Below are positions 1 to 64,000 of a DNA stretch of 64,000 nt, piece by piece. The stretch lies in the NCBI RefSeq assembly GCF_900104675.1, contig NZ_LT629945.1:253001-317000 (forward strand). Reading direction: 5' to 3'. Origin of the DNA: Angelakisella massiliensis (GTDB lineage: Bacteria; Bacillota; Clostridia; Oscillospirales; Ruminococcaceae). Under the pieces are notes generated by a model. That model made no database searches and was not told the origin of the DNA. It worked only from the letters and a program-made list of their open reading frames with translations. The position numbers were made by a program, and so were the translations under genes. Positions within the stretch are counted from its first letter, which is position 1, and the number at the start of each line of letters is the position of its first letter.

Positions 1-2469
<2,469 letters not shown>

Positions 2470-2527
2470 TTGATGATTCCTCTCTTTTTTATGATTTTGT
2501 GATTGCAGATGGAGGATCAGGCAATGG

Positions 2528-2765
2528 AACAACAAAAAGGCTTTCATCCCTGCCGCTGACGGCCAAAGGGACGAAAGCCTCGCTTCCGTGGTACCACCCA
2601 AATTGCGCCCCTGACAGAGCGCCGCTTTTGAGACTGTAACGGGTCCACCCGTGCCGTTCCTCACGGCAAGGCTCAGGGTTGGCTGACAAAGCGGCCGGCC
2701 AAAGGCTTTCAGCCATGGCCTTTTTCTCTGAATGCCGGTGTGCTTTGCTTCTTCCCTTCCACGCC
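2528..2765 (-). promoter_or_regulatory. T-box riboswitch leader of alaS
   Basis: On the minus strand the leader carries the T-box core GGGTGGTACCACGG at about 2587-2599. Its TGGT can pair with the ACCA end of uncharged tRNA-Ala. The core is followed by a terminator stem that would be alternative to the antiterminator. Upstream (2600-2765) is GC-rich, hairpin-forming sequence consistent with Stem I, but I could not place the specifier codon with certainty. By family knowledge, uncharged tRNA-Ala would favour read-through into alaS. Confidence 0.88.
2533..2581 (-). terminator. T-box intrinsic terminator
   Basis: The minus-strand arms AGGCTTTCGTCCCT and AGGGATGAAAGCCT form a long stem followed by TTTTTG. 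This is the termination conformation of the alaS T-box, ending about 60 nt before the alaS start. Confidence 0.88.
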
Positions 2766-2926
2766 TGATTCCATATCTATTGGTCATTATACTCTGAGGC
2801 TTTGCCACTGTCAAGGCGCATTTTGCCTCTTTTTCTTTCTCTCTGGGCCTTCCTTTTAGAGGCTTTGCCGTGTATAATGGGAAAGTAGAATTTTCTTATC
2901 TTGCTATAGAAAGGATTGAGCCTTCC

Positions 2927-3367
2927 ATGGCACTGAATCTTCGCTGTCAGAGCTGCGGCAAACGCTATGATTTTCAAAAGGATGAGATTTGTCCCCGTTG
3001 CGGCGCATTCAACAGTCCCAACGAGGATCAGCGCCAGGCCCTGGAAAAACAAATTCTTCAGGAACGCATCCGCCGGCAAGATGTACCGGACTGTACCCCC
3101 GAGTGTATGCCTGAGGGGTACGGCGGTCACAGCCACACCACTCGTCCCCGTACCGCCCAGCGGCAGTCCGGCAGCAATCAGTGGCAGTCCGCCCAGGCCC
3201 AGAAGGCCCGCCGGGCCCAGATCGCCCGGAAGGAGCGGGCGGAAAATGGGGGAAGCAAAAAGGGCTGCGGGTGCGCTGTGGTCATTCTGATTCTCCTGTT
3301 TTTCTGGATGCTGCCCATGCTTCTGGGTGCGCTGACCATGCTGTTTATTGATCTGGGGCTGTACTGA
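2927..3367 (+). CDS. zinc-ribbon, C-terminally anchored small membrane protein
   Basis: Hypothetical protein of 146 residues. The N-terminus holds a CxxC...CxxC zinc ribbon (RCQSCGKRY and ICPRCGAFN, residues 6-28). A charged, Gln/Arg/Ala-rich linker follows, then one hydrophobic segment near the C-terminus (VVILILLFFWMLPMLLG). The topology suggests a cytoplasmic zinc ribbon tethered to the membrane. The start is the ATG at 2927 behind AAAGGA. A consensus -10 TATAAT at 2873-2878 shows that an upstream in-frame start at 2870 would precede the transcript. The 3' end overlaps the convergent spoIIR by 23 bp. No function is assigned. Confidence 0.75.
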   Translation: MALNLRCQSCGKRYDFQKDEICPRCGAFNSPNEDQRQALEKQILQERIRRQDVPDCTPECMPEGYGGHSHTTRPRTAQRQSGSNQWQSAQAQKARRAQIARKERAENGGSKKGCGCAVVILILLFFWMLPMLLGALTMLFIDLGLY

Positions 3368-4013
3368 CCCCCGCTTTTTGGCTGTCCACTTCCACAGGGG
3401 TTTCTTCTCCGAAAAATCGGTCCCAGATGCCTTCCGCCGCCTCCACCACCGCGAAGGAAAGGCGGTATGGCTGCTGCTGGGACAGGTCCCGGATCTCCTG
3501 GGTCAGCTCCGGGTCGGGGTCTGCCGCCGCTCCCACACAAAGGGGCGGGAACATGACGCACCACCAGTTCTGCCCCTGTCCCTTTCCAATGGTCAGCCGC
3601 AGGGCGTCGTACTCCCCCGCCGGAAGGGTGACATCCTCATATACCCGGGTACCGAAGTACATATGGACCAGTTCCGCCTTTACCGGATCGCCGCAGCCAC
3701 GCTGTTTCAGGGTGGTTTCGGCGATCCGCTCTATTTCCCTGAGCTTCTCTGACGCCTGGAGCTCCGCCTGGGAGAGTGTGGAGGCCCCTTCAAAAAGCGT
3801 CTCGCTTTCCGCCAGCAAAGCGTCCCGGACCGCCAGCTTGTTCTGCTGATCCTGGTCACTGTCGGAGGCCGCCAGAATGTGAAGACGGAACACCTCCTGC
3901 CGGATCTGTCCGCACTCCTTCCAGAAGTCCCACAAAGGCAGCAGCAGTGCCGCCAGCATCAGTCCCAATATCAGCGCCCGGTCCAGACGTTCCGCCCGAT
4001 CCTTTTTTCTCAT
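3345..4013 (-). CDS. spoIIR: stage II sporulation protein R
   Basis: SpoIIR is made in the forespore and secreted to the intermembrane space, where it triggers SpoIIGA to process pro-sigma-E in the mother cell. The 222-residue protein has an N-terminal signal/anchor segment (LILGLMLAALLLPLWDF). It also has the family hallmarks RLHILAASDSDQDQQNKLAVRDAL and the PAGEYDALRLTIGKGQGQNWWCVMFPPLC region, split here only by position. Length is close to the roughly 220 residues usual for the family. I choose the ATG at 4011-4013. The upstream TTG at 4079 has no ribosome binding site and would place a terminator-like hairpin inside the gene. The 3' end overlaps the convergent zinc-ribbon gene. Confidence 0.9.
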   Translation of the reverse strand: MRKKDRAERLDRALILGLMLAALLLPLWDFWKECGQIRQEVFRLHILAASDSDQDQQNKLAVRDALLAESETLFEGASTLSQAELQASEKLREIERIAETTLKQRGCGDPVKAELVHMYFGTRVYEDVTLPAGEYDALRLTIGKGQGQNWWCVMFPPLCVGAAADPDPELTQEIRDLSQQQPYRLSFAVVEAAEGIWDRFFGEETPVEVDSQKAGVSTAPDQ

Positions 4014-4016
4014 ATC

Positions 4017-4066
4017 AAAAACCGTCCCTTCTTCGCTGTCTGAGAGAAGTATGGGACGGTTTTTTG
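4017..4066 (-). terminator. terminator-like hairpin between the DUF362 gene and spoIIR
   Basis: The arms at 4020-4028 and 4053-4061 (AACCGTCCC/GGGACGGTT) are followed on the minus strand by TTTTTG, a classic intrinsic terminator for the DUF362 gene ending at 4128. The 3' arm also contains the only AGAAGGG-like Shine-Dalgarno sequence in front of the spoIIR ATG, which lies just after the T-run. Confidence 0.75.
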
Positions 4067-4127
4067 GTTTGTATTCCAAAAAATCAATTTCTGGCCGGTG
4101 GACAAGATCCCCGGAGCTTTGCCGCCA

Positions 4128-5255
4128 TCATTTGACGATGCGGCGCACCGAAATAACATGGACCGGACACATCTCCTGGCAGCAGAAGCAGGAAATGCAG
4201 TTTTTCAGGTTGATATGGGCCTTTCCCTGACGAATCTCAATGGTATGAGGCGGACAGCTTTCAGCACATTTGCCGCAGCCGACGCACCGGCCCAGGTCTA
4301 TCTTGGGTGTGGGGCGCAGGATGCGGTCCATCAATGCCCGGGCGGGGCGGCGGAACACCGGCGGCAGCTTGGAGACAAAATCCAGGCTGATGCCCCGTGG
4401 CAGACGGAAGGGCTCCAGCTGGGGCATGGGGTCTCCCTCCAGGCGAATCTTCTCCGGGCAGACCAGTCCCCGCTCCAGCGCCTCTTTGAGCATGGGGACC
4501 GTATCCGGCTCCAGCCCCATGGCCTGAGCCACAGCCCAATCCTGGGCGTACAGGTCCCGTGCGGCAAAAAGGCATCCCATCTGCCGGGGAGTACCGCTGG
4601 AAGGCCCATCCCCCTCCATGGCCACAATGCCGTCCAGCACCGTCACCGCGGGAGCCACCAGCTCATCCAGATCCACCAGCATTCCGGCGAAAGCCTGCTG
4701 GTTGGGATAGCGGTAATGCAGCTCCGGCTTCTGCAGCCCCGGCACACAGCCGAAAAGATTCTTCATTCCGGCGGAAAGGGTGGTCATGCCGTGGGTCTTT
4801 ACCTTGGCCAGATTCACCACCAGATCCGCCTGGGCAATGGGGCGGATGAGATTGAAGCTTTTGCAGTATTTTCCCGCTTCCCGGCTTTTGGCCACCCAGG
4901 TGACATCGGTATTCAGCTTGATCCGGTCCTCCAGCCGCCGCAGGCCGCAGGTCTGATAGATTCCCTTTAAAAGCCCTTCGGTATACAGTCCTCCGGGGCT
5001 GTCCGCCAGGGTGATGTCTGTAATTCCCCGGGCGAGGAACCAGTCCGCTGCCGCTTCCACCACCATGGGGTGGGTGGTCACTGCCTGTTCCGGCTTTCTG
5101 GCCGCCAGAAGATTGGGCTTGAAAACCACCTTCATCCCGGGACGAAGAAGCTCCTCCACCCCCAACAAGGCAAACTGTCTGTCAATGGCTTTTCTGAGCA
5201 TGGCGGGATCATATTTTTCCACCCGGCTGACTGTGACAAGGCCGCTGTATTCCAT
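4128..5255 (-). CDS. DUF362 protein with C-terminal 2[4Fe-4S] ferredoxin domain
   Basis: Iron-sulfur protein of 375 residues. Residues 1 to about 310 match the DUF362 family (KVVFKPNLL, VNLAKVKTHGMTTLSAGMKN, FGCVPG). The C-terminus carries two 4Fe-4S motifs, CVGCGKCAESCPPHTI and CISCFCCQEMCPVHVI. An electron-transfer or redox role is likely, but the substrate is unknown for most of this family. The start is the ATG at 5253-5255 with GGGAGGAAATCC in front; the in-frame start at 5300 has no comparable site. It lies on the same strand as the aminotransferase upstream, with a gap of about 110 bp. Confidence 0.88.
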   Translation of the reverse strand: MEYSGLVTVSRVEKYDPAMLRKAIDRQFALLGVEELLRPGMKVVFKPNLLAARKPEQAVTTHPMVVEAAADWFLARGITDITLADSPGGLYTEGLLKGIYQTCGLRRLEDRIKLNTDVTWVAKSREAGKYCKSFNLIRPIAQADLVVNLAKVKTHGMTTLSAGMKNLFGCVPGLQKPELHYRYPNQQAFAGMLVDLDELVAPAVTVLDGIVAMEGDGPSSGTPRQMGCLFAARDLYAQDWAVAQAMGLEPDTVPMLKEALERGLVCPEKIRLEGDPMPQLEPFRLPRGISLDFVSKLPPVFRRPARALMDRILRPTPKIDLGRCVGCGKCAESCPPHTIEIRQGKAHINLKNCISCFCCQEMCPVHVISVRRIVK

Positions 5256-5368
5256 GGATTTCCTCCCTGATATGGTAATGCATTGGGTAAGCTTTTCCAA
5301 AACTCCCCCAGTCGGGGGCAGGCAAAAGCCCGGAGGATCGGCGACACCGCTCCTTCGGGCTGAAGATC

Positions 5369-6547
5369 TTATTCTTTGGGCAGTACACCCAATTCGCCCA
5401 GATAAGTCTCGATCCGGCGGAGAGCCTCCACCAGATGCTCCACCGAGTAGGAATAAGAGATGCGGACATAGCCCTCGCCGCTTTCGCCGAAGGCGCTGCC
5501 GGGGATGACCGCCACCTTCTGGGAACGGAGCAAACCCTCACAGAAGTCCTCCGAGGTCATGCCGGTGATCTTGATGGAGGGGAACACATAAAAGGCCCCC
5601 TGGGGATCAAAACAGGTCAGCCCCATTTTATTGAGGCTGTTGACCAGCAGCCCCCGGCGCATTCCAAATTGGATGGCCATCCGCTGGATCTCATCATCAC
5701 AGCTGCGCATCGCCTCAATGGCGGCATACTGGCTGGTAGTGGGGGCGCACATGATGGCAAACTGATGGAGTTTGAGCATCTGAGCCATAATCTCCTTGGG
5801 GCCCACGGCATAGCCCAGCCGCCAGCCGGTCATGGCGTAAGCCTTGGAGAAGCCGTTGACCACCACCGTCCGCTCCTTCATGCCGGGAAGGGAGGCGATG
5901 GAGACATGGCGTCCCTCATAGGTCAGCTCCGCGTAAATCTCATCGGAAAGGACGATAATATCCGTTTCCCGCAGCACCTCAGCGATCCCCTCCAGATCCT
6001 GCCGGTTCATAATGGCGCCGGTGGGATTGTTGGGGAAGGGGAAAACCAGCATCTTGGTTTTGGGGGTGATGGCTGCCCGCAGCGCCTCCGGGGTCAGCTT
6101 GAACTGATCCTCCGCCCGGGTGGCCAGAGGCACCGGGACCCCGCCCACCAGACGGGCAATGGGATCGTAAGCCACAAAACAGGGCTCAGGGATCAGCACC
6201 TCATCCCCTGGATTGATCAGCGCCCGGGTACACAGGTCGATGGCCTCGGAGCCGCCCACCGTCACCAGCACCTGGCTGCTTTCATAATTCAGATCGAACC
6301 GGCGGTGGAGATAACGGGCGATCTCCTCCCGCAGCTCCGCCAGGCCCGCGTTGGCGGTGTACCAGGTATAGCCCTTTTCCAGCGACTGGATACCTGCCCG
6401 GCGGATGGCATAGGGGGTGCGGAAGTCCGGCTCTCCCACGCCCAGAGAGATCACACCCTCCATGGCATTGGCCAGATCGAAAAATTTTCGGATACCGGAA
6501 GGTTTTAATTGCTGCACACAGGAGGATAAAATTTTGCTGTAATCCAT
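5369..6547 (-). CDS. class I/II pyridoxal-phosphate aminotransferase
   Basis: Fold-type I aminotransferase of 392 residues. Visible landmarks are NNPTG (173-177), SDEIY (201-205), the PLP lysine K235 in NGFSKAYAMTGWRLGY, and a C-terminal YVRISYS carrying the carboxylate-binding arginine. This subgroup usually acts on aromatic or aspartate-like amino acids, but the substrate cannot be read from sequence. The ATG overlaps the stop of the upstream Lrp-type regulator by one base (TGATG), so the two are translationally coupled. The regulator plausibly controls this enzyme. Confidence 0.93.
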   Translation of the reverse strand: MDYSKILSSCVQQLKPSGIRKFFDLANAMEGVISLGVGEPDFRTPYAIRRAGIQSLEKGYTWYTANAGLAELREEIARYLHRRFDLNYESSQVLVTVGGSEAIDLCTRALINPGDEVLIPEPCFVAYDPIARLVGGVPVPLATRAEDQFKLTPEALRAAITPKTKMLVFPFPNNPTGAIMNRQDLEGIAEVLRETDIIVLSDEIYAELTYEGRHVSIASLPGMKERTVVVNGFSKAYAMTGWRLGYAVGPKEIMAQMLKLHQFAIMCAPTTSQYAAIEAMRSCDDEIQRMAIQFGMRRGLLVNSLNKMGLTCFDPQGAFYVFPSIKITGMTSEDFCEGLLRSQKVAVIPGSAFGESGEGYVRISYSYSVEHLVEALRRIETYLGELGVLPKE

Positions 6548-7026
6548 CAGAAGGTGACCTCCCTCATATCCTGATCGGTATCTACCGTCACCACGCCCTG
6601 CTCCTTATATTTTTTCAGTACAAAGTGGGTGGCGGTGGACTGGACCGACTCCAGGGGAGCCAGCCGGTGGGCCACAAACAGCGCCACGTCCTTGAAGGTT
6701 TTTCCCGCCACTTCCAGGGCCAGATCATAACCGCCGCTCATCAGGTAAACCTCCTGCACCTCATCAAACTGAGCAATGGTGCCGGCGATCTCATCAAAGC
6801 CCATGCCGCTCTTGGGGGTTACCTTCAGCTCAATACGGGCCAGACACAGGGAACGGTCCGTCTTGTCCCAATCCACAATGGCCTTATAGCCCTTGATGAT
6901 TCCCTCCCGCTGGAGCCGGTCGATCTCCTGTGCCACCTCCACTGTGGTCTTTCCGGTCATGGCGGCCAGTTGTTCATTGGTCAGGCGGGCATTGTCCGCC
7001 AGAATTTGCAGGATGGTATTCATCAT
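6547..7026 (-). CDS. Lrp/AsnC family transcriptional regulator
   Basis: Regulator of 159 residues with an N-terminal winged helix (ILADNARLTNEQLAAMTGKTTVEVAQEIDRL, beginning near residue 8) and a C-terminal RAM/AsnC ligand-binding domain (from about residue 60, including MSGGYDLALEV). It forms a two-gene unit with the overlapping aminotransferase, which suggests amino-acid-responsive control. The ATG at 7026 follows GAGAGGAG. It is somewhat longer at the C-terminus than classic Lrp because of a short acidic tail. Confidence 0.92.
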   Translation of the reverse strand: MMNTILQILADNARLTNEQLAAMTGKTTVEVAQEIDRLQREGIIKGYKAIVDWDKTDRSLCLARIELKVTPKSGMGFDEIAGTIAQFDEVQEVYLMSGGYDLALEVAGKTFKDVALFVAHRLAPLESVQSTATHFVLKKYKEQGVVTVDTDQDMREVTF

Positions 7027-7041
7027 AAAACACTCCTCTCT

Positions 7042-7070
7042 TTAATCAAAGGGCGGTCAAGCCGCCCCTA
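7042..7070 (-). terminator. small GC hairpin, possible terminator of the PHP gene
   Basis: GGGCGG at 7051-7056 pairs with CCGCCC at 7062-7067, followed on the minus strand by TTTGATT. It lies about 140 bp beyond the stop of the PHP gene and just upstream of the Lrp start. The T-run is weak. Confidence 0.4.
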
Positions 7071-7205
7071 AAATCACCACGATAGATCTCTGCCGAAGTT
7101 CCGGCCCTTCAATCGCCCTGTTGCCCCCGCTTTGACCCTTTGCCGGCAGCGACGCCTCCGCTCTTTTGAACGGATGCAAAATTTTCCCATCCGACAGCTG
7201 ATGTT

Positions 7206-8021
7206 TTACAGGATCCTCAGCATCACCGGCTTGCGCTGGCTGTAAAAGGTGAAGTAACGGAAGCCCACCTCCAAAAGCAGGTCCATAGCCAAATCAAAAT
7301 CCGCCGCCAGATGATCGGCGCTGTGGGCGTCGCTGCCCAACGTGACCAGCTCGCCTCCCAGCTCCCGATACCACCGCAGCACAGATCTCTCCGGAACAGG
7401 TTTTCCCAATCCCGCCCGAAGGCCGAAGGTGTTCACCTCCAGCCCTTTTCCGTCAGCGATCAATTGGCGGAGAATGGCGTCCACCATCTCTTTGCAGCAG
7501 TCCTCCTGTACAGGAATGCGGTATTTGCCCCAGATAAACCGTTCCGGATAACCCAGGTGAGCAAGCACATCAAACTGTCCCCACAGAACCATGTCATACT
7601 GGGCCTGATAATACTGCTCCAGCACTTTGGAAACCACCACCGCCGGATCGTTGAAATCCACCCTGGACAGGGGCTTGCCTTTTTCCAGGCTGTGGACCGA
7701 TCCCAGCACCACGTCATAGGATGTCAGCCCCAGAGCCTGACTGGCTGCGGCGGGATAAAGATGTCCCTGTGCCAGTTCCACTCCCCTTGTCAGCCGCACA
7801 GACCGCCCAAAGGTAGCCTGCGCTACACCGATTTCAAAAATGGATTGGCGCAGCCGCGTTTCATATTGCTCCTCCGCAGCCACATCGCATTCAAAATGGT
7901 CGGTGACGGCAAAACCCATCACACCCTTTTCCAATGCCTTTTCACAAAGATAGGTGACGGAATGACAGCCGTCTGGGGAGTTGTCGCTATGTACATGGCT
8001 ATCAAAAATGTTCAGTTTCAT
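7206..8021 (-). CDS. PHP-domain phosphoesterase (histidinol-phosphatase type)
   Basis: Metal-dependent phosphoesterase of 271 residues in the PHP superfamily. Metal ligands are visible in DSHVHSD (H9, H11), TDHFE, GSVHS and GSDAHSAD. The length and motif order fit HisK-type histidinol-phosphate phosphatases, but no other histidine biosynthesis gene is nearby, so the substrate is open. The start is the ATG at 8019-8021, behind GGAAGGAGC. The longer frame reaching 8378 is low-complexity and looks spurious. It is divergent from nadE across about 440 bp. Confidence 0.85.
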   Translation of the reverse strand: MKLNIFDSHVHSDNSPDGCHSVTYLCEKALEKGVMGFAVTDHFECDVAAEEQYETRLRQSIFEIGVAQATFGRSVRLTRGVELAQGHLYPAAASQALGLTSYDVVLGSVHSLEKGKPLSRVDFNDPAVVVSKVLEQYYQAQYDMVLWGQFDVLAHLGYPERFIWGKYRIPVQEDCCKEMVDAILRQLIADGKGLEVNTFGLRAGLGKPVPERSVLRWYRELGGELVTLGSDAHSADHLAADFDLAMDLLLEVGFRYFTFYSQRKPVMLRIL

Positions 8022-8459
8022 TGGTATGTGCTCCTTCCCCGCTGTCCTTTGTGCCGATAATGGTATCATTCTAGCATTTTCCACCCCAAAAGTACAGCCC
8101 ATAACATCAGGAAAACGCTTTGCGAAGGGGAGGAAAAAATGGATTTTTCCAAATTCCGCTCCCATTGCCCCCCAAAAACAAACCACCTCTTCCCCCATCG
8201 GCAGGCAGGACTGTCCCACCCAAAACTTTCTGTTTTTTCTGCCGTCTTTTTCCATGTGGGGCAAAGGCTGCGGGGCAACTTTTTCTTTCCCTCTCCTCTT
8301 TACAAAGTGTGATATAATAAAAGGTATGACAATAACCTGTGGGACAGCCGCCGGACGGCCCTGTTTTCGGTTGTCCACCGGATCAGCCGGGACCTCTTGG
8401 ACCTCTTGACAGAAAAGGAACCTGAGGTCTCACCATCCCCTAAGGAGGTCGAAACAGCT
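8022..8459. promoter_or_regulatory. divergent intergenic region between the PHP gene and nadE
   Basis: This 438-bp stretch shows no convincing gene. It contains a consensus -10 TATAAT (plus strand, 8313-8318), about 140 bp before the nadE ATG, without a clear -35. Pyrimidine-rich sequence lies on the PHP side. An AAGGAGG ribosome binding site is at 8442-8448. Confidence 0.5.
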
Positions 8460-10277
8460 ATGATTTCTCTCATTCGTGTAGCCGCCGCCGTCAATAAAGT
8501 GGTTCCCGCCGACAGCGACGGCTGTTTGAAAAATTTATGGGAATGTGTGGATTGCCTCAAAGAGGACAACCCGGACATCATCGTTTTCCCCACCCTGTCC
8601 CTGTCGGGCCGGGGCTGCGGCAGTCTGTTCCGCAGCGCGGTGCTGCTGGAAGGATGCCGCAAAGCTCTTGAAAACCTGTGCATTCTCTCCAGAGAGCTGG
8701 AATCCTACCTGGTGGTGGGATTGCCTTTGGAGGATGGAGGCCGTCCCGTGTCGGTGACAGCGGTTCTCCACAGCGGAGAGGTACGGGGGCTGATCCCCTC
8801 CTTCGACGCCCCTCCGGAAATGGATTTTTCCCAGTTTTCCCACCGCATCCTGCCGGTGGATACCGTGTTCCGCTGCGGCAACCTTTCCTTTTCTGTGCTT
8901 CCCGGGGACGTAAGCAAGCTTTCCCGGCGGATGCATTTGCTGGAGGGCACCGGCTGTGATCTTGTGCTGGTCCCCTCCTATGAGCCGGCCAGCTGCGGCA
9001 GCATGGCTCTGGGCCGGGATGTGGCCCGGCAGGTATCCAGGGACCATGGCGTGGCAGTGGCGGTAGCCAACGGCGGAGCCGGGGATTCCTCCTCGCCCTA
9101 TCTGTACCGGGGCTGGTGCGGCGTATGGGAATGCGGCACCGAGCTGTGCGGGGAGCAGTGCCAGGGAGACAGCGCCTTCTGTCTGTGTGATGTGGACAGC
9201 GACATCATCCATTCTCAAAAGGCCTCCAAGGCTTACCGGGACCCGGTCTTTTCCGCTTATGGAGGACTGAAGCGGGGCCTGCTGCGGCGGGTGGCCCGCA
9301 ATCCCTTCCTTACCGGCCGGGACAGCGGCGCTATGATGGAGCTGTTCGATCTCCAGGTGCGCTCCCTGGCGGACCGCCTCACTTCCACCGGGATGACCCG
9401 GCTGGTGCTGGGGGTATCCGGGGGGCTGGATTCCACTCTGGCGGCGCTGGTGTGCGCCAAAGCCCTGGCCCTGTGCAAATTGCCCCCTGAGTGCCTCATC
9501 GGCGTCACCATGCCCGGCTTTGGCACCACAGAACGGACCAAAGGCAATGGAGCGGCCTTGTTGGAGGGTTTGGGGGCCCGGATCCTGGAGATCCCCATCG
9601 GGGATGCCTGCAGGCAGCATTTCCAGGATATCGGCCTTAATGATGAGGATCGGGGCGCTGCCTATGAAAACGCTCAGGCCCGGGAGCGGACCCAGATCCT
9701 GATGGATATCGGAAACATGGAGAACGCCCTGGTGGTAGGCACCGGAGACCTTTCGGAGGCGGCTCTGGGCTGGTGCACCTACGGTGGGGATCATCTGGCG
9801 GGATACAATGTCAACATCTGCCTGACCAAAGGGATGGTCCGCAAGCTGTGCAGCGTTCTGGCCGCCAACGGAGTGTTTCCCCAGCTGACAGGCATCCTGC
9901 GGGATATCATCAACACCCCCATCAGTCCGGAGCTGCTGCCTCCTGACGAAAACGGGGAGATGGTACAGCGTTCGGAGGACATCCTGGGGCCCTATGAGCT
10001 TCATGACTTTTTCCTTTATTATCTGATCCGTTACTCCATGCGCCCCTCCAAGATCTACCACTATGCCTGCATCGCCTTTTCCGGCAGCTATAAGCCGGAA
10101 TATCTCAAGGACCGGCTGGCCTTTTTCCTCAGACGGTTCTGCTCCTCCCAGTTCAAGCGGAGTGTGGAAACCAGCAGCGCCGCCATTGACTGGCCCAACC
10201 TGTGCGGTGTCGGCTTTACCATGCCCTCCGATCTGCGGGCAGACGCCCTGCTGCGGGAGCTGGACAGTGGAGAATGA
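8460..10277 (+). CDS. nadE: NAD(+) synthetase with degenerate glutaminase domain
   Basis: Two-domain NAD synthetase of 605 residues. Residues 1 to about 265 have the nitrilase-like glutaminase fold, and residues about 290-605 form the ATP-dependent NAD synthetase, with its PP-loop SGGLDST at 320-326. The last step of NAD biosynthesis is amidation of deamido-NAD. The usual glutaminase triad seems to be absent. The Glu of FPEL is Thr45 (IIVFPTLSLSG), the Lys of VPK is Ser114 (GLIPSFDAP), and the Cys of ICED falls at Pro148/Gly149 (FSVLPGD). This suggests an ammonia-dependent enzyme, or ammonia supplied by another protein. The ATG at 8460 follows AAGGAGG at 8442-8448. Confidence 0.93.
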   Translation: MISLIRVAAAVNKVVPADSDGCLKNLWECVDCLKEDNPDIIVFPTLSLSGRGCGSLFRSAVLLEGCRKALENLCILSRELESYLVVGLPLEDGGRPVSVTAVLHSGEVRGLIPSFDAPPEMDFSQFSHRILPVDTVFRCGNLSFSVLPGDVSKLSRRMHLLEGTGCDLVLVPSYEPASCGSMALGRDVARQVSRDHGVAVAVANGGAGDSSSPYLYRGWCGVWECGTELCGEQCQGDSAFCLCDVDSDIIHSQKASKAYRDPVFSAYGGLKRGLLRRVARNPFLTGRDSGAMMELFDLQVRSLADRLTSTGMTRLVLGVSGGLDSTLAALVCAKALALCKLPPECLIGVTMPGFGTTERTKGNGAALLEGLGARILEIPIGDACRQHFQDIGLNDEDRGAAYENAQARERTQILMDIGNMENALVVGTGDLSEAALGWCTYGGDHLAGYNVNICLTKGMVRKLCSVLAANGVFPQLTGILRDIINTPISPELLPPDENGEMVQRSEDILGPYELHDFFLYYLIRYSMRPSKIYHYACIAFSGSYKPEYLKDRLAFFLRRFCSSQFKRSVETSSAAIDWPNLCGVGFTMPSDLRADALLRELDSGE

Positions 10278-10370
10278 GGTTTTTTGAGCGTGGCCGCGCC
10301 AATGTTTCGGACTTTGTCACTTTTCATATAAATGCGTTTTGTTGGGAATTTGTTTCCGTCAGATTTCGTC

Positions 10371-10408
10371 TTGTAAAATTTCTCGAATAGGTATATGATG
10401 AATCATAT
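10371..10408 (+). promoter_or_regulatory. promoter of the V-ATPase operon with dyad at the -10
   Basis: TTGTAA at 10371-10376, a 17-bp spacer, and TATGAT at 10394-10399 form a plausible sigma-A promoter about 115 bp before the first ATPase gene. The dyad ATATGAT-GA-ATCATAT at 10393-10408 overlaps the -10 and could be an operator. The regulator is unknown. Confidence 0.55.
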
Positions 10409-10512
10409 TCAAAGCGTATGGCACAGTTGTTATAGCGGCTATGTCTTTTCCTCTCTTTTCCGCCGCACAGAAAAGGAGAGAGCGCTGCAAAGACGGTGCG
10501 GAGAAAGGTCGA

Positions 10513-10830
10513 ATGAGTATGGATAAGATCCTGAACCGCCTGGTGGAAGCGGACCGCAAGGCCTCCGCCCTGGTGGAGGAAGCGGAGGAATATCTGGATT
10601 CCACTGTTTCCAACATGGACCGGGAGGTAGAGGAGTTCAAAAAGGGCTATGAGGAGAAAGCAGTCCATCGGATCGGCATCATCCGGGACGAGGAAGACAA
10701 AGCTTCCATGGAATCCCTGGCGGACATCTCCAAACGGTATGAATCCCTGATGTCCAACATGGAGCAGGTGTATGAAAAGAACCATGTCCAGTGGGAGCAG
10801 GAACTGTTCAACAGATGTGTAGGCAGGTGA
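10513..10830 (+). CDS. V-type ATPase H/G-like stator subunit
   Basis: Highly charged, helical protein of 105 residues (EADRKASALVEEAEEYLDS...) that is probably one long coiled coil. It is the first gene of the V-ATPase operon, the place where clostridial operons often encode the small G/H-type peripheral stalk protein that pairs with subunit E. The assignment rests on position and coiled-coil character, as family sequence conservation is weak. The start is the ATG at 10513 behind AAAGG. Its stop is 4 bp before subunit C. Confidence 0.7.
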   Translation: MSMDKILNRLVEADRKASALVEEAEEYLDSTVSNMDREVEEFKKGYEEKAVHRIGIIRDEEDKASMESLADISKRYESLMSNMEQVYEKNHVQWEQELFNRCVGR

Positions 10831-10834
10831 GGAA

Positions 10835-11872
10835 ATGTTACAGGCCTTTTCCGACAACGCCATTTACGCCAAGTGCCGTTCTTTCTTCGGAGAGCGTCTG
10901 ACGCCGGCGGATTACGGTGAGATGATGAAGAAATCCTCCGTTTCCGAAGTGGCCGCCTATCTGAAGGAGAGCACCCACTACCGGGATGTGCTCAGCGGCG
11001 CTGACGAAGGGACCATTCACCGGGGACAGCTGGAAAATCTGCTGCGCAACGAGAAGTTCCGCATCTATGAACGGATCATCCAGTATGATGCCCGGCGGGA
11101 CGGCGACTTTTATCACTATATTTATTTGAGGGAGGAAATCGATCAGCTGATCAACCTCCTGATGTACCTCAGCGGCGGCTGTGACGGCGAGTATTTTTAC
11201 CGCTACAGCGATTATCTGAAAAAACATTGTACCTATGATCTGGATCGGGTGGTACTGGCACGCAGCTTTGATCAGCTGCTGGAGATCCTTGCCGGCACCC
11301 AGTATGCCAAGATTCTGGAAAAGGACCGCCCGGAAGGGGAAGATCGTTTCGATCTGGCCGCCTGTGAGCGGAACCTGAATACCTATTATTATCGCAGTCT
11401 GCTGGACACCATCGACAAGGAGTTTTCCGGGGAGACCCGGCGGGCCCTGCACCGGCTGTTTCTGGAGCGTATCGACGCGGAAAATATTGCCGGAGCATAC
11501 CGTCTGCGGCGTTTCTTCAAAAACACTCCTGATTCCATCCGCCTGAACCTGCTGCCCTTTGAGACCCCCTCCCGGAAGCTCATCGACGACATCATCGCCT
11601 CGGGCACGCCGGCAGAACTGGAGCAGGTGCTGCGTCACTCCCAGTTGGGCGAGATGATGGAGGAAGGAGATATCCAGTTCATTGAGAATATCACCCATCG
11701 TCTGCGCAACCATCTGAGCAAACGGTATATCTGGTATTCCAGCCATCCTCCGGTGGTGATGGTGGCTCTGATGACCCAACTGGATCTGGAGCTGGAAAAT
11801 CTCATCAACATCATCGAATCCATCCGTTACGGCCTTGATCCGGCGGAAATGAAGAAGCTGCTAGTCATCTGA
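10835..11872 (+). CDS. ntpC: V-type ATPase subunit C
   Basis: Protein of 345 residues matching the V0 C/AC39 (subunit d/C) family, the socket linking the central stalk to the membrane rotor. It is an almost entirely alpha-helical, Arg/Glu-rich cytoplasmic protein without membrane segments, as expected. The ATG at 10835 follows GGTGAGGAA only 4 bp after the preceding stop, so translation is probably coupled. The neighbours on both sides are ATPase subunits. Confidence 0.88.
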   Translation: MLQAFSDNAIYAKCRSFFGERLTPADYGEMMKKSSVSEVAAYLKESTHYRDVLSGADEGTIHRGQLENLLRNEKFRIYERIIQYDARRDGDFYHYIYLREEIDQLINLLMYLSGGCDGEYFYRYSDYLKKHCTYDLDRVVLARSFDQLLEILAGTQYAKILEKDRPEGEDRFDLAACERNLNTYYYRSLLDTIDKEFSGETRRALHRLFLERIDAENIAGAYRLRRFFKNTPDSIRLNLLPFETPSRKLIDDIIASGTPAELEQVLRHSQLGEMMEEGDIQFIENITHRLRNHLSKRYIWYSSHPPVVMVALMTQLDLELENLINIIESIRYGLDPAEMKKLLVI

Positions 11873-11962
11873 CCGGAAGATTTTTCAAGGCTCAGTCAAG
11901 TCTCTTTGGCCGGGCGGGAACGTCCGGTTCTGAATATTATTGGATGAAAGGTGGTGAAGTCT

Positions 11963-13909
11963 ATGTCAATTGAAAAAATGTCCCTGGTAACCATCAAGGG
12001 TGAACGAAGTTATCTGGATGAAACCCTGCTGCGGTGCACACAGTCCGGTGTGTTCCATCCGGAAAACGCTTCCTCCATGATTGAGTATTCCGGCGGACTG
12101 ACGATGATGAAAGCCGATAACGTTTATCTGAATGTCATCAAAAACATTTCTGAAATCGCCGAAAAAACTGATATAGACCTTCAGTACGAGCCCTACGAAT
12201 CTCTCCAGATGGAAAACAGCCAAATGCAGCAGTACACCGAAGAGCTGGGGCAAAAGGTCTCCAAGCTTCTCAGTCAGAAGCGAGGCGTTCTGCAGCTCAT
12301 TGATTCCCACAACCACGCCATCAAGCATTTGCAGCATCTGATCCGTCTGGACTACAATTTTGATGACATCTTCTCCTGCAAATTCCTGAAGGTGCGCTTT
12401 GGCCGTCTGCCCCTGGAAAGCTTTGAAAAGCTTCACTCCTACAGCAACAATCCCTTTGTGATCTTTTCCTATGACCGGGACAAACAATATCACTGGTGTA
12501 TGTATCTGATGCCTGCTGCCGCGGAAAAGCAGATCGACAGCCTGTTCCAGTCCCTGTATTTTGAGCGCATCCGCATCCCGGATTACGCCCACGGCAAGCC
12601 GGAGGAGGCGGTGGCCTTCATCCAGAAGGACCTGAAACGGGAGCAGGATGAGCTGGAGAAGATCAACGGTCAGATCCAGCAGCTGCTGGGGGGCGAGGCC
12701 CAAAAGATCCGCATGGTCTACTCCAAGGCCAAGTTCCTCAGTCAGGCCTTTGAGCTGCGGAAATACGCCTCCACAGTGGAGTACGCTTCCTTCATCAAAT
12801 CCGACTTTGTGGTGGTGGGCTTTGTCCCCACCAAACAGCTGACCACCTTCATCTCCCTGTTTGACAGCCTGGGCGCCAAGGTGGCGGTGGAGGTCAAGGA
12901 CGGCAGCGAGTGTGAGGAAATCGCGCCTCCCGTGAAGCTGAAAAACAACTGGTTTGTCCGTCCCTTTGAAATGTTCGTGGATATGTACGGCCTGCCCTCC
13001 TATAAGGGCATCGACCCCACCCCCTATGTGGCCATCACCTATATGCTGCTGTTCGGCATCATGTTCGGCGATCTGGGCCAGGGCCTGGTGGTAGCCCTGC
13101 TGGGCCTGATCGTTCAGAAAAAGGGCATCGCTCTGGGCGGGGTCATGTCCCGTATCGGCCTGACCTCCATGGTTTTCGGCTTTTTGTACGGTTCGGTCTT
13201 CGGCGTGGAAACCATGCTGATACCGGTCCACCGTGCCTTGTTTGGTCGGGACCATCTCATTGAAGTGATGGAGCCATCGGCCACCAATTTCCTGCTCATT
13301 GCCGCCATTGCCATCGGCGCGGTCATTATTATCCTTTCCATCTCCCTGAATGTGATGTTGGGCTTCCGGGAGAAAAATCTGGAACGTGCCGTCTTTTCCA
13401 ATAACGGCCTGGCGGGACTGGTGTTTTACTGCGCGGTGATCTTCGCCGCAGTTTCCACCCTGATGCTGGGCAACAATGTCCTCACCCCCGTATATGTGGT
13501 ACCGCTGCTGGTGGTGCCGCTGCTGCTGATGTTCTTCAAAGAACCCCTGGGACGGCTGCTGGAAAAGAAAGAGCCTTTCCCTGACGGTTTCGGCGGCTTC
13601 TTTGTGGAGAGCTTCTTTGAGATGTTCGAAGTGCTCCTGAGCTTTATCACCAACACCATGTCCTTTATCCGTGTGGGCAGCTTCGTGCTGGTCCATGCCG
13701 GTATGATGATCGTGGTCTTCACCCTGTCCGGAATGGTGGGCGGCGTCGGCAGCATCATCATCGCCGTTGTCGGCAACATCTTCGTAATGGGTATCGAAGG
13801 CCTGATCGTTGGTATTCAGGTGCTCCGTCTGGAATTCTATGAGATCTTCAGCCGCTTCTTTGACAGCGACGGTCTCCCCTTCCAGCCTGTGGGCGTGGAC
13901 AATGCCTGA
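11963..13909 (+). CDS. ntpI: V-type ATPase subunit I (membrane stator a)
   Basis: Protein of 648 residues with the two-part layout of subunit I/a. A cytoplasmic N-terminal arm with coiled coils fills residues 1 to about 340. About seven or eight transmembrane helices follow from PTPYVAITYMLLFGIMFGDLG. The late helix segment NTMSFIRVGSFVLVHAG carries the conserved arginine that faces the ion-binding glutamate of the c-ring. It therefore forms the half-channels for ion translocation. I prefer the ATG at 11963 (MSIEKMSLV), behind AAAGGTGGTGA, to the start at 11951. The 90-bp gap after ntpC holds no gene. Confidence 0.95.
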   Translation: MSIEKMSLVTIKGERSYLDETLLRCTQSGVFHPENASSMIEYSGGLTMMKADNVYLNVIKNISEIAEKTDIDLQYEPYESLQMENSQMQQYTEELGQKVSKLLSQKRGVLQLIDSHNHAIKHLQHLIRLDYNFDDIFSCKFLKVRFGRLPLESFEKLHSYSNNPFVIFSYDRDKQYHWCMYLMPAAAEKQIDSLFQSLYFERIRIPDYAHGKPEEAVAFIQKDLKREQDELEKINGQIQQLLGGEAQKIRMVYSKAKFLSQAFELRKYASTVEYASFIKSDFVVVGFVPTKQLTTFISLFDSLGAKVAVEVKDGSECEEIAPPVKLKNNWFVRPFEMFVDMYGLPSYKGIDPTPYVAITYMLLFGIMFGDLGQGLVVALLGLIVQKKGIALGGVMSRIGLTSMVFGFLYGSVFGVETMLIPVHRALFGRDHLIEVMEPSATNFLLIAAIAIGAVIIILSISLNVMLGFREKNLERAVFSNNGLAGLVFYCAVIFAAVSTLMLGNNVLTPVYVVPLLVVPLLLMFFKEPLGRLLEKKEPFPDGFGGFFVESFFEMFEVLLSFITNTMSFIRVGSFVLVHAGMMIVVFTLSGMVGGVGSIIIAVVGNIFVMGIEGLIVGIQVLRLEFYEIFSRFFDSDGLPFQPVGVDNA

Positions 13910-13974
13910 AATATCCCCATTTAGGTCCGTCATTAAAAGTTTATTCTGACACATTCAATTGGAGGTTACGAACC

Positions 13975-14415
13975 ATGAATATCCTGACTCTGTTTTTACT
14001 GCCCCTGGCCGTTGTCGCTCTGCTGGCTATGCCCCTGGTCCCTGTCTATCGCGGTATCACTACCGGACGCAAAGCAAAGCACGCTGTTGTATTCAATCTC
14101 TGCGCCTTCTTCGGCGTGGCCGCTCTGATGATGATCCTGCCCATCGGCAATGTGGTTGCTCTGGCCGCTGAGGAAGCCGCTGTGGCCGAAGTGATCTCCA
14201 CCGGCGCCGGTATGGGTTACCTGGCCGCCGCTCTGGTTACCGGTCTGTCCTGCATCGGCGCCGGTATCGCTGTTGCCGCCGCCGCTCCCGCCGCTATCGG
14301 CGCTTTCAGCGAGAACTCCAAGAACTTCGGTAAGGCGCTGATCTTCGTGGCCCTGGGCGAAGGCGTCGCTCTGTACGGCCTGCTGATCTCCATCCTGATC
14401 ATCAACAGCCTGTAA
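13975..14415 (+). CDS. ntpK: V-type ATPase proteolipid subunit K (c-ring)
   Basis: Membrane proteolipid of 146 residues. The C-terminal hairpin (about 72-146) is a typical c-subunit hairpin with GAGIAVAAAAPAAIGA, the polar loop FSENSKNFGK, and the ion-carrying glutamate E129 in VALGEGVALYG. The N-terminal half has two further hydrophobic segments (5-25, 38-58) but no second carboxylate. Position V100 aligns with the Na+-ligand glutamine (Gln110) of Enterococcus hirae NtpK, so the Na+ signature looks absent. Codon use is strongly biased, as expected of a multi-copy subunit. The RBS is GGAGG. Confidence 0.93.
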   Translation: MNILTLFLLPLAVVALLAMPLVPVYRGITTGRKAKHAVVFNLCAFFGVAALMMILPIGNVVALAAEEAAVAEVISTGAGMGYLAAALVTGLSCIGAGIAVAAAAPAAIGAFSENSKNFGKALIFVALGEGVALYGLLISILIINSL

Positions 14416-14462
14416 GTTTGGCCTCCCACCCGGAGCCATCCCGGAAAGGAAGGGTTCCTCAA

Positions 14463-14771
14463 ATGCGTTTTTATCTGCTCAGCGATAACATTGACACCCT
14501 GATGGGTATGCGTCTGGCAGGCATTGAAGGCGTCGTCATCCATGAGAAGGAAGAGGTGGAGAAGGCCCTTACAGAGGCCATGAATGATCCCGGCATCGGC
14601 ATCATCCTCATGACCAACAAGCTGATCAACCTCTGTCCCCAGCTGGTCTACGACCTGAAGCTCAACCGGAAGAAGCCCCTGATCGTGGAGGTCACCGACC
14701 GCCACGGCGCGGGCCAGCTTTCCGACGCCATCACCCGCTATGTGCGGGAAGCGGTAGGCATCCAGATCTGA
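14463..14771 (+). CDS. V-type ATPase subunit F
   Basis: Small cytoplasmic protein of 102 residues with the Rossmann-like fold of V-ATPase subunit F: MRFYLLSDNIDTLMGMRLAGIEGVVI, then GIGIILMTNKLI and KPLIVEVTDR. It belongs to the central stalk with subunit D. The start is the ATG at 14463, since an upstream in-frame start at 14418 would add an unrelated Pro/Arg-rich stretch and lies before the GGAAAGGAAGG ribosome binding site. Symbols for this subunit differ between species, so none is given. Confidence 0.9.
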   Translation: MRFYLLSDNIDTLMGMRLAGIEGVVIHEKEEVEKALTEAMNDPGIGIILMTNKLINLCPQLVYDLKLNRKKPLIVEVTDRHGAGQLSDAITRYVREAVGIQI

Positions 14772-14821
14772 GCCGCCGCCTTTTGGCCGCCATCCTGCCC
14801 GTCAAGAAAGGATGAAACCCC

Positions 14822-15418
14822 ATGGCAACCATTGAAGAAAGATATCAAATGATCGAAACTGAGATCATGGAGGACGCCCAGGCCAAAGCTGACAAGCTGC
14901 GTGCCCAGGCGGAGGAGTACCGTCAGTCCGCCCTGAAGAAGGCGGAGGACGAGGTGCTTCACGAGCTGTACTCCAAGATCCAGGACGAGATCTCCGAAAT
15001 CAGGGGCAGCACCACCCGCTCCGTTTCCCAGCAGGAGGCCCAGTCCCGTCAAAGTCTGCTTCTCAAGCGTGAGGAGCTGACCAATTCTGTGTTCCTTCAT
15101 GTGCGCAAGATGCTGCTGGAGTATACCAAAACTCCCGCGTATCAGAAATTTATGCTGGATCTGGCCAAGGAGATGGCCAAAATCTATCCTCTGGAGAACA
15201 GCACCATCATGCTCAAGGCCGATGACTACTCCATGGCCTCCCAGCTGGATGAAGTGTTCGGCAAAAAGTGCCGGATCCTGGCGGATGAAAACATCCACAT
15301 CGGCGGCATGAAGCTGATGAACCAGGGCGCGGGCATCTTCGTGGACGAGACCCTGGACAGCCGCCTGGAGGATCAGAAGCCCTGGTTCTACTCCCACTCC
15401 GGCCTGTCCATCACCTGA
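14822..15418 (+). CDS. ntpE: V-type ATPase subunit E
   Basis: Peripheral-stalk subunit of 198 residues. Residues 1 to about 100 are a long, charged helix (EERYQMIETEIMEDAQAKADKLRAQAEEY begins it). The C-terminal part is a globular domain ending in GGMKLMNQGAGIFVDETLDSRLE, the usual E-subunit end that binds the catalytic head. The ATG at 14822 follows AAAGGATG. The order F-E-A-B-D is compact and shares one direction. Confidence 0.9.
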   Translation: MATIEERYQMIETEIMEDAQAKADKLRAQAEEYRQSALKKAEDEVLHELYSKIQDEISEIRGSTTRSVSQQEAQSRQSLLLKREELTNSVFLHVRKMLLEYTKTPAYQKFMLDLAKEMAKIYPLENSTIMLKADDYSMASQLDEVFGKKCRILADENIHIGGMKLMNQGAGIFVDETLDSRLEDQKPWFYSHSGLSIT

Positions 15419-15510
15419 TTTTTTGATTCAAAGGCATATTATCCGTCCTCTCCTTCCGCACAGGGAGGGACGGACCAAATCCAGCTGTGCGGAGAAACGG
15501 CGGTGAAACT

Positions 15511-17307
15511 GTGGCAAACGTCATCTATTCCATCAATGGCCCTGTTGTTACAGTCAAAGATTCTAAAGACTTTTCCATGCAGGAAATGGTCTATGTGGGC
15601 AGTAAGCGTCTGGTGGGAGAGGTTATCTCCATCACCGACCATCTGACCACCATTCAGGTTTATGAGGAAACCACCGGCCTGCGGTGCGGTGAGGCAGTGG
15701 AGCCCACCGGCAGCCCCATCAGCGCCACCCTTGGCCCCGGTATCCTTTCCAATATTTTCGATGGTATTCAGCGTCCTCTGGGGCAGCTGGAAGCGCTTTC
15801 CGGCGCCTTCATCAGTGAAGGCTGCAACATTCCTTCCCTGGATGTCCAGCGGAAATGGGATGTCACCATGAAAGTACAGGTGGGGGACACCCTCACCCCC
15901 GGCATGATCTATGCCACCTGCCCTGAGACAGCCATCATCGAGCACCGTTTCCTGGTGCCCGCCGGCGTGTCCGGTAAAGTGACCTGGACCGCTCCCAATG
16001 GGTCTTATGCCCTGGAGGACTGCGTGGTAAAGGTGACCGATGAAAAAGGCGTGGAGCGGCAGCTGACCCTTTGCCAGAAATGGCCTATCCGTGTTCCCCG
16101 TCCGGTGGCCAAGCGGCTGCCCATCACCCGGCCCCTTATCACCGGCCAGCGTGTCATTGACACCCTGTTCCCCATCGCCAAGGGCGGTACCGCCGCTATC
16201 CCCGGCGGTTTCGGCACCGGCAAAACCATGACCCAGCACCAGCTGGCCAAATGGAGCGACGCTGATATTATCGTGTACATCGGCTGCGGCGAGCGCGGCA
16301 ATGAGATGACCCAGGTGCTGGAGGAGTTTGGCAGCCTGGTGGACCCCAAAACTCAGCGTCCTCTGACCGACCGTACGGTGCTCATCGCCAACACCTCCAA
16401 CATGCCTGTGGCCGCCCGTGAGGCTTCCATTTACACCGGCATCACCTTGGCGGAATACTATCGTGATATGGGCTACCATGTAGCCATCATGGCCGACTCC
16501 ACCTCCCGTTGGGCTGAGGCTCTCCGTGAGATTTCCGGCCGTCTGGAGGAGATGCCCGCCGAGGAAGGCTTCCCCGCCTACCTCCCCTCCCGTCTGTCCG
16601 AGTTCTATGAGCGTGCAGGCTATATGGAAACCCTCTGCGGCAGCGAGGGCAGCGTTTCCATCATCGGCGCTGTCTCTCCCCAGGGCGCCGACTTCTCCGA
16701 GCCTGTGACTCAGAACACCAAGCGTTTTGTCCGCTGCTTCTGGGCACTGGATAAGTCCCTGGCCTATTCCAGACACTATCCTGCCATCAACTGGACCACC
16801 AGCTACAGCGAATATCTGGATGATCTGCGCCAGTGGTACAAGGACAATATCGACCCCACTTTCGTCAAAAAGCGTCAGGCCATTGTCAACCTGCTTCACG
16901 AAGAGGATAAGCTGATGGAGATCGTCAAGCTCATCGGCGCCGACGTACTGCCCGACGATCAGAAGCTGGTCATTGAGATCTGCCGTATCATCCGGGTCGG
17001 ATTTTTGCAGCAGAACGCCTATCATAAGGACGATACCTATGTCTCTCTGGAAAAACAGCTGAAGATGATGGATGTCATCCTTTATCTGTACGACAAGGTC
17101 AAGAGCCTGCTTTCCACCGGCGTGCCCATCAGCACTGTGCTGGAGACTGGTCTGTTTGACAAGATCGTCAAGATGAAGTACGACATTCCCAACGATCATC
17201 TGGAAATGTTTGACCAGTATCGTCTGGACATTGAGCTGGAGCTAGCTAAGGTGCCGGTGCCGGAGCAGCGTGACGGCGCGGCGTCCGCCCAGATGCCCCA
17301 AATCTGA
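15511..17307 (+). CDS. ntpA: V-type ATPase catalytic subunit A
   Basis: Catalytic nucleotide-binding subunit of 598 residues from the chosen GTG start. An N-terminal beta-barrel (VIYSINGPVVTVKD) and the non-homologous region precede the P-loop GGFGTGKT at about 232-239. GERGNEM and the ADSTSRWAEALRE segment follow. The head hydrolyses or makes ATP in A3B3 with subunit B. I prefer the GTG at 15511, with GGCGGTGAAACT in front, to the GTG at 15487, because homologues begin just before VIYSINGPVV. The P-loop reads GGFGTG where many bacterial homologues have GPFGSG. Confidence 0.96.
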   Translation: MANVIYSINGPVVTVKDSKDFSMQEMVYVGSKRLVGEVISITDHLTTIQVYEETTGLRCGEAVEPTGSPISATLGPGILSNIFDGIQRPLGQLEALSGAFISEGCNIPSLDVQRKWDVTMKVQVGDTLTPGMIYATCPETAIIEHRFLVPAGVSGKVTWTAPNGSYALEDCVVKVTDEKGVERQLTLCQKWPIRVPRPVAKRLPITRPLITGQRVIDTLFPIAKGGTAAIPGGFGTGKTMTQHQLAKWSDADIIVYIGCGERGNEMTQVLEEFGSLVDPKTQRPLTDRTVLIANTSNMPVAAREASIYTGITLAEYYRDMGYHVAIMADSTSRWAEALREISGRLEEMPAEEGFPAYLPSRLSEFYERAGYMETLCGSEGSVSIIGAVSPQGADFSEPVTQNTKRFVRCFWALDKSLAYSRHYPAINWTTSYSEYLDDLRQWYKDNIDPTFVKKRQAIVNLLHEEDKLMEIVKLIGADVLPDDQKLVIEICRIIRVGFLQQNAYHKDDTYVSLEKQLKMMDVILYLYDKVKSLLSTGVPISTVLETGLFDKIVKMKYDIPNDHLEMFDQYRLDIELELAKVPVPEQRDGAASAQMPQI

Positions 17308-17325
17308 CGAAAGGAGAGGTTATCA

Positions 17326-18738
17326 ATGAGTGTACAATTCGTAGGCCTCAAAGAGATCAACGGCCCGCTGGTGGTGCTGGATAACGTCTCCAACGTGGGC
17401 TATGAGGAAATGGTGGAGCTGGTGCTGGAGGACGGCAGCGTCCGCACCGGACGTGTGGTGTTGCTGGAGGACAAGAAGGCGGTCATCCAGGTGTTTGAAG
17501 GCACCCGGGGCCTGTCCCTGACCAACACCAAAACCCGGATGCTGGGCCACCCCATGGAGATTCCCCTGTCCACCGAGATCCTGGGCCGTATCCTCAGCGG
17601 CAGCGGCAAGCCCATTGACGGCTTGGGCGAGATTTTCGCCGAGCGCTCCGCCGACATCAACGGCAAGCCCATCAATCCTGTTTCCAGAACCTATCCCCGT
17701 AACTATATCCGCACCGGTATTTCTTCCATCGACGCGCTGATGACCCTGATTCGGGGCCAGAAGCTGCCGATTTTCTCCGGTTCCGGTATGAACCATAACA
17801 AGCTGGCGGTGCAGATCGTCCGTCAGGCCAAGGTCACCAAGGACGGCGGCCAGCCCTCCGATGAGAAGTTCTGCGTGGTGTTCGCCGCCATGGGCGTTAA
17901 AAACGACGTGGCCGACTACTTCAAGAGCTCCTTTGAGGAAAGCGGCGTGCTCAAGAACGTGGTCATGTTCCTCAACCTGTCCAACGACCCCATCATTGAG
18001 CGTATCCTCACACCCCGCTGCGCTCTGACCGTGGCGGAATATCTGGCCTTTGAGCATGATATGCACGTTCTGGTCATCCTCACCGATATGACCTCTTACG
18101 CGGAGGCCCTCCGTGAGTTCTCCTCCTCCAAGGGCGAGATCCCCGGCAGAAAGGGCTATCCCGGCTATCTGTATTCCGACCTGGCCTCCATTTATGAGCG
18201 TGCCGGCATCATCAACGGCCACAAGGGCTCTGTCACCCAGATCCCCATCCTCACCATGCCCAACGACGATATCACCCACCCTGTACCTGACCTGACGGGT
18301 TACATCACCGAGGGTCAGATCGTTCTGGACCGTTCTCTGGACCTGATGGGCACTTATCCTCCGGTATCGGTGCTGCCCAGCCTGTCCCGTCTGATGAAGG
18401 ACGGCATCGGCGAAGGCTATACCCGTGCTGATCACTCCGCCCTGGCCAACCAGCTGTTCGCCAGCTACGCCAAGGTGCAGGATGCCCGGAGCCTTGCTTC
18501 GGTTATCGGTGAGGAGGAGCTGAGCCCCATTGATAAGAACTATCTGGAGTTCGGCACCTATTTTGAGCGGTTCTTCATCAACCAGTCCTTTGAGGAGGAG
18601 CGGACCATCGACCAGACCCTGGATCTGGGCTGGAAGCTGTTGGCGCTGCTGCCCCGGGAGGAGCTGGACCGTCTGGACAGCAAGCTGCTGGATGAGCATT
18701 ATCATCCTGAGGATGCCCGGATGTTCCGGGGCGCCTGA
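17326..18738 (+). CDS. ntpB: V-type ATPase regulatory subunit B
   Basis: Non-catalytic head subunit of 470 residues. It resembles subunit A but lacks a P-loop, having [15 protein letters not shown] at the corresponding place, as is normal for the family. Other landmarks are LEGDGS-type barrel sequence, [26 protein letters not shown] and the [16 protein letters not shown] segment. The ATG at 17326 follows AAGGAGAGG, 18 bp after ntpA. Confidence 0.96.
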
Positions 18739-18767
18739 CATTCCGCTGAGTTAGGAGGGAGAAATCC

Positions 18768-19478
18768 ATGAAAAACGACAATCTGGTGCCAACCAAAGGC
18801 AATTTGATGAACGTCAAAAAGTCCCTCCAGTTGGCGCGAATGGGCTTCGACCTGCTGGACCGGAAGCGGAATATCCTCATCCGGGAGCTGATGACCCTCA
18901 TCGACACTGCCAAGCGTCTCCGGGGACAGATCAGCTCCACCTACAACACCGCTTACTTTGCCCTCCAGCGGGCCAATATCACCCTGGGCGTGATCCAGGA
19001 TATCGGCCGCAGCGTACCGGTGGAGGATGGTCTGGATATTCAGTACCGCAGCGTCATGGGCGTGGAGCTGCCCACTGTCAAACTGGACGCCGCGCCGGAG
19101 CCGGAGTTCTGCTACGGTTTCGCGGGCACCAACTCCCAGCTGGACTACGCCTATCTCTGCTTCCATAAGGTGAAGCTGATGACGGCTCAGCTGGCGGAAA
19201 TCGAAAACAGCATCTACCGTCTGGCCAACGCCATCAAAAAGACCCAATCCCGTGCCAATGCCCTGAAGAATATCATCATCCCCAACTTCGAGTATTCTTC
19301 CAAGTTCATCACCGATGCTCTGGAAGAAAAAGAACGGGAAGAGTTCTCCCGCCTGAAGGTCATCAAGGCCCAGAAGCTGAAGAAGGAAGAAGAGGACGCC
19401 ATCTTCCAGGAGATCCAAGAGCTTCAGGAGGACCCGGTGATGGCCGAGGAACAACAGGGAGAAAAAGAGGCGGAATAA
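18768..19478 (+). CDS. ntpD: V-type ATPase subunit D (central rotor shaft)
   Basis: Protein of 236 residues forming the rotor shaft. Two long helices, near the N-terminus (NLMNVKKSLQLARMGFDLLDRKR) and in the C-terminal half (NAIKKTQSRANALKNIIIP), make the antiparallel coiled coil that turns inside the A3B3 head. The C-terminal tail after about residue 200 is extended and strongly acidic (EEEDAIFQEIQELQEDP). The ATG at 18768 follows TAGGAGGGAG. This is the last gene of the operon; its terminator region is interrupted by a repeat element. Confidence 0.93.
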   Translation: MKNDNLVPTKGNLMNVKKSLQLARMGFDLLDRKRNILIRELMTLIDTAKRLRGQISSTYNTAYFALQRANITLGVIQDIGRSVPVEDGLDIQYRSVMGVELPTVKLDAAPEPEFCYGFAGTNSQLDYAYLCFHKVKLMTAQLAEIENSIYRLANAIKKTQSRANALKNIIIPNFEYSSKFITDALEEKEREEFSRLKVIKAQKLKKEEEDAIFQEIQELQEDPVMAEEQQGEKEAE

Positions 19479-19538
19479 TACGCCTTTTCTCCAAAGCAGA
19501 CTTCTTTTACCCGTTTTCCAACATAACAGGAACCAACA

Positions 19539-19950
19539 GCGGCGGCAGAGTATTTCTGCCGCCGCTTGAGCATGTCGAAAAAGTTCGACACGCTTCCAGG
19601 GGGTATCCAATACCCCCTGGATACGCCGCAGGTTCCTGACGAAACCAGCGGCGATACCCCCGGTTTCGCGCCCCGGTGGGCGCGGGTCATGGTATAAAAA
19701 TCAGGCACATGTCCCTCTGAGTGTGCCGAAGGGGTTCGGCACACTTCCAGGGGGACCCAGTCCCCCTGGATACGCCGCAGGTTCCTGACGAAACCAGCGG
19801 CGATACCCCCGGTTTCGCGCCCCGGTGGGCGCGGGTCATGGTATAAAAATCAGGCACATGTCCTGATTTTTATGATTTTGAATTTTGTTTTTTCTTGAAA
19901 GCAGGTCTTTCTACAGGCTGGGCGGCGGCAGAGTATTTCTGCCGCCGCTT
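19539..19950 (+). repeat. multi-hairpin intergenic element, locus A (dimer) between two terminator copies
   Basis: A 29-bp terminator hairpin (GCGGCGGCAGA stem, TATT loop region) is present identically at 19539-19567 and 19922-19950. Between them are two tandem copies of a structured unit (about 19568-19719 and 19720-19880) and an AT-rich tail ending TTTCTACAGGCTG. Each unit has five parts in order. These are a TCGAA/TTCGA-type hairpin, a CCAGGGGG...CCCCCTGG hairpin, a CGCCGC...GCGGCG stem with inner GGTT/AACC, a CGCGCCC...GGGCGCG hairpin, and a TATAAAAATCAGG arm. Only the second unit completes this last arm, with CCTGATTTTTA. It is unlikely to encode protein: frames are short and differ between copies. 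Confidence 0.85.
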
Positions 19951-19958
19951 CTTTTTGT
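19922..19958 (+). terminator. distal copy of the ntpD terminator
   Basis: The GCGGCGGCAGA/TCTGCCGCCGC stem is followed by TTCTTTTTGTTTT. It is the copy with the proper T-run. The proximal copy at 19539-19567 leads directly into the repeat element. Confidence 0.85.
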
Positions 19959-20071
19959 TTTAAAATTTGCATTTATTATGGTATAATGCTAGTAATATTT
20001 CGTTTTGTCTTCCTGTTTGCAGGAAAAATTTCAAATTTCAAACACATATCATTGGAAAGGGGTGCTTTATT

Positions 20072-20974
20072 ATTATCAGACAAGTACAACAAATATTTCC
20101 CACCGCCGGACAGCTCAAGGGCAGCAATTTCCTGTTTTTAACCATTGCGGGAATCATTAACGCTTTCGGCGTTACCATCTTTCTTTCCCCTGTCAAGCTT
20201 TACGATAGTGGAATATCCGGTACCGCCATGCTGCTTTCCCAAATCACACCGGAGGCTTTCGGTCTCTCCCTGTTTCTGGTGGTGCTGAACATTCCGCTGT
20301 TTCTCTATGGCCTGAAAAAACAAGGGGCACCTTTTACCATTTATGCCATCTATACCGTACTCATCTACTCTGTCAGCGCCTGGCTGATCATTGATGTGCT
20401 CCCTGTTGATGTCAGTTTTGCCTCTCCACTTGCCGGTTCCGACCTGCTGCTGTGCGCCTTATTCGGCGGACTGATTTCCGGTCTGGGAAGTGGTCTGGCC
20501 ATCCGCTTTGGAGGAGCCATGGACGGCATTGAAGTTATGGCCGTTATCTTTGCCAAGCGCATGGGAATGTCGGTAGGCACTTTCGTGATGGCGTATAACA
20601 TCCTGCTGTATATCGCCTGCGGCATTGTCATAAAAAGCTGGATTCTCCCTCTTTACTCCATTGTCACCTATATGGCCGCACTGAAGATGGTGGACGCGAT
20701 TGTGGAAGGCTTTGACCGGGCCAAGTCCGTTTACATCGTCACAACCCAGCCTGACGCTGTATGTGAGATTCTTTCCAAAACCTTTGAACAAGGCATCACC
20801 ATCATCGGCGCTCAGGGATATTATTCCGGAGCGGAGTGCAAAGTTGTATGGGTGGTACTCAACCGCTTCCAAATCAGCAAAATGCGGGACCTAGTCCATG
20901 ATGTGGACCCCAAAGCTTACATCACCATTTATGATGTGGCGGATGTGTTCAAACTGGATACCGCCGCATCATAA
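20072..20974 (+). CDS. YitT family (DUF161/DUF2179) membrane protein, non-canonical start
   Basis: Integral membrane protein of about 300 residues with five or six N-terminal hydrophobic segments (including IAGIINAFGVTIFLSPVKLYDSGISG) and a soluble C-terminal DUF2179 domain (AKSVYIVTTQPDAVCEILSK onward). The family is conserved in Firmicutes, and its function is not settled. A promoter -10 TATAAT lies at 19982-19987. After it there is no in-frame ATG, GTG or TTG before the conserved region. The ribosome binding site AAAGGGG (20056-20062) is placed for the ATT codons at 20069 or 20072, so an AUU start is proposed. The TTG at 19967 precedes the promoter. Confidence 0.8.
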   Translation: MIRQVQQIFPTAGQLKGSNFLFLTIAGIINAFGVTIFLSPVKLYDSGISGTAMLLSQITPEAFGLSLFLVVLNIPLFLYGLKKQGAPFTIYAIYTVLIYSVSAWLIIDVLPVDVSFASPLAGSDLLLCALFGGLISGLGSGLAIRFGGAMDGIEVMAVIFAKRMGMSVGTFVMAYNILLYIACGIVIKSWILPLYSIVTYMAALKMVDAIVEGFDRAKSVYIVTTQPDAVCEILSKTFEQGITIIGAQGYYSGAECKVVWVVLNRFQISKMRDLVHDVDPKAYITIYDVADVFKLDTAAS

Positions 20975-21575
20975 GAAAATCCAGGACTTCCAAGCACCCG
21001 TTGTTTCTCTGAGCATCCTCTGCTTCTCGGCAAAATTTCATTGAGTACTTTTGTTTTGCACTGTAGAGAGAGGGACAGGCGGTGTGAAAAAACAGATACT
21101 GATGATTTTCAATTACCCTATCTGTTGAAATAAGGCTTCGTGCAGTCTGAGGGGCGACGAATTAACCGCCGCCCCTCCTGGCCGCCGAAAGGCGGCCTAT
21201 TATTTTTCCTGATAAAACAAAAATCACATCCCGACAAAACAGTAAGTGCGTTGGACAACTTCACCCGAACAGTCAATCAGCAGAAGAGGCTTCCCGCATC
21301 GGAACAGGCGCACAAAACATCTCTCCGGTCCATTCTCCACTAAAAACCAAAAAGGTCCACAATATCAGCTGGCTCTCCTCCCATTATCTAAATCACGATT
21401 GCCGGGGCAATGGATTACCGGGGAAAAACCTCCCCTTGCTCCATCTGCTGATCTGCCTGCCGCCTCTCCCCCATGATGATGTTTTTTCTTTCCTGAGAAG
21501 GACGGATTTTTTACCTCCCTTTCCCATATCCATAGAAAGAGAAGCAGACTGCCGCTGGGGAAAGGAGACCACACC
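20975..21575 (+). other. intergenic region between yitT and the AGCS gene
   Basis: About 600 bp with no credible gene. It holds a sequence resembling the tail of the dispersed element (GCAGTCTGAGGGGCG, about 21141-21155) next to a CGCCCCTC stem, then a strong terminator at 21180-21207. The remainder is AT-rich leader sequence of the AGCS gene in which I recognise no riboswitch. Confidence 0.5.
21180..21207 (+). terminator. intrinsic terminator downstream of yitT
   Basis: GGCCGCC-GAAA-GGCGGCC (21180-21197) is followed by TATTATTTTT. It has a stable GNRA-type loop and lies about 205 bp after the yitT stop. Confidence 0.8.
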
Positions 21576-22916
21576 ATGGAACGAATCTTGCAATACTGCA
21601 ACTGGCTGGAGGCCTTGCTGTGGGGTCCGGGGATGCTGGCGCTGCTGTTGGCGGCGGGAATCTATTTTACCTTGGGCACCGGCTTTTTTCAGCTGCGCCG
21701 GGCCGGGCTGATCATACGCCGCACCTTGGGGACACTGGGGAGAAAGAAGTCTTCCCCTGATGGAGTGACCCCCTTCCAGGCGGTATCCGCCGCTCTGGCG
21801 GGAACCATGGGGACAGGAAACATCGCCGGTATTGCCACAGCTCTGGTGGCGGGAGGTCCGGGAGCCATCTTCTGGATGTGGGTCAGCGCTTTTTTCGGTA
21901 TGATGACCAAATACGCCGAGGTGGTTCTGGCTGTACGGTATCGCAGGCCCGCACCGGGAGGCGGCTGGCAGGGTGGACCCATGGAGTATATCTCCCGGGG
22001 GCTGGGATGCAGACCTTTGGCTGTGCTGTTTTGTCTGCTGCTGGTTCCCGCTTCTTTGGGCATCGGCAACGCCGCTCAGGTCCATTCCGCGGCAGCAGCC
22101 ATGGACTCTGCTTTTCACATTCCGCCCGTTATCACCGGCCTGGCTATGGCCGCCGTTACCGGCCTGGTGCTGCTGGGCGGCATCCGCCGGGTGGGAAAAG
22201 TGGCGGAAAATCTGGTACCTCTGGCCTGCATCATCTATTTTTCCGCCGGATCACTGGTACTGTTTTTCAACCGGCAGGAAATTCCCGGGGCTATTGCCCT
22301 GATTATGGAGTGTGCCTTTTCTCCCAGGGCCGCTTTGGGAGGGGGACTGGGATACAGCGTGCTTCGTGGAATGAGAGCCGGAATCGCCCGGGGTGTTTTT
22401 TCCAATGAAGCCGGATTGGGCTCTGCCCCCATTGCCCATGCCTCCGCCCATACCAACAGCCCCACAGAACAGGGGATGTGGGGAATTTTCGAGGTTTTTG
22501 CCGATACGCTGGTGATGTGTACTTTCACCGCCCTGATTCTCCTCACCTCCGGAAATCTGTGGCGCAGCGGACTGGATGGCTCCGCTCTGACAGCGGAAGC
22601 CTTCACCCATCGTCTGGGGCCAGCCGGAGGATGGGCGGTTGCCTTGTCTCTGTGTTGCTTCGGCGCCGCTACTCTGTTCACCTGGGCCTACTATGGAGAA
22701 CAGGGGATCGCCTTTCTCACCAAGGGAAGCTCTTTCTGGAAAAAGCTGTATCGGGGAACTTTTGTGGCAGTGGCGGCCCTTTCCGCCGGGATGAGGCTGG
22801 AAGTGGTGTGGAACCTTTCCGACCTGCTGAATATTCTCATGGCCATCCCCAATCTGCTGGCGGTGGTTTCCCTGAGCGGAGAGGTATTTCAATTGACAAA
22901 AAAGGAGTGGGGTTAA
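21576..22916 (+). CDS. AGCS family sodium:amino acid (alanine/glycine) symporter
   Basis: Protein of 446 residues with about ten or eleven hydrophobic segments. AGCS landmarks are present: GTGFFQLR, TPFQAVSAALAGTMGTGNIAG, SAFFGMMTKYAEVVLAVRYR and VFSNEAGLGSAPIAHASA. The family imports alanine or glycine with Na+ or H+ through the cytoplasmic membrane. The ATG at 21576 follows GGAAAGGAGACC. It is a single-gene unit between a terminator and an Rrf2 regulator with its own promoter. Confidence 0.93.
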   Translation: MERILQYCNWLEALLWGPGMLALLLAAGIYFTLGTGFFQLRRAGLIIRRTLGTLGRKKSSPDGVTPFQAVSAALAGTMGTGNIAGIATALVAGGPGAIFWMWVSAFFGMMTKYAEVVLAVRYRRPAPGGGWQGGPMEYISRGLGCRPLAVLFCLLLVPASLGIGNAAQVHSAAAAMDSAFHIPPVITGLAMAAVTGLVLLGGIRRVGKVAENLVPLACIIYFSAGSLVLFFNRQEIPGAIALIMECAFSPRAALGGGLGYSVLRGMRAGIARGVFSNEAGLGSAPIAHASAHTNSPTEQGMWGIFEVFADTLVMCTFTALILLTSGNLWRSGLDGSALTAEAFTHRLGPAGGWAVALSLCCFGAATLFTWAYYGEQGIAFLTKGSSFWKKLYRGTFVAVAALSAGMRLEVVWNLSDLLNILMAIPNLLAVVSLSGEVFQLTKKEWG

Positions 22917-23076
22917 GGGATATTTCAGTACGATGCTTAAAAGAAATTCTCCTCCACACAATGAAATCCCCATCCTGTTTTCTCTGCAACAGCCATAAAG
23001 TAAAAACACTTTTTCCACTTTGTTCCATTTCTTTTTTTGTTGGCTGCTAAATTTCACCGTGCCTTTTCTCCCGGAT

Positions 23077-23105
23077 TTGACAAATGGACCCCAGGGGTAT
23101 ATAAT
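23077..23105 (+). promoter_or_regulatory. consensus sigma-A promoter of the Rrf2 gene
   Basis: A perfect TTGACA at 23077-23082 and a perfect TATAAT at 23100-23105 are separated by 17 bp. About 50 nt of leader follow before the Rrf2 ATG. A strong core promoter like this would fit tight repression by the encoded regulator. Confidence 0.9.
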
Positions 23106-23156
23106 GACATCGACAATACCTACTTGTCCAGTATAGAATCATCAGGGAGGCACGTC

Positions 23157-23582
23157 ATGCATATCACATTGGAATCGGATTACGCGGTGCGGATTATCTA
23201 TTGTCTGGCACAGAATCCTTTGAGAATGGATGCGAAAAAAATCTCGGATGAAACCGGTGTGACTCTGCGTTTTTCCTTGAAGATCCTGCGCAAGCTGGTT
23301 TCCGGCGGTTTGGTACAATCCTATAAGGGCACCAAGGGTGGATATGAATTAGCCAAGCCTCCCAAGGATATTTCCCTTGCCGATGTCATCCAAACAGTGG
23401 AGGGCAAATTCGCCTTGAGCCGCTGCGTCTCCGAAGAGGAATATCAATGCAGCAGGGGCAGCGGCAATTGCGCTGACTGCCGTTTCCATCAGGTGTATGC
23501 CGATATCTCTCAAATGGTGCAGCAGCGGTTGGAACAGGTGCGCTTCTCCGACTTTCTGGAGGAGGAAAAGGCCAATAAGTGA
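23157..23582 (+). CDS. Rrf2 family regulator, probable Fe-S sensor
   Basis: Transcription factor of 141 residues with an N-terminal winged helix (MHITLESDYAVRIIYCLAQ) and the Rrf2 wing GTKGGYELAKPPKDISLADVI. Cysteines C90, C98, C105 and C108 (RCVSEEEYQC, NCADC) lie in the region where IscR/NsrR-type members bind an iron-sulfur cluster, so redox, NO or Fe-S sensing is likely. The ATG at 23157 follows AGGGAGG. It lies next to the iron transport locus and could regulate it, but no operator is proven. The gene ends in a shared bidirectional terminator. Confidence 0.92.
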   Translation: MHITLESDYAVRIIYCLAQNPLRMDAKKISDETGVTLRFSLKILRKLVSGGLVQSYKGTKGGYELAKPPKDISLADVIQTVEGKFALSRCVSEEEYQCSRGSGNCADCRFHQVYADISQMVQQRLEQVRFSDFLEEEKANK

Positions 23583-23714
23583 TTTCTTTGCTAAACTTTG
23601 CTGTATAACATCCGGGGTGCATACAGCATGGAAATTATATTTGGCTCTTTGGGGAGTTTTTTGCTCCGCTGATTGGGGAAGAGAATCCCGCAGCTGATTT
23701 TTTCTTCTTATAAC

Positions 23715-23760
23715 AAAAAATATCCGACTGTGATCAAAACTCACAGCCGGATATTTTTTA
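23715..23760. terminator. bidirectional terminator between the Rrf2 and ArsP_2 genes
   Basis: The arms AAAAAATATCCG and CGGATATTTTTT, with inner CTGTGA/TCACAG, form a hairpin whose A/T runs serve both strands. It separates two convergent genes. Confidence 0.85.
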
Positions 23761-23776
23761 TTATGGATTGGCTCGT

Positions 23777-24640
23777 TCATACTCCTGCCGTTTGCAGCAG
23801 AATACCACACACTACAGCTGCCAGATACAGAACCCCCATCAGCTGCAGATTTCTGATGGTATGGCGGCGTCCCACCCGGAACAGCACCAACAGCCCCACA
23901 CCGGCATTGGTGGAAAGCCCCGCCAAAGCGGCCCCAAAGCTGAGGGTACCGTCCATCAGCAGCCGGGTCAGCAAAACAGAAGCTCCGCAGTTTGGAATCA
24001 AACCGATGATCCCTGCCAAAGCCGGTTGAAAGATGCTGCCTTCCATCAGTACCATGGAAAGACGCTCTTCCCCAATGATTTCCAACACCCCGCCCAGAAC
24101 CAGTGTGGTGAGAAAAAGAAAGACAAAAATTTCCCCTGTGTGGTGGAGTGCCGACCGCAGAACGCCCTGCTCCTCACAATGGCAATCCTCACAAAGCTCC
24201 TCCATCGCCTCCTGATCTCTGCCCCAGCTGAGTTTTCCCCTGCTGCGCAGGAAGGCGTCCACCCCCAAGCCCAGCGCAGCTCCCAGCGCTACCTTCCAGG
24301 CCATCAGCCGCAGCAGCACCGGCAATCCGCCGGGACTGGCCAGCAGCAGGGGAACCGCCTCATCGGAGGTGGAAAAGAATACCGCCAACAGGGTACCGGG
24401 GGTAATGATATGTCCGCAGTAAAGGTTTGCCGCAGCCACCGAAAAGCCGCACTGGGGCACGCATCCCAGCAGCGCTCCTGTCACCGGCCCGCTTTTGTTG
24501 GAGGCAGCCAGCAGGCGTTCCATCCGCCCGGAAGAATGATGCTCCAGGTACTCCATCAGCAGATAAGCGCCAAAGAGAAAGGGGAGCATTTTCAGCGTAT
24601 CCATCAACGCGTCTTTCAGCAGATCTACAATCAGTTCCAC
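23777..24640 (-). CDS. ArsP_2-type 10-TM putative heavy-metal exporter
   Basis: Membrane protein of 287 residues with an internal duplication. GCVPQCGFSVAAANLYCGHIITPG in the first half corresponds to GLIPNCGASVLLTRLLMDGTLSFG in the second; both are the PxCG motif regions of the ArsP_2 family. A central hydrophilic loop carries CEDCHCEE, a possible metal-binding patch. The start is the GTG at 24638-24640 behind AGAAAGGAAA, because the longer frame to 24700 crosses the iron box. It is divergent from feoAB, and an iron-type operator sits in its promoter, so export of Fe, Mn or a similar metal is inferred. Confidence 0.78.
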   Translation of the reverse strand: MELIVDLLKDALMDTLKMLPFLFGAYLLMEYLEHHSSGRMERLLAASNKSGPVTGALLGCVPQCGFSVAAANLYCGHIITPGTLLAVFFSTSDEAVPLLLASPGGLPVLLRLMAWKVALGAALGLGVDAFLRSRGKLSWGRDQEAMEELCEDCHCEEQGVLRSALHHTGEIFVFLFLTTLVLGGVLEIIGEERLSMVLMEGSIFQPALAGIIGLIPNCGASVLLTRLLMDGTLSFGAALAGLSTNAGVGLLVLFRVGRRHTIRNLQLMGVLYLAAVVCGILLQTAGV

Positions 24641-24684
24641 AGCAAATTTCCTTTCTGACCATTCTGTCTTCGCCAAAAAGCAAA

Positions 24685-24734
24685 TGAGAATCATTCGCAT
24701 TTATTTATTATACTGTTCCTTCGGCCAAAGTCAA
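24685..24734 (-). promoter_or_regulatory. promoter and Fur-like box of the exporter gene
   Basis: On the minus strand TTGACT (24729-24734) and TATAAT (24707-24712) are 16 bp apart. Just downstream, at 24685-24699, TGAGAAT-C-ATTCGCA is a 7-1-7 dyad with one mismatch between arms, like Fur-family boxes. Confidence 0.65.
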
Positions 24735-24794
24735 GAAAATTTTGTCGCTGCCGCTGAAACTTCTCTTTTCCGGCCCAAAACCCAACAAAATTCA

Positions 24795-24878
24795 TTGACT
24801 TTTTCTCCCCCATACACTAAAATTTAACCTGCGGCAAAAAGCCGTTTTCTTTCGATATGTAAGTTAGCCTAATCTAAC
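24795..24878 (+). promoter_or_regulatory. feoA promoter with DtxR/IdeR-like operator
   Basis: TTGACT (24795-24800), a 17-bp spacer and TAAAAT (24818-24823) form the promoter. In the leader, TAAGTTAGCCTAATCTAAC at 24860-24878 closely matches the DtxR/IdeR-family consensus dyad (TTAGGTTAGSCTAACCTAA). Fe(II)-dependent repression of feo is inferred. Confidence 0.75.
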
Positions 24879-24898
24879 ATTGAGGATGGTTGAAGGAT

Positions 24899-25144
24899 AT
24901 GACACTGGATCACCTGAAAACCGGCTGCGCCGGTATCATCACAGCGGTAGGCGGAAGCGGAGCGCTGCGCCGGCGGCTGCTGGACATGGGCCTGACCCCC
25001 AAAACCCGGGTGATGGTCCGCAAAGTGGCTCCCATGGGGGACCCTATTGAAATTTATCTGAGAAGCTATGAGCTGACCCTGCGGAAAGAGGAAGCTGCCA
25101 AAATTACCGTGGAGCCTGTTGACGGGAAGGAGGCACAGGGATGA
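24899..25144 (+). CDS. feoA: ferrous iron transport protein A
   Basis: SH3-like cytoplasmic protein of 81 residues that modulates FeoB. It shows the family pattern of TLDHLKTGCAGIITAVGGSGALRRRLLDMGLTPKTRVMV, read with the usual GxxLRRRLLDMGL turn, and MGDPIEIYLRSYELTLR. The start is probably the ATG at 24899 (GAAGG just in front); the TTG at 24890 is an alternative. Its stop overlaps the feoB start (ATGA), so translation is coupled. Confidence 0.93.
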   Translation: MTLDHLKTGCAGIITAVGGSGALRRRLLDMGLTPKTRVMVRKVAPMGDPIEIYLRSYELTLRKEEAAKITVEPVDGKEAQG

Positions 25145-27141
25145 TTTTCGCGCTGATCGGCAATCAAAACTGCGGCAAAACCACCTTGTTCAATCAGCTG
25201 ACCGGTTCCAACCAGCATGTGGGCAATTTCCCCGGCGTGACGGTGGAAAAAAAGGAAGGGCGCATCCGCCATACGGACAGTACAGTGGTGGATCTGCCGG
25301 GCATCTATTCCCTTTCCCCCTATACTGCCGAGGAAGTGGTGACCCGGGATTTTCTTCTTCAGGATAAGCCGGATGGCATTATCAACATTGTGGACGCCAC
25401 CAATATTGAACGGAACCTGTATCTGACCCTCCAGCTGATGGAATTGCAGCTGCCTATGGTGCTGGCGCTGAATATGATGGATGAGGTAAGCGCTTCCGGC
25501 GGCTCCATTGATGTGCAGCGCCTGTCTCAGGATCTGGGGATTCCGGTGGTGCCCATTTCCGCCAGCAGAAACCAGGGAATTTCCGAGCTGGTGGATCAGG
25601 CCCTCCGGGTAGGGGAGCAGCACATTCTGCCCGCCCGGCTGGATTTCTGCACCGGTGAGGTACATCGTGCCATCCATGGTATCGCTCATCTTATTGAGGA
25701 CCATGCCCAGGCCATCAAGATGCCGGTGCGCTTCGCGGCCACCAAGCTGGTGGAGGACGACCAGCCCACCATCGAGGCCCTTCATCTCAACCAGAACGAG
25801 CTGGAAACGCTGGTCCACATCACCACCGAAATGGAGCAGGCTTTGGGGACGGACCGTGAGGCCGCCCTGGCGGATATGCGTTATACATATATTGAAAAGC
25901 TCACCAAGGATACGGTCCATAAGCCCCAGGAGACCAAAGAGCAGCAGCGTTCGGTGAAAATCGACAATCTGCTGACCCATCCTGTATGGGCCATTCCCCT
26001 GTTTCTGCTGATCATGTCTCTGGTGTTCTGGTTCACCTTCGGTGTGTTTGGTTCCTTCCTCAGCGATCTGATGTCCCTGCTGGTGGATCAGGTAACCACT
26101 TTGGTGGACGCCGGGCTGACAGCTTATGGCATCAATCCCGTTCTCCATTCCCTGATCATCAACGGCATTTTTGCCGGTGTGGGCAGTGTTCTCTCCTTCC
26201 TTCCCACCATCTTGATTTTGTTCTTCTTTCTTTCCCTGCTGGAGGACAGCGGCTATATGGCCCGGGTGGCCTTCGTCATGGACAAACTGCTGCGGAAGAT
26301 CGGTCTTTCCGGCAAGTCCTTCGTTCCCATGCTCATCGGCTTCGGCTGCACCGTTCCGGCGGTGATGTCCTCCCGGACCCTTTCCAGTGAGCGGGACCGG
26401 AAAATGACCATCATCCTCACCCCCTTTATGTCCTGCAGCGCCAAGCTGCCGGTCTATGGCCTGTTCACCTCGGTCTTTTTCCCGGACAATGCCGCCCTGG
26501 TGATGATTTTCCTGTACATTCTGGGAATGGTCGTGGCTATCCTTTATGGCCTGGCGCTCAAAAGCACCCTCTTCCGGGGACAGCCCATCCCCTTTGTTAT
26601 GGAGCTGCCCGCCTACCGGCTGCCTTCCGCCAAAACCATCGCTCTGCATATGTGGGATAAAGCCAAGGATTTCATCCACAAGGCTTTCACTGTTATCTTT
26701 GTGGCCACCATCATTATTTGGGTGCTCCAAAGCTTTGATACCCGCTTCAATGTGGTGGACGACAGCGCCCACAGTATGCTGGCCATGCTGGGTTCCTTCA
26801 TCGCTCCCCTCTTCGCCCCTCTGGGCTTTGGCAACTGGATGGCCTCCACCGCTCTGGTCACCGGTCTGACCGCCAAGGAAGCGGTGGTCAGCACCCTCAC
26901 CGTCCTTACGGGAGCCGCTGACAGCGCTGGTCTGGCGGCAGCTTTGGGACAGATCTTCGCCCCCAAGGCCGCTCTCTCCTTCCTGGTGTTCACTCTGCTG
27001 TATATGCCCTGCGTGGCTGCCTTTGCCGCCATCCGCCGGGAGTATGGCTCAGGGATCAAAGCTGTGGGTATCATGGCGGCCCAAACCGGTATCGCCTGGT
27101 GTGTGGCTTTCTGTGTTTATCACATCGCCCTGATGTTCTGA
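25141..27141 (+). CDS. feoB: ferrous iron transport protein B
   Basis: Fe(II) permease of 666 residues. The N-terminal G domain has G1 GNQNCGKT at residues 7-14, G3 DLPGIYSL, G4 NMMD and G5 SAS. A helical GDI-like region follows, and then about eight membrane segments with two Gate motifs (GFGCTVPAVMSSRTL and the later LYMPCVAAFAAI). It is shorter than the E. coli protein but normal for Firmicutes. The ATG overlaps the feoA stop and follows AAGGAGG. Confidence 0.96.
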   Translation: MIFALIGNQNCGKTTLFNQLTGSNQHVGNFPGVTVEKKEGRIRHTDSTVVDLPGIYSLSPYTAEEVVTRDFLLQDKPDGIINIVDATNIERNLYLTLQLMELQLPMVLALNMMDEVSASGGSIDVQRLSQDLGIPVVPISASRNQGISELVDQALRVGEQHILPARLDFCTGEVHRAIHGIAHLIEDHAQAIKMPVRFAATKLVEDDQPTIEALHLNQNELETLVHITTEMEQALGTDREAALADMRYTYIEKLTKDTVHKPQETKEQQRSVKIDNLLTHPVWAIPLFLLIMSLVFWFTFGVFGSFLSDLMSLLVDQVTTLVDAGLTAYGINPVLHSLIINGIFAGVGSVLSFLPTILILFFFLSLLEDSGYMARVAFVMDKLLRKIGLSGKSFVPMLIGFGCTVPAVMSSRTLSSERDRKMTIILTPFMSCSAKLPVYGLFTSVFFPDNAALVMIFLYILGMVVAILYGLALKSTLFRGQPIPFVMELPAYRLPSAKTIALHMWDKAKDFIHKAFTVIFVATIIIWVLQSFDTRFNVVDDSAHSMLAMLGSFIAPLFAPLGFGNWMASTALVTGLTAKEAVVSTLTVLTGAADSAGLAAALGQIFAPKAALSFLVFTLLYMPCVAAFAAIRREYGSGIKAVGIMAAQTGIAWCVAFCVYHIALMF

Positions 27142-27164
27142 TCTGTTATAGAAAGGAGCCCCCT

Positions 27165-27332
27165 ATGGGTATACAGGATATCATCCTTCTTCTGCTGCTG
27201 GGGCTGCTGGTGGTTCTGGCTCTGGTGAGCATCCGCCGCAGGCGGAAAAAAGGAGGCTGCGCCGGTTGTTCCGGCTGCTCCGGCAGCTGTGCCGGTTGTT
27301 CCTCCGCTTCTTCCCGCAATACGCAGGATTAA
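27165..27332 (+). CDS. FeoB-associated Cys-rich membrane protein
   Basis: Small protein of 55 residues, with one membrane helix (DIILLLLLGLLVVLALVSI), a basic RRRRKK stop-transfer sequence, and a cytoplasmic Cys-rich tail with seven cysteines in CxxC-type spacing (CAGCSGCSGSCAGC). Proteins of this type follow feoB in many Firmicutes, and a metal-handling role is inferred. The ATG at 27165 follows AAAGGAGCCCC, 23 bp after feoB, so it ends the feo operon. Confidence 0.88.
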   Translation: MGIQDIILLLLLGLLVVLALVSIRRRRKKGGCAGCSGCSGSCAGCSSASSRNTQD

Positions 27333-27347
27333 AAAATATTTACAGAA

Positions 27348-27395
27348 AAAATCCCGCTGGAAAAGAGATGGCTCTTTCCCGGCGGGATTTTATGT
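27348..27395. terminator. terminator of the feo operon
   Basis: AAAATCCCGC (27348-27357) and GCGGGATTTT (27382-27391) form a stem with an inner GAG/CTC extension and flanking A/T runs. It can serve both feo and the convergent nicotinamidase gene. Confidence 0.85.
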
Positions 27396-27488
27396 TGCTG
27401 CAAAATTCAAAAAATGAAACAGGGGGCTTCAATCCAGCGGACCTGGGCGCCTGTTCTTGCTGAGGCAGGTATGGGGGCTGTCCGCTTT

Positions 27489-28016
27489 TTATATCACTTC
27501 CATCTGGAGCCCCTTCATCACATCCAGGGCCTTCTGATGCATCTGAGGATCGAAGCTGGCGCACAGCTGGGAATGGATGACGATCTCCGCCTGAGGATAG
27601 GTGGTTTGCATCAGGATGGCGTTGCTGATGACACACATATTGGTCACCACCCCTACAAAATGCACTTCCGTGGGCTCATACTCCTTGAGAAAGCTCCAGT
27701 TGAGAGCACCGAAGCAGGGCTTGGTCATCAGATATACATGGGGATAGCTGGCGTTTCTGTAATGATCCAAACTGCCGTAAAGGCTCCATCCCTCGCTGCC
27801 TTTGAGACAATGGGGGGTGGGAAGGTGCCGTCCTTCTCGGGTATCCAGGTAATCCTGCCCATGGGTATCCAATGTAAAGACCACCGGAGCGTCCTGGGCT
27901 ACAAATTCCTCCACCAGCTTTCGGATGCCCTCTTCCAGCTCCGCCGCTTTGGGGAAGCCCAGCGCGCCGTCCACAAAGTCCTTCTGATAGTCCACCACCA
28001 CTAAAACCTTGCCCAC
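27489..28016 (-). CDS. nicotinamidase-like cysteine hydrolase
   Basis: Isochorismatase-superfamily hydrolase of 175 residues. The catalytic triad is visible: D9 (VVVDYQKDF), K99 (MTKPCFG) and C128 (GVVTNMCV). The metal site of nicotinamidases is also present as D50-x-H52 and H69, so nicotinamide deamidation in NAD salvage is the best guess; that would link it to nadE. Of the two GTG codons I choose the one at 28016, because AAAGGA is too close to the GTG at 28025. It is monocistronic and convergent with feo. Confidence 0.85.
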   Translation of the reverse strand: MGKVLVVVDYQKDFVDGALGFPKAAELEEGIRKLVEEFVAQDAPVVFTLDTHGQDYLDTREGRHLPTPHCLKGSEGWSLYGSLDHYRNASYPHVYLMTKPCFGALNWSFLKEYEPTEVHFVGVVTNMCVISNAILMQTTYPQAEIVIHSQLCASFDPQMHQKALDVMKGLQMEVI

Positions 28017-28363
28017 TTTCAGCACTTCCTTTCTTTTTGAGGAAAAATCCAGATTCCTTTGGTAGCATTATAATACACCGCCTGATAAAAGGCAATTTTC
28101 TTCTGATGCTGGGAATGTTTCCTTCCTGATTCCCAGAGAATGAAGATTTTTGATTCCTCCAGTCGTTGTGGTAAATGAAGCCTCCGGAGGCTGTTGTTTC
28201 AAAAAAATTTACAAATATTTTCTTCTCCCGTCACCGAAGGATGCTGGAAGGTGTGGTATCCTTGTCCTGTACTAATAGAAGTAGTACAGATGATACGGAT
28301 GTAAAATCTTGATCAGCGCCAGGTAAATGCCGGGCGCGGTTATAGAAAAGGAAGTGTAGATTG
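28017..28363. promoter_or_regulatory. divergent intergenic region with an 8-bp inverted repeat
   Basis: No gene is seen in these 347 bp. CTGTACTA (28267-28274) and TAGTACAG (28282-28289) form a perfect 8-bp dyad with a 7-bp spacer, about 75 bp before the glycosyltransferase start. It could be an operator or an mRNA hairpin. The rest is AT-rich. Confidence 0.5.
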
Positions 28364-29449
28364 ATGAAGCTGCTGATTTTGACCGGAAAATTCGGAATGG
28401 GACATTTTTCTGCTTCCCGTTCCCTCTCCCGCCAGATCCAGGATGACTTCACTCAGGCTCAGGTGGAAGTAACCGACTTTTTTGAATACGCCGTACCGGA
28501 TTACTCCCACAGCATCTATGAGGCTTTTTCATTGTTGGTGAGCAAGGGCAGCAGCGTCTACAATGTCTACTACCGTATGACCGAAAAAGGCGGCGGTGAA
28601 CTGCCTTTGCTGCTGGAATGGTATCTGTTGGAAAAAATGGAAGCCCTTCTCGCTCAGCGCCGTCCCGACGCGGTCATTGCCACCCTTCCCCTTTGTGCCC
28701 AGCTGGTGTCTCTGTATAAGGAGCGTTCCGGCAGCAACTTGCCCCTGATCACCTGCATCACCGACATCAGCACCCACCGGGAGTGGATCAGCCCGGGAAC
28801 CGACTGCTATCTGGTGGGTCTGGAGCTGGTACGGGAGGGGTTGGTGGCACAAGGGGTGCCGCGGGAAAAGATACTGGTCAGCGGTATTCCGGTACGGCCG
28901 GAATTTCGCCGCATCCACCGGGAACAATCCAGAAAGGATCGGAAGGAACTGCTGATCATGGGCGGCGGGTTGGGATTGCTGCCCCGCTCCGAAAGCTTCT
29001 ACCGGCAGCTGGACGCCCTACCCCGGGTACACACCACAGTCATTACCGGCTCCAACCAGAAGGCCTATGACCGCCTTCACGGCCGATATGGGAATATTGA
29101 TGTTATAGGCTACACCGACCAGGTCCATCAGTACATGGCCCAGGCGGATCTGATTCTCTCCAAGCCCGGCGGGATCACCCTGTTTGAAACCATCTGTTCC
29201 GAACTGCCGCTACTGGCCTTCTCTCCCTTTCTCCAGCAGGAGATCAACAACAGCCGCCTGCTGGACCGTTATCAGATCGGCCGGGTACTGGACCGCAATC
29301 AGCGGGAATGTCTGGAGCAGATCCGCCAGATGCTTTCCGACCCCGGAGCGCTGGAGCGGATGCGGGAAAACATCCGCCGTCTGAAAGCCCAATTTGATTG
29401 CCGCCTGGTAGGTCTGGCGCTGCGCCAGCTGGTACCTGCCGCCTGCTGA
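28364..29449 (+). CDS. MGDG-synthase/MurG-like glycosyltransferase
   Basis: GT-B fold glycosyltransferase of 361 residues. The N-terminus LLILTGKFGMGHFSASRSL matches the monogalactosyl/diglucosyl-diacylglycerol synthase family. The C-terminal domain has the nucleotide-sugar motif DLILSKPGGITLFETICSELPLLAF. It probably transfers a hexose to diacylglycerol at the inner face of the membrane. The ATG at 28364 follows AAAAGGAAGTG. The next gene, 15 bp on, encodes a flippase-like membrane protein, so glycolipid synthesis and translocation may be coupled. Confidence 0.87.
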   Translation: MKLLILTGKFGMGHFSASRSLSRQIQDDFTQAQVEVTDFFEYAVPDYSHSIYEAFSLLVSKGSSVYNVYYRMTEKGGGELPLLLEWYLLEKMEALLAQRRPDAVIATLPLCAQLVSLYKERSGSNLPLITCITDISTHREWISPGTDCYLVGLELVREGLVAQGVPREKILVSGIPVRPEFRRIHREQSRKDRKELLIMGGGLGLLPRSESFYRQLDALPRVHTTVITGSNQKAYDRLHGRYGNIDVIGYTDQVHQYMAQADLILSKPGGITLFETICSELPLLAFSPFLQQEINNSRLLDRYQIGRVLDRNQRECLEQIRQMLSDPGALERMRENIRRLKAQFDCRLVGLALRQLVPAAC

Positions 29450-29464
29450 AAAGGAGTGAGGTTA

Positions 29465-30505
29465 ATGACTGCGCGTCTAAAAAAACTGTGGGGAGCTTTG
29501 CTGCTCCTGGTGCTGATGGGCGGCACAGGGCTTCTTCTGGCCCGGGACCTGAGTCCCGCCGCTGTGGCAGCGGCTTTTCATCAGGCGGACCTGCGGTTTC
29601 TGCTGATGGCTGCCGGACTGATGACTGCCTTTATGGTGTTGGAAACCTTCAAGCTTCGGGGGCTTTTTCTGGGCCTCACCGGCAGAAAACTGGGTCTGCG
29701 CCGCAGCCTGGGCTACGCCTTTGTGGGATTTTATTTCAGTGCCGTCACCCCCTCCTCCACCGGAGGGCAACCGGCTCAAATCTACTATATGTCCCGTGAT
29801 GGAGAGGATGGAGCAGCGGCAGCTCTGACCTTGCTGCTGATGGCTTTGGCACACCAAACCTCCATGGTCACCCTGGGCGGGATCTTTTTCGCCACCCAGC
29901 GGCACTTCCTGCTGGGACAGATGACCGGCCTGGGGCTGCTGTTCCTGGTGGGATGGGGCGCCAACCTGGCCATGCTGGCGGGAATCCTGGCACTGATCCT
30001 CAAGCCGGAACCGGCTCTTCACGCCGTCAGCCGGGTCATCACCCTGCTGGGTAAGAAAAAGATCCTTCGGGACCCGGAGGGGCTCAACCATCGTCTGGAA
30101 GAAGCCGCGGCGGCCTATGGACGGGGCAGACAAGCCGCCGCAGAACATCCGGGCCGAATGGTGTGGCTGATGGCAATGACCATCGCCCAGGCTCTGCTGA
30201 TGTATCTCATCCCCGCCGCCATCTACTGGGCCTTCCACCTGAGGGGTTTCTCTCTGATCCAGCTGTTGGCCGTTCAGTCCGCTCTTACCATTTCCGTCTC
30301 CACACTTCCGCTGCCGGGTTCAGCGGGAGCCTCGGAGGGCAGCTTTCTGGTGCTGTTCCGTCAGGTATTTGGTCTGTCCCTGGTAGCACCGGCGATGGTT
30401 CTCAGCCGGGCAGTCAGCTTCTATCTGCCTCTGGGGATCAGCGCGCTGGGTACCGCCGCTGTTCATCTTCTCCCCAGCCGCAGAAAAAAGCAGGCTTTCG
30501 GATGA
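29465..30505 (+). CDS. LPG-synthase-TM/UPF0104 family flippase-like protein
   Basis: Membrane protein of 346 residues with about eight hydrophobic segments. Family motifs include GFYFSAVTPSSTGGQPAQIYYM and TLPLPGSAGASEGSF. This is the transmembrane part of MprF-like proteins without the lysyltransferase domain, and lipid or isoprenoid-linked substrate translocation is inferred. The ATG at 29465 follows AAAAGGAGTGAGG, and it forms an operon with the preceding glycosyltransferase. Confidence 0.87.
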   Translation: MTARLKKLWGALLLLVLMGGTGLLLARDLSPAAVAAAFHQADLRFLLMAAGLMTAFMVLETFKLRGLFLGLTGRKLGLRRSLGYAFVGFYFSAVTPSSTGGQPAQIYYMSRDGEDGAAAALTLLLMALAHQTSMVTLGGIFFATQRHFLLGQMTGLGLLFLVGWGANLAMLAGILALILKPEPALHAVSRVITLLGKKKILRDPEGLNHRLEEAAAAYGRGRQAAAEHPGRMVWLMAMTIAQALLMYLIPAAIYWAFHLRGFSLIQLLAVQSALTISVSTLPLPGSAGASEGSFLVLFRQVFGLSLVAPAMVLSRAVSFYLPLGISALGTAAVHLLPSRRKKQAFG

Positions 30506-30968
30506 TCTTGAGGCTGCCGGCCCAAAAGATCGCCGTCAAAAACATCTTTGGAGGACTTTATGAGCAAAACGGCCCCATACTGGCTCATTTTCATCTGTCC
30601 ATACCGGGCTCCCCTGAAGGCCGCTTTTGTATGACGAAAAGAGGATTTCAAAGGCTGTTTGCGTATCTGGCAGACAGCTTTTTTCCTTCCTGTTCCTGCC
30701 CGCCGCCTTGTTCTTTCATCACATACCTTTGGGGGACCGGTCAAAAAGCCCCAAAAATTTTCCACCGGTTTTCCCGCCCTTTCCCCCGATTTTCCTCCGA
30801 AAATTCCGTCGTTTCAACAGGATTTCCCCAAAAGTTGTGTAAAATCGAAAACCTCGACGGCCTTCGACAAATTCTCGCCGGAGGATAGGGTATAGTAAAG
30901 ATGCCGGAGAAAATGTCCCACTTTCGGGACACCCGGTGAAATCTGACAAAAAGGACCGGAAACTGCTT
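30506..30968 (+). promoter_or_regulatory. intergenic region with Spo0A-like box and promoter
   Basis: No supported gene lies here. TTCGACA at 30863-30869 is the exact reverse complement of the 0A box TGTCGAA. The -10-like TATAGT follows at 30891-30896, so the box would lie near -37, as at Spo0A-activated sigma-A promoters. A small hairpin (TGTCCC/GGGACA, 30914-30931) is in the leader. Confidence 0.5.
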
Positions 30969-31181
30969 ATGATGAAATCTGTACGGCTTTGGATGATCGC
31001 ATGCCTCATTGAATCTGAATGGCGCAGGATCGCCTCTTGGAGGAAGAAGGCCGCCCGCCTGATCGACGGGGGAGCTCCTTGGACTTCCCCAGAGCTGGTG
31101 GAGCTGTCAGACCGGATCGCCCGAAGCGGTTTCCGCAGCTGGCGCCTTCAGCAGCGGTATCGCGTTCTGGCGGGTATTTGA
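30969..31181 (+). CDS. possible Spo0E-like small protein
   Basis: Small basic protein of 70 residues from the ATG at 30969. A GTG at 30936 would add 11 residues but has no ribosome binding site; AAAGGA stands about 13 nt before 30969. The C-terminal part SPELVELSDRIARSGF resembles the SxELxxLSxxLDxLI helix of Spo0E-type aspartyl-phosphatases, and the N-terminus is a helix, giving a helical hairpin. The fit is incomplete because the usual LD is RI here. The Spo0A-like box upstream supports a sporulation role. It could also be an unrelated hypothetical. Confidence 0.5.
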   Translation: MMKSVRLWMIACLIESEWRRIASWRKKAARLIDGGAPWTSPELVELSDRIARSGFRSWRLQQRYRVLAGI

Positions 31182-31230
31182 GGAAAGGAAATGACAGCGG
31201 CCATACTTCTTACATAAAGCGATTTATGCC

Positions 31231-31962
31231 AGTCAGGACCCCCGGCTAAGCCGGGGGCTTGGGATAGCCCTAGAAGGGCATGATACGGACAACGCCCCTA
31301 AAGGGGCCACGAATGGGTCGGCCAACTGCATTGCTGACTCATGGCGGGCCCCTGAAGGGGCGTTCCTTTACGCCTTGGTATTCTTGCTACCCGTAAACGG
31401 GTCTATGAACTCCTTTAAACTCATTTGATCCGCTATCTGGTCTGTCTCTAACTGTTGTTTGATGTATTCCTGTATTTGCTTTTTATTTCGCCCCACTGTA
31501 TCTACATAATATCCTCTTGCCCAGAAATGTCTGTCCCCATACTTATACTTCAGATTCGCATGTCTGCCAAAGATCATTAAACTGCTTTTTCCTTTGAGAT
31601 ATCCCATAATTTGTGATACACTATACTTCGGTGGAATACTCAGAAGCATATGGATATGATCTGGGCACGCTTGTGCTTCTATAATTTCCACTCCCTTTTG
31701 CTCACACAGCTTTCGCAGTATTTGTCCGATATCTTTCCTGATCTGACCATATATTGCCATTCGCCGGTACTTTGGCGCAAATACCACATGATATTGGCAT
31801 CTCCATCTTGTGTGCTGCAAACTTTCTATATCTTTTTCTTTCATAGAAAAGACCTCCTGGTTCTTTATTGTTGCAGTTGGCCGACCGCAACTCTATTCTA
31901 CCAGAAGGTTTTTTCACTATATAATTTCTTTTACTCTCCCCGGCTTAGCCGGGGGTTCTCTT
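31231..31962 (-). mobile_element. IS200-type insertion sequence (tnpA only)
   Basis: An element of about 0.73 kb carrying one Y1 transposase gene. The ends bear palindromes typical of IS200/IS605 elements, namely CCCCCGGCTAAGCCGGGGG at 31239-31257 and CCCCGGCTTAGCCGGGGG at 31938-31955. There are further hairpins (AACGCCCCT...AGGGGCGTT, about 31291-31364) on the 3' side of tnpA. No tnpB or recognisable omega RNA is present. Exact cleavage sites are not determined. Confidence 0.88.
31368..31844 (-). CDS. tnpA: IS200-family Y1 transposase TnpA
   Basis: Single-strand DNA transposase of 158 residues. The HUH motif is H63-I64-H65 (PDHIHMLL). The helix residues Y127 and Q131 (QEYIKQQ) match the catalytic tyrosine and the metal-ligand glutamine of IS608 TnpA. 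The frame is intact, so the element may be active. The ATG at 31844 follows AGGAGGTC. The frame ends just before the GC-rich subterminal hairpins. Confidence 0.95.
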   Translation of the reverse strand: MKEKDIESLQHTRWRCQYHVVFAPKYRRMAIYGQIRKDIGQILRKLCEQKGVEIIEAQACPDHIHMLLSIPPKYSVSQIMGYLKGKSSLMIFGRHANLKYKYGDRHFWARGYYVDTVGRNKKQIQEYIKQQLETDQIADQMSLKEFIDPFTGSKNTKA

Positions 31963-31979
31963 TTCGCTAAAGCATACTA

Positions 31980-32027
31980 AAAGAACTCCTCCCAACGCAT
32001 ACATAGCTGCATTGGGAGGAGTTCTTT
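31980..32027. terminator. terminator of the CmpB-type gene
   Basis: AAAGAACTCCTCCCAA (31980-31995) pairs with TTGGGAGGAGTTCTTT (32012-32027), a perfect 16-bp stem just beyond the minus-strand gene ending at 32054. Confidence 0.85.
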
Positions 32028-32053
32028 CTGATACAAAAAGGAAGTTTCCGTTT

Positions 32054-32992
32054 TCAGTCGTTTTTCTGGTCGGAGCGGGAGGAAATCTCCGACAGCTTTT
32101 CCTTCAGGCGCTCCAGTGCGTCTCCATATTCAGAGGAACGCAGCGCGGGGAATGCCTTGAGCAGACGGCGGTCCTGGAACCGGGACATAGCGGTGGAACG
32201 GGCTTTGATCTGTTCGATCCGCTGCCGCAATTCCGCCTTCAGCTGATCCTGTTTGAGCAGATCGGAAGCGGTTTCCACCGAGCTTTGCCAACGGCTGCGC
32301 AGCTCTTCCAGACGCTGGGGATCGCCATGGGTCTCCAAGGCTTCCCGCAGGCGCGCTTTCATTTCTTCGGGAGTCAAAGTCTCCAGACCGGTCTGGAGCT
32401 TATCCCGCAGCTGCTCTCCATGAGCTACCAACTGCCCTTTGTAATCATCCAGGGCCTGCTGCAGCTGCCGCAGACGGCTGCTCATTGCCAAAGTATGCTT
32501 CACAGTGACGATGGTATCCGCCATCATCAGCGCTGCCGCCGCTCCGGTGAAGAACATCACTGTCAGGTCAGAAAAACTGTCTACAAAGCCGGATATTCTG
32601 GGATGGAGCCAATACATCAGCACCATGGACAGGACGCCGAATACCAGCGCCCCATACAAGCAAACCCGTCCATTGATGTTAAAGGGAAAATCGTGATAAT
32701 CCCACCAGCTGGCATGAAACAGCTTTTCCAGCAGCCAGCTGGTGAAATACTCCAGTACGCCGGTGACAACAATGCTGGAGAAAAACAGCGCCACAGGGGT
32801 ATCGGTGACCCCTTGGAGCAGCAGCACCACGGATACCGCTCCCACGCCATAGATGGGGCAATAGGGACCGTTTAAAAAGCCCCGGTTGACCAAACTGCGG
32901 GACATGACAGAGCACAGGATGGATTCGTACACCCATCCCAATACGCTGTAGAGAACAAACCAGAGAAAAATTTTCGCTATTTGCAGCTCCAT
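32054..32992 (-). CDS. putative ABC-transporter type IV (CmpB, PF06541-like) membrane protein
   Basis: Protein of 312 residues. The first ~165 residues hold about five membrane segments with the motif VLYSVLGWVYESI and NRGFLNGPYCPIYGVGA characteristic of the CmpB family. The rest is a long, charged, cytoplasmic coiled coil (LRQLQQALDDYKGQLVAHGEQ onward). No ATPase partner is adjacent, and function is unknown for the family. The ATG at 32992 follows AGGAGG. Confidence 0.8.
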   Translation of the reverse strand: MELQIAKIFLWFVLYSVLGWVYESILCSVMSRSLVNRGFLNGPYCPIYGVGAVSVVLLLQGVTDTPVALFFSSIVVTGVLEYFTSWLLEKLFHASWWDYHDFPFNINGRVCLYGALVFGVLSMVLMYWLHPRISGFVDSFSDLTVMFFTGAAAALMMADTIVTVKHTLAMSSRLRQLQQALDDYKGQLVAHGEQLRDKLQTGLETLTPEEMKARLREALETHGDPQRLEELRSRWQSSVETASDLLKQDQLKAELRQRIEQIKARSTAMSRFQDRRLLKAFPALRSSEYGDALERLKEKLSEISSRSDQKND

Positions 32993-33179
32993 AAAAACCT
33001 CCTGAAGGTTACCGAAAGCAAAGCACACGGCAGAAACTTTTCATTCCCGCAGCGCAGAACCTGTCTTTCATTTTTGTCTATGATCATTTTCTTTTTTATT
33101 TCTCAAAAATGCCGGCTGAAAGGCCGAAAGGGTGTAATACTTCCCCCGCCGGAAATACCGGAAGCTGAGATTCACCCTC

Positions 33180-33482
33180 TTATTCCAGATCCTGAGCCTT
33201 CATCCGTTCCATCTCCCGGTGTTTTTGGATCCCGCTCCTGCAGCCCGCATAGATGGCCAACAACAGCAGTGTGGAAATATTGCCCAACAGCAGCACCAAA
33301 ACGATCATCCCTATGGTACTGCTCAGGGACGCCCCGGGCAAAGCCGCCGCATTGAATACCATCACCAGCGACCAGAGGAAGGAAAGGCCGGGAAGTATCA
33401 GGCCAAGCCATCTGTTTTGCTGTCTGGAAAGAAAAATTTGCAGCACCAACGACAGTGCAAAAACAATCAGTAAAAAAATCAT
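33180..33482 (-). CDS. small membrane protein, co-transcribed with DUF2089 gene
   Basis: Hypothetical protein of 100 residues with three hydrophobic segments (IFLLIVFALSLVLQIFL, LILPGLSFLWSLVMVF, IGMIVLVLLLGNISTLLLLAIY) and a charged C-terminal tail. It begins 6 bp after the DUF2089 regulator stops, behind AAGAGGTGAG, so the two form a small operon in which the regulator may control or sense the membrane protein. Confidence 0.75.
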   Translation of the reverse strand: MIFLLIVFALSLVLQIFLSRQQNRWLGLILPGLSFLWSLVMVFNAAALPGASLSSTIGMIVLVLLLGNISTLLLLAIYAGCRSGIQKHREMERMKAQDLE

Positions 33483-33488
33483 GGCGGC

Positions 33489-33782
33489 TCACCTCTTCTC
33501 TTTCTTATAGGCGTCAATGAGCAGCTTCGCAGTGTCAAAATCCAGCTTTTCTTCCACTGCCAGCCGCTTGACCAGAGAAATATAGGGATCATGTCCCGCC
33601 TGGTCCCCCAGACGTATCTTCTGGATGAGCCGGTCCAGCCGCAGACGCACTGTAGGATAGGTGACGCCGTACTGGGCAGCCATTTCCTTCAGGGAGCCGG
33701 ATGCCAAAAGAAACTTTTTGATAAAAACCAGATCCTCATCCTCCAGCTCTGCCAGCCATTCCGGCAGCAGTTTCCTTGCCAT
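33489..33782 (-). CDS. DUF2089 family regulator-like protein
   Basis: Protein of 97 residues with the DUF2089 pattern: LPEWLAELEDEDLVFIKKFLLASGSLKEMAAQYGVTYPTVRLRLDRLI, read as an acidic helix, an SGSLKE turn and a sigma-like HTH. The ATG at 33782 follows AAAGGAGAG. It precedes a membrane protein in the same unit. The function is inferred from the HTH only. Confidence 0.83.
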   Translation of the reverse strand: MARKLLPEWLAELEDEDLVFIKKFLLASGSLKEMAAQYGVTYPTVRLRLDRLIQKIRLGDQAGHDPYISLVKRLAVEEKLDFDTAKLLIDAYKKEKR

Positions 33783-34196
33783 CTCCCGTTCTCTCCTTTT
33801 GTTGTGCGCGTCCGGGGGTTTGTTCCGCCAAAGGCCGCCATCCTCGCTTGTTAAATTAATATCATCTCACAAATCAAATTATACACTTTAATTTTATTAA
33901 AGTCAACATTTAATTTTTTTAAAATCAAAAATGATTCTGCCCATTCTCGTTTAACTACATCGTACTGATATTTTTTCCTTAAGCAGGGAGCCATCCGGGT
34001 ACCAGCTATTAAAATTTATTAAAATATTACAATTTTGTATTTTCATATTGTACTTTTCAGGTCAAAATGCTACAATAGGCCCTGTTGGATTTCCATCCAA
34101 TTGTGCAAACCTTGTTTCACCCTGAGTTCCCGCCAGAGATGGAGAGGAAGAGCCGGAGCTCAGCACCACCAACGATCTGCAAAGGAGCCATCTGAT
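33783..34196. other. AT-rich divergent intergenic region
   Basis: These 414 bp contain a strongly AT-rich block (33850-34060, TTAAAxT repeats) between the DUF2089 unit and a divergent lipoprotein gene. It is probably promoter DNA for both. I see no gene or structured RNA in it. Confidence 0.45.
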
Positions 34197-35342
34197 ATGA
34201 AGCATCTTTCTCCCCTTCTGGCCTGTCTGCTGGCTGCCGGTTTGGCCTTGTCCGCCTGCGGCACCTCTCCTTCCTCATCACCGTCTCAGAGTGAAGCTTC
34301 CTCTTCCGCGCCCTCCAGTTCCTCCAGTCAACAGTCCCAAGCTTCCGCCCCCTTCGCCATTACCCAGCAAAAGGTCGTGGAGCAGCTTCCCTCCAATACG
34401 GATGAGTACGGGGAGTTTCTTTCCAAGGGCTCTCCCGCCTTTGTTATTCCAGCTCTGAAAGAGGGATATGTTCCCCAGGGGATGTGCCTGCTGCCATCGG
34501 AACAAAAACTGGTCATTTCCTACTACGCCGGGGAAAAGGGAGAAAACTCCATTCTCTGTCTGGTGGATATCGCCTCCGGTCAACTGGAAAAGTCGGTACG
34601 CCTGCTCAATGAGGACGGCTCCGTTTATACCGGTCATGCCGGAGGACTGGCCGCCACTGAAAAAAATCTGTGGGCTGCCACCAGCGGCAACTGCCAGCGG
34701 CTGCCCATTGAAGAGCTGATGGCGGCGGCGGATGGAGACACGGTCCAATTTGTAGATCATTTTGTTACCGGTACCCGTGCCTCCTTTGCCAACGCTGTGG
34801 ATGGCGTACTGTGGGTGGGCGACTTTTATTACGGCGGCGGCGGTTATGATACGGATAAAAGCCATCATATGACCACCCCTGACGGCTCCAAAAACCGCGC
34901 GTGGGCCGTAGGTTTTCAGCTGGACCCTTCCACCGAAAATGAACTGAAGGCGGAATCCTTTGCCAATCAGTCCACCACCGTCATCCCAGACTATGTACTG
35001 TCCATTCCCCATAAAATTCAGGGAATGACCCGTTTGTCCGACGGCACCATCGTCCTCAGTGAATCCTATGGCCGCAAGAATGCCTCCCATCTGCTGCTGC
35101 ATCAGGATGTTCTGGCACAGCAGCCCCACACCACAGTAACCATCCGTGATACCGAAGTACCTCTGTGGTACCTGGATTCCAACACACTTACCCGCTCCAT
35201 CACCATGCCGCCCATGAGTGAAGCCGTGGAATCCGCCGGAGATGGTGTCTATCTGCTTTTTGAATCAGGGGCCGCATCCTATGTCTCGGACGCGGTAGAT
35301 CCGGTAGACCATGTCTATCATTTGTCCGGCCTGGTGGAATAA
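34197..35342 (+). CDS. hypothetical lipoprotein
   Basis: Exported lipoprotein of 381 residues with signal MKHLSPLLACLLAAGLALSA and lipobox LSAC. A Ser/Gln/Ala-rich linker (about residues 24-51) follows, and then a globular domain with repeated hydrophobic-Asp/Gly strands (LVISYYAGEKGENSILCLVDIASG, GHAGGLAATEKNLWAA, WVGDFYYGGG) that suggests a beta-propeller. No enzymatic motif was recognised. The ATG at 34197 follows AAAGGAGCC; the earlier in-frame start at 34035 would bury the signal peptide. Confidence 0.8.
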   Translation: MKHLSPLLACLLAAGLALSACGTSPSSSPSQSEASSSAPSSSSSQQSQASAPFAITQQKVVEQLPSNTDEYGEFLSKGSPAFVIPALKEGYVPQGMCLLPSEQKLVISYYAGEKGENSILCLVDIASGQLEKSVRLLNEDGSVYTGHAGGLAATEKNLWAATSGNCQRLPIEELMAAADGDTVQFVDHFVTGTRASFANAVDGVLWVGDFYYGGGGYDTDKSHHMTTPDGSKNRAWAVGFQLDPSTENELKAESFANQSTTVIPDYVLSIPHKIQGMTRLSDGTIVLSESYGRKNASHLLLHQDVLAQQPHTTVTIRDTEVPLWYLDSNTLTRSITMPPMSEAVESAGDGVYLLFESGAASYVSDAVDPVDHVYHLSGLVE

Positions 35343-36012
35343 CCACAGCGCTGATACAACAAGGGGGCTCTCCCCTATACCTGGCAAACTGCTGAAAAAC
35401 AACAAGCCTTTTCTCCGGTCACGGTTTGGCTGAACCAGGATCCTCTTTTCTCCCTGGTTACGGATGTTCGCCGTCCGGCTTCTCGGCGAAAAGAGATAAG
35501 TGGCTGAAAAGGCGGACCTTTTTTCCGCAAACATTCAGACCATCTTTCCAATGAATTTTTTGACAGCCTATGGGGCGTTCCATTTTACAGGGCGCCTCAT
35601 AGGCTGTCTGAATTTATTTCTATAAAAACCATAGCAGGCTTGCTGCCTGATGTTGGTTTGATCTCATCTTCCAGATGAAAAATCCCAGGGGAGTCTCTGC
35701 CGGTTTTACCAATAATCAGCGCTGTGTGAAAACCGCTGATTTTTAGCCGGGCACAAGACTGAACATACCGCCGGCAGAGAAAATACCGGGATGCATTCGG
35801 TCCTCAAAGGCTTTTTCCCGTTCCGTCAGCTGCAAAAATGCAGGAAAGGGGGCACAGCCGAAAATCAAAAAGTCCCCTTGAGGCGCAGTTGAGGTTTCCT
35901 GAGCCAGCCGGGGGCGTGGAGCAAAATCCGCCCCTTTTCCCGTTTCCAACAAAAAAGCACCTCCCGTTCAACAGGAGGTGCAAGATCCCAAAGGGAAACA
36001 GGAACCAATGAA
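35343..36012. other. intergenic region with two hairpins
   Basis: No credible gene is seen in 670 bp. A long hairpin GACAGCCTATG...CATAGGCTGTC (35562-35608) follows the lipoprotein gene at some distance. The terminator of the convergent abrB-like gene is at 35949-35982. The intervening sequence has only short, poorly supported frames. Confidence 0.5.
35949..35982 (-). terminator. terminator of the AbrB-family gene
   Basis: On the minus strand GCACCTCC and GGAGGTGC pair and are followed by TTTTTTG, 31 bp after the stop of the AbrB-type gene. Confidence 0.88.
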
Positions 36013-36270
36013 TCAGCGGTTGTCGCTGCCCAAAGCTCCCAGCTTTTTCGCACATTCAGCACAAACATTTTTATCCGCGAAGTCAACCAGGTTTTCCCGA
36101 CTGCCGCAGAAGATACAGTTGGGAGAGTACTTCTTCAGAACGATTTGTTCCCCTTCCACGAAGATTTCCAAATCGCTCTTCAGGTCGATGTCCAGCGTAC
36201 GGCGGAGTTCTACCGGCAGGACAATGCGGCCCAGGCTGTCAACTTTACGGACAATCCCGGTAGCTTTCAA
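36013..36270 (-). CDS. AbrB/SpoVT family regulator with C-terminal CxxC...CxxC
   Basis: Transition-state regulator of 85 residues. The swapped-hairpin DNA-binding domain is MKATGIVRKVDSLGRIVLPVELRRTLDI (residues 1-28), clearly AbrB-like. The C-terminal half has C52, C55, C70 and C73, a probable zinc or metal site in place of the AbrB multimerisation tail. The start is TTG at 36270 behind GGAGGCG. A minus-strand TATAAT lies at 36308-36313. Its neighbours include spmAB, on the opposite strand. Confidence 0.92.
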   Translation of the reverse strand: MKATGIVRKVDSLGRIVLPVELRRTLDIDLKSDLEIFVEGEQIVLKKYSPNCIFCGSRENLVDFADKNVCAECAKKLGALGSDNR

Positions 36271-36483
36271 AATATCGCCTCCAAATCTAAGGTTGCATTT
36301 CTTACTAATTATATCCTATATTGGTGAAAAACACAAGATGGATAGTGTGGAATAGTTTTTAAAATTTTGGAATATATATGAAATATCTGTTCCATTTTTT
36401 AAAATAGTTTGTGAACCTTACATATATTGGAAGATGAAAATACAATTCATCCGCAAAACTGCAACTGGAGGTGGAAAAGAGCT

Positions 36484-37059
36484 GTGTTAGGTTGGATTTT
36501 GGGAGGAATGCTGGCGATTTCCCTGGGGGCCGGATGGTTTGGCGGCCGAATGGATCTGGTTTCCCAAGCGGCCATGACCGGAGGCGGCGAAGCGGTGGAA
36601 CTGGCTCTGAGCCTGGCGGGAATGCTGGCTTTATGGGGCGGGCTGATGAGAATTGCGGAACACAGCGGCCTGACCACGATGGTAAGCCGCTGTCTGGAGC
36701 CGATAACCCGCCTCCTCTTTCCCTCTCTGCGGGAAGGCGAGCGGGCCCGGGAGCTGATCTCCATGAACATGACCGCAAATCTTTTGGGGTTGGGCAATGC
36801 TGCCACTCCTCTGGGGCTGGCGGCTATGAAGGAACTGAGCCGCAGAGCGGGACATCCTGCCAGAGCCACCAGAGAAATGGTAACCTTTGTGGTGCTCAAT
36901 ACCGCTTCCATCCAGCTGCTCCCCGCCACCAACGCGCTGCTCCGGCTTCAGGCCGGCTCGGAGGCTCCTCTGGAAATCCTGCCTGCGGTATGGCTCACTT
37001 CCGCGGCTGGTGTAACAGTGTCTCTGCTGCTGGCCCGTGGAGGGAGGGAAAAGAGATGA
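36484..37059 (+). CDS. spmA: spore maturation protein A
   Basis: Membrane protein of 191 residues. The motifs AMTGGGEAVELALSLAGMLALWGGLMRIAEHSGL and NMTANLLGLGNAATPLGLAAMKEL are typical of SpmA, a nucleoside-recognition/Gate-type family needed for spore core dehydration. The GTG at 36484 has GGAGGTGG in front; the TTG at 36427 has none. The stop overlaps spmB (ATGA). Confidence 0.9.
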   Translation: MLGWILGGMLAISLGAGWFGGRMDLVSQAAMTGGGEAVELALSLAGMLALWGGLMRIAEHSGLTTMVSRCLEPITRLLFPSLREGERARELISMNMTANLLGLGNAATPLGLAAMKELSRRAGHPARATREMVTFVVLNTASIQLLPATNALLRLQAGSEAPLEILPAVWLTSAAGVTVSLLLARGGREKR

Positions 37060-37586
37060 TGTCTGCTGCCACACAGCTATTGCTGCCGGTATTGATCGCG
37101 GGGATCTTTTTTCATGGACTGTGGAAGAAGATACCGGTGTTTGATTCCTTCGTCCAGGGGGCGGCGGACGGCTTGAAAACCGCCCTGTCCATCACACCCG
37201 CACTTGTCTGTCTGATCACGGTGCTGGCCATGTTCCGATCCTCCGGCGGGCTGGAGCTGCTGCTGAAGCTGGTCTCCCCTTTAGCCGACCTGCTGAGAAT
37301 CCCCGGCGAAATTCTTCCTTTGGCGCTGATGCGCCCTCTGTCCGGCAGCGGTGCGCTGGTGTTTTTTCAGGAGATACTGGAGCGGTGCGGTCCTGACAGC
37401 TTTGCCGGACGGGCAGCCAGTGTCCTGATGGGCTCTACCGAAACCACCTTTTATACTGTGGCGGTTTACTACGGGGCGGTCCAGGTGCGTGAAACAGGGC
37501 GAACTATCCCGGCGGCGCTGGCGGGAGATCTGACAGGGCTGTTGGTGAGCGTATTGGCGGTGAGGCTCCTGTTTGGCGGCGGATAA
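37056..37586 (+). CDS. spmB: spore maturation protein B
   Basis: Membrane protein of 176 residues paired with SpmA. Landmarks are VFDSFVQGAADGLKTALSITPALVCLI, LMRPLSGSGALVFFQEIL and STETTFYTVAVYYGAV, matching SpmB. Together SpmA and SpmB are involved in dehydration of the spore core. The start overlaps spmA and follows GGGAGGG. Confidence 0.92.
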   Translation: MMSAATQLLLPVLIAGIFFHGLWKKIPVFDSFVQGAADGLKTALSITPALVCLITVLAMFRSSGGLELLLKLVSPLADLLRIPGEILPLALMRPLSGSGALVFFQEILERCGPDSFAGRAASVLMGSTETTFYTVAVYYGAVQVRETGRTIPAALAGDLTGLLVSVLAVRLLFGGG

Positions 37587-37791
37587 GCTGGGGATACAGC
37601 GGATTTGTTTGCAGTAAATGCCATATCTTTTGTACGCCTTGATACAAATTTTCTATCCTCGGGGGCTGGCATACTCTGTATAGAAGCGGCCTGCCGGCTT
37701 TGGTAATGAGGAGTGCAGCCGCTTCAAATGGATTTGTGCATTCTCTCCGAGATATCAAAGAGAAAGAGGGATAAAATATCTTTTCTTTCCC

Positions 37792-37820
37792 TTGAATAGG
37801 GAAGATAAGGGCTGTATAAT
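37792..37820 (+). promoter_or_regulatory. promoter of the first MATE gene
   Basis: TTGAAT (37792-37797) and TATAAT (37815-37820) are separated by 17 bp, 45 bp before the MATE ATG. Confidence 0.75.
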
Positions 37821-37865
37821 CACCTATGCGAAAGAAGATATTATTGTGAAGGAATTGACAAAAAT

Positions 37866-39245
37866 ATGGCGAGAGAAAATGACTTGGGACGGGACTCTAT
37901 TCCAGGCCTGGTGCTGAGGCTGGCCATTCCGGCCATGCTGGCCCAGTTCGTCAATGTATTGTACAGTATTGTAGACCGGATTTTCATTGGAAACATTCCT
38001 GTCATCGGCGGCGACGCTTTGGCGGGAGCGGGCATCTGCGCGCCGGTAGTGACCCTCATTTCCTCCTTTGCGCTGCTGGCAGGAATGGGCGGCGCTCCCC
38101 TGATGGCCATCCGTATGGGTGAAGGCAATCAGGAGGGGGCCCGGAAAATCCTGGCCAACTGCGCCGCGCTGCTGCTGGGGCTGGCCGTAGGACTGACTGT
38201 GCTGTTTCTGATTTTCAAAAAGCCGCTGCTGATGGCTTTTGGAGCCAGTGCCGCCACCTATCCATATGCCGACACCTATATGACCATCTATACCCTGGGA
38301 GCGGTGTTTGCCATTCTGGCAACAGGGTTAAACCTTTTTATCACCTGCCAGGGCTATGCCACCATGAGTATGCTTACCGTCATCATCGGCGCTGTGGTAA
38401 ATATCGTGCTGGATCCGATTTTTATTTTTGGTCTGAATATGGGTGTGGCGGGAGCCGCTATCGCAACTGTCATTGCTCAGGGCTGCTCCTGCGCTTTTGT
38501 GCTGCGGACTCTTCTTTCCTCCGGTATCCGTGTGCGTCTGAGCTGGGGCGGTTACGACCGCAAACTGATGAAGCGGGTGATGATCTTCGGTTTATCCCCC
38601 TTTCTCATCAGTTCCACCGACAGTGTGGTCATCATCGCTTTCAACAGTGTTCTCCAACGCTTTGGCGGAGCGGAACAGGGAGATTTGCTGGTGACCTGCG
38701 CCACCATTGTTATGAGCTTTATGCAGCTGATCACCATGCCTATGATGGGCATTACCAGCGGGACCCAGCCCATCCTCAGCTTCAATTACGGGGCCAAGAA
38801 AATCCAGCGTATCCGGGATGGTGAAAAGATGATCCTGATGCTGGCGGTGGCCTTCGCGGTGGTGATGTTCACCCTGGCTCATACCATCCCTCATGTCTTT
38901 GTCCGAATTTTCTCCAGTGATCCCAAATACCTGGATCTCTCAATGTGGGGGATTCGGGTGTATACTGCCTGCGTCATCCCAATGGCATTCCAGTATACCT
39001 TTGTGGATGGTCTGACCGCTCTGGGGATTCCAAAAGCAGCGGTGACCCTGTCTCTGTTCCGAAAGCTGGTATTGCTGCTGCTCACCTTCCTGCTGCCGGT
39101 GTGGTTCGGCGCAAAAAGCGCCTTTTTCTCAGAACCGGCGGCAGACCTGCTGTGCGGAACCATTTCCACCATCACTTTTCTGATGATCTTCGGCAAGGTA
39201 CTGAAAAGGAGAATGGAAATGCCGGATGGAGCGTCTGTTCTGTAA
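37866..39245 (+). CDS. MATE family efflux transporter
   Basis: Twelve-helix multidrug/toxin extrusion protein of 459 residues. The two MATE halves are recognisable, starting with LRLAIPAMLAQFVNVLYSIVDRIFIGNI and, in the second half, MRVMIFGLSPFLISSTDSVVIIAFN-like sequence and the MMGITSGTQPILSFNYGA motif. It exports cationic compounds with H+ or Na+. It has its own promoter and no adjacent regulator. A spacing of about 11 nt separates AAGGAA from the ATG at 37866. Confidence 0.93.
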   Translation: MARENDLGRDSIPGLVLRLAIPAMLAQFVNVLYSIVDRIFIGNIPVIGGDALAGAGICAPVVTLISSFALLAGMGGAPLMAIRMGEGNQEGARKILANCAALLLGLAVGLTVLFLIFKKPLLMAFGASAATYPYADTYMTIYTLGAVFAILATGLNLFITCQGYATMSMLTVIIGAVVNIVLDPIFIFGLNMGVAGAAIATVIAQGCSCAFVLRTLLSSGIRVRLSWGGYDRKLMKRVMIFGLSPFLISSTDSVVIIAFNSVLQRFGGAEQGDLLVTCATIVMSFMQLITMPMMGITSGTQPILSFNYGAKKIQRIRDGEKMILMLAVAFAVVMFTLAHTIPHVFVRIFSSDPKYLDLSMWGIRVYTACVIPMAFQYTFVDGLTALGIPKAAVTLSLFRKLVLLLLTFLLPVWFGAKSAFFSEPAADLLCGTISTITFLMIFGKVLKRRMEMPDGASVL

Positions 39246-39446
39246 GAGATGGCATAGGCATCTCTCTTGTGTATGGAACCGGGGAATTATAAGCGGGGCC
39301 CGAAAGCGGTTTTCACAATGCCCTTGCTCCCGCCTTAATTCCCAAATGTCCTTCTGAACGCAGCCACATTCCCCTTACAGCCGAACTAAAGTCATGGTTA
39401 TGTAAGAGGCTGCATTTTTCTTTCACAGCTTTTTCGGCAGTTAAAA

Positions 39447-39484
39447 CGCCCGGGCTCTCCCAAGAATTTGGGAGAACCCGGGCG
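39447..39484 (+). terminator. GC-rich hairpin downstream of the MATE gene
   Basis: CGCCCGGG-C-TCTCCCAA pairs with TTGGGAGA-A-CCCGGGCG. It lies 200 bp after the MATE stop and directly abuts truncated repeat copy B. There is no T-run after it because the repeat begins there. Confidence 0.6.
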
Positions 39485-39488
39485 TCTC

Positions 39489-39579
39489 AGCGTGGCGAAA
39501 AATTCGGCACACTTCCAGAGGGTATTGGATACCCCCTGGATACGCCGCAGGTTCCTGACGAAACCACCAGCGATACCCC
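39489..39579 (+). repeat. multi-hairpin intergenic element, locus B (3'-truncated)
   Basis: It shares the AGCGTG(G/C)CGAAAAATTCGGCAC hairpin, the CCAGAGGG...CCCCCTGG hairpin and the CGCCGCAGGTTCCTGACGAAACC segment with locus A. It stops at GATACCCC. The last two hairpins, the tail and the second terminator copy are missing. It lies between the convergent MATE and MerR genes. Confidence 0.8.
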
Positions 39580-39726
39580 TTCTCTGCACATTTTCCATTC
39601 CCTGCACTGCAAAAAATTACAGAGCCAGAAGATTTTCGCGTCTTCTAAAAACGGACAAAATCTTTTATCCCTTGGGATAAAACTTTGCAGGAGCATAAGC
39701 GCTGCTGTTTTTATATCACATCACCT

Positions 39727-40560
39727 TCAGCAGCGATCATCTTCCTTTTGTTCCAATGGCTTTAAGCGCACCTGGATCTCTGTACGAAATTCCTCCTCCT
39801 GATCTGTATCATAAATATCCACCAAATACAGCTCCAATGCCGGGCCTTCCGGCTGACGGCCCATTTTTTCCAGCTCTCCCAGCAGCCGGGGCATTACCTG
39901 CCAGGTTTTCTCATAGCTTCCTCCGTAACGGACACAGGCATATTCCCCTTCCGGCAGCCACCAGTTGCCGTCCCTGGCATTTTCCCCCAAAATCAAAACA
40001 GCGGAAAAACGGTCGTAAATCTGCCTCTCCATGGCCCCGCTGTCCAACACCGCCCCCAGCAAACGGCTGTCGATGCTTCGCAGAAGCTCTTCATGTTCCT
40101 TTTCCAGCCTTTGCAGGTGGAGGTCGATTTCCGATTCCTTGATCATTTTTCCTTTCAGGCAGTAGCATCTTCGGGGCGGCAGCTGTTGGATCTCCAGTTG
40201 TCCCAACGGCGCCTGAGCACCCTGTTCCAACGCATCAGCCCGCTTTTCCACATCCCGTCTCAGACGCCGCAGCTGAGCCATCTGCAAATCGATCAGGCTT
40301 TGCTCCCGCCGCAGCAGTTCCAGCGTTCCGCTGACAGTGCGCCGAACCATGTATTGACGGATCTCCTCCACAGGCATCTCCAGCTGCCTCAGCTCCCGGA
40401 TGACGCTCAGGTCACAAATGTCCTGGATGGAATAAAGGCGGTAGCCGTTTTCTCCCCGCTGCGGCCGCAGAAGGCCCTGCTCCTCATAATATCGCAGCGT
40501 ATCCGGGTGAAGGCCGAACAGCCGTGCCACTTCCCTGATGTGATAACCTTTTCCTTTCAT
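39727..40560 (-). CDS. MerR family regulator with GyrI-like effector domain
   Basis: Multidrug-type MerR regulator of 277 residues. The N-terminal HTH is YHIREVARLFGLHPDTLRYYEEQGLL, followed by the dimerisation helix (about 75-125). A C-terminal AraC-effector/GyrI-like domain (about 125-270, including YACVRYGGSYEKTW) would bind hydrophobic cations, as in BltR/BmrR. It is divergent from a MATE exporter whose promoter has a MerR-type dyad, so drug-induced activation of that pump is likely. The ATG at 40560 follows GGAAAGGAGC. Confidence 0.9.
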   Translation of the reverse strand: MKGKGYHIREVARLFGLHPDTLRYYEEQGLLRPQRGENGYRLYSIQDICDLSVIRELRQLEMPVEEIRQYMVRRTVSGTLELLRREQSLIDLQMAQLRRLRRDVEKRADALEQGAQAPLGQLEIQQLPPRRCYCLKGKMIKESEIDLHLQRLEKEHEELLRSIDSRLLGAVLDSGAMERQIYDRFSAVLILGENARDGNWWLPEGEYACVRYGGSYEKTWQVMPRLLGELEKMGRQPEGPALELYLVDIYDTDQEEEFRTEIQVRLKPLEQKEDDRC

Positions 40561-40590
40561 CCTACTGCTCCTTTCCCGAAGATGGGGGGC

Positions 40591-40621
40591 TTGACATTCG
40601 TATTATACGAAGGTTTATACT
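40591..40621 (+). promoter_or_regulatory. MerR-type promoter/operator of the second MATE gene
   Basis: TTGACA (40591-40596) and TATACT (40616-40621) are 19 bp apart, the over-long spacer characteristic of MerR-activated promoters. The spacer contains the dyad TTCGTAT-T-ATACGAA (40597-40611). Confidence 0.88.
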
Positions 40622-40693
40622 ATTTTACAAGAGGAAACATCCATCTTTTCACAACTTCTTCCCCAATGGGGAAGCGATTTAGGAGGTTTTATT

Positions 40694-42052
40694 TTGTTTG
40701 CCCCGGCCCTTGTAAAAAAGTTTCTCCGTTTCGCGGTTCCATCGGTGATCTCCATGTGGATCTTTTCCCTCTATACCATGGTGGACGGCCTGTTCGTCGC
40801 CAAGGGCGTGGGGGAACTGGCTTTAGCCTCTGTCAACATTGCGGCGCCCTGCACCTCAGCCCTGTTTTCATTGGGAATGCTGTTTGCCGCCGGGGCATCC
40901 ACTGTCACCGCCATTCTGTTGGGGCAGGGAAAACAGGAGGAAGCCTGCTGCGTTTTTACACAGAATATTCTCACCGTAACCGTTGTGTCTGTGGCAGCGG
41001 CGATTCTCACTCTGCTGAACCTTGACCGGGTGGTTGCCTTTCTGGGCGCAACTCCCAGCACATGGGAATATGTCCGGCAGTATGTAGCCATTATCGCCTG
41101 CTTTTCTCCCTTTTTTACCGTCTCCTACAACCTGGAGGTATTGGTAAAAACCGGAGGAGCGCCTCACATATCTACAATTGGCGTTACCAGCTGCGCTCTG
41201 ACCAACGTGGGGCTGGATGCTTTATTCGTACTGGGCTTTGGTTGGGGCGTTTGGGGTGCGGCATTGGCTACCGGCATTGCCCAGGTCATTTCCACCCTGA
41301 TCTTTCTGATTTATTTTGTGGGCGGAAAGCGCCGTCTGGCCTTCCGGCCTTTCAGATGGAACGGAAGCGCTCTGCGCAGGATTCTGCCTATTGGTCTGGC
41401 GGACGCTGTCACCGAGCTTTCCGCCGGAGCGGTCACCTTCCTGTTCAATCATGCCATTCTCCGGCATATTGGAGAAGGGGGACTGGTGTCCTATACCGTT
41501 ATTGCCTACCTCAACACACTGGTACTGATGACCATGACAGGCATTGCTCAGGGGATGCAGCCCTTGGTCAGCTACCATTTCGGCAAAGGGGAACAGCAGA
41601 CCTGTCACCGTCTCTTTGCCTTGGCACTGACAACCTCAGGCGCCCTGGCGCTGTTGTCCTTCTTCTTATGCCAGGTGGGCGGCACACAGGTATTCACACT
41701 GTTTTTGGGTGCCGACAGCGCTTTGCTGGCTGACAGCGTCCAGGCTCTGCGAATCTTTTCCCTCTCCTTCCTGCTGCTGGGCTTCAATGTGGTTTCCGCC
41801 GCCTTTTTTGCCGCTCTGGAACGCCCCCGCTTTTCCTTTCCCCTCTCCACCGGACGGGGACTGGTTGTGATTGCCGGATGCTTGATGGTTCTGCCGGTGA
41901 TCTGGGGCCAAAACGGCGTTTGGCTTGCCCCCGCAGTTTCCGAAGGATTATGCCTGCTGCTGGCAGTGGTATTTCTACTGGTGTATTTCCGGGAGGCTTG
42001 TGCTGAAAAGGAGAAATCCTTCTCTTCCCTGTCACAGGATCTTTCCATCTGA
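40694..42052 (+). CDS. MATE family efflux transporter (MerR-controlled)
   Basis: MATE exporter of 452 residues with twelve predicted helices (VPSVISMWIFSLYTMVDGLFVAKGVG at the start, GIAQGMQPLVSYHFGKGEQQ in the second half). It resembles the NorM/DinF-like clade with the GxQPLxSYxxG motif. The start is a TTG at 40694, 7 nt after AGGAGG. It is transcribed from the 19-bp-spacer promoter and is the presumed target of the divergent MerR regulator. Confidence 0.93.
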   Translation: MFAPALVKKFLRFAVPSVISMWIFSLYTMVDGLFVAKGVGELALASVNIAAPCTSALFSLGMLFAAGASTVTAILLGQGKQEEACCVFTQNILTVTVVSVAAAILTLLNLDRVVAFLGATPSTWEYVRQYVAIIACFSPFFTVSYNLEVLVKTGGAPHISTIGVTSCALTNVGLDALFVLGFGWGVWGAALATGIAQVISTLIFLIYFVGGKRRLAFRPFRWNGSALRRILPIGLADAVTELSAGAVTFLFNHAILRHIGEGGLVSYTVIAYLNTLVLMTMTGIAQGMQPLVSYHFGKGEQQTCHRLFALALTTSGALALLSFFLCQVGGTQVFTLFLGADSALLADSVQALRIFSLSFLLLGFNVVSAAFFAALERPRFSFPLSTGRGLVVIAGCLMVLPVIWGQNGVWLAPAVSEGLCLLLAVVFLLVYFREACAEKEKSFSSLSQDLSI

Positions 42053-42468
42053 TACTCAGCCATCATACCGCTGAAAACTTGATAGCAAAATCGCCCCCGC
42101 CATGCCTGTTGTTCCGGCAGACGGGGGCTTTTCTCGTTTTCATCTGTCTTCCGCAGCGCTGTTGAGCGGCAAAATATTTTCTCCGGATGTTATTTTTGCC
42201 CTTTTTCCCCTTCAAAGTATCTGGATAAAACAGCCGCCTTCGTTCTCTTAAAGGATACTTTTGGGCTTTGTGAGCTGCTTTTCCTGCTCTTCACCATAAT
42301 CTGAAACGGACGCCTCCATCTTTCAAATCAGGAGACGTCCGCTTTATTGATTATGATGATGGGGATTCTGCGGGTAAAATAGAGACGATAAAAGGTCAGG
42401 ATTTTGCTTTCAAAAAGTCCTGGCAGGATTTATCCCAACCGATTCTGCTTATGGGGGCAAATGATCCT
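42053..42468. other. intergenic region holding two convergent terminators
   Basis: No gene is seen. GCCCCCG...CGGGGGC at 42093-42128, followed by TTTTCTCGTTTT, ends the MATE gene. On the minus strand CGGACGTCTCC...GGAGGCGTCCG (42307-42341) forms a complete stem using one G-U pair, followed by TTTC, and would end the BNR-repeat gene. Confidence 0.65.
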
Positions 42469-44250
42469 TTATTCCAGCTGGCTCAAAGCCGCTGTTTCTC
42501 CCTGCCACATATCACTGAGGATGCTGCTGCCCTCCTGGGACGGCATGATCCAGCTTGCCCCCTGATCCTGGGACCAGCAAAAGACCTCCCCTTCTCCGGG
42601 CACTTCACAGACCAGCAACAGGCCATCCTTCAGTGTCATGGGGCCGGAAACACTGCCGGTTCGTGCCGCCTGCAGGAACTCCTGCGGCAGTGAGACTTTT
42701 TTCCACTCCCGCCCTCTGTTCCGTGTGCGATACAGTTCCGGCCCATCTCCCTTGCCGGAAGTAAGTACAAAACCATGTTTGGAATCGGTAAAAGCACCGG
42801 ACAACAGCTGTCCGGCTGGTTCCGGCATAGACAGCTCCTGCCAGCTCTGGCCACCGTCGGAGGTAAGGTAGCCATACAGCCGCTGTCCCGTGGAACCGCC
42901 GCGCCCTCCCAGCAGAATCCATCCTTCCGACCGGGTGGAAAAGCCCACCAGCCGCTGATGGAAGGATTCTCCCTTCTGGGCCGCGGCGGAAAGATCCCCA
43001 CTGATCCAATGCTCTCCGGCGTCATCACTGATGAGAACAGACAAGGGCTGGGGGCTCTCTTCCGGTATGCCTCCATAGACCAGTGCCGTCTTGGGTCTGG
43101 AAATAAAGCTGCCCAGAGGGTAGTGGACCTGATCGGGGTCCAAAAAAACAGGAACATTGGCCTGCCTGTCTCCATAATAAAGCCGGCAGCCTCCCGCCTC
43201 TCCGGAAAACAGCTCCAAGCGATTTCGGTTTCTGCTGGCCGCTACCTGAAAAGTGCTGATGGGGGTATCTTCATCCAAGGGATTTTCATAGGAGGCATAC
43301 TGATTGGAGCGGTAGGAAATGCCTTCCTCCCCCCGCTCTATGGTCAGCAGATAGCTGTCCTCCGCCTCTACCCCTGTGACGGGATCATAGGGGACGTAAT
43401 GGATCTCCAGTGTGCCCAAAACACTTTCTTCCCACCAGTCCAGTACCCGGAAAGAACCGGCATATGGCTGTGTGGACGCAGGCAGCGTCACTGTTTTGGT
43501 CACAGGGTCATACCAAGGCTCCACCGCCGCCTCCACCTGCTCAGGAAGCATCTGGGGAAAATAAGGGGCCACCAGTTCCATCATCTCTTCCAGCGTCCAA
43601 TGATCCTGTCCCCCTGAGAGCTGCCTTACCAGATCCCTTATCATCTCCTCTGTCAGCTGGCGGGAGGACTGCCACAGCCGCTCTCCCAATATGCCGGAAA
43701 CCGGCTGAAGATAGGTTTCATCCATCTTTTTGGCCTCGTCATAATTTTCCAGCAAATCCCGTTCCTGAATCAGAGCCAGACAAAATCCTGTGCCGTCCAG
43801 CAAGCCCATGATCCGTCCCCACTGGTTCACCGAGAGGGCCTGCACCCGGGAGGGCTCTCCATAGACGGGGGCTTCATTCACAGACGCCCCATGGACTGAG
43901 CTGACCCACGCCTCACCATTTTCTGCGGTAAAAAGCCACGCGTCATAGCTCTGTCCTTCCAAGCGGACCACTTCCAGCCGGGCATCCAGATGCCGCTCCA
44001 GCCGCTGCCGGAAATACCATACCGAATCATCTGTTGTCATGGGACCGTCGGAGCCCAGCAGTACGCCGCCCTCCTTGAGGATCTCCCGGATCCACGGAGT
44101 TTCAGAGCCTGCCAGCTCCATCCCCTGGGGATCGGTGATCCGTGAAACGGGACGTCCCACCCATCCCTGGCGGAAGATCCACAGCGTTCCCACTGTCAGC
44201 AGCAGCACTGCCGCCAGAGCGGGAATCACCCGTTTGATTGGAAACGCCAT
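42469..44250 (-). CDS. membrane-anchored BNR/Asp-box repeat protein
   Basis: Hypothetical protein of 593 residues with an N-terminal signal anchor (VIPALAAVLLLTVGTLWIF). Its C-terminal third contains several Asp-box motifs of the S-x-D-x-G-x-x-W kind (SDDAGEHW, SDGGQSWQ, TRNRGREW, SQDQGASW). These mark a sialidase-like beta-propeller outside the membrane. The catalytic residues of sialidases were not identified, so a binding or structural role is as likely. The ATG at 44250 follows AGGAGGGGAG. It is divergent from the HAD gene. Confidence 0.78.
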   Translation of the reverse strand: MAFPIKRVIPALAAVLLLTVGTLWIFRQGWVGRPVSRITDPQGMELAGSETPWIREILKEGGVLLGSDGPMTTDDSVWYFRQRLERHLDARLEVVRLEGQSYDAWLFTAENGEAWVSSVHGASVNEAPVYGEPSRVQALSVNQWGRIMGLLDGTGFCLALIQERDLLENYDEAKKMDETYLQPVSGILGERLWQSSRQLTEEMIRDLVRQLSGGQDHWTLEEMMELVAPYFPQMLPEQVEAAVEPWYDPVTKTVTLPASTQPYAGSFRVLDWWEESVLGTLEIHYVPYDPVTGVEAEDSYLLTIERGEEGISYRSNQYASYENPLDEDTPISTFQVAASRNRNRLELFSGEAGGCRLYYGDRQANVPVFLDPDQVHYPLGSFISRPKTALVYGGIPEESPQPLSVLISDDAGEHWISGDLSAAAQKGESFHQRLVGFSTRSEGWILLGGRGGSTGQRLYGYLTSDGGQSWQELSMPEPAGQLLSGAFTDSKHGFVLTSGKGDGPELYRTRNRGREWKKVSLPQEFLQAARTGSVSGPMTLKDGLLLVCEVPGEGEVFCWSQDQGASWIMPSQEGSSILSDMWQGETAALSQLE

Positions 44251-44427
44251 CCTTCTCCCCTCCTGTCAATGGTTTCATTGTACCGGTGTGACAAGGGACT
44301 GTCAAGCGCCTTTCCTTTTCCTTGCAACCAGGCGATGGCTGTGGTAAGATAGTGATATTCGCCGACGGACAGTGCATCTGTTCAAAAAACACAGCAGCAG
44401 TGTCCTTTGTAATAGCCGGAAGGATGG

Positions 44428-45096
44428 ATGAAAATGATTCGGTATGGAATCTTTGATGTAGACGGCACACTGCTGGATTCTATGGGGGTATGGCATCAGG
44501 CCAGCGTCCGGCTGTTGGAAAAACACGGGGTGACGATTCCCCAAGGGCTGGATGAAACCTTGGAGGTGCTCAGTCTCCGGGGAGGGTCGGAATATCTCAG
44601 CCGTCATCTCCTGCCTCAGCTGACGCCGGAGCAGGTGCGGGAACAGATCGACCAGCAGCTGCGGGAAGAATACCGTCTGCGCATCCCTCTGAAGGAAGGG
44701 GTGCGGCAACAGCTGGAGCGTCTGCATCGGCAAGGCACCCGGATGATCATCGCCACTGCCGGTATCGACCAGTGCGCCCGGGACGCTTTGACACGCCTGG
44801 AGATTCTGCCTTTTTTCGAGGGGATGGTCAACTGCGCCGATGTAGGGGCTGATAAGAACTCTCCCCAGGTATTTTTGGAGGCTGCCCGCCGTTTGGGGGC
44901 TGCTCCCCATGAAGCGGTGGTTTTTGAGGATGCCCCCCATGCCATTCGCACCGCTCAAAAGGCAGGATTTCCTGTGATCGGCATTCCGGACTGCTGGGCT
45001 ATGGCCCGCCGCCAGGATGTGGCGGAACTATGTGGAGAACTGTATCTTCCACACTGGTCCCAGTTGGAAGAATTGGAGCGGAGGATGTTCCCATAA
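44428..45096 (+). CDS. HAD superfamily hydrolase (beta-phosphoglucomutase-like)
   Basis: Phosphatase-like protein of 222 residues. The nucleophile motif is FDVDGTLLDS (D10, D12), the second motif lies near IIATAG, and the later acidic motif is VFEDAPHAIRTAQKAG. A helical cap (about residues 20-85) places it in HAD subfamily I with phosphoglycolate-phosphatase and beta-phosphoglucomutase-like enzymes. The substrate is unknown. The ATG at 44428 follows GGAAGG. Confidence 0.88.
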   Translation: MKMIRYGIFDVDGTLLDSMGVWHQASVRLLEKHGVTIPQGLDETLEVLSLRGGSEYLSRHLLPQLTPEQVREQIDQQLREEYRLRIPLKEGVRQQLERLHRQGTRMIIATAGIDQCARDALTRLEILPFFEGMVNCADVGADKNSPQVFLEAARRLGAAPHEAVVFEDAPHAIRTAQKAGFPVIGIPDCWAMARRQDVAELCGELYLPHWSQLEELERRMFP

Positions 45097-45135
45097 TTTT
45101 ATTTGCCTTTTCAAAATCAATATGTCCATGGAAAA

Positions 45136-45402
45136 AGGCCAGGTGGAATCAAAGGGGTTCCACCGGGCCTTAAGCGTGCCGAAAAAATTCGGCACGCTTC
45201 CAGGGGGACCCAGTCCCCCTGGATACGCCGCCTGGTTCCTGACGAAACCAGCGGCGATACCCCCGGTTTCGCGCCCCGGCGGGCGCGGGTCGTGGTATAA
45301 AAATCAGGCGCATGTCCTGATTTTTATGATTTAAATTGCATTTGTTCTTTGAAATGTTTTTCTATAGCCTGAGGGACCGGTGGAATTTGATTCCACCGGT
45401 CC
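45136..45402 (+). repeat. multi-hairpin intergenic element, locus C (monomer) between two terminator hairpins
   Basis: One unit (about 45172-45331) has the five hairpins described for locus A, including the complete AAAAATCAGG/CCTGATTTTT arm pair, and an AT-rich tail ending TTTTTCTATAGCCTGAGGGA. It is flanked by two related terminators with a GGTGGAAT...TTCCACC stem, at 45136-45171 and 45374-45402. The second has the T-run. It lies between the convergent HAD and MerR-RDD genes. Confidence 0.83.
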
Positions 45403-45471
45403 TTTTTGTGCGCCATATTTTTTCGCTGGGTACAGTATTTTATCTTGTTCCGAAAAAGTTTTCCAAGCCTT

Positions 45472-46947
45472 TTATTCAACCAGATCCATGGTATAGGTCA
45501 TGTGATAGTAATGCTCCGCAGCGTCTTCTTCCGGCAGCAGCAAACTCAGACCGGCGCCTCCCCAATAACCGGCGGATTCCACTGTGCGGCGAATACGGAC
45601 GCCATAAATGGTTCGGTCAAAGCTCTCCATGGCATCCTCCGGCAGCTGTTTCAAGAGCGACAGCATTCCCCCGGAAAGGAACCCCACTTCTTTCTGCGCC
45701 CCCACAAAAGCCAGGGTAGCCAATGTGATCTGGTTGTCCGCCAGCCCAAAGACCATCTCTTCCCCCACATCATCCTCCACCGATACCGTGATGGTAATGC
45801 CGGTGAGAATATCTCCATCCAACTGATACCGGGTATCCACCACCGATTCAGGCGCAAGGTCCCCTTCTATGGTGATCACGGTTCCTTCGGGGTAAAGGGG
45901 CTGTTCCACCAGATTGCCGCCGGCATCCATTTCATACCGGTAATCAGGCAGAAACTGACGGCGCATATCGTTGAAATTTTCCGCATACCGCGCTACCGTC
46001 AGGGGCGCCCGGGCATTGGGCAGCATGGCGTCTATGGGCAGTGCCACTGAAATCAGAAACACCGCTGTCAGTGCCCCTCCCCAGGCAACACAGCGCCAAT
46101 AGGGCAGCGGGCCCGCCACACAGCAGCTTTCATCCTCCCAGTCCAGAGGTTCTCCCACCTGGCAGCTGCGATAACTTTTGTAGCTGCGGTAAAGGGAGTA
46201 GACTGGCAAAGAGTATCCCTCGCCTTTGGAAAACACACCCCATAAGCGTTCCAGCGCCTGGCCATAGGAAAGGCGTCCCCCCGCCAGATTGGTCACCCGC
46301 AGCCCCAGGAGCCATTTTCCCGGAGTGGTTCCCCAGCGGGACAGCATCAGGGGCTCCAGCGCAAACAGCGCCGCCACGCCGAAGAGATACGAAATCACCT
46401 GAAACAACGTATCGTTCATGGGGTAGAGGTTCAATATCACAAACAACAGTACCAGCAGCAGCAGATGATACAGAGCCATATCCAGATAACGGGCCAGAAA
46501 CCGCCGCCAGGGATGGGGCCGCACAGGCGTCACGTCCCGCTCCAGATTGTGGGAGGTTCGCGGAGGCGCGCCGTCCTCCAGCGGCTGCTCCATCTGTCGC
46601 AGCCAGCTTTCAGGGGCAAGCCGGTCATATCCCACGCCGGTATCCCGGATGGCACGGCAAATCTCTTCCGCCCGCGCCAGGGAAGCCCCCTCCAGACGAA
46701 TGTCCTCCAGTCTTTGGCTGAGGGCCTCCTGCAAACGCTCCGGCTGCTGCTGCATCTGTCCGATTTCACCCAAGGAAATATTCAGCTGCCGCAGCAGTTT
46801 GATCCGCAGCAGGGTCTGGATATCCTCCTGGGAATAGTCCCGATAGCCGTTGGACTGCCGGGCAGGATGCAGCAGCCCCTCTTTTTCATAAAAGCGGATG
46901 TTCCCCCGCTCCAGTCCGGTTTTTTGCTCCACTTCCTGAATGTTCAT
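45472..46947 (-). CDS. MerR-type DNA-binding domain fused to RDD membrane domain
   Basis: Unusual 491-residue fusion. Residues 1 to about 70 form a MerR winged helix (MNIQEVEQKTGLERGNIRFYEKEGLL), with a dimerisation helix to about 100. Residues 145-220 carry RDD motifs (RRFLARYLDMALY and TTPGKWLLGLRVTN) with membrane segments at about 158-175 and 182-200. A third segment lies at about 288-306. The last ~185 residues would be extracytoplasmic. It looks like a one-component membrane-bound regulator sensing an external signal. The ATG at 46947 follows AAAGGAGC. The promoter has a MerR-like 19-bp spacer. Confidence 0.85.
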   Translation of the reverse strand: MNIQEVEQKTGLERGNIRFYEKEGLLHPARQSNGYRDYSQEDIQTLLRIKLLRQLNISLGEIGQMQQQPERLQEALSQRLEDIRLEGASLARAEEICRAIRDTGVGYDRLAPESWLRQMEQPLEDGAPPRTSHNLERDVTPVRPHPWRRFLARYLDMALYHLLLLVLLFVILNLYPMNDTLFQVISYLFGVAALFALEPLMLSRWGTTPGKWLLGLRVTNLAGGRLSYGQALERLWGVFSKGEGYSLPVYSLYRSYKSYRSCQVGEPLDWEDESCCVAGPLPYWRCVAWGGALTAVFLISVALPIDAMLPNARAPLTVARYAENFNDMRRQFLPDYRYEMDAGGNLVEQPLYPEGTVITIEGDLAPESVVDTRYQLDGDILTGITITVSVEDDVGEEMVFGLADNQITLATLAFVGAQKEVGFLSGGMLSLLKQLPEDAMESFDRTIYGVRIRRTVESAGYWGGAGLSLLLPEEDAAEHYYHMTYTMDLVE

Positions 46948-46990
46948 CCTGCAGCTCCTTTCCTGGAGAAGTTTCCCCCTCCACGCCTTT

Positions 46991-47021
46991 ATCATAAGGT
47001 ATGAAGGGGGTTTACAGTCAA
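46991..47021 (-). promoter_or_regulatory. 19-bp-spacer promoter of the MerR-RDD gene
   Basis: On the minus strand TTGACT (47016-47021) and TATGAT (46991-46996) are 19 bp apart, consistent with autoregulation by the MerR domain. The spacer (CCCCCTTCAT region) has no perfect dyad. Confidence 0.6.
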
Positions 47022-47110
47022 GAAAATTTTTCTTTCACTTGGGGCCGCGGCATAAAATCCCTGTCTCAAAGACAGTTTGGCTTTTCCCAAAAACATCCGT
47101 CCGCTTTTAT

Positions 47111-48034
47111 TCAGCTTTCCGGAATCTCACTCTGTGGGATTTCCACTGTATTCCAGTCCTCCAGCTCTTCATCCGGCACCAGGGAAAGGCCGTAGGCAAG
47201 AGGGCCTCCCCCCAGGGAAATGACCCCATACCGGCCATCGGCCAGCTTTCTTGCCCGGAACATCAGCCATCCGCCGGAAAAGCTGCCGTCGGAGCGGATC
47301 TCACCAGCGGTATAGCGCAGTTCTCCCTGATCGCCGCTGATATAGAACTCACCGCAAAACTCTTCCTCCCCACCCCACAGGTGGCCGCTGTCGACGGAAT
47401 ATTCCGCAGCGCCAGTCTCCAGTACCAGGGGATGGAGCACCTCCAGGGCGATCTGCTGCAAGCTCTCTCCCTGCGTTTCCACCTCTACAATGGGCTGTGC
47501 CTCCTGGAATGTCTTTTCCAGGCTGCGGTCATACAGCACCGAGGAGGTCCAGCCGGTGCTGCCGGTCACCTCTTCGGTGCGGCACTGCCGCTGAATGGTC
47601 CATTGATCCTCCCCTATGGATTCCACCATCAGGCCGAAATAAGCCCCAAAGGAATTATTTTCCGTATCTTCGTAGGATACTCCCGAGGGCCAGCGGTCCA
47701 TCTCTGTTTCAGGGATCTCCAGGGTATACAGAACCGCCAGATTTTCCCCGTTTTGATACAGCTGTCCCGCCAGCAAACGGCTGTCCGCCAGTTCTTCCCT
47801 GGCCTGGGGCAGAGAAGCATAAGCTACAAACAGCTCCCGGATCCACCCGCTGTTGTCGGGAGCGCCCTCCACTGTCACCACCGCAGGCAGAAAGTCCCCT
47901 TCCTGCTCCGCTTCCGGGATGCTTTCCGGCTGCGGCTGAGCGCCGCTGGAAGGGGGTGTCAGCTGTCTGTCACAGCCAGCCAGACCGATGAGAATCAGTA
48001 TCCATACCATGATGATTATAAAAGCTTTTTTCAT
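47111..48034 (-). CDS. hypothetical lipoprotein
   Basis: Lipoprotein of 307 residues with signal MKKAFIIIMVWILILIG and lipobox LAGC, then a Pro/Glu-rich linker. The acidic, mostly beta-type mature domain has no recognised motif. The ATG at 48034 follows GGAAAGGGGAG; the in-frame codons up to 48148 would hide the signal. It lies directly upstream of, and on the same strand as, the MerR-RDD regulator, so it could be an extracytoplasmic partner or target. Confidence 0.78.
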   Translation of the reverse strand: MKKAFIIIMVWILILIGLAGCDRQLTPPSSGAQPQPESIPEAEQEGDFLPAVVTVEGAPDNSGWIRELFVAYASLPQAREELADSRLLAGQLYQNGENLAVLYTLEIPETEMDRWPSGVSYEDTENNSFGAYFGLMVESIGEDQWTIQRQCRTEEVTGSTGWTSSVLYDRSLEKTFQEAQPIVEVETQGESLQQIALEVLHPLVLETGAAEYSVDSGHLWGGEEEFCGEFYISGDQGELRYTAGEIRSDGSFSGGWLMFRARKLADGRYGVISLGGGPLAYGLSLVPDEELEDWNTVEIPQSEIPES

Positions 48035-48141
48035 CCCTGTCTCCCCTTTCCATCTTAGTTGTTTTTCATAAAATAAGACTATTCTTCCATTTTTATTATA
48101 ACATATTTTACTATATAGTATATGACCTTTTTGTGAATCTC

Positions 48142-48169
48142 TTGACACTTTTCTTTGATGTGATATAAT
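48142..48169 (+). promoter_or_regulatory. promoter of the Crp/Fnr-type regulator
   Basis: A consensus TTGACA (48142-48147) and TATAAT (48164-48169) are separated by 16 bp, leaving a leader of about 155 nt before the ATG. Confidence 0.8.
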
Positions 48170-48330
48170 GACTACCGTAAAAACCGTCTCATATGAGACA
48201 TTATTTGATGTCGCCTTACACCTGCCTGACCATGGGATTATGGTCTGAAAGCTGCGGCCCTCCTGAAAAAGTCCCAGGGTGGTCCGCCTTTTCTGAAAAA
48301 TACGGAAAGTTTGTAGAAGGGGGAGCGAAT

Positions 48331-48990
48331 ATGCTCACTGCAAAGCAGCGGTCTGTGGTTGCCGGCTCTTTTCTGCTGGAAGGAGTGGAACCGCCGGAGG
48401 ATTTTCTCAGGCAGCTCCAGCCCATCCGTTTTCAGCCGGGGGAGGAAATTTATTCCGCCCAGCGCTTCCGCTCCGCCATCGCCATTCTTCTTTCCGGATC
48501 GGCCCAGGTGCGGGGGCACAGCGGTGTACTGATGAATCTTCTGGGACCGGGAGATTGCTTCGGCGTTGCGGCGCTGTTCCATCCGGTGGAAGAATACGTC
48601 ACCACCGTATCGGCCCGTACTGCCGTTTCCCTGGTGTTTATCACCGATAAGGAGCTGATGGACCTGTTCCGGCGATGTCCCCAGTGCGCGGTCAACTACA
48701 TTTCCTTTCTCTCCCGGCGGATCTGCTTTCTCAACCGCCGCATTGAAAGCTTCACTGCTCCCTCCGCTCTGGCGGGGCTGGGCCTTTGGCTGTTGGAGCA
48801 GGAACATGAGGGGGAGGTAAAGGTGCTTCAGGGATACACCCGCCTGGCGCAGCTGCTGAACATCGGCAGAGCTTCCCTCTACCGGAGCCTGGACCTGCTG
48901 GTGGAACGGGGAGCGATCACCCGTCAGGAGCGGACCATCTGCATTCTGGACCGGGAGAAGCTGAAGAAGGAATGTTCCATCACCCCCTGA
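48331..48990 (+). CDS. Crp/Fnr family transcriptional regulator
   Basis: Regulator of 219 residues with an N-terminal cyclic-nucleotide-binding fold (about 15-125, with LLGPGDCFGVAALFHP) and a C-terminal winged helix (GYTRLAQLLNIGRASLYRSLDLLVERGAI). No Fnr-type cysteine cluster is seen at the N-terminus, so it is not an obvious Fe-S oxygen sensor. The ATG at 48331 follows GAAGGGGGAG. It precedes an ABC transporter operon by 240 bp on the same strand and may control it. Confidence 0.87.
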   Translation: MLTAKQRSVVAGSFLLEGVEPPEDFLRQLQPIRFQPGEEIYSAQRFRSAIAILLSGSAQVRGHSGVLMNLLGPGDCFGVAALFHPVEEYVTTVSARTAVSLVFITDKELMDLFRRCPQCAVNYISFLSRRICFLNRRIESFTAPSALAGLGLWLLEQEHEGEVKVLQGYTRLAQLLNIGRASLYRSLDLLVERGAITRQERTICILDREKLKKECSITP

Positions 48991-49230
48991 GCGGTGGCCC
49001 GTGTGAGGGAATTTCACCCCAAGCCTCTTGGGAAAACATTTTGGTCTTGGGCGTATCACATCTATCATGGGCTTGCCGCCCACGCTCTCCTTCTCTGCGC
49101 CTGACGGGGGAAGGAACCGTCAAAATCAGAAAGGACGCTGGATTGTATCCGCTCCGGCATTATTGTTTCAGTACCACTTTTCGCCAATCTGCGGCAGTCT
49201 TTGCCGCCTGTGAAAAAAAGGAGTTTTACC

Positions 49231-50367
49231 ATGAAAACAAACAGTACAAAACGGATTTTTTCTTTGGTGACGGCGCTGCTGCTCACCGCTGCCATGACCG
49301 CCTGCGGCACACAGCCCGCCTCTTCCGCCTCCAGCAGTTCTTCCCAGGCTCAAACCAGCGCTTCTGTGCAGGAGGAGGCATCCTCTTCTCAGACAGCCGC
49401 TTCGGAAGCTGCTTCCAGTGAGGTTTCCTCTTCTCAGCCAGAGGAGAGCCAGAGTGAAACCGGGGAAAAACTGACCATTCAAGTGGCCGCTCTTAAAGGT
49501 CCCACCGCTTTGGGGATGATGGAACTGATGGAGAAGGGCGAAGCAGGTGAAACCGCCAACAACTACGAATTCACCCTGGCGGGAGCCCCTGACGAGCTCA
49601 CCGGAAAGATCATTCAGGGAGAGCTTGACATTGCTGCGGTGCCCACCAATCTGGCGGCAGTGCTGTACAACAAGACCCAAGGACAGGTACAGCTGGCTGC
49701 TCTGAACACCCTGGGAGTGCTGTATGTGGTGGAAAATGGTGACACCATCCATTCGGTAGCGGATCTGAAAGGCAAGACCATTTACGCTACCGGCAAGGGT
49801 TCCACCCCGGAATATGCCCTTAATTACATTCTCACCCAGAACGGTCTGACCCCCGGTGTGGATGTGACCGTGGAATACAAGAGTGAGCACGCCGAACTGG
49901 CCACGCTGCTGGCGGCTGGTGAAGCGGATATCGCCCTTTTGCCCCAGCCTTTTGTTACCAGTGTACTGACCCAGAACGATCAGATCCGGGTGGCTCTGGA
50001 CCTGACGGAGCAATGGAACAAGGTCTCCGGCGGCAGCGTGCTGACCATGGGCGGCGTCATCGTGCAGAAAGCTTTTGCCCAGGAGCATCCCGAAGCTCTC
50101 CAGGCATTCCTGGAGGAGTACAAGGCTTCCGTGGATTTTATCAATGACAGCGCCAATCTGGAACAAGCCGGCGCGCTGGCGGAGAAATACGGCATCATCG
50201 CCAAGGCGGCCATGGCGCAGAAAGCGATTCCTGAATGCAATATCATCTTTATCGCCGGCGAGGAAATGAAATCCCAGGTGGCAGGCTTCTTCCAGGTGCT
50301 TTTTGAAGCTGATCCTCAGTCCGTAGGCGGACAGGTGCCGGATGAGGGCATCTATTACCTTGGCTGA
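49231..50367 (+). CDS. ABC transporter substrate-binding lipoprotein (SsuA/TauA/NMT1-like)
   Basis: Periplasmic-binding-type lipoprotein of 378 residues. The signal KRIFSLVTALLLTAAMTAC ends in a lipobox, and a Ser/Glu/Gln-rich tether runs to about residue 78. The binding domain starts at LTIQVAALKGPTALGMMELM and contains GELDIAAVPTNLAAVLYN and LKGKTIYATGKGSTPEYALNYIL, typical of sulfonate/nitrate/thiamine-precursor binding proteins. The ligand cannot be named. The ATG at 49231 follows AAAAGGAG, and the stop overlaps the permease start. Confidence 0.87.
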   Translation: MKTNSTKRIFSLVTALLLTAAMTACGTQPASSASSSSSQAQTSASVQEEASSSQTAASEAASSEVSSSQPEESQSETGEKLTIQVAALKGPTALGMMELMEKGEAGETANNYEFTLAGAPDELTGKIIQGELDIAAVPTNLAAVLYNKTQGQVQLAALNTLGVLYVVENGDTIHSVADLKGKTIYATGKGSTPEYALNYILTQNGLTPGVDVTVEYKSEHAELATLLAAGEADIALLPQPFVTSVLTQNDQIRVALDLTEQWNKVSGGSVLTMGGVIVQKAFAQEHPEALQAFLEEYKASVDFINDSANLEQAGALAEKYGIIAKAAMAQKAIPECNIIFIAGEEMKSQVAGFFQVLFEADPQSVGGQVPDEGIYYLG

Positions 50368-51145
50368 GCCGGGTAAAAGAAAAACACCGCTGCCATCCAG
50401 GGTGATGGCAGCGGCCTTTTGGCTCCTTGTGTGGCAAGGGGCCTATTGGGCTGTGGGAAAAGATCTGATTCTGGTCTCCCCCCTTACCTGTCTGGAACGT
50501 TTGCTGGCGCTGATGGTACGCCCGGATTTCTGGGGCATTGTAGCCGGAAGTCTGGGGCGTATTTTGGCCGGATTTTTTCTGGGGCTGGTACTGGGGATCC
50601 TCATTGCCGCCGCTACAGCACGGTGGCAGTTTCTGTATCCCCTGTTCTCTTTGCCCATGAACATTATCCGGGCCACACCAGTGGCTTCCTTTGCCATTCT
50701 GGCGCTGCTGTTTCTCAGTGGTCCCGGTTTCTCCATCTTCATTGCTTTCCTGATGGTGCTGCCCCTGGTGTGGAGCAATGTCCATGAGGGACTGACCCAT
50801 CTGGACCCCCAGCTGTTGGAGATGGCCCGGGTCTTCCGCCTTCCCCGGAGTGCGGTTCTCAAGCAGATCATCTTCCCATCCACGCTGCCTTATCTGCTGT
50901 CGGCGGTGCGGGTGGGGCTGGGCTTTTGTTGGAAAGCCGGAGTGGCGGGAGAGGTCATCGCCATTCCTGCCAACGCCATTGGCACCCAACTTTATAACGC
51001 CAAGGTATATCTGGAAACCGGAGATCTCTTCGCCTGGACAGCGGTGATCATTCTGCTGTCCATGGCCCTGGAACAGTGCGCCGTATGGCTGCTGGACCGG
51101 GGAGCGAAGCGGCTCCATTTACAGAAGGAGGGAAAAGGGTGCTGA
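50342..51145 (+). CDS. ABC transporter permease (SsuC-like)
   Basis: Permease of 267 residues with six or so membrane segments. The EAA-loop region is EMARVFRLPRSAVLKQIIFPSTLPYLLSAVRVGLG. It forms the channel for the substrate-binding protein upstream. The start at 50342 overlaps the preceding gene by 26 bp (with a GGACAGGTG-like site); a TTG at 50360 is an alternative. It overlaps the ATPase gene at its 3' end. Confidence 0.88.
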   Translation: MRASITLAEPGKRKTPLPSRVMAAAFWLLVWQGAYWAVGKDLILVSPLTCLERLLALMVRPDFWGIVAGSLGRILAGFFLGLVLGILIAAATARWQFLYPLFSLPMNIIRATPVASFAILALLFLSGPGFSIFIAFLMVLPLVWSNVHEGLTHLDPQLLEMARVFRLPRSAVLKQIIFPSTLPYLLSAVRVGLGFCWKAGVAGEVIAIPANAIGTQLYNAKVYLETGDLFAWTAVIILLSMALEQCAVWLLDRGAKRLHLQKEGKGC

Positions 51146-51759
51146 AGCTGCAAAATGTTTCCTTCTCCTATCAGAATATGCCGGTACTCCGACAGTTGTC
51201 CCTGAACCTGGCCTCAGGGGACAGGATTGCCATTATGGGACCCTCCGGCAGAGGAAAAACCACCCTTCTCCACCTGATGGCAGGGCTGTATACTCCCCAG
51301 GAGGGAACGGTGGAAGGGGTCCCGTCCCAGGGGGTGGCGATGGTTTTTCAGGAAAACCGGCTGCTGCCATGGCTGACCCTGGAGCAGAATGTGCTGCTGC
51401 CTGTTCCGGAGAAAAAGTTGGAGGCCAGACGACTTCTGGAGCGCCTTGGCCTGTCCGGCTGGGAGGACCGGTATCCGGGAGAGTTGAGCGGCGGTATGGC
51501 CAGGCGGGGAGCAATTGCCAGGGCACTTCTTTTTGACAGCCCCCTGGTACTGATGGACGAACCGTTTCAGGGATTGGATGAAAAGACTCGTGCCGCTGCT
51601 GCCGAAGTGGTTCTGGACTACACCCGGAACCGGGCGCTGGCGGCAGTAGTTCATGATCCCTCGGAAGTCAAACTGCTGGAAGCAATGGTCTTTGATCTCA
51701 CATCCCAAGATGACCTGTGTTCTGTTCCCAAAGCAGGAATACCCTTTGATGAAAAATAG
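51139..51759 (+). CDS. ABC transporter ATP-binding protein (SsuB-like)
   Basis: ATPase of 206 residues with Walker A GPSGRGKTT (34-42), the Q-loop in VFQENRLLPWLTLEQN, signature LSGGM (116-120), Walker B LVLMDEP (136-142) and H-loop His172. It energises the transporter with the permease and binding protein just upstream. The GTG at 51139 overlaps the permease stop and follows GGAGGGAAAAG. It is slightly short for the family, which usually has 230-260 residues, and lacks a long C-terminal extension. Confidence 0.9.
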   Translation: MLKLQNVSFSYQNMPVLRQLSLNLASGDRIAIMGPSGRGKTTLLHLMAGLYTPQEGTVEGVPSQGVAMVFQENRLLPWLTLEQNVLLPVPEKKLEARRLLERLGLSGWEDRYPGELSGGMARRGAIARALLFDSPLVLMDEPFQGLDEKTRAAAAEVVLDYTRNRALAAVVHDPSEVKLLEAMVFDLTSQDDLCSVPKAGIPFDEK

Positions 51760-51861
51760 CTTTTTTCAAAGGCAAAGGGCCTTGATGCTGAAAGTTTTGG
51801 CTTCCCCTCAGCCAAAAACCTTTTGCCTCTAATAAAATTCTCCTTTCACCCATACCAAAGA

Positions 51862-51914
51862 AAAACAAGGCACAGTCTTTTCTCAACAAAAAGACTGTGC
51901 CTTGCTTGTTTTTA
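51862..51914. terminator. bidirectional terminator after the ABC operon
   Basis: AAGGCACAGTCTTTT pairs with AAAAGACTGTGCCTT, with A/T runs on both sides, so it can stop transcription of the ABC operon and of the convergent NSS gene. Confidence 0.88.
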
Positions 51915-51961
51915 ACAACATATGGAACTGAGAAAGCGAATGGTTTCCTTTCTCCGCCGCT

Positions 51962-53272
51962 TCATCCAATACCGCCCCAGAGAATACCCAACACCAAAAC
52001 CAAAGCGGCCAGGGGAACATAAATATACTTTGCCACAAAGCCGAAGGTGTTGCCCAGGGGAGTGTCCCGCCCAGTGTTCAGTTCCTTGCGGATGGCGGGA
52101 TAACCCAATACCCAGTAAATCATCACCGCGCCCAGCAGCGCACCGAAGGGAACCACATAAATGGTGATCATATCCATCCAGCGGCCCAGGATCTGTTCTC
52201 CTTCAATGAACACACCCACAGCCAAAGCCGCCGCCCCCACCAGCAGAATGGAAGGCATCCGGGAAAGCTTCAGCTGTTTTCTGGCGGCCTCGGAGCAAAC
52301 CTCAAACATATTTACCAGAGAGGTAACCCCGGCAAACAGCACCGACAGGAAAAACAGCACCGCAAACAGCCGTCCCAACGGCATCTGCTCAAAGATTTTA
52401 GGCAGGATGACAAACATCAGGGGAGGACCGGAATTGGGCGCCATATCAAAGGCAAACACAGCGGGAATGATGGCAAAGGCCGCCAGCATTGCGGCACAGG
52501 TATCCAGCACCGCCGTCATAACGGAAGCATGGGGAATATCCTCGCTTTTTTCCAAATAACTGCCATAGATGATCATGCCGGAGCCTGTGATGGACAGGGA
52601 GAAAAATGCCTGACCCATAGCCATCACCCAGGTTTCAATGCGCAAAAGATATTCCCATTTGGGCATCAGCAGATACTCATATCCCTCCGCCGCTCCATCC
52701 AGAAAGGCAACACGCAGGGCAATAAACAAAAACAGCAGGAAAAATGCTGGCATCATGATTTTGTTGACTGCTTCGATGCCTTTGAGAACCCCTCCGGAGA
52801 GAATCATCATCGTCATCAAAACCACCAGAATATGCCACGGGAGACTGCCGAAGCTTCCTGCCGCCTGCTGAAAGTACACATCAGAAGGCACCTCAAACAA
52901 AGCGCCGCTGATGGCTCCCCACAGGGAACGAAGCACCCAGCCCACAATAACGGCATACCCGATGGCGATGCCCAGGGAACCAAAAAGGGGAATACAGCCC
53001 AGCAGGCCGCCGCCCTCCTGCCCCCTGGAGCGCATGGCATAACGATATGAGCCGATGGGGCCTGTGCCGGTGAGACGCCCCAAGGCAAATTCACCGGAGA
53101 GGCCCACAGCTCCGAACAAAGCCACAAACAAAAAGTAAGGAATCAAAAAGGCTGCTCCGCCATAGGTACCCAGACGATAGGGAAACATCCAAATATTTCC
53201 CATTCCCACGGCGGAACCCACCGAAGCCAGAATAAAGCCGATCTTACTGTTAAAATTGCCGGACTGTTTCAT
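51962..53272 (-). CDS. NSS family sodium:amino acid/neurotransmitter symporter
   Basis: LeuT-fold transporter of 436 residues with about eleven membrane helices. The helix-1 motif SKIGFILASVGSAVGMGNIWMFPY, with its Na+-site residues, is intact. SLSITGSGMIIYGSYL marks the helix-6 region. It probably imports an amino acid with Na+. The ATG at 53272 follows GGGAGGTTTT; the longer frame to 53380 crosses a terminator. It is a single-gene unit. Confidence 0.93.
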   Translation of the reverse strand: MKQSGNFNSKIGFILASVGSAVGMGNIWMFPYRLGTYGGAAFLIPYFLFVALFGAVGLSGEFALGRLTGTGPIGSYRYAMRSRGQEGGGLLGCIPLFGSLGIAIGYAVIVGWVLRSLWGAISGALFEVPSDVYFQQAAGSFGSLPWHILVVLMTMMILSGGVLKGIEAVNKIMMPAFFLLFLFIALRVAFLDGAAEGYEYLLMPKWEYLLRIETWVMAMGQAFFSLSITGSGMIIYGSYLEKSEDIPHASVMTAVLDTCAAMLAAFAIIPAVFAFDMAPNSGPPLMFVILPKIFEQMPLGRLFAVLFFLSVLFAGVTSLVNMFEVCSEAARKQLKLSRMPSILLVGAAALAVGVFIEGEQILGRWMDMITIYVVPFGALLGAVMIYWVLGYPAIRKELNTGRDTPLGNTFGFVAKYIYVPLAALVLVLGILWGGIG

Positions 53273-53349
53273 AAAACCTCCCAGGCAGGAGAGCCTGTGC
53301 CCCTGCCGCTGATGATATTGGTGTGCCGTAAATTTTCTTCCGGCACAGA

Positions 53350-53378
53350 AGCACCCCGGACTCAAGAGCCCGGAGTGC
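53350..53378 (-). terminator. hairpin after the cytidylate-kinase-like gene
   Basis: GCACTCCGGG and CCCGGGGTGC-type arms pair (53350-53378) and are followed on the minus strand by TTCTGTG, a weak T-run. It lies 61 bp beyond the stop at 53439. Confidence 0.6.
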
Positions 53379-53438
53379 ATATCTTGGCATCAGGTGTGGG
53401 AGCAACCGCTCCCTTCAAGATTCAGCTTGGATCAATCA

Positions 53439-54062
53439 TCACTTTTTCTGAAAGCCATCCAAAAAACTGCGGATAGCCGCTACCGCATCCTCCTGGGACA
53501 GAACGGAGGAATCAATGGACAGATGGTAGCTGCATGCGTTGCCCCAGATCACATCGGAATAATAGTTGTAATAGCTGGTCCGCTTTTTGTCGGTCTTGCG
53601 GATAATATCCCTTGCCTTGGCCTCATCCACGTTTTCGTATCCCATCACCTTGCGTACCCGATATTCATCGGAAGCGTGAATGAAAATATTGGCCACCCTG
53701 GGATATTCTCTGAGGATATAATCGGCGCAGCGTCCCACAATGACACAGGGTTCCTTGTCCGCCAGCTCCCGAATGACCTTGGATTGGAGCAGGAACAGCT
53801 TGTCGTTGGTCAGGCAGTCGTTATAATTGAAGCCGCCCCCCAGGTTCCGGGAACCCATGGACAAGGAGTACAGAAAGCTGTTGGAAGGCATTTCATCCGC
53901 GTTTTCAAAAAGCTTTTCATTGATCCCGCTCTTTTTGGCCGCCAGCTTGATCAGCTCTTTGTCATAAAAGGCAACATCCAGCGACTGGGCCAATGCCAGA
54001 CCGATGTCTCTTCCTCCGCTGCCATACTGTCTGGAAATCGTAATAATAAGATTGTTTGTCAT
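53439..54062 (-). CDS. cytidylate kinase-like family protein
   Basis: P-loop kinase-like protein of 207 residues. The N-terminal ITISRQYGSGGRDIGLALAQSL matches the cytidylate-kinase-2 family, whose nucleotide loop is GSGG-based rather than GxxxxGK. CVIVGRCADYIL is a second family motif. The substrate is uncertain, as proteins of this type occur widely in gut Firmicutes beside transporters and regulators. The ATG at 54062 follows GGAAAGGAGC. Confidence 0.87.
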   Translation of the reverse strand: MTNNLIITISRQYGSGGRDIGLALAQSLDVAFYDKELIKLAAKKSGINEKLFENADEMPSNSFLYSLSMGSRNLGGGFNYNDCLTNDKLFLLQSKVIRELADKEPCVIVGRCADYILREYPRVANIFIHASDEYRVRKVMGYENVDEAKARDIIRKTDKKRTSYYNYYSDVIWGNACSYHLSIDSSVLSQEDAVAAIRSFLDGFQKK

Positions 54063-54188
54063 AAGGTTCAGCTCCTTTCCCATATTGGCGAGATAGATGG
54101 GTAATCCCCCTTTTATCATACCACGTTTTGGGCAAAATGCCAATATGTTTTTTGTGCTTTACAGCGATACTCCCCCTGTCTGTTTCTG

Positions 54189-55100
54189 TCAGGTGACACA
54201 GCTGCGAACAATTTGAATATAATCCTGAGCATATTGGGGCAAATACCCGCCCTTGCGATAGGCTACCACCAATTCGATCTTGGTGGAGGGCTCCCCAATG
54301 GAAAAATACACCGGTTGATTTTGGGTGTAAATGTATTTCAAATGGCTTTCGGAGACAAAACACAATCCGAAGCCCGATGCCGCCAGCCGTACCGCTCCTT
54401 CAATGCTCCTGGTTTGCAGGGCGATGGGGGGCGACATTTTATATTGCTCAAAAAGCTGGCGGGCGATCTGTCCTGTGCGCTGATCCGGCAGATGAATGAT
54501 GAAAGGCTCATTCTCAAATCGCTTCAGATCGATCCACGGGAAGCGGCATTCGGAGCGCCAACGCCCTTTCTGCGCCAGAGGATGGGTCTTGGCTACCGCC
54601 AAAGCGATTTCTTCTCTGCGCAAAACCTCATAATCCAAATGGGGATTTTTAATAGGATGGTTAAAAATGGCAATATCTGCTTTGCCGCTGATTAACAATT
54701 CCTCCAAAACTGTAGATGGTTCTTCGTACAAAATAACCTCTACCCCAGGGTACTGCCGATGGAATGCCGGCAGGGTGGCAGGAATCATATAGGAGCTGCG
54801 GATGATGGGATAAGCGATGCTCAGCCGTCCCTTTTGCATCTGGTTGATATCGCTCAGCTCATGGTCCATCTCTTTTTTCAGCTGGAGCATCCGGGCTGCG
54901 TAGTCCAGGTATCGTTCCCCTGGGTAGGTAAGGAAAAATCGCTTGCCGATCCGCTGAAAAAGAGGAAATCCCATCTCCTCTTCCTGCTGCTGCAGGAACT
55001 TGGTCAGCGTGGGCTGGGTTACCCCCAATTCCTCCGCCGCAAGGGAAAGGCTTTGATGTCTGGCAATAGCGGAAGCGTATTGCAATTGGCGAAAATCCAA
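54189..55100 (-). CDS. LysR family transcriptional regulator
   Basis: Regulator of 303 residues with an N-terminal HTH (LDFRQLQYASAIARHQSLSLAAEELGVTQPTLTKFLQQ) and a periplasmic-binding-like effector domain. It starts at TTG 55100, 8 nt after AAAGGA. It is divergent from the hydrolase-MatC-PrpF genes, the classic arrangement for a LysR activator of a catabolic operon. The AT-rich interval contains TTAT...ATAA-type sequences (about 55126-55155) suited to a T-N11-A operator, but no single site stands out. Confidence 0.92.
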   Translation of the reverse strand: MDFRQLQYASAIARHQSLSLAAEELGVTQPTLTKFLQQQEEEMGFPLFQRIGKRFFLTYPGERYLDYAARMLQLKKEMDHELSDINQMQKGRLSIAYPIIRSSYMIPATLPAFHRQYPGVEVILYEEPSTVLEELLISGKADIAIFNHPIKNPHLDYEVLRREEIALAVAKTHPLAQKGRWRSECRFPWIDLKRFENEPFIIHLPDQRTGQIARQLFEQYKMSPPIALQTRSIEGAVRLAASGFGLCFVSESHLKYIYTQNQPVYFSIGEPSTKIELVVAYRKGGYLPQYAQDYIQIVRSCVT

Positions 55101-55253
55101 AGGATCACGTCCTTTAAAATTATTCCTTATTATTATGTTTATCATTATAATCATGAATTTGAGTTTTGTCAAAAACTTTTCTATACTGAATATGCAATGA
55201 CAGCTGCGCGGCGACAGAATATCAGGATGGATGTGGTGAAGGAGGAATGTTCC

Positions 55254-56108
55254 ATGGCGACCAAAGAGAATTTTTTTCGGACTTCAGACGGGCTTTACTT
55301 GTATTTTGAGGACACCGGCGGTGACCGCCGGCCTCTGATCCTGATTCCCGGTTTTGCTTGCAGCACCAGAACTTTTCACCGAAATATTCCGGTATTGGCG
55401 GAGCATTACCGGGTCATTACCATGGATCCCAGAGGTCATGGCAGATCCATGAAGGTTGCCGGAAATAACCGTCTGGACCGGATGGCCCAGGATATCAAGG
55501 AACTCATTGATTATCTGGATTTGAAAAATGTGATCCTCATCGGCCATTCCCTTGGTGGATCTCAGGTGGCTCATTACGCCGAAAAATGCGGAGAATACAA
55601 ACTTTCCGGTATTATTTTGGCAGACGCTTCCCTTTACGCTTTTGGTGAGGCGGAGTGGAATCAGCATCAGGCCAATCACTACAATATAGACGGCTGGCTG
55701 CAAAGAATGGGCGTTTACATGAACAGCCCCGAAACTTACGCGGAAAATGTTTATAAAAACAATACCGCCATGGAGGAAATCGACCGTGAGATCTTCCGTG
55801 ACAGCACCCGGGCTCTCCCTCCTTTCTGTGGGGCGGAGTTCCACCTGGACACCTATCATACGGACAACATGACTCCCCTGGCCAACCGGACCATTCCTGT
55901 TGGGATCATGGTTACCCGCTCCGGCTATCACAATGCCTGGGAATCCGGCCATGAGGCAGTCAAGCGTCTGGTGCACAGTCCGCTGCCGGTCTTGTATGAG
56001 TTCTTCGGCGGAAATCATATGTTCCCTGTATTGGAGGCCCAGCGCTTTAACGAATGCATTCTGGACTTCGCGGCGCAGGTAGACCGTTTGGAAGGTCAGA
56101 AGCCGTAA
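55254..56108 (+). CDS. alpha/beta hydrolase
   Basis: Hydrolase of 284 residues with the oxyanion segment LIPGFACSTRTF, the nucleophile elbow GHSLGG (Ser99) and a late HMFP histidine (FGGNHMFPVLEAQRF). It probably cleaves an ester, lactone or C-C bond in the substrate handled by the adjacent transporter and isomerase. The ATG at 55254 follows AAGGAGG. It is the first gene of a three-gene operon under the divergent LysR gene. Confidence 0.88.
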   Translation: MATKENFFRTSDGLYLYFEDTGGDRRPLILIPGFACSTRTFHRNIPVLAEHYRVITMDPRGHGRSMKVAGNNRLDRMAQDIKELIDYLDLKNVILIGHSLGGSQVAHYAEKCGEYKLSGIILADASLYAFGEAEWNQHQANHYNIDGWLQRMGVYMNSPETYAENVYKNNTAMEEIDREIFRDSTRALPPFCGAEFHLDTYHTDNMTPLANRTIPVGIMVTRSGYHNAWESGHEAVKRLVHSPLPVLYEFFGGNHMFPVLEAQRFNECILDFAAQVDRLEGQKP

Positions 56109-56129
56109 GAAAGAAGAAGGAGGATCGTC

Positions 56130-57398
56130 ATGGAATCGAATTTCGCACTGCTTTCTCTGGTTTTTTTGGTTGTGGTTCTGGTAATCGGTTTTCTCAGAAA
56201 AATCAACATGGGCCTGATCGCCATCGGCGCCGCTCTGATTATTGGGCGCATTGCCGGCGTCAGTGACAGCACCATCATCGGCGGCTTTAACACCAGTTTG
56301 TTTATGACCCTGTTGGGAACCTCGTTTTTGTTCAGTATGGCCGTCAACAACGGCACTCTGGATCTGTTCGCCAAAAAGATCCTGAAGCTCACCGGCAGAT
56401 ACGGTTGGCTGGTTCCCATTGTGTTCACTCTGCTTACCTTTGTTATCTCCGCCTCCGGTCCCGGAAACATCCCCACCGTGGCACTGTCCGGACCGCTGGC
56501 CATCATCATCGGCATTCAGATGGGAATCGACCCTGTTTTCCTGGCGCTTCTCAGTGTTATGGCTTGTAACCTGGGCTGTATGTCTCAAATTTCCAACGGC
56601 GGTATCATCGCCGCCAATCTGGGGGCGGAAACCGCTTTCGCAGGCACCTTTGAGGCCTCTCTGTTCATCAACTGCATTCTGGTTGCGGTTCTGTTTACCG
56701 CTATTCTTTATATCCGCTTCAAAGCCTATAAAATCAAAGGCGGCCTCAACGGAGGAGAGTTTCAAAATCTTCCCGCCTTCAATCAAAAGCAGTGGATTAC
56801 CCTGGCCGCCTGCGCTGCCATGATTGCCGCTGTGTTCATTACCGGTGTGAACGTGGGGCTGGTGGCCTGCCTGCTGGGTGTGATTCTGGTAATCTTTGGT
56901 GTGGCCAATGAAAAAGCGGCCATCAAAATCATGCCCTGGGGCACCTTTATTCTGGTGTGCGGCGTCAGCGTGCTGATGAAAGTTGTGGTCAGCCTTGGCG
57001 GTATCGACCTGATGACCAACGCCCTTACCTCTATGATGAATGAACATACCGCCGCTCCCATCCTTGGTCTGACTGCCGGTATTATGTCCTGGTTCAGCTC
57101 CACCACCGGCGTGGTGATGCCCACACTCATTCCCACCGCCGCGGGAATCGCTGAAACCTTCCAGGGTGCTGTTGGATATACCGAACTGGTGAGTGCTGTA
57201 ACCATCACTTCCTTCATGGCCGCCTTCAGCCCCGCTTCTACGGGAGGCGCAACCATCATTGCCCAGTACGCTGTATTCAAAAAAATGGATGAGGAAGAAT
57301 CCAATCGTTTGTTTATGCGCCTGTTTATCATTTCCGTTTTGTCCGTGTTGTTCAGCGTAGCTCTGGCCGCCATCGGATTTTACGGCCTGGTCAAATAA
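56130..57398 (+). CDS. MatC/SLC13-type dicarboxylate carrier
   Basis: Membrane transporter of 422 residues with about eleven helices. The N-terminal part (FLRKINMGLIAIGAALIIGRIAG, FNTSLFMTLLGTSFLFSMAVNNGTLDLFAKK) resembles MatC-type dicarboxylate carriers. A GPGNIPTVALSGPLAI segment and SSTTGVVMPTLIPTAAGIAE fit the ion-transporter superfamily re-entrant loops. It likely imports a di- or tricarboxylate. It starts 21 bp after the hydrolase, behind AGAAGGAGGA. Confidence 0.87.
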   Translation: MESNFALLSLVFLVVVLVIGFLRKINMGLIAIGAALIIGRIAGVSDSTIIGGFNTSLFMTLLGTSFLFSMAVNNGTLDLFAKKILKLTGRYGWLVPIVFTLLTFVISASGPGNIPTVALSGPLAIIIGIQMGIDPVFLALLSVMACNLGCMSQISNGGIIAANLGAETAFAGTFEASLFINCILVAVLFTAILYIRFKAYKIKGGLNGGEFQNLPAFNQKQWITLAACAAMIAAVFITGVNVGLVACLLGVILVIFGVANEKAAIKIMPWGTFILVCGVSVLMKVVVSLGGIDLMTNALTSMMNEHTAAPILGLTAGIMSWFSSTTGVVMPTLIPTAAGIAETFQGAVGYTELVSAVTITSFMAAFSPASTGGATIIAQYAVFKKMDEEESNRLFMRLFIISVLSVLFSVALAAIGFYGLVK

Positions 57399-57431
57399 AC
57401 AAATAAGGTGGCAAGGAGGTCTTTTGACGCC

Positions 57432-58562
57432 ATGGAACGACATATTCCCTGTGTATTGATGCGGGGCGGAACCAGCAAAGGGGTTTTCCTTCGCCGTGAG
57501 GATCTGCCTGAGGACCCTGCCCTTCGGGACAAGCTGCTGCTGCGGCTGATGGGCAGTCCCGATCCCAGGCAGATTGACGGATTGGGAGGGGCAACGTCTG
57601 TTACCAGCAAGGTGGCGATCCTGGAAAAATCCAACCGCGCTGATGCCGATGTGGACTATACTTTTGCTCAGGTTTCAGTGGATAAGGCAGTGGTGGACAC
57701 CAAAGGAAATTGCGGAAACATCTCCTCCGCGGTGGGACCTTATGCCGTGGCAACCGGGATGGTAGAAGGCAAAGATCCTGTCACAGAGGTCCGTGTCTAC
57801 AATACCAATACACAGAAAGTCATTGTTGAAACCTTTGCCACTCCCGGCGGAAAGGTATGCTATGATGGGGATTATGTCATTGCCGGCGTTCCGGGAAGCG
57901 CGGCTCCTGTCAAACTGACTTTTATGGACCCCGCAGGAGCGGTATTCGGGCGGCTGCTTCCCACAGGCAATGTAACAGATGAACTGGATATCCCCCATTG
58001 GGGCAAAGTATCTGTCTCCATTGTGGACGCAGCCAATCCTCTGGTTTTTGTCAAGGCGTCGGACATCGGGCTGACCGGCCGGGAACTGCCCCAGAGCCTT
58101 GAACAGGCTCCTCAGCTGCTGGAACGGCTGGAGACTGTGCGGGGCATGGCGGCCCAGCTGCTGGGATTGACAGAGGATTACAAAAAATCCGCCTGGGAAA
58201 CCCCAGCGGTACCGAAAATGACCTTTGTGGCGCCTCCCGCCAATTATGTCACTGCAGCCGGAAAGCTGATTGAGGCGGGAGAAATCGATCTGGTTGCCAG
58301 AATGATGTCCATGCAGAAACCCCATCAGACCTATGCCATGACCGGGGCCATGTGCACCGCTTGTGCCGCAGCTATTCCCGGCACAGTTGTCGCACAGTGT
58401 TTACCGCCCCAGGCCAGTCATAACAAGCTGAGGATCGGGCATCCCGGAGGGATCATTGAGGCAGGTGTGGAATATACCATGTCGGAGGGTGAAATCAACA
58501 TTATTTCCGCTACTGGTTACCGCACCGCACGGATGCTGATGAGTGGAACCGCTTTTATCTGA
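57432..58562 (+). CDS. PrpF family isomerase/tautomerase
   Basis: Diaminopimelate-epimerase-fold protein of 376 residues of the PrpF family (MRGGTSKGVFLRREDLP, GLGGATSVTSKVAI, KGNCGNISSAVGPYA, RIGHPGGIIEAGVEY). PrpF-type enzymes isomerise aconitate-like unsaturated acids (2-methylaconitate) or tautomerise 4-oxalomesaconate. With a MatC-like carrier and a hydrolase it suggests uptake and breakdown of an unsaturated polycarboxylate. The ATG at 57432 is about 13 nt after AAGGAGG. The 3' end has a strong terminator. Confidence 0.9.
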   Translation: MERHIPCVLMRGGTSKGVFLRREDLPEDPALRDKLLLRLMGSPDPRQIDGLGGATSVTSKVAILEKSNRADADVDYTFAQVSVDKAVVDTKGNCGNISSAVGPYAVATGMVEGKDPVTEVRVYNTNTQKVIVETFATPGGKVCYDGDYVIAGVPGSAAPVKLTFMDPAGAVFGRLLPTGNVTDELDIPHWGKVSVSIVDAANPLVFVKASDIGLTGRELPQSLEQAPQLLERLETVRGMAAQLLGLTEDYKKSAWETPAVPKMTFVAPPANYVTAAGKLIEAGEIDLVARMMSMQKPHQTYAMTGAMCTACAAAIPGTVVAQCLPPQASHNKLRIGHPGGIIEAGVEYTMSEGEINIISATGYRTARMLMSGTAFI

Positions 58563-58577
58563 TCTTCTCATACACAA

Positions 58578-58618
58578 AAGGAGGGCAGCACAGATTGTAT
58601 CTGTGCTGCCCTCCTTCC
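58578..58618 (+). terminator. terminator of the PrpF operon
   Basis: AAGGAGGGCAGCACAG (58578-58593) pairs perfectly with CTGTGCTGCCCTCCTT (58601-58616), 15 bp after the stop. Confidence 0.85.
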
Positions 58619-58796
58619 ACTGTAAAAGCCTGTTTCAGTGAAAAATTAAAGCCGGATGTATGCCTCTTTTTATATTTCTGTTGGTACCTGGAGGATGAGA
58701 ACAGTAGCAGGCGTGGTTACCGGTTTTTCAGCAGCCGTCATCTATCCAGGGGAATTGGGTGTGCTCTAAAAACAATATGGGCTTTTTAAACATTCA

Positions 58797-59207
58797 GGGG
58801 CGCAGTTCCAAGAACTGCGTCCCTCAGACTGTAGAAAAACCTATTTTAAAGAGCAAACAAAATTCAAAGTCCCCATAAAAATCAGGACATGCGCCTGATT
58901 TTTATACCTTGACCCGCGCCCACCTGGGCGCGAAACCGGGGGTATCGCCGCTGGTTTCATCAGGAACCTGCGGCGTATCCAGGGGGACTGGGGCCCCCTG
59001 GAAGTGTGCCGAATCCTTTCGGCACACTCAGAGGGATATGCGCCTGATTTTTATACCACGACCCGCGCCCATCGGGGCGCGAAACCGGGGGTATCGCCGC
59101 TGGTTTCGTCAGGAACCAGGCGGCGTATCCAGGGGGTATGGGATACCCCCTGGAAGCGTGACGAACTTTTTCGACACGCTGGGGCGCAGTTCCAAGAACT
59201 GCGCCCC
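58797..59207 (-). repeat. multi-hairpin intergenic element, locus D (inverted dimer) between two terminator copies
   Basis: Read on the minus strand this repeats the locus A design: terminator copy (59181-59207), two tandem hairpin units, AT-rich tail ending TTTTTCTACAGTCTGAGGGA, and a second terminator copy (58797-58823). The two 27-bp terminator copies (GGGGCGCAGTTCC...stem) differ at one base. The junction between the two units (TCCCTCTGAGTGTGCCG) is the same as in locus A. It lies between the convergent prpF-type and surface-protein genes. Confidence 0.85.
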
Positions 59208-59251
59208 TTTCTTTTTTAACCGGAAAGCCTTGCTTTTCCGGCTTTCATTGT

Positions 59252-62200
59252 TTAGTCTTTGCCGCCGATGTCAATGCCGCCGCCCTTGGCCAGGAATACT
59301 ACCGCCAGGATGGTAATGACAATGACGATAATGAGAATCGGTACAATAATTGGGATCTTCTTGTTTCCTTCCACCTTGGTATCTGTAGGTTCCGATTCTT
59401 CCTCAGGCTCGCTGCTCTCACTGGAAGAGCTGGGCAATTCAGCCTCAGAAGAGCTTTCTTCGGAAGAACTGCTGCTTTCGCTGGAGCTGCTGGAGGAACT
59501 GCTGGAACTGGAGGAAGGAGGAGTAACGATGCTGCTGGAGCTTGCCGGCGGCACATAGGTGGAAGATGAAGACGGCTTGCTGCTGACCGAAGCGGTAGCT
59601 CCACCGGAACCGGAGGAAGAAGCGCTCTCTCCATACAGTGCCTTTTCAGTAAGGACGTAAGTGGAAGCGCTGGTGAATGCGAATGTCACATCCCCATCGG
59701 AATCCGACTTGGCAGAGCCCTTATAGGTCAGCTTGGAGGAGCTGGGATCATATTTATACAGATACAATGTCTGCTTATCATAATCCCGGCCCGCGGGGAT
59801 CGTCAGATTGAAGGTGCCGTAGAAGCTGCCGCTGTGGGACAGTTCAAAGATCAGGATATCCTCATATTTGGCCTTCTTGGAGATGGTCTTATCTTCGATG
59901 ACTGTAACATCCAGCGGATAATAGATCTGATAGTCCGGAGATTTCTTCAGGGTCTTGCCGTTGATCCGCCATACAAAACCGTCGCCCACCGACAACTTGA
60001 GGGTTACATCCTCACCCCGGAGGGTTTCCAGCACCCGAACGGGGAAGTTGGTATTGCCGGCGATATTGGCGGAAATGGTGTCGCCTTTGTCCGCCCGACG
60101 GATCTCCTTCTGGATATCGCTCCACTGCTGCTGGTTGGAGCTGTCGTCACTGTCATCATCACTGCCGCCACCGGAGGAAGAACTGCCTTTGCGAACAGTC
60201 ATATAGCCTTTAACCTCGGTGACAGGCACACCGTCCTTGCCTCCTGCTCTGGCAATGATCACAATGTCTGTATCCGTACGGGACAGACTGTTGCGTTTGA
60301 CTGTCAGCAGGCCAGTGTTGGCATCAATGGAAATACCGGAGTATTTATCTCCCAGGCTCCAGGTGACATGATGATTATCCCATTCCGGGCAATCCTTGGT
60401 ATTGCCGTACTCACAATTGCCGCTGTAGACCGGCTTGCCGGAGCCATTGCTCAGCTCCATGGTAGTGGTGCTGCTGGACACAGTAAAGATCGCTTTGTTA
60501 TTGCTGATGGTCAGCTTTCCGGTAGAGGGGCTGATCTTACCGGGAACCACGCTTCCCAGATCGGTGATGGTCAGGCTGCAAACCTTACCGGTGCGGGTAA
60601 TGGTCACAGGGAACTCCGCGCTGGTCTTGTCTCCGCCCTGGGCCACGATTCTCAGGTTGGTGGTGGTGCCGGGCAGCTGGTTGGCTGTAACAGTCAGTAC
60701 CCCGGTGTTGCTGTCAATGGCCACACCGTCTACGGGAGCCGCCAGCTTCCAGGTAACAGTATGCTTGTTGGTGTGAGCTTCATTGCCAAATTCGCACACC
60801 TGGCCGTTATTGGCATAAGTCAGGCCCACAGAGTAGTTATAGGTTTTGCTGGTGCCGCTATCAATGGAGATATTCTGCTCCCCGCCGGTGATGGCAATGG
60901 TTTCAATAGTCTTGTTGCACAGCTTGCCCCGGGTGATGGTGATGTCCTTGGAGGCGGTCTTGTCGTCCACCTTGGCAGTGAGCGTAACGACCACCTTGTT
61001 GCCGGAGAGCATCTTGCTGCGGTCAATGGTCAGCTTTCCATTCTGATCCACAGCGATACCATCCAATTTACCTTCTTTGGCTGTCAGAGACCAGGCGACA
61101 GTCTTGCCGTGGGTAGGGCTGTTTTGGTGATCGGGATTGTTGCAAGTGCCATCCAGCACCATGGAAACGCTATAGGCCTTTTCTTTGGTATTATCGGCAT
61201 TGAGCGTCTCATTTCCAGCGGGGCTGAGCGTCAAACTGGTCACTTTCTTCTGGCAGGAAGTATCACGGGCCACGGTAAATTCCGCGGAAATTGGACCGTT
61301 CAGTCCACCCTGCAGTTGGGCGGTCACAGTAATCTTGGTGCCGTTGGCGATGGTTCCGGGGACGGTGATGACACCATTTTCTACCTTAACGCCGTTCTTT
61401 GCACTGTTGGCGTCTACAGCTACAGACCAGCTTGCGACACTGACAGGCTGGCCATGAGGGTCACCTTCCGGATGCTGATCACAACTGCTTCCCTGATAGT
61501 TCACTATCAGCTGATACTTAACGCTACCGGAATCATTAGAGCTCAGATTCAGATTTCCTTCCGGTGTCAGCCCAGTCGCTTGCAGGGAAGCCACCGGTTG
61601 ATAGTCACAGCCTTTTGGAGTAATGGTACGATTGACAGTAATGGTTTTTTCAGCCCGAACCGAATTGTTAATGAGCGCAGTGACTGTGATTTTAGTTCCA
61701 TTCCCTACGGTACCATCCACTGTCAGCTTTCCATTGCCATCTATGGCTATGCCGCTGCTGGTCGGTTCTGCCGACCAGCTCCAGCTGGTAACCGCCACCG
61801 GAGTGTCATGCTTATATGGATCATCCGTGTGGCCTTTATCGCATTCACCTTCAAGCGTAAGCTTTCCCAGACTAAAAGCCACCTCACCAGAAGAGCTGTC
61901 GGTCAGGGTCAGGGTATCTCCGCTGAGATTGGTGCCGGAAGCATTCAATTCCCCTCCGACAACAGTACGTTCACATTTTTTTGGCTGTTCCTTTTCCTTG
62001 ACTGTAACTGTCACTGTTTGCGAAGGAACAGAACTGGTGCCGGGAGCAGGGCTGTGCTGATCAGTTCCTGGGGAAAGAACCGTATAATGATAATTATGCG
62101 TTCCCACCTTGGCATCCTTAACAGTCAAAGGGTTTTCACTGCCCAGTAAAGTTTCTCCCTCATACCATTGGATGAGCACAGATTCATTTTTGTAATTATA

Positions 62201-62653
62201 AGCGTTGGCTGTCAGAGTAAATGCTTCCCCCTCTGTAACAGCAGTTGAGGAAACGGTGATTCCTGCGGCAACAGGCTGAGAGGGAGAAATCCATGTGGTA
62301 ATGCCCGTTGTGTTGCCTGCGGAAGAAATGGTTACAACATTTTCCGGTTCTGTTGTATATGAAATGGCAATTTTACCCTCTGCCACAGTTGGCACAGCCC
62401 CTGGCGCTTCGCTCAGATCCAAAACCACATAATCCTCGGCATTATTAAAGTTTTGGATTGCAAGGGTCTTGCTCTCGGAAATGCTGGCTGGAACCTTGTA
62501 ATAAAACAGGTCCGTTTCTCCCGGGGTTCCAGTCATCTGTTGAGGCGAAACTGCACCTAAATCCACTTTGGCGGCCAAAGCCGTCACCGCCATACTCTGG
62601 CAGATGAGCACCGCCGCGGCCAGCATCGCCAGCCCCTTACGCATTTTATTCAT
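59252..62653 (-). CDS. large Ig-like-repeat surface protein with C-terminal membrane anchor
   Basis: Exported protein of 1133 residues. A signal peptide ends near residue 28 (VTALAA). An N-terminal region and a Big/Ig-like domain reach about residue 220. Five repeats of 110-125 residues follow, beginning at C227, C349, C467, C579 and C692. Each has a second Cys (271, 391, 504, 620, 747), two His just after it, and a VxxW strand with a GIAIDxNGKLTV unit. Then come a Ser/Gly/Asp linker, a beta-rich domain, a long Ser/Glu tract and one C-terminal TM helix (IPIIVPILIIVIVITILAVVF). No LPXTG motif is present. The ATG at 62653 follows GGAGG. Confidence 0.85.
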   Translation of the reverse strand: MNKMRKGLAMLAAAVLICQSMAVTALAAKVDLGAVSPQQMTGTPGETDLFYYKVPASISESKTLAIQNFNNAEDYVVLDLSEAPGAVPTVAEGKIAISYTTEPENVVTISSAGNTTGITTWISPSQPVAAGITVSSTAVTEGEAFTLTANAYNYKNESVLIQWYEGETLLGSENPLTVKDAKVGTHNYHYTVLSPGTDQHSPAPGTSSVPSQTVTVTVKEKEQPKKCERTVVGGELNASGTNLSGDTLTLTDSSSGEVAFSLGKLTLEGECDKGHTDDPYKHDTPVAVTSWSWSAEPTSSGIAIDGNGKLTVDGTVGNGTKITVTALINNSVRAEKTITVNRTITPKGCDYQPVASLQATGLTPEGNLNLSSNDSGSVKYQLIVNYQGSSCDQHPEGDPHGQPVSVASWSVAVDANSAKNGVKVENGVITVPGTIANGTKITVTAQLQGGLNGPISAEFTVARDTSCQKKVTSLTLSPAGNETLNADNTKEKAYSVSMVLDGTCNNPDHQNSPTHGKTVAWSLTAKEGKLDGIAVDQNGKLTIDRSKMLSGNKVVVTLTAKVDDKTASKDITITRGKLCNKTIETIAITGGEQNISIDSGTSKTYNYSVGLTYANNGQVCEFGNEAHTNKHTVTWKLAAPVDGVAIDSNTGVLTVTANQLPGTTTNLRIVAQGGDKTSAEFPVTITRTGKVCSLTITDLGSVVPGKISPSTGKLTISNNKAIFTVSSSTTTMELSNGSGKPVYSGNCEYGNTKDCPEWDNHHVTWSLGDKYSGISIDANTGLLTVKRNSLSRTDTDIVIIARAGGKDGVPVTEVKGYMTVRKGSSSSGGGSDDDSDDSSNQQQWSDIQKEIRRADKGDTISANIAGNTNFPVRVLETLRGEDVTLKLSVGDGFVWRINGKTLKKSPDYQIYYPLDVTVIEDKTISKKAKYEDILIFELSHSGSFYGTFNLTIPAGRDYDKQTLYLYKYDPSSSKLTYKGSAKSDSDGDVTFAFTSASTYVLTEKALYGESASSSGSGGATASVSSKPSSSSTYVPPASSSSIVTPPSSSSSSSSSSSSESSSSSEESSSEAELPSSSSESSEPEEESEPTDTKVEGNKKIPIIVPILIIVIVITILAVVFLAKGGGIDIGGKD

Positions 62654-62865
62654 GGAAAAAGCCTCCTTTACTGCGGAATACCAGCTCTTTAGGGTCGTTC
62701 ATCCATAATAACGAAATGAAACGCCATTTTATTGACAAGAATCCCTTCTTTTTTTTGTGAACTTTTTGTTTCCAGCTCACAAAAACTTTCTTTCCGCTCT
62801 TCTGTCATAACAGTGGCAGAATTTCCGCTTTTTGCTGCGCATTTCTCCCAAAAAGACAAATTTTT

Positions 62866-63561
62866 TTATTGCAGGACAATGGGCACCCTTTTTGCCAAGG
62901 TCACTTTTTCCGGTGTCACATGGCACTGCTGAGCCAGCAGCAGCACTCCCGCTTTCCTTGCCTCAGCCAAAGCCTTTCCAAATTCCGGCTGTGTGTCGTC
63001 ATTGGGACGAAATTCCCTCATCCCCTCCATCTGGATGACAAACACTACAGCGCATTGTTCTCCCTTTTCCGCTGCCCGGGTCAGTTCCCGAACATGGCGC
63101 AGTCCCCGAAGGGTTGGGGCATCGGGAAAACGGCAAAGCCCTCCCTCCTCCAAAGTTACGCCCTTCACTTCCAGCAGGGTCCTGCCGCCGTCAGCATCCC
63201 CGGCAACAAAGTCCAAACGGCTCTCCCCGAAGGTCACCTCCCTGCGGACGGACACAATTTTTCGCTCCGGCAGCTCAAGCGCTCCGTTTTCCAGACTTTC
63301 CGCCACAATACGGTTGGGCGCCTGGCTGTCGATGTTTACCAGCAGCCCATCCTTGTCCACCGTCACCAGGGTATAATGGGTTTTTCTCCCCGGTTCCGGA
63401 TGCCATGTCAGCCATACCCTGCGGCCTGGGATGAGCAGTTCCCCGCATCGGCCGGTATTGGGGACGTGGGCGATCACTTCTTCCCCCTCTACCAGACAAT
63501 GGGCAATAAAACGGTTTGGGCGACGCAAAAAAAGTCCTTCACGGACATTTTGGTAATACAT
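62866..63561 (-). CDS. sfsA: SfsA family DNA-binding protein/nuclease
   Basis: Protein of 231 residues. SfsA signatures are present: an N-terminal OB-like part (RRPNRFIAHCLVEGEEVIAHVPNTGRCGELLIPG) and the C-terminal nuclease-like core with LDFVAGDADGGRTLLEVKGVTLEEGG and CAVVFVIQMEGMREFRPN. SfsA was named for sugar-fermentation stimulation and is now regarded as a nuclease-fold nucleic-acid-binding protein. The ATG at 63561 follows AGGAGGAAATGAT. It is monocistronic. Confidence 0.93.
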   Translation of the reverse strand: MYYQNVREGLFLRRPNRFIAHCLVEGEEVIAHVPNTGRCGELLIPGRRVWLTWHPEPGRKTHYTLVTVDKDGLLVNIDSQAPNRIVAESLENGALELPERKIVSVRREVTFGESRLDFVAGDADGGRTLLEVKGVTLEEGGLCRFPDAPTLRGLRHVRELTRAAEKGEQCAVVFVIQMEGMREFRPNDDTQPEFGKALAEARKAGVLLLAQQCHVTPEKVTLAKRVPIVLQ

Positions 63562-63970
63562 ATCATTTCCTCCTGCAGCGTGCTTTGGTGCTGGACAGTT
63601 TTCGCTGCCTCAAACAAGGAATGCTTTCCTGCTGCTTGTCTGTATCCCCCGAAAGTCTTTCATCCCTGTCAAAGCGCACCGTTTCCTCTGCTGTTGACTT
63701 GTGCCATATGACCTTTCACAACATGATCATCATGCGGGATGATCATCGCCCATACAGACAAGGGGCGGCTCCTTTCATATTTGGTTCCAGCCATAAAAAA
63801 TGATATCCCGCCGTTTTATTATAGCAGAGATCATTTTTCCGGAAAAGTATCCAGCTGTTTGAAGCCCTCTGACCACTGCGCCTGTGCCGGGGCCCATTCA
63901 CACAATGCTTCTGAAAAAATAATATGGTTGTGAGCGAAGGCTCAATTATAAAACAAGGAGTTTTGTCACT
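63562..63970. promoter_or_regulatory. divergent intergenic region with a 9-bp inverted repeat
   Basis: No gene is seen in 409 bp. ATGATCATC (63723-63731) and GATGATCAT (63738-63746) form a perfect dyad with a 6-bp spacer, a possible operator for sfsA or the next gene. Further on is AT-rich sequence and an AAGGAG ribosome binding site just before 63971. Confidence 0.5.
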
Positions 63971-64000
63971 ATGGGAATGCCAGTTATCACCGCCAGCGCA
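63971..64000 (+). CDS. start of a gene running off the window
   Basis: ATG at 63971 follows AACAAGGAG with suitable spacing, and ten codons (MGMPVITASA) are visible before the window ends. Nothing can be said about function. Confidence 0.6.
   Translation, partial: MGMPVITASA

Follow-up and report, generated by a model that had tools for sequence, protein, structure and literature searches.

How did the gene ntpD of Angelakisella massiliensis come to be followed by two copies of one terminator hairpin with a 354-bp element between them? The locus, here locus A, lies in a 64-kb stretch of DNA (C6:253001-317000, in the following the window) of a genome of 4.04 Mb that is 97.8% complete (G000). 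An earlier note on the window had described the 29-bp hairpin as unchanged on both sides of the element, with a T-run at the distal copy only, and had proposed that the element inserts at terminator stem-loops and duplicates about 30 bp of them. Both observations were borne out. The hairpin GCGGCGGCAGAGTATTTCTGCCGCCGCTT was found identical at 19539-19567 and 19922-19950, with the copies 354 bp apart, and the T-run CTTTTTGTTTT at 19951-19961 follows only the distal copy. The proximal copy runs directly into the element, which starts with GAGCATGTCG. The features of locus A are:

19539..19567, + strand: proximal hairpin copy, exact 29-bp repeat, without T-run
19567..19582, + strand: left terminal inverted repeat TGAGCATGTCGAAAAA (family consensus TGAGCGTGTCGAAAAAG), its first T overlapping the hairpin copy
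19568..19921, + strand: MITE of 354 bp with a 149-bp spacing of the repeat, coordinates read from the sequence
19904..19921, - strand: right terminal inverted repeat (family consensus, read inward, TCAGACTGTAGAAAAACCTG)
19922..19950, + strand: distal hairpin copy, followed by the T-run at 19951-19961; in the same-genus genome G009 this place holds one homologous terminator

The MITE of locus A consists of a hairpin-rich unit reaching to 19717, a second unit at 19718-19866 and an A+T-rich right tail of 55 bp (19867-19921). It is short and without a transposase gene. Two open reading frames of at least 100 amino acids (302 and 106, both on the minus strand) start inside it and extend over ntpD, and neither matched a family in NCBIfam or Pfam. 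The consensus ends of the element family are imperfect terminal inverted repeats, agreeing at 12 of 16 positions (TGAGCGTGTCGAAAAA versus TCAGACTGTAGAAAAA). Further copies were located in the window at loci B, C and D:

39447..39484, + strand: left hairpin of locus B, read from the sequence; the truncated copy has a hairpin on its left only
39488..39579, + strand: truncated MITE copy of locus B without right end, read from the sequence
45136..45171, + strand: left hairpin copy of locus C, loop inverted relative to the right copy
45172..45371, + strand: one-unit MITE of locus C (repeat search, right-end pattern)
45372..45404, + strand: right hairpin copy of locus C with T-run (flank alignment, sequence read)
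58796..58824, - strand: hairpin copy of locus D beyond the right end of the element (flank alignment, sequence read)
58825..59180, - strand: two-unit MITE of locus D (repeat search, right-end pattern)
59181..59209, - strand: hairpin copy of locus D beyond the left end of the element (flank alignment, sequence read)

The flanking hairpins at C and D had been described as matching each other. This was found for D, where 28 bp aligned with a 96% match, while at C the copies match mainly with the loop inverted (score 42 inverted versus 23 direct), the stem being the same and the loop flipped. Such loop inversion between hairpin copies was seen at three loci (window 45136-45404, L072 and L132; rows 26, 34 and 62 of the copies, row 34 being locus C) and looks as if the stem-loop had flipped after duplication.

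Copies of the element and their flanking hairpins

A core pattern of 22 bases, with up to 3 mismatches allowed, matched the whole genome 135 times, and the right-end pattern matched 66 times (57 of them exact, 6 with one and 3 with three mismatches); the reversed controls gave 0 in both cases. Setting aside two right ends without a recognisable unit (rows 44 and 64) left 64 testable copies. The element is built from one to about ten tandem units, each hairpin-rich and about 150 bp long, and contains no recognised gene. One unit was found in 41 of the 64 copies; arrays of about ten units are larger than the usual size of a MITE. Identity to locus A is 86-97% in most of the long copies listed. 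Hairpins are predicted all along the body of the element, with a predicted folding energy of -96.6 kcal/mol for the element of locus C. In the first stem the two arms vary together: AGCGTGTC with GACACGCT occurs 29 times, AGTGTGCC with GGCACACT 6 times and two further perfect variants once each, and 4 copies carry mismatches. These coupled changes indicate that the fold of the element seems to be kept; our guess is that a kept fold might be of use in rendering the element harmless in a 3' untranslated region.

Between 6 and about 10 near-identical units stand in tandem at C5:80538-82045 (L009), C5:786607-788343 (L140) and C6:908946-909856 (L105). Within the array in L140 (C5:785000-790000) an N stands at about C5:788.1k, and the stretch beside it equals the flank of the copy at C6:118k, which looks like a mis-join of the assembly. 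Of two insertions shared with the same-genus genome G009, L018/L308 has 3 and L066/L311 4 units in G000, and each has 1 in G009; the number of units may vary between the species or may have collapsed in the fragmented G009 assembly.

For the 64 copies each left flank was aligned with every right flank. The median score was 50 for the left and right flank of the same copy versus 12 for all other pairs (99th percentile 22, maximum 42), and 48 own pairs scored above the 99.9th percentile of the other pairs. By alignment score, the own right flank was the best match for 51 of the 64 left flanks. Inspection added rows 10, 23, 25 and 26, raising the number of copies with matched flanking hairpins, that is with a flanking target duplication as known for MITEs, to 55 of 64. 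In row 10 the true left hairpin AGAAGAGCCCTTGCGGCTCTTCT, visible in L140, is the same as the right one; in row 23 the left end is truncated; in row 25 the own right flank ranked second behind a look-alike hairpin; and in row 26 the loop is inverted. No matched hairpins were found in 9 of the 64 copies (rows 2, 16, 17, 29, 36, 37, 41, 47 and 54). Two of these, rows 36 and 37, have A+T-rich direct repeats of 7-8 bp at the expected boundaries, and in L225 the repeat is about 9 bp; a hairpin is thus not strictly required. In L225, L088 and L089 the element sits at A+T-rich sites without a hairpin, between short direct repeats of 7-9 bp, which is possibly the default duplication length where a hairpin is absent.

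Using a score of at least 30 as cutoff, 48 duplications were regarded as clear. In these the duplicated stretch is a complete stem-loop of 20-43 bp (median 30) with a sequence specific to its locus, and 16 of the 48 pairs are identical. Its median folding energy is -21.8 kcal/mol versus -7.3 kcal/mol for shuffled letters (n=48), and in 43 of the 48 cases no more than 3 bases at either end are left unpaired beyond the stem. Like terminators in either direction, 27 of the 48 stretches are rich in T at their right outer edge and 19 are rich in A at the left one. Changes in base pairs were counted in the ungapped non-identical pairs, with 7 gapped pairs excluded. Both arms were changed at 5 base pairs, 4 of them still paired; after one-sided changes 13 still pair and 3 do not.

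Relatives with and without the element

In G009 the hairpin duplication was found at 14 of 19 usable copies and at none of the other 5, after 8 of 27 copies had been dropped at contig edges or for a missing end; some of these insertions are at the same place as in G000 and are therefore not independent. The earlier note had predicted a single terminator in the interval between ntpD and yitT where the element is lacking. This is what G009 presents: ntpD (protein 94% identical) and yitT are neighbours with one terminator between them that aligns with the hairpin of locus A, and the element is absent. Two arrangements had been named as contrary, an empty site that already holds two terminators and a fixed unit of element and hairpins. 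At locus A neither was encountered: one terminator stands at the empty site, and the hairpins, being locus-specific, form no fixed unit with the element. On a contig assigned by name to Angelakisella (82% protein identity) ntpD is likewise followed by a single hairpin, judged by eye, with a different gene next to it.

Empty sites in G009 were sought at nine loci, namely A, C, D and six located in two further stretches, of which all but C6:112k could be assessed, and only locus A was two-sided. The sites C6:902.8k and C6:908.9k are without the element and show one hairpin by eye and one shared flank in the contig read; C6:118k is without the element, with the hairpin present and one shared flank. 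At locus C and C6:921k the element is absent and the neighbourhood changed. Locus D has one hairpin and, 91 bp away, a truncated remnant of the element, and a remnant also lies near C6:115.7k.

A search of 119 genomes of the same family including its own, scoring up to six candidates per genome, located the element in its own genome and, at 71-73% identity, in G117, plus a 32-base match in G037. G117 belongs to another genus. Of three copies examined there, one (L343) has the exact 22-bp hairpin GGCCTGCCCGATAGGGCAGGCC on both sides, a second (L345) lies between related hairpins, apparently with an inverted loop (score 26), and for the third (L344) no hairpin match was found in the part of the flanks compared. 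The element was not found in the plasmid and phage collections searched, and viral contigs gave no match to one exact 20-base pattern of it.

Insertion sequences of the IS1182 family

The ends of the MITE match those of insertion sequences of the IS1182 family whose transposases exceed the cut-off of 270 bits of model NF033551. Its left consensus is identical at 15 of 17 positions to the end upstream of the transposase gene in L258, L259 and L262, and its right consensus agrees with the downstream end at 19 of 20 (L258, L262) or 18 of 20 positions (L259, L257). Among 61 genomes of the same family including its own, matches above the cut-off were found in 3. In G017 an insertion sequence of 1585 bp with a transposase of 397 bits (L258) lies between exact 27-bp hairpins, and in G034 one of 1564 bp with 389 bits (L259) between exact 37-bp hairpins; both transposases carry DDE_Tnp_1_6 and DUF772. 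Among plasmids, 6 places were fetched from 40 listed of 1710 records with a match. On an Enterococcus faecium plasmid an insertion sequence of 1518 bp (466 bits, L349) is flanked by a hairpin repeated exactly over 20 bp, and on a Providencia rettgeri plasmid one of 1598 bp (490 bits, L350) by a hairpin repeated exactly over 18 bp. Exact hairpin duplications of 18, 20, 27 and 37 bp are present at four full-length IS1182 copies in four genera, and as these have their own transposase, the behaviour is not limited to the MITE. A further plasmid copy (L351) is cut by the end of the record and adjoins a hairpin on its visible side, and the flanks read of three ISEfa7-like plasmid copies (L346-L348) contained no hairpin repeat. 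In two decayed IS1182 copies (L260 in G038, L262 in G066) the hairpins adjoining the two ends do not match each other, as recombination between copies might leave; the ends of L260 are less like those of the MITE (at best 13 of 17 and 14 of 20).

In ten genomes, its own and nine of its genus, no IS1182 transposase above the NF033551 cut-off was found, and the genome of the MITE itself gave no autonomous IS1182 element. G009 has a relic and, at a contig end, a C-terminal piece of an IS1182 transposase, where the right end of the insertion sequence (TCAGCTTGTAGAAAAACCTG) adjoins a hairpin. When an autonomous copy was sought with the terminal repeat as the sole query, further relics or chance matches came up. 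Eight weak matches to the IS1182 model in G000 turned out to be an IS5-family element (NF033581, 351 bits, cut-off 140) with other ends by eye. Its eight almost identical copies (L229-L238; C6:537k, 681-683k, 1792-1794k, 2837-2839k and 2958k), six of them in three tandem pairs, include one that lies against the end of a gene resembling, by eye, an rRNA methylase.

Mechanism, alternatives and known systems

The duplicated hairpins are real, and the insertion at terminator stem-loops put forward in the earlier note was right in essence, being supported by the copies across the genome and in G009, the empty site, the IS1182 ends and the duplications at IS1182 elements. DDE transposases join the 3' ends of an element to staggered positions of the target, and repair duplicates the sequence between them. 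The joining chemistry is set out in the consulted part of PMC5678879. Very probably, the MITE is mobilised in trans by a DDE transposase of the IS1182 family, with joining at the two feet of the stem-loop and duplication of the whole hairpin. The transposase would bind both terminal repeats of the MITE and join its 3' ends to the two 5' feet of a stem-loop, mostly an intrinsic terminator, that would be extruded as a cruciform or as single-stranded hairpins. Two strand joins offset by the whole hairpin, followed by gap filling, would leave one hairpin copy on each side. The structure of the target and not a fixed number of base pairs would then set the length of the duplication; this length varies with the hairpin, from which we infer that the stem-loop is folded at capture. 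Since it is the distal copy that retains the T-run, transcription of the upstream gene would still stop, beyond the insert.

Hairpins directly adjoin both ends in nearly every copy, which would also fit terminal hairpins that are part of the element and move with it. We give this next to no credence, as the hairpin sequences are locus-specific (median score 50 for own versus 12 for other pairs) while the long element copies listed are mostly 86-97% identical to locus A, and as G009 keeps the homologous hairpin at locus A without the element. The same single hairpin in G009 argues against a replacement of the stem-loop in the manner of IS1272, with the second hairpin brought in by the element. 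IS1272 is a member of the same family that targets hairpins, several of them confirmed terminators, according to the parts of PMC4923244 and PMC5678879 consulted; the target hairpin is nevertheless present twice here, in its own locus-specific sequence, and not lost as in IS1272-type insertion, which makes replacement extremely improbable. A tandem duplication of the terminator beforehand, or a homogenisation of the hairpins by gene conversion, with the element arriving later between them, is favoured by the way the copies evolve as hairpins: 4 of the 5 two-arm changes in the ungapped non-identical pairs are still paired, and at three loci (rows 26, 34 and 62) the better match is the one with an inverted loop. 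Such a course would need independent events at about 50 loci with the boundary always at the end of the element; exact repeats are also found at full-length IS1182 copies, and the sole two-sided empty site has one hairpin. We regard it as very improbable.

Other enzymes share either the targeting of hairpins or the duplication of palindromes: group IIC introns are known beside terminators, CRISPR adaptation duplicates a palindromic repeat of about 30 bp, and HUH/REP transposases belong to the same circle of candidates. An origin by a group IIC intron reverse transcriptase, a Cas1-like integrase or an HUH/REP transposase is nevertheless very improbable, as both ends of the element match IS1182 ends and a DDE transposase accounts for the terminal repeats as well as the duplicated target. 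No Rfam family reached the gathering threshold within the 64-kb window, so that it holds no group II intron of the types represented in Rfam. The ideas of a group II intron, Cas1 and HUH were dropped on the match of the element ends to IS1182. The IS1202 family had been the first guess because of its long duplications, and its ends do not fit. One of its subgroups has target duplications of 16-28 bp, for which no target was found according to the part of PMC10132070 consulted. The outer ends of its Acinetobacter members are TGT/ACA in the abstract of that paper, in contrast to the ends GAGCGTG.../...CAGTCTG of the window element, which match those of IS1182 copies.

The preferred reading, an IS1182-type MITE, places the element beside several known systems. 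It shares with the full-length copies L258, L259, L349 and L350 the insertion at the foot of a stem-loop and the exact duplication of that stem-loop, and with L258 and L259, where these were compared, the terminal sequences; it differs in having no recognised gene and in its hairpin-rich units of about 150 bp. BOX elements of pneumococcus are modular intergenic repeats with a variable number of internal units, and the likeness to them is one of architecture only. MITEPye1 of Paracoccus yeei is also a MITE with IS1182-like ends, but has 1-3 copies per chromosome and 4-bp repeats in the part of PMC11578231 consulted, compared to dozens of copies and hairpin-length repeats here. Repeats of 4 bp have likewise been published for IS1182-type elements of Paracoccus, and for the IS1182-type ISPse1 in the consulted part of PMC3281130. 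The earlier note had called both the size of the duplication and the hairpin target unusual. The latter has to be tempered, since IS1272 and TnSha1, IS1182-family elements of staphylococci, are described in the consulted parts of PMC4923244 and PMC5678879 as targeting hairpins, several of them confirmed terminators, without specificity for primary sequence. Both papers cite the review of Siguier and colleagues for palindromic targets in the family. In contrast to the window element, IS1272 and TnSha1 remove all or part of the stem-loop without target duplication (same parts of PMC4923244 and PMC5678879); duplication of the whole hairpin is drawn in PMC5678879 (2017) as a hypothetical pathway (Fig. 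13, pathway b). In the literature searched, which was largely without subscription papers, we found no account of an IS1182 element or MITE observed to duplicate a whole hairpin. ISfinder lists a wide range of IS1182 repeat lengths, and hairpin-length ones may already be recorded there without comment. For a MITE with IS1182 ends that duplicates its hairpin target, the targeting of hairpins by IS1182 was already known, and the observed duplication of whole hairpins appears to be new.

As a rule of thumb, each insertion sequence has a near-fixed duplication length. A transposase that measured its target by structure and not by base pairs would be an exception to it. We lean toward the view that it is the shape of the target which IS1182-type transposases with TCAG...CTGA ends recognise, capturing an extruded stem-loop and joining at its two feet, with a duplication as long as the hairpin (18 to 43 bp seen), and that the terminator, being duplicated and not destroyed, would keep the transcription stop of the host intact, a self-repairing safe site that let a passenger without transposase exceed 60 copies. 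Dozens of natural insertions in one genome, together with full-length insertion sequences in other genera, offer material to test for cruciforms or single-stranded hairpins at terminators in living cells. They also provide many natural examples of the duplication pathway drawn in the consulted part of PMC5678879, in contrast to the replacement pathway of IS1272.
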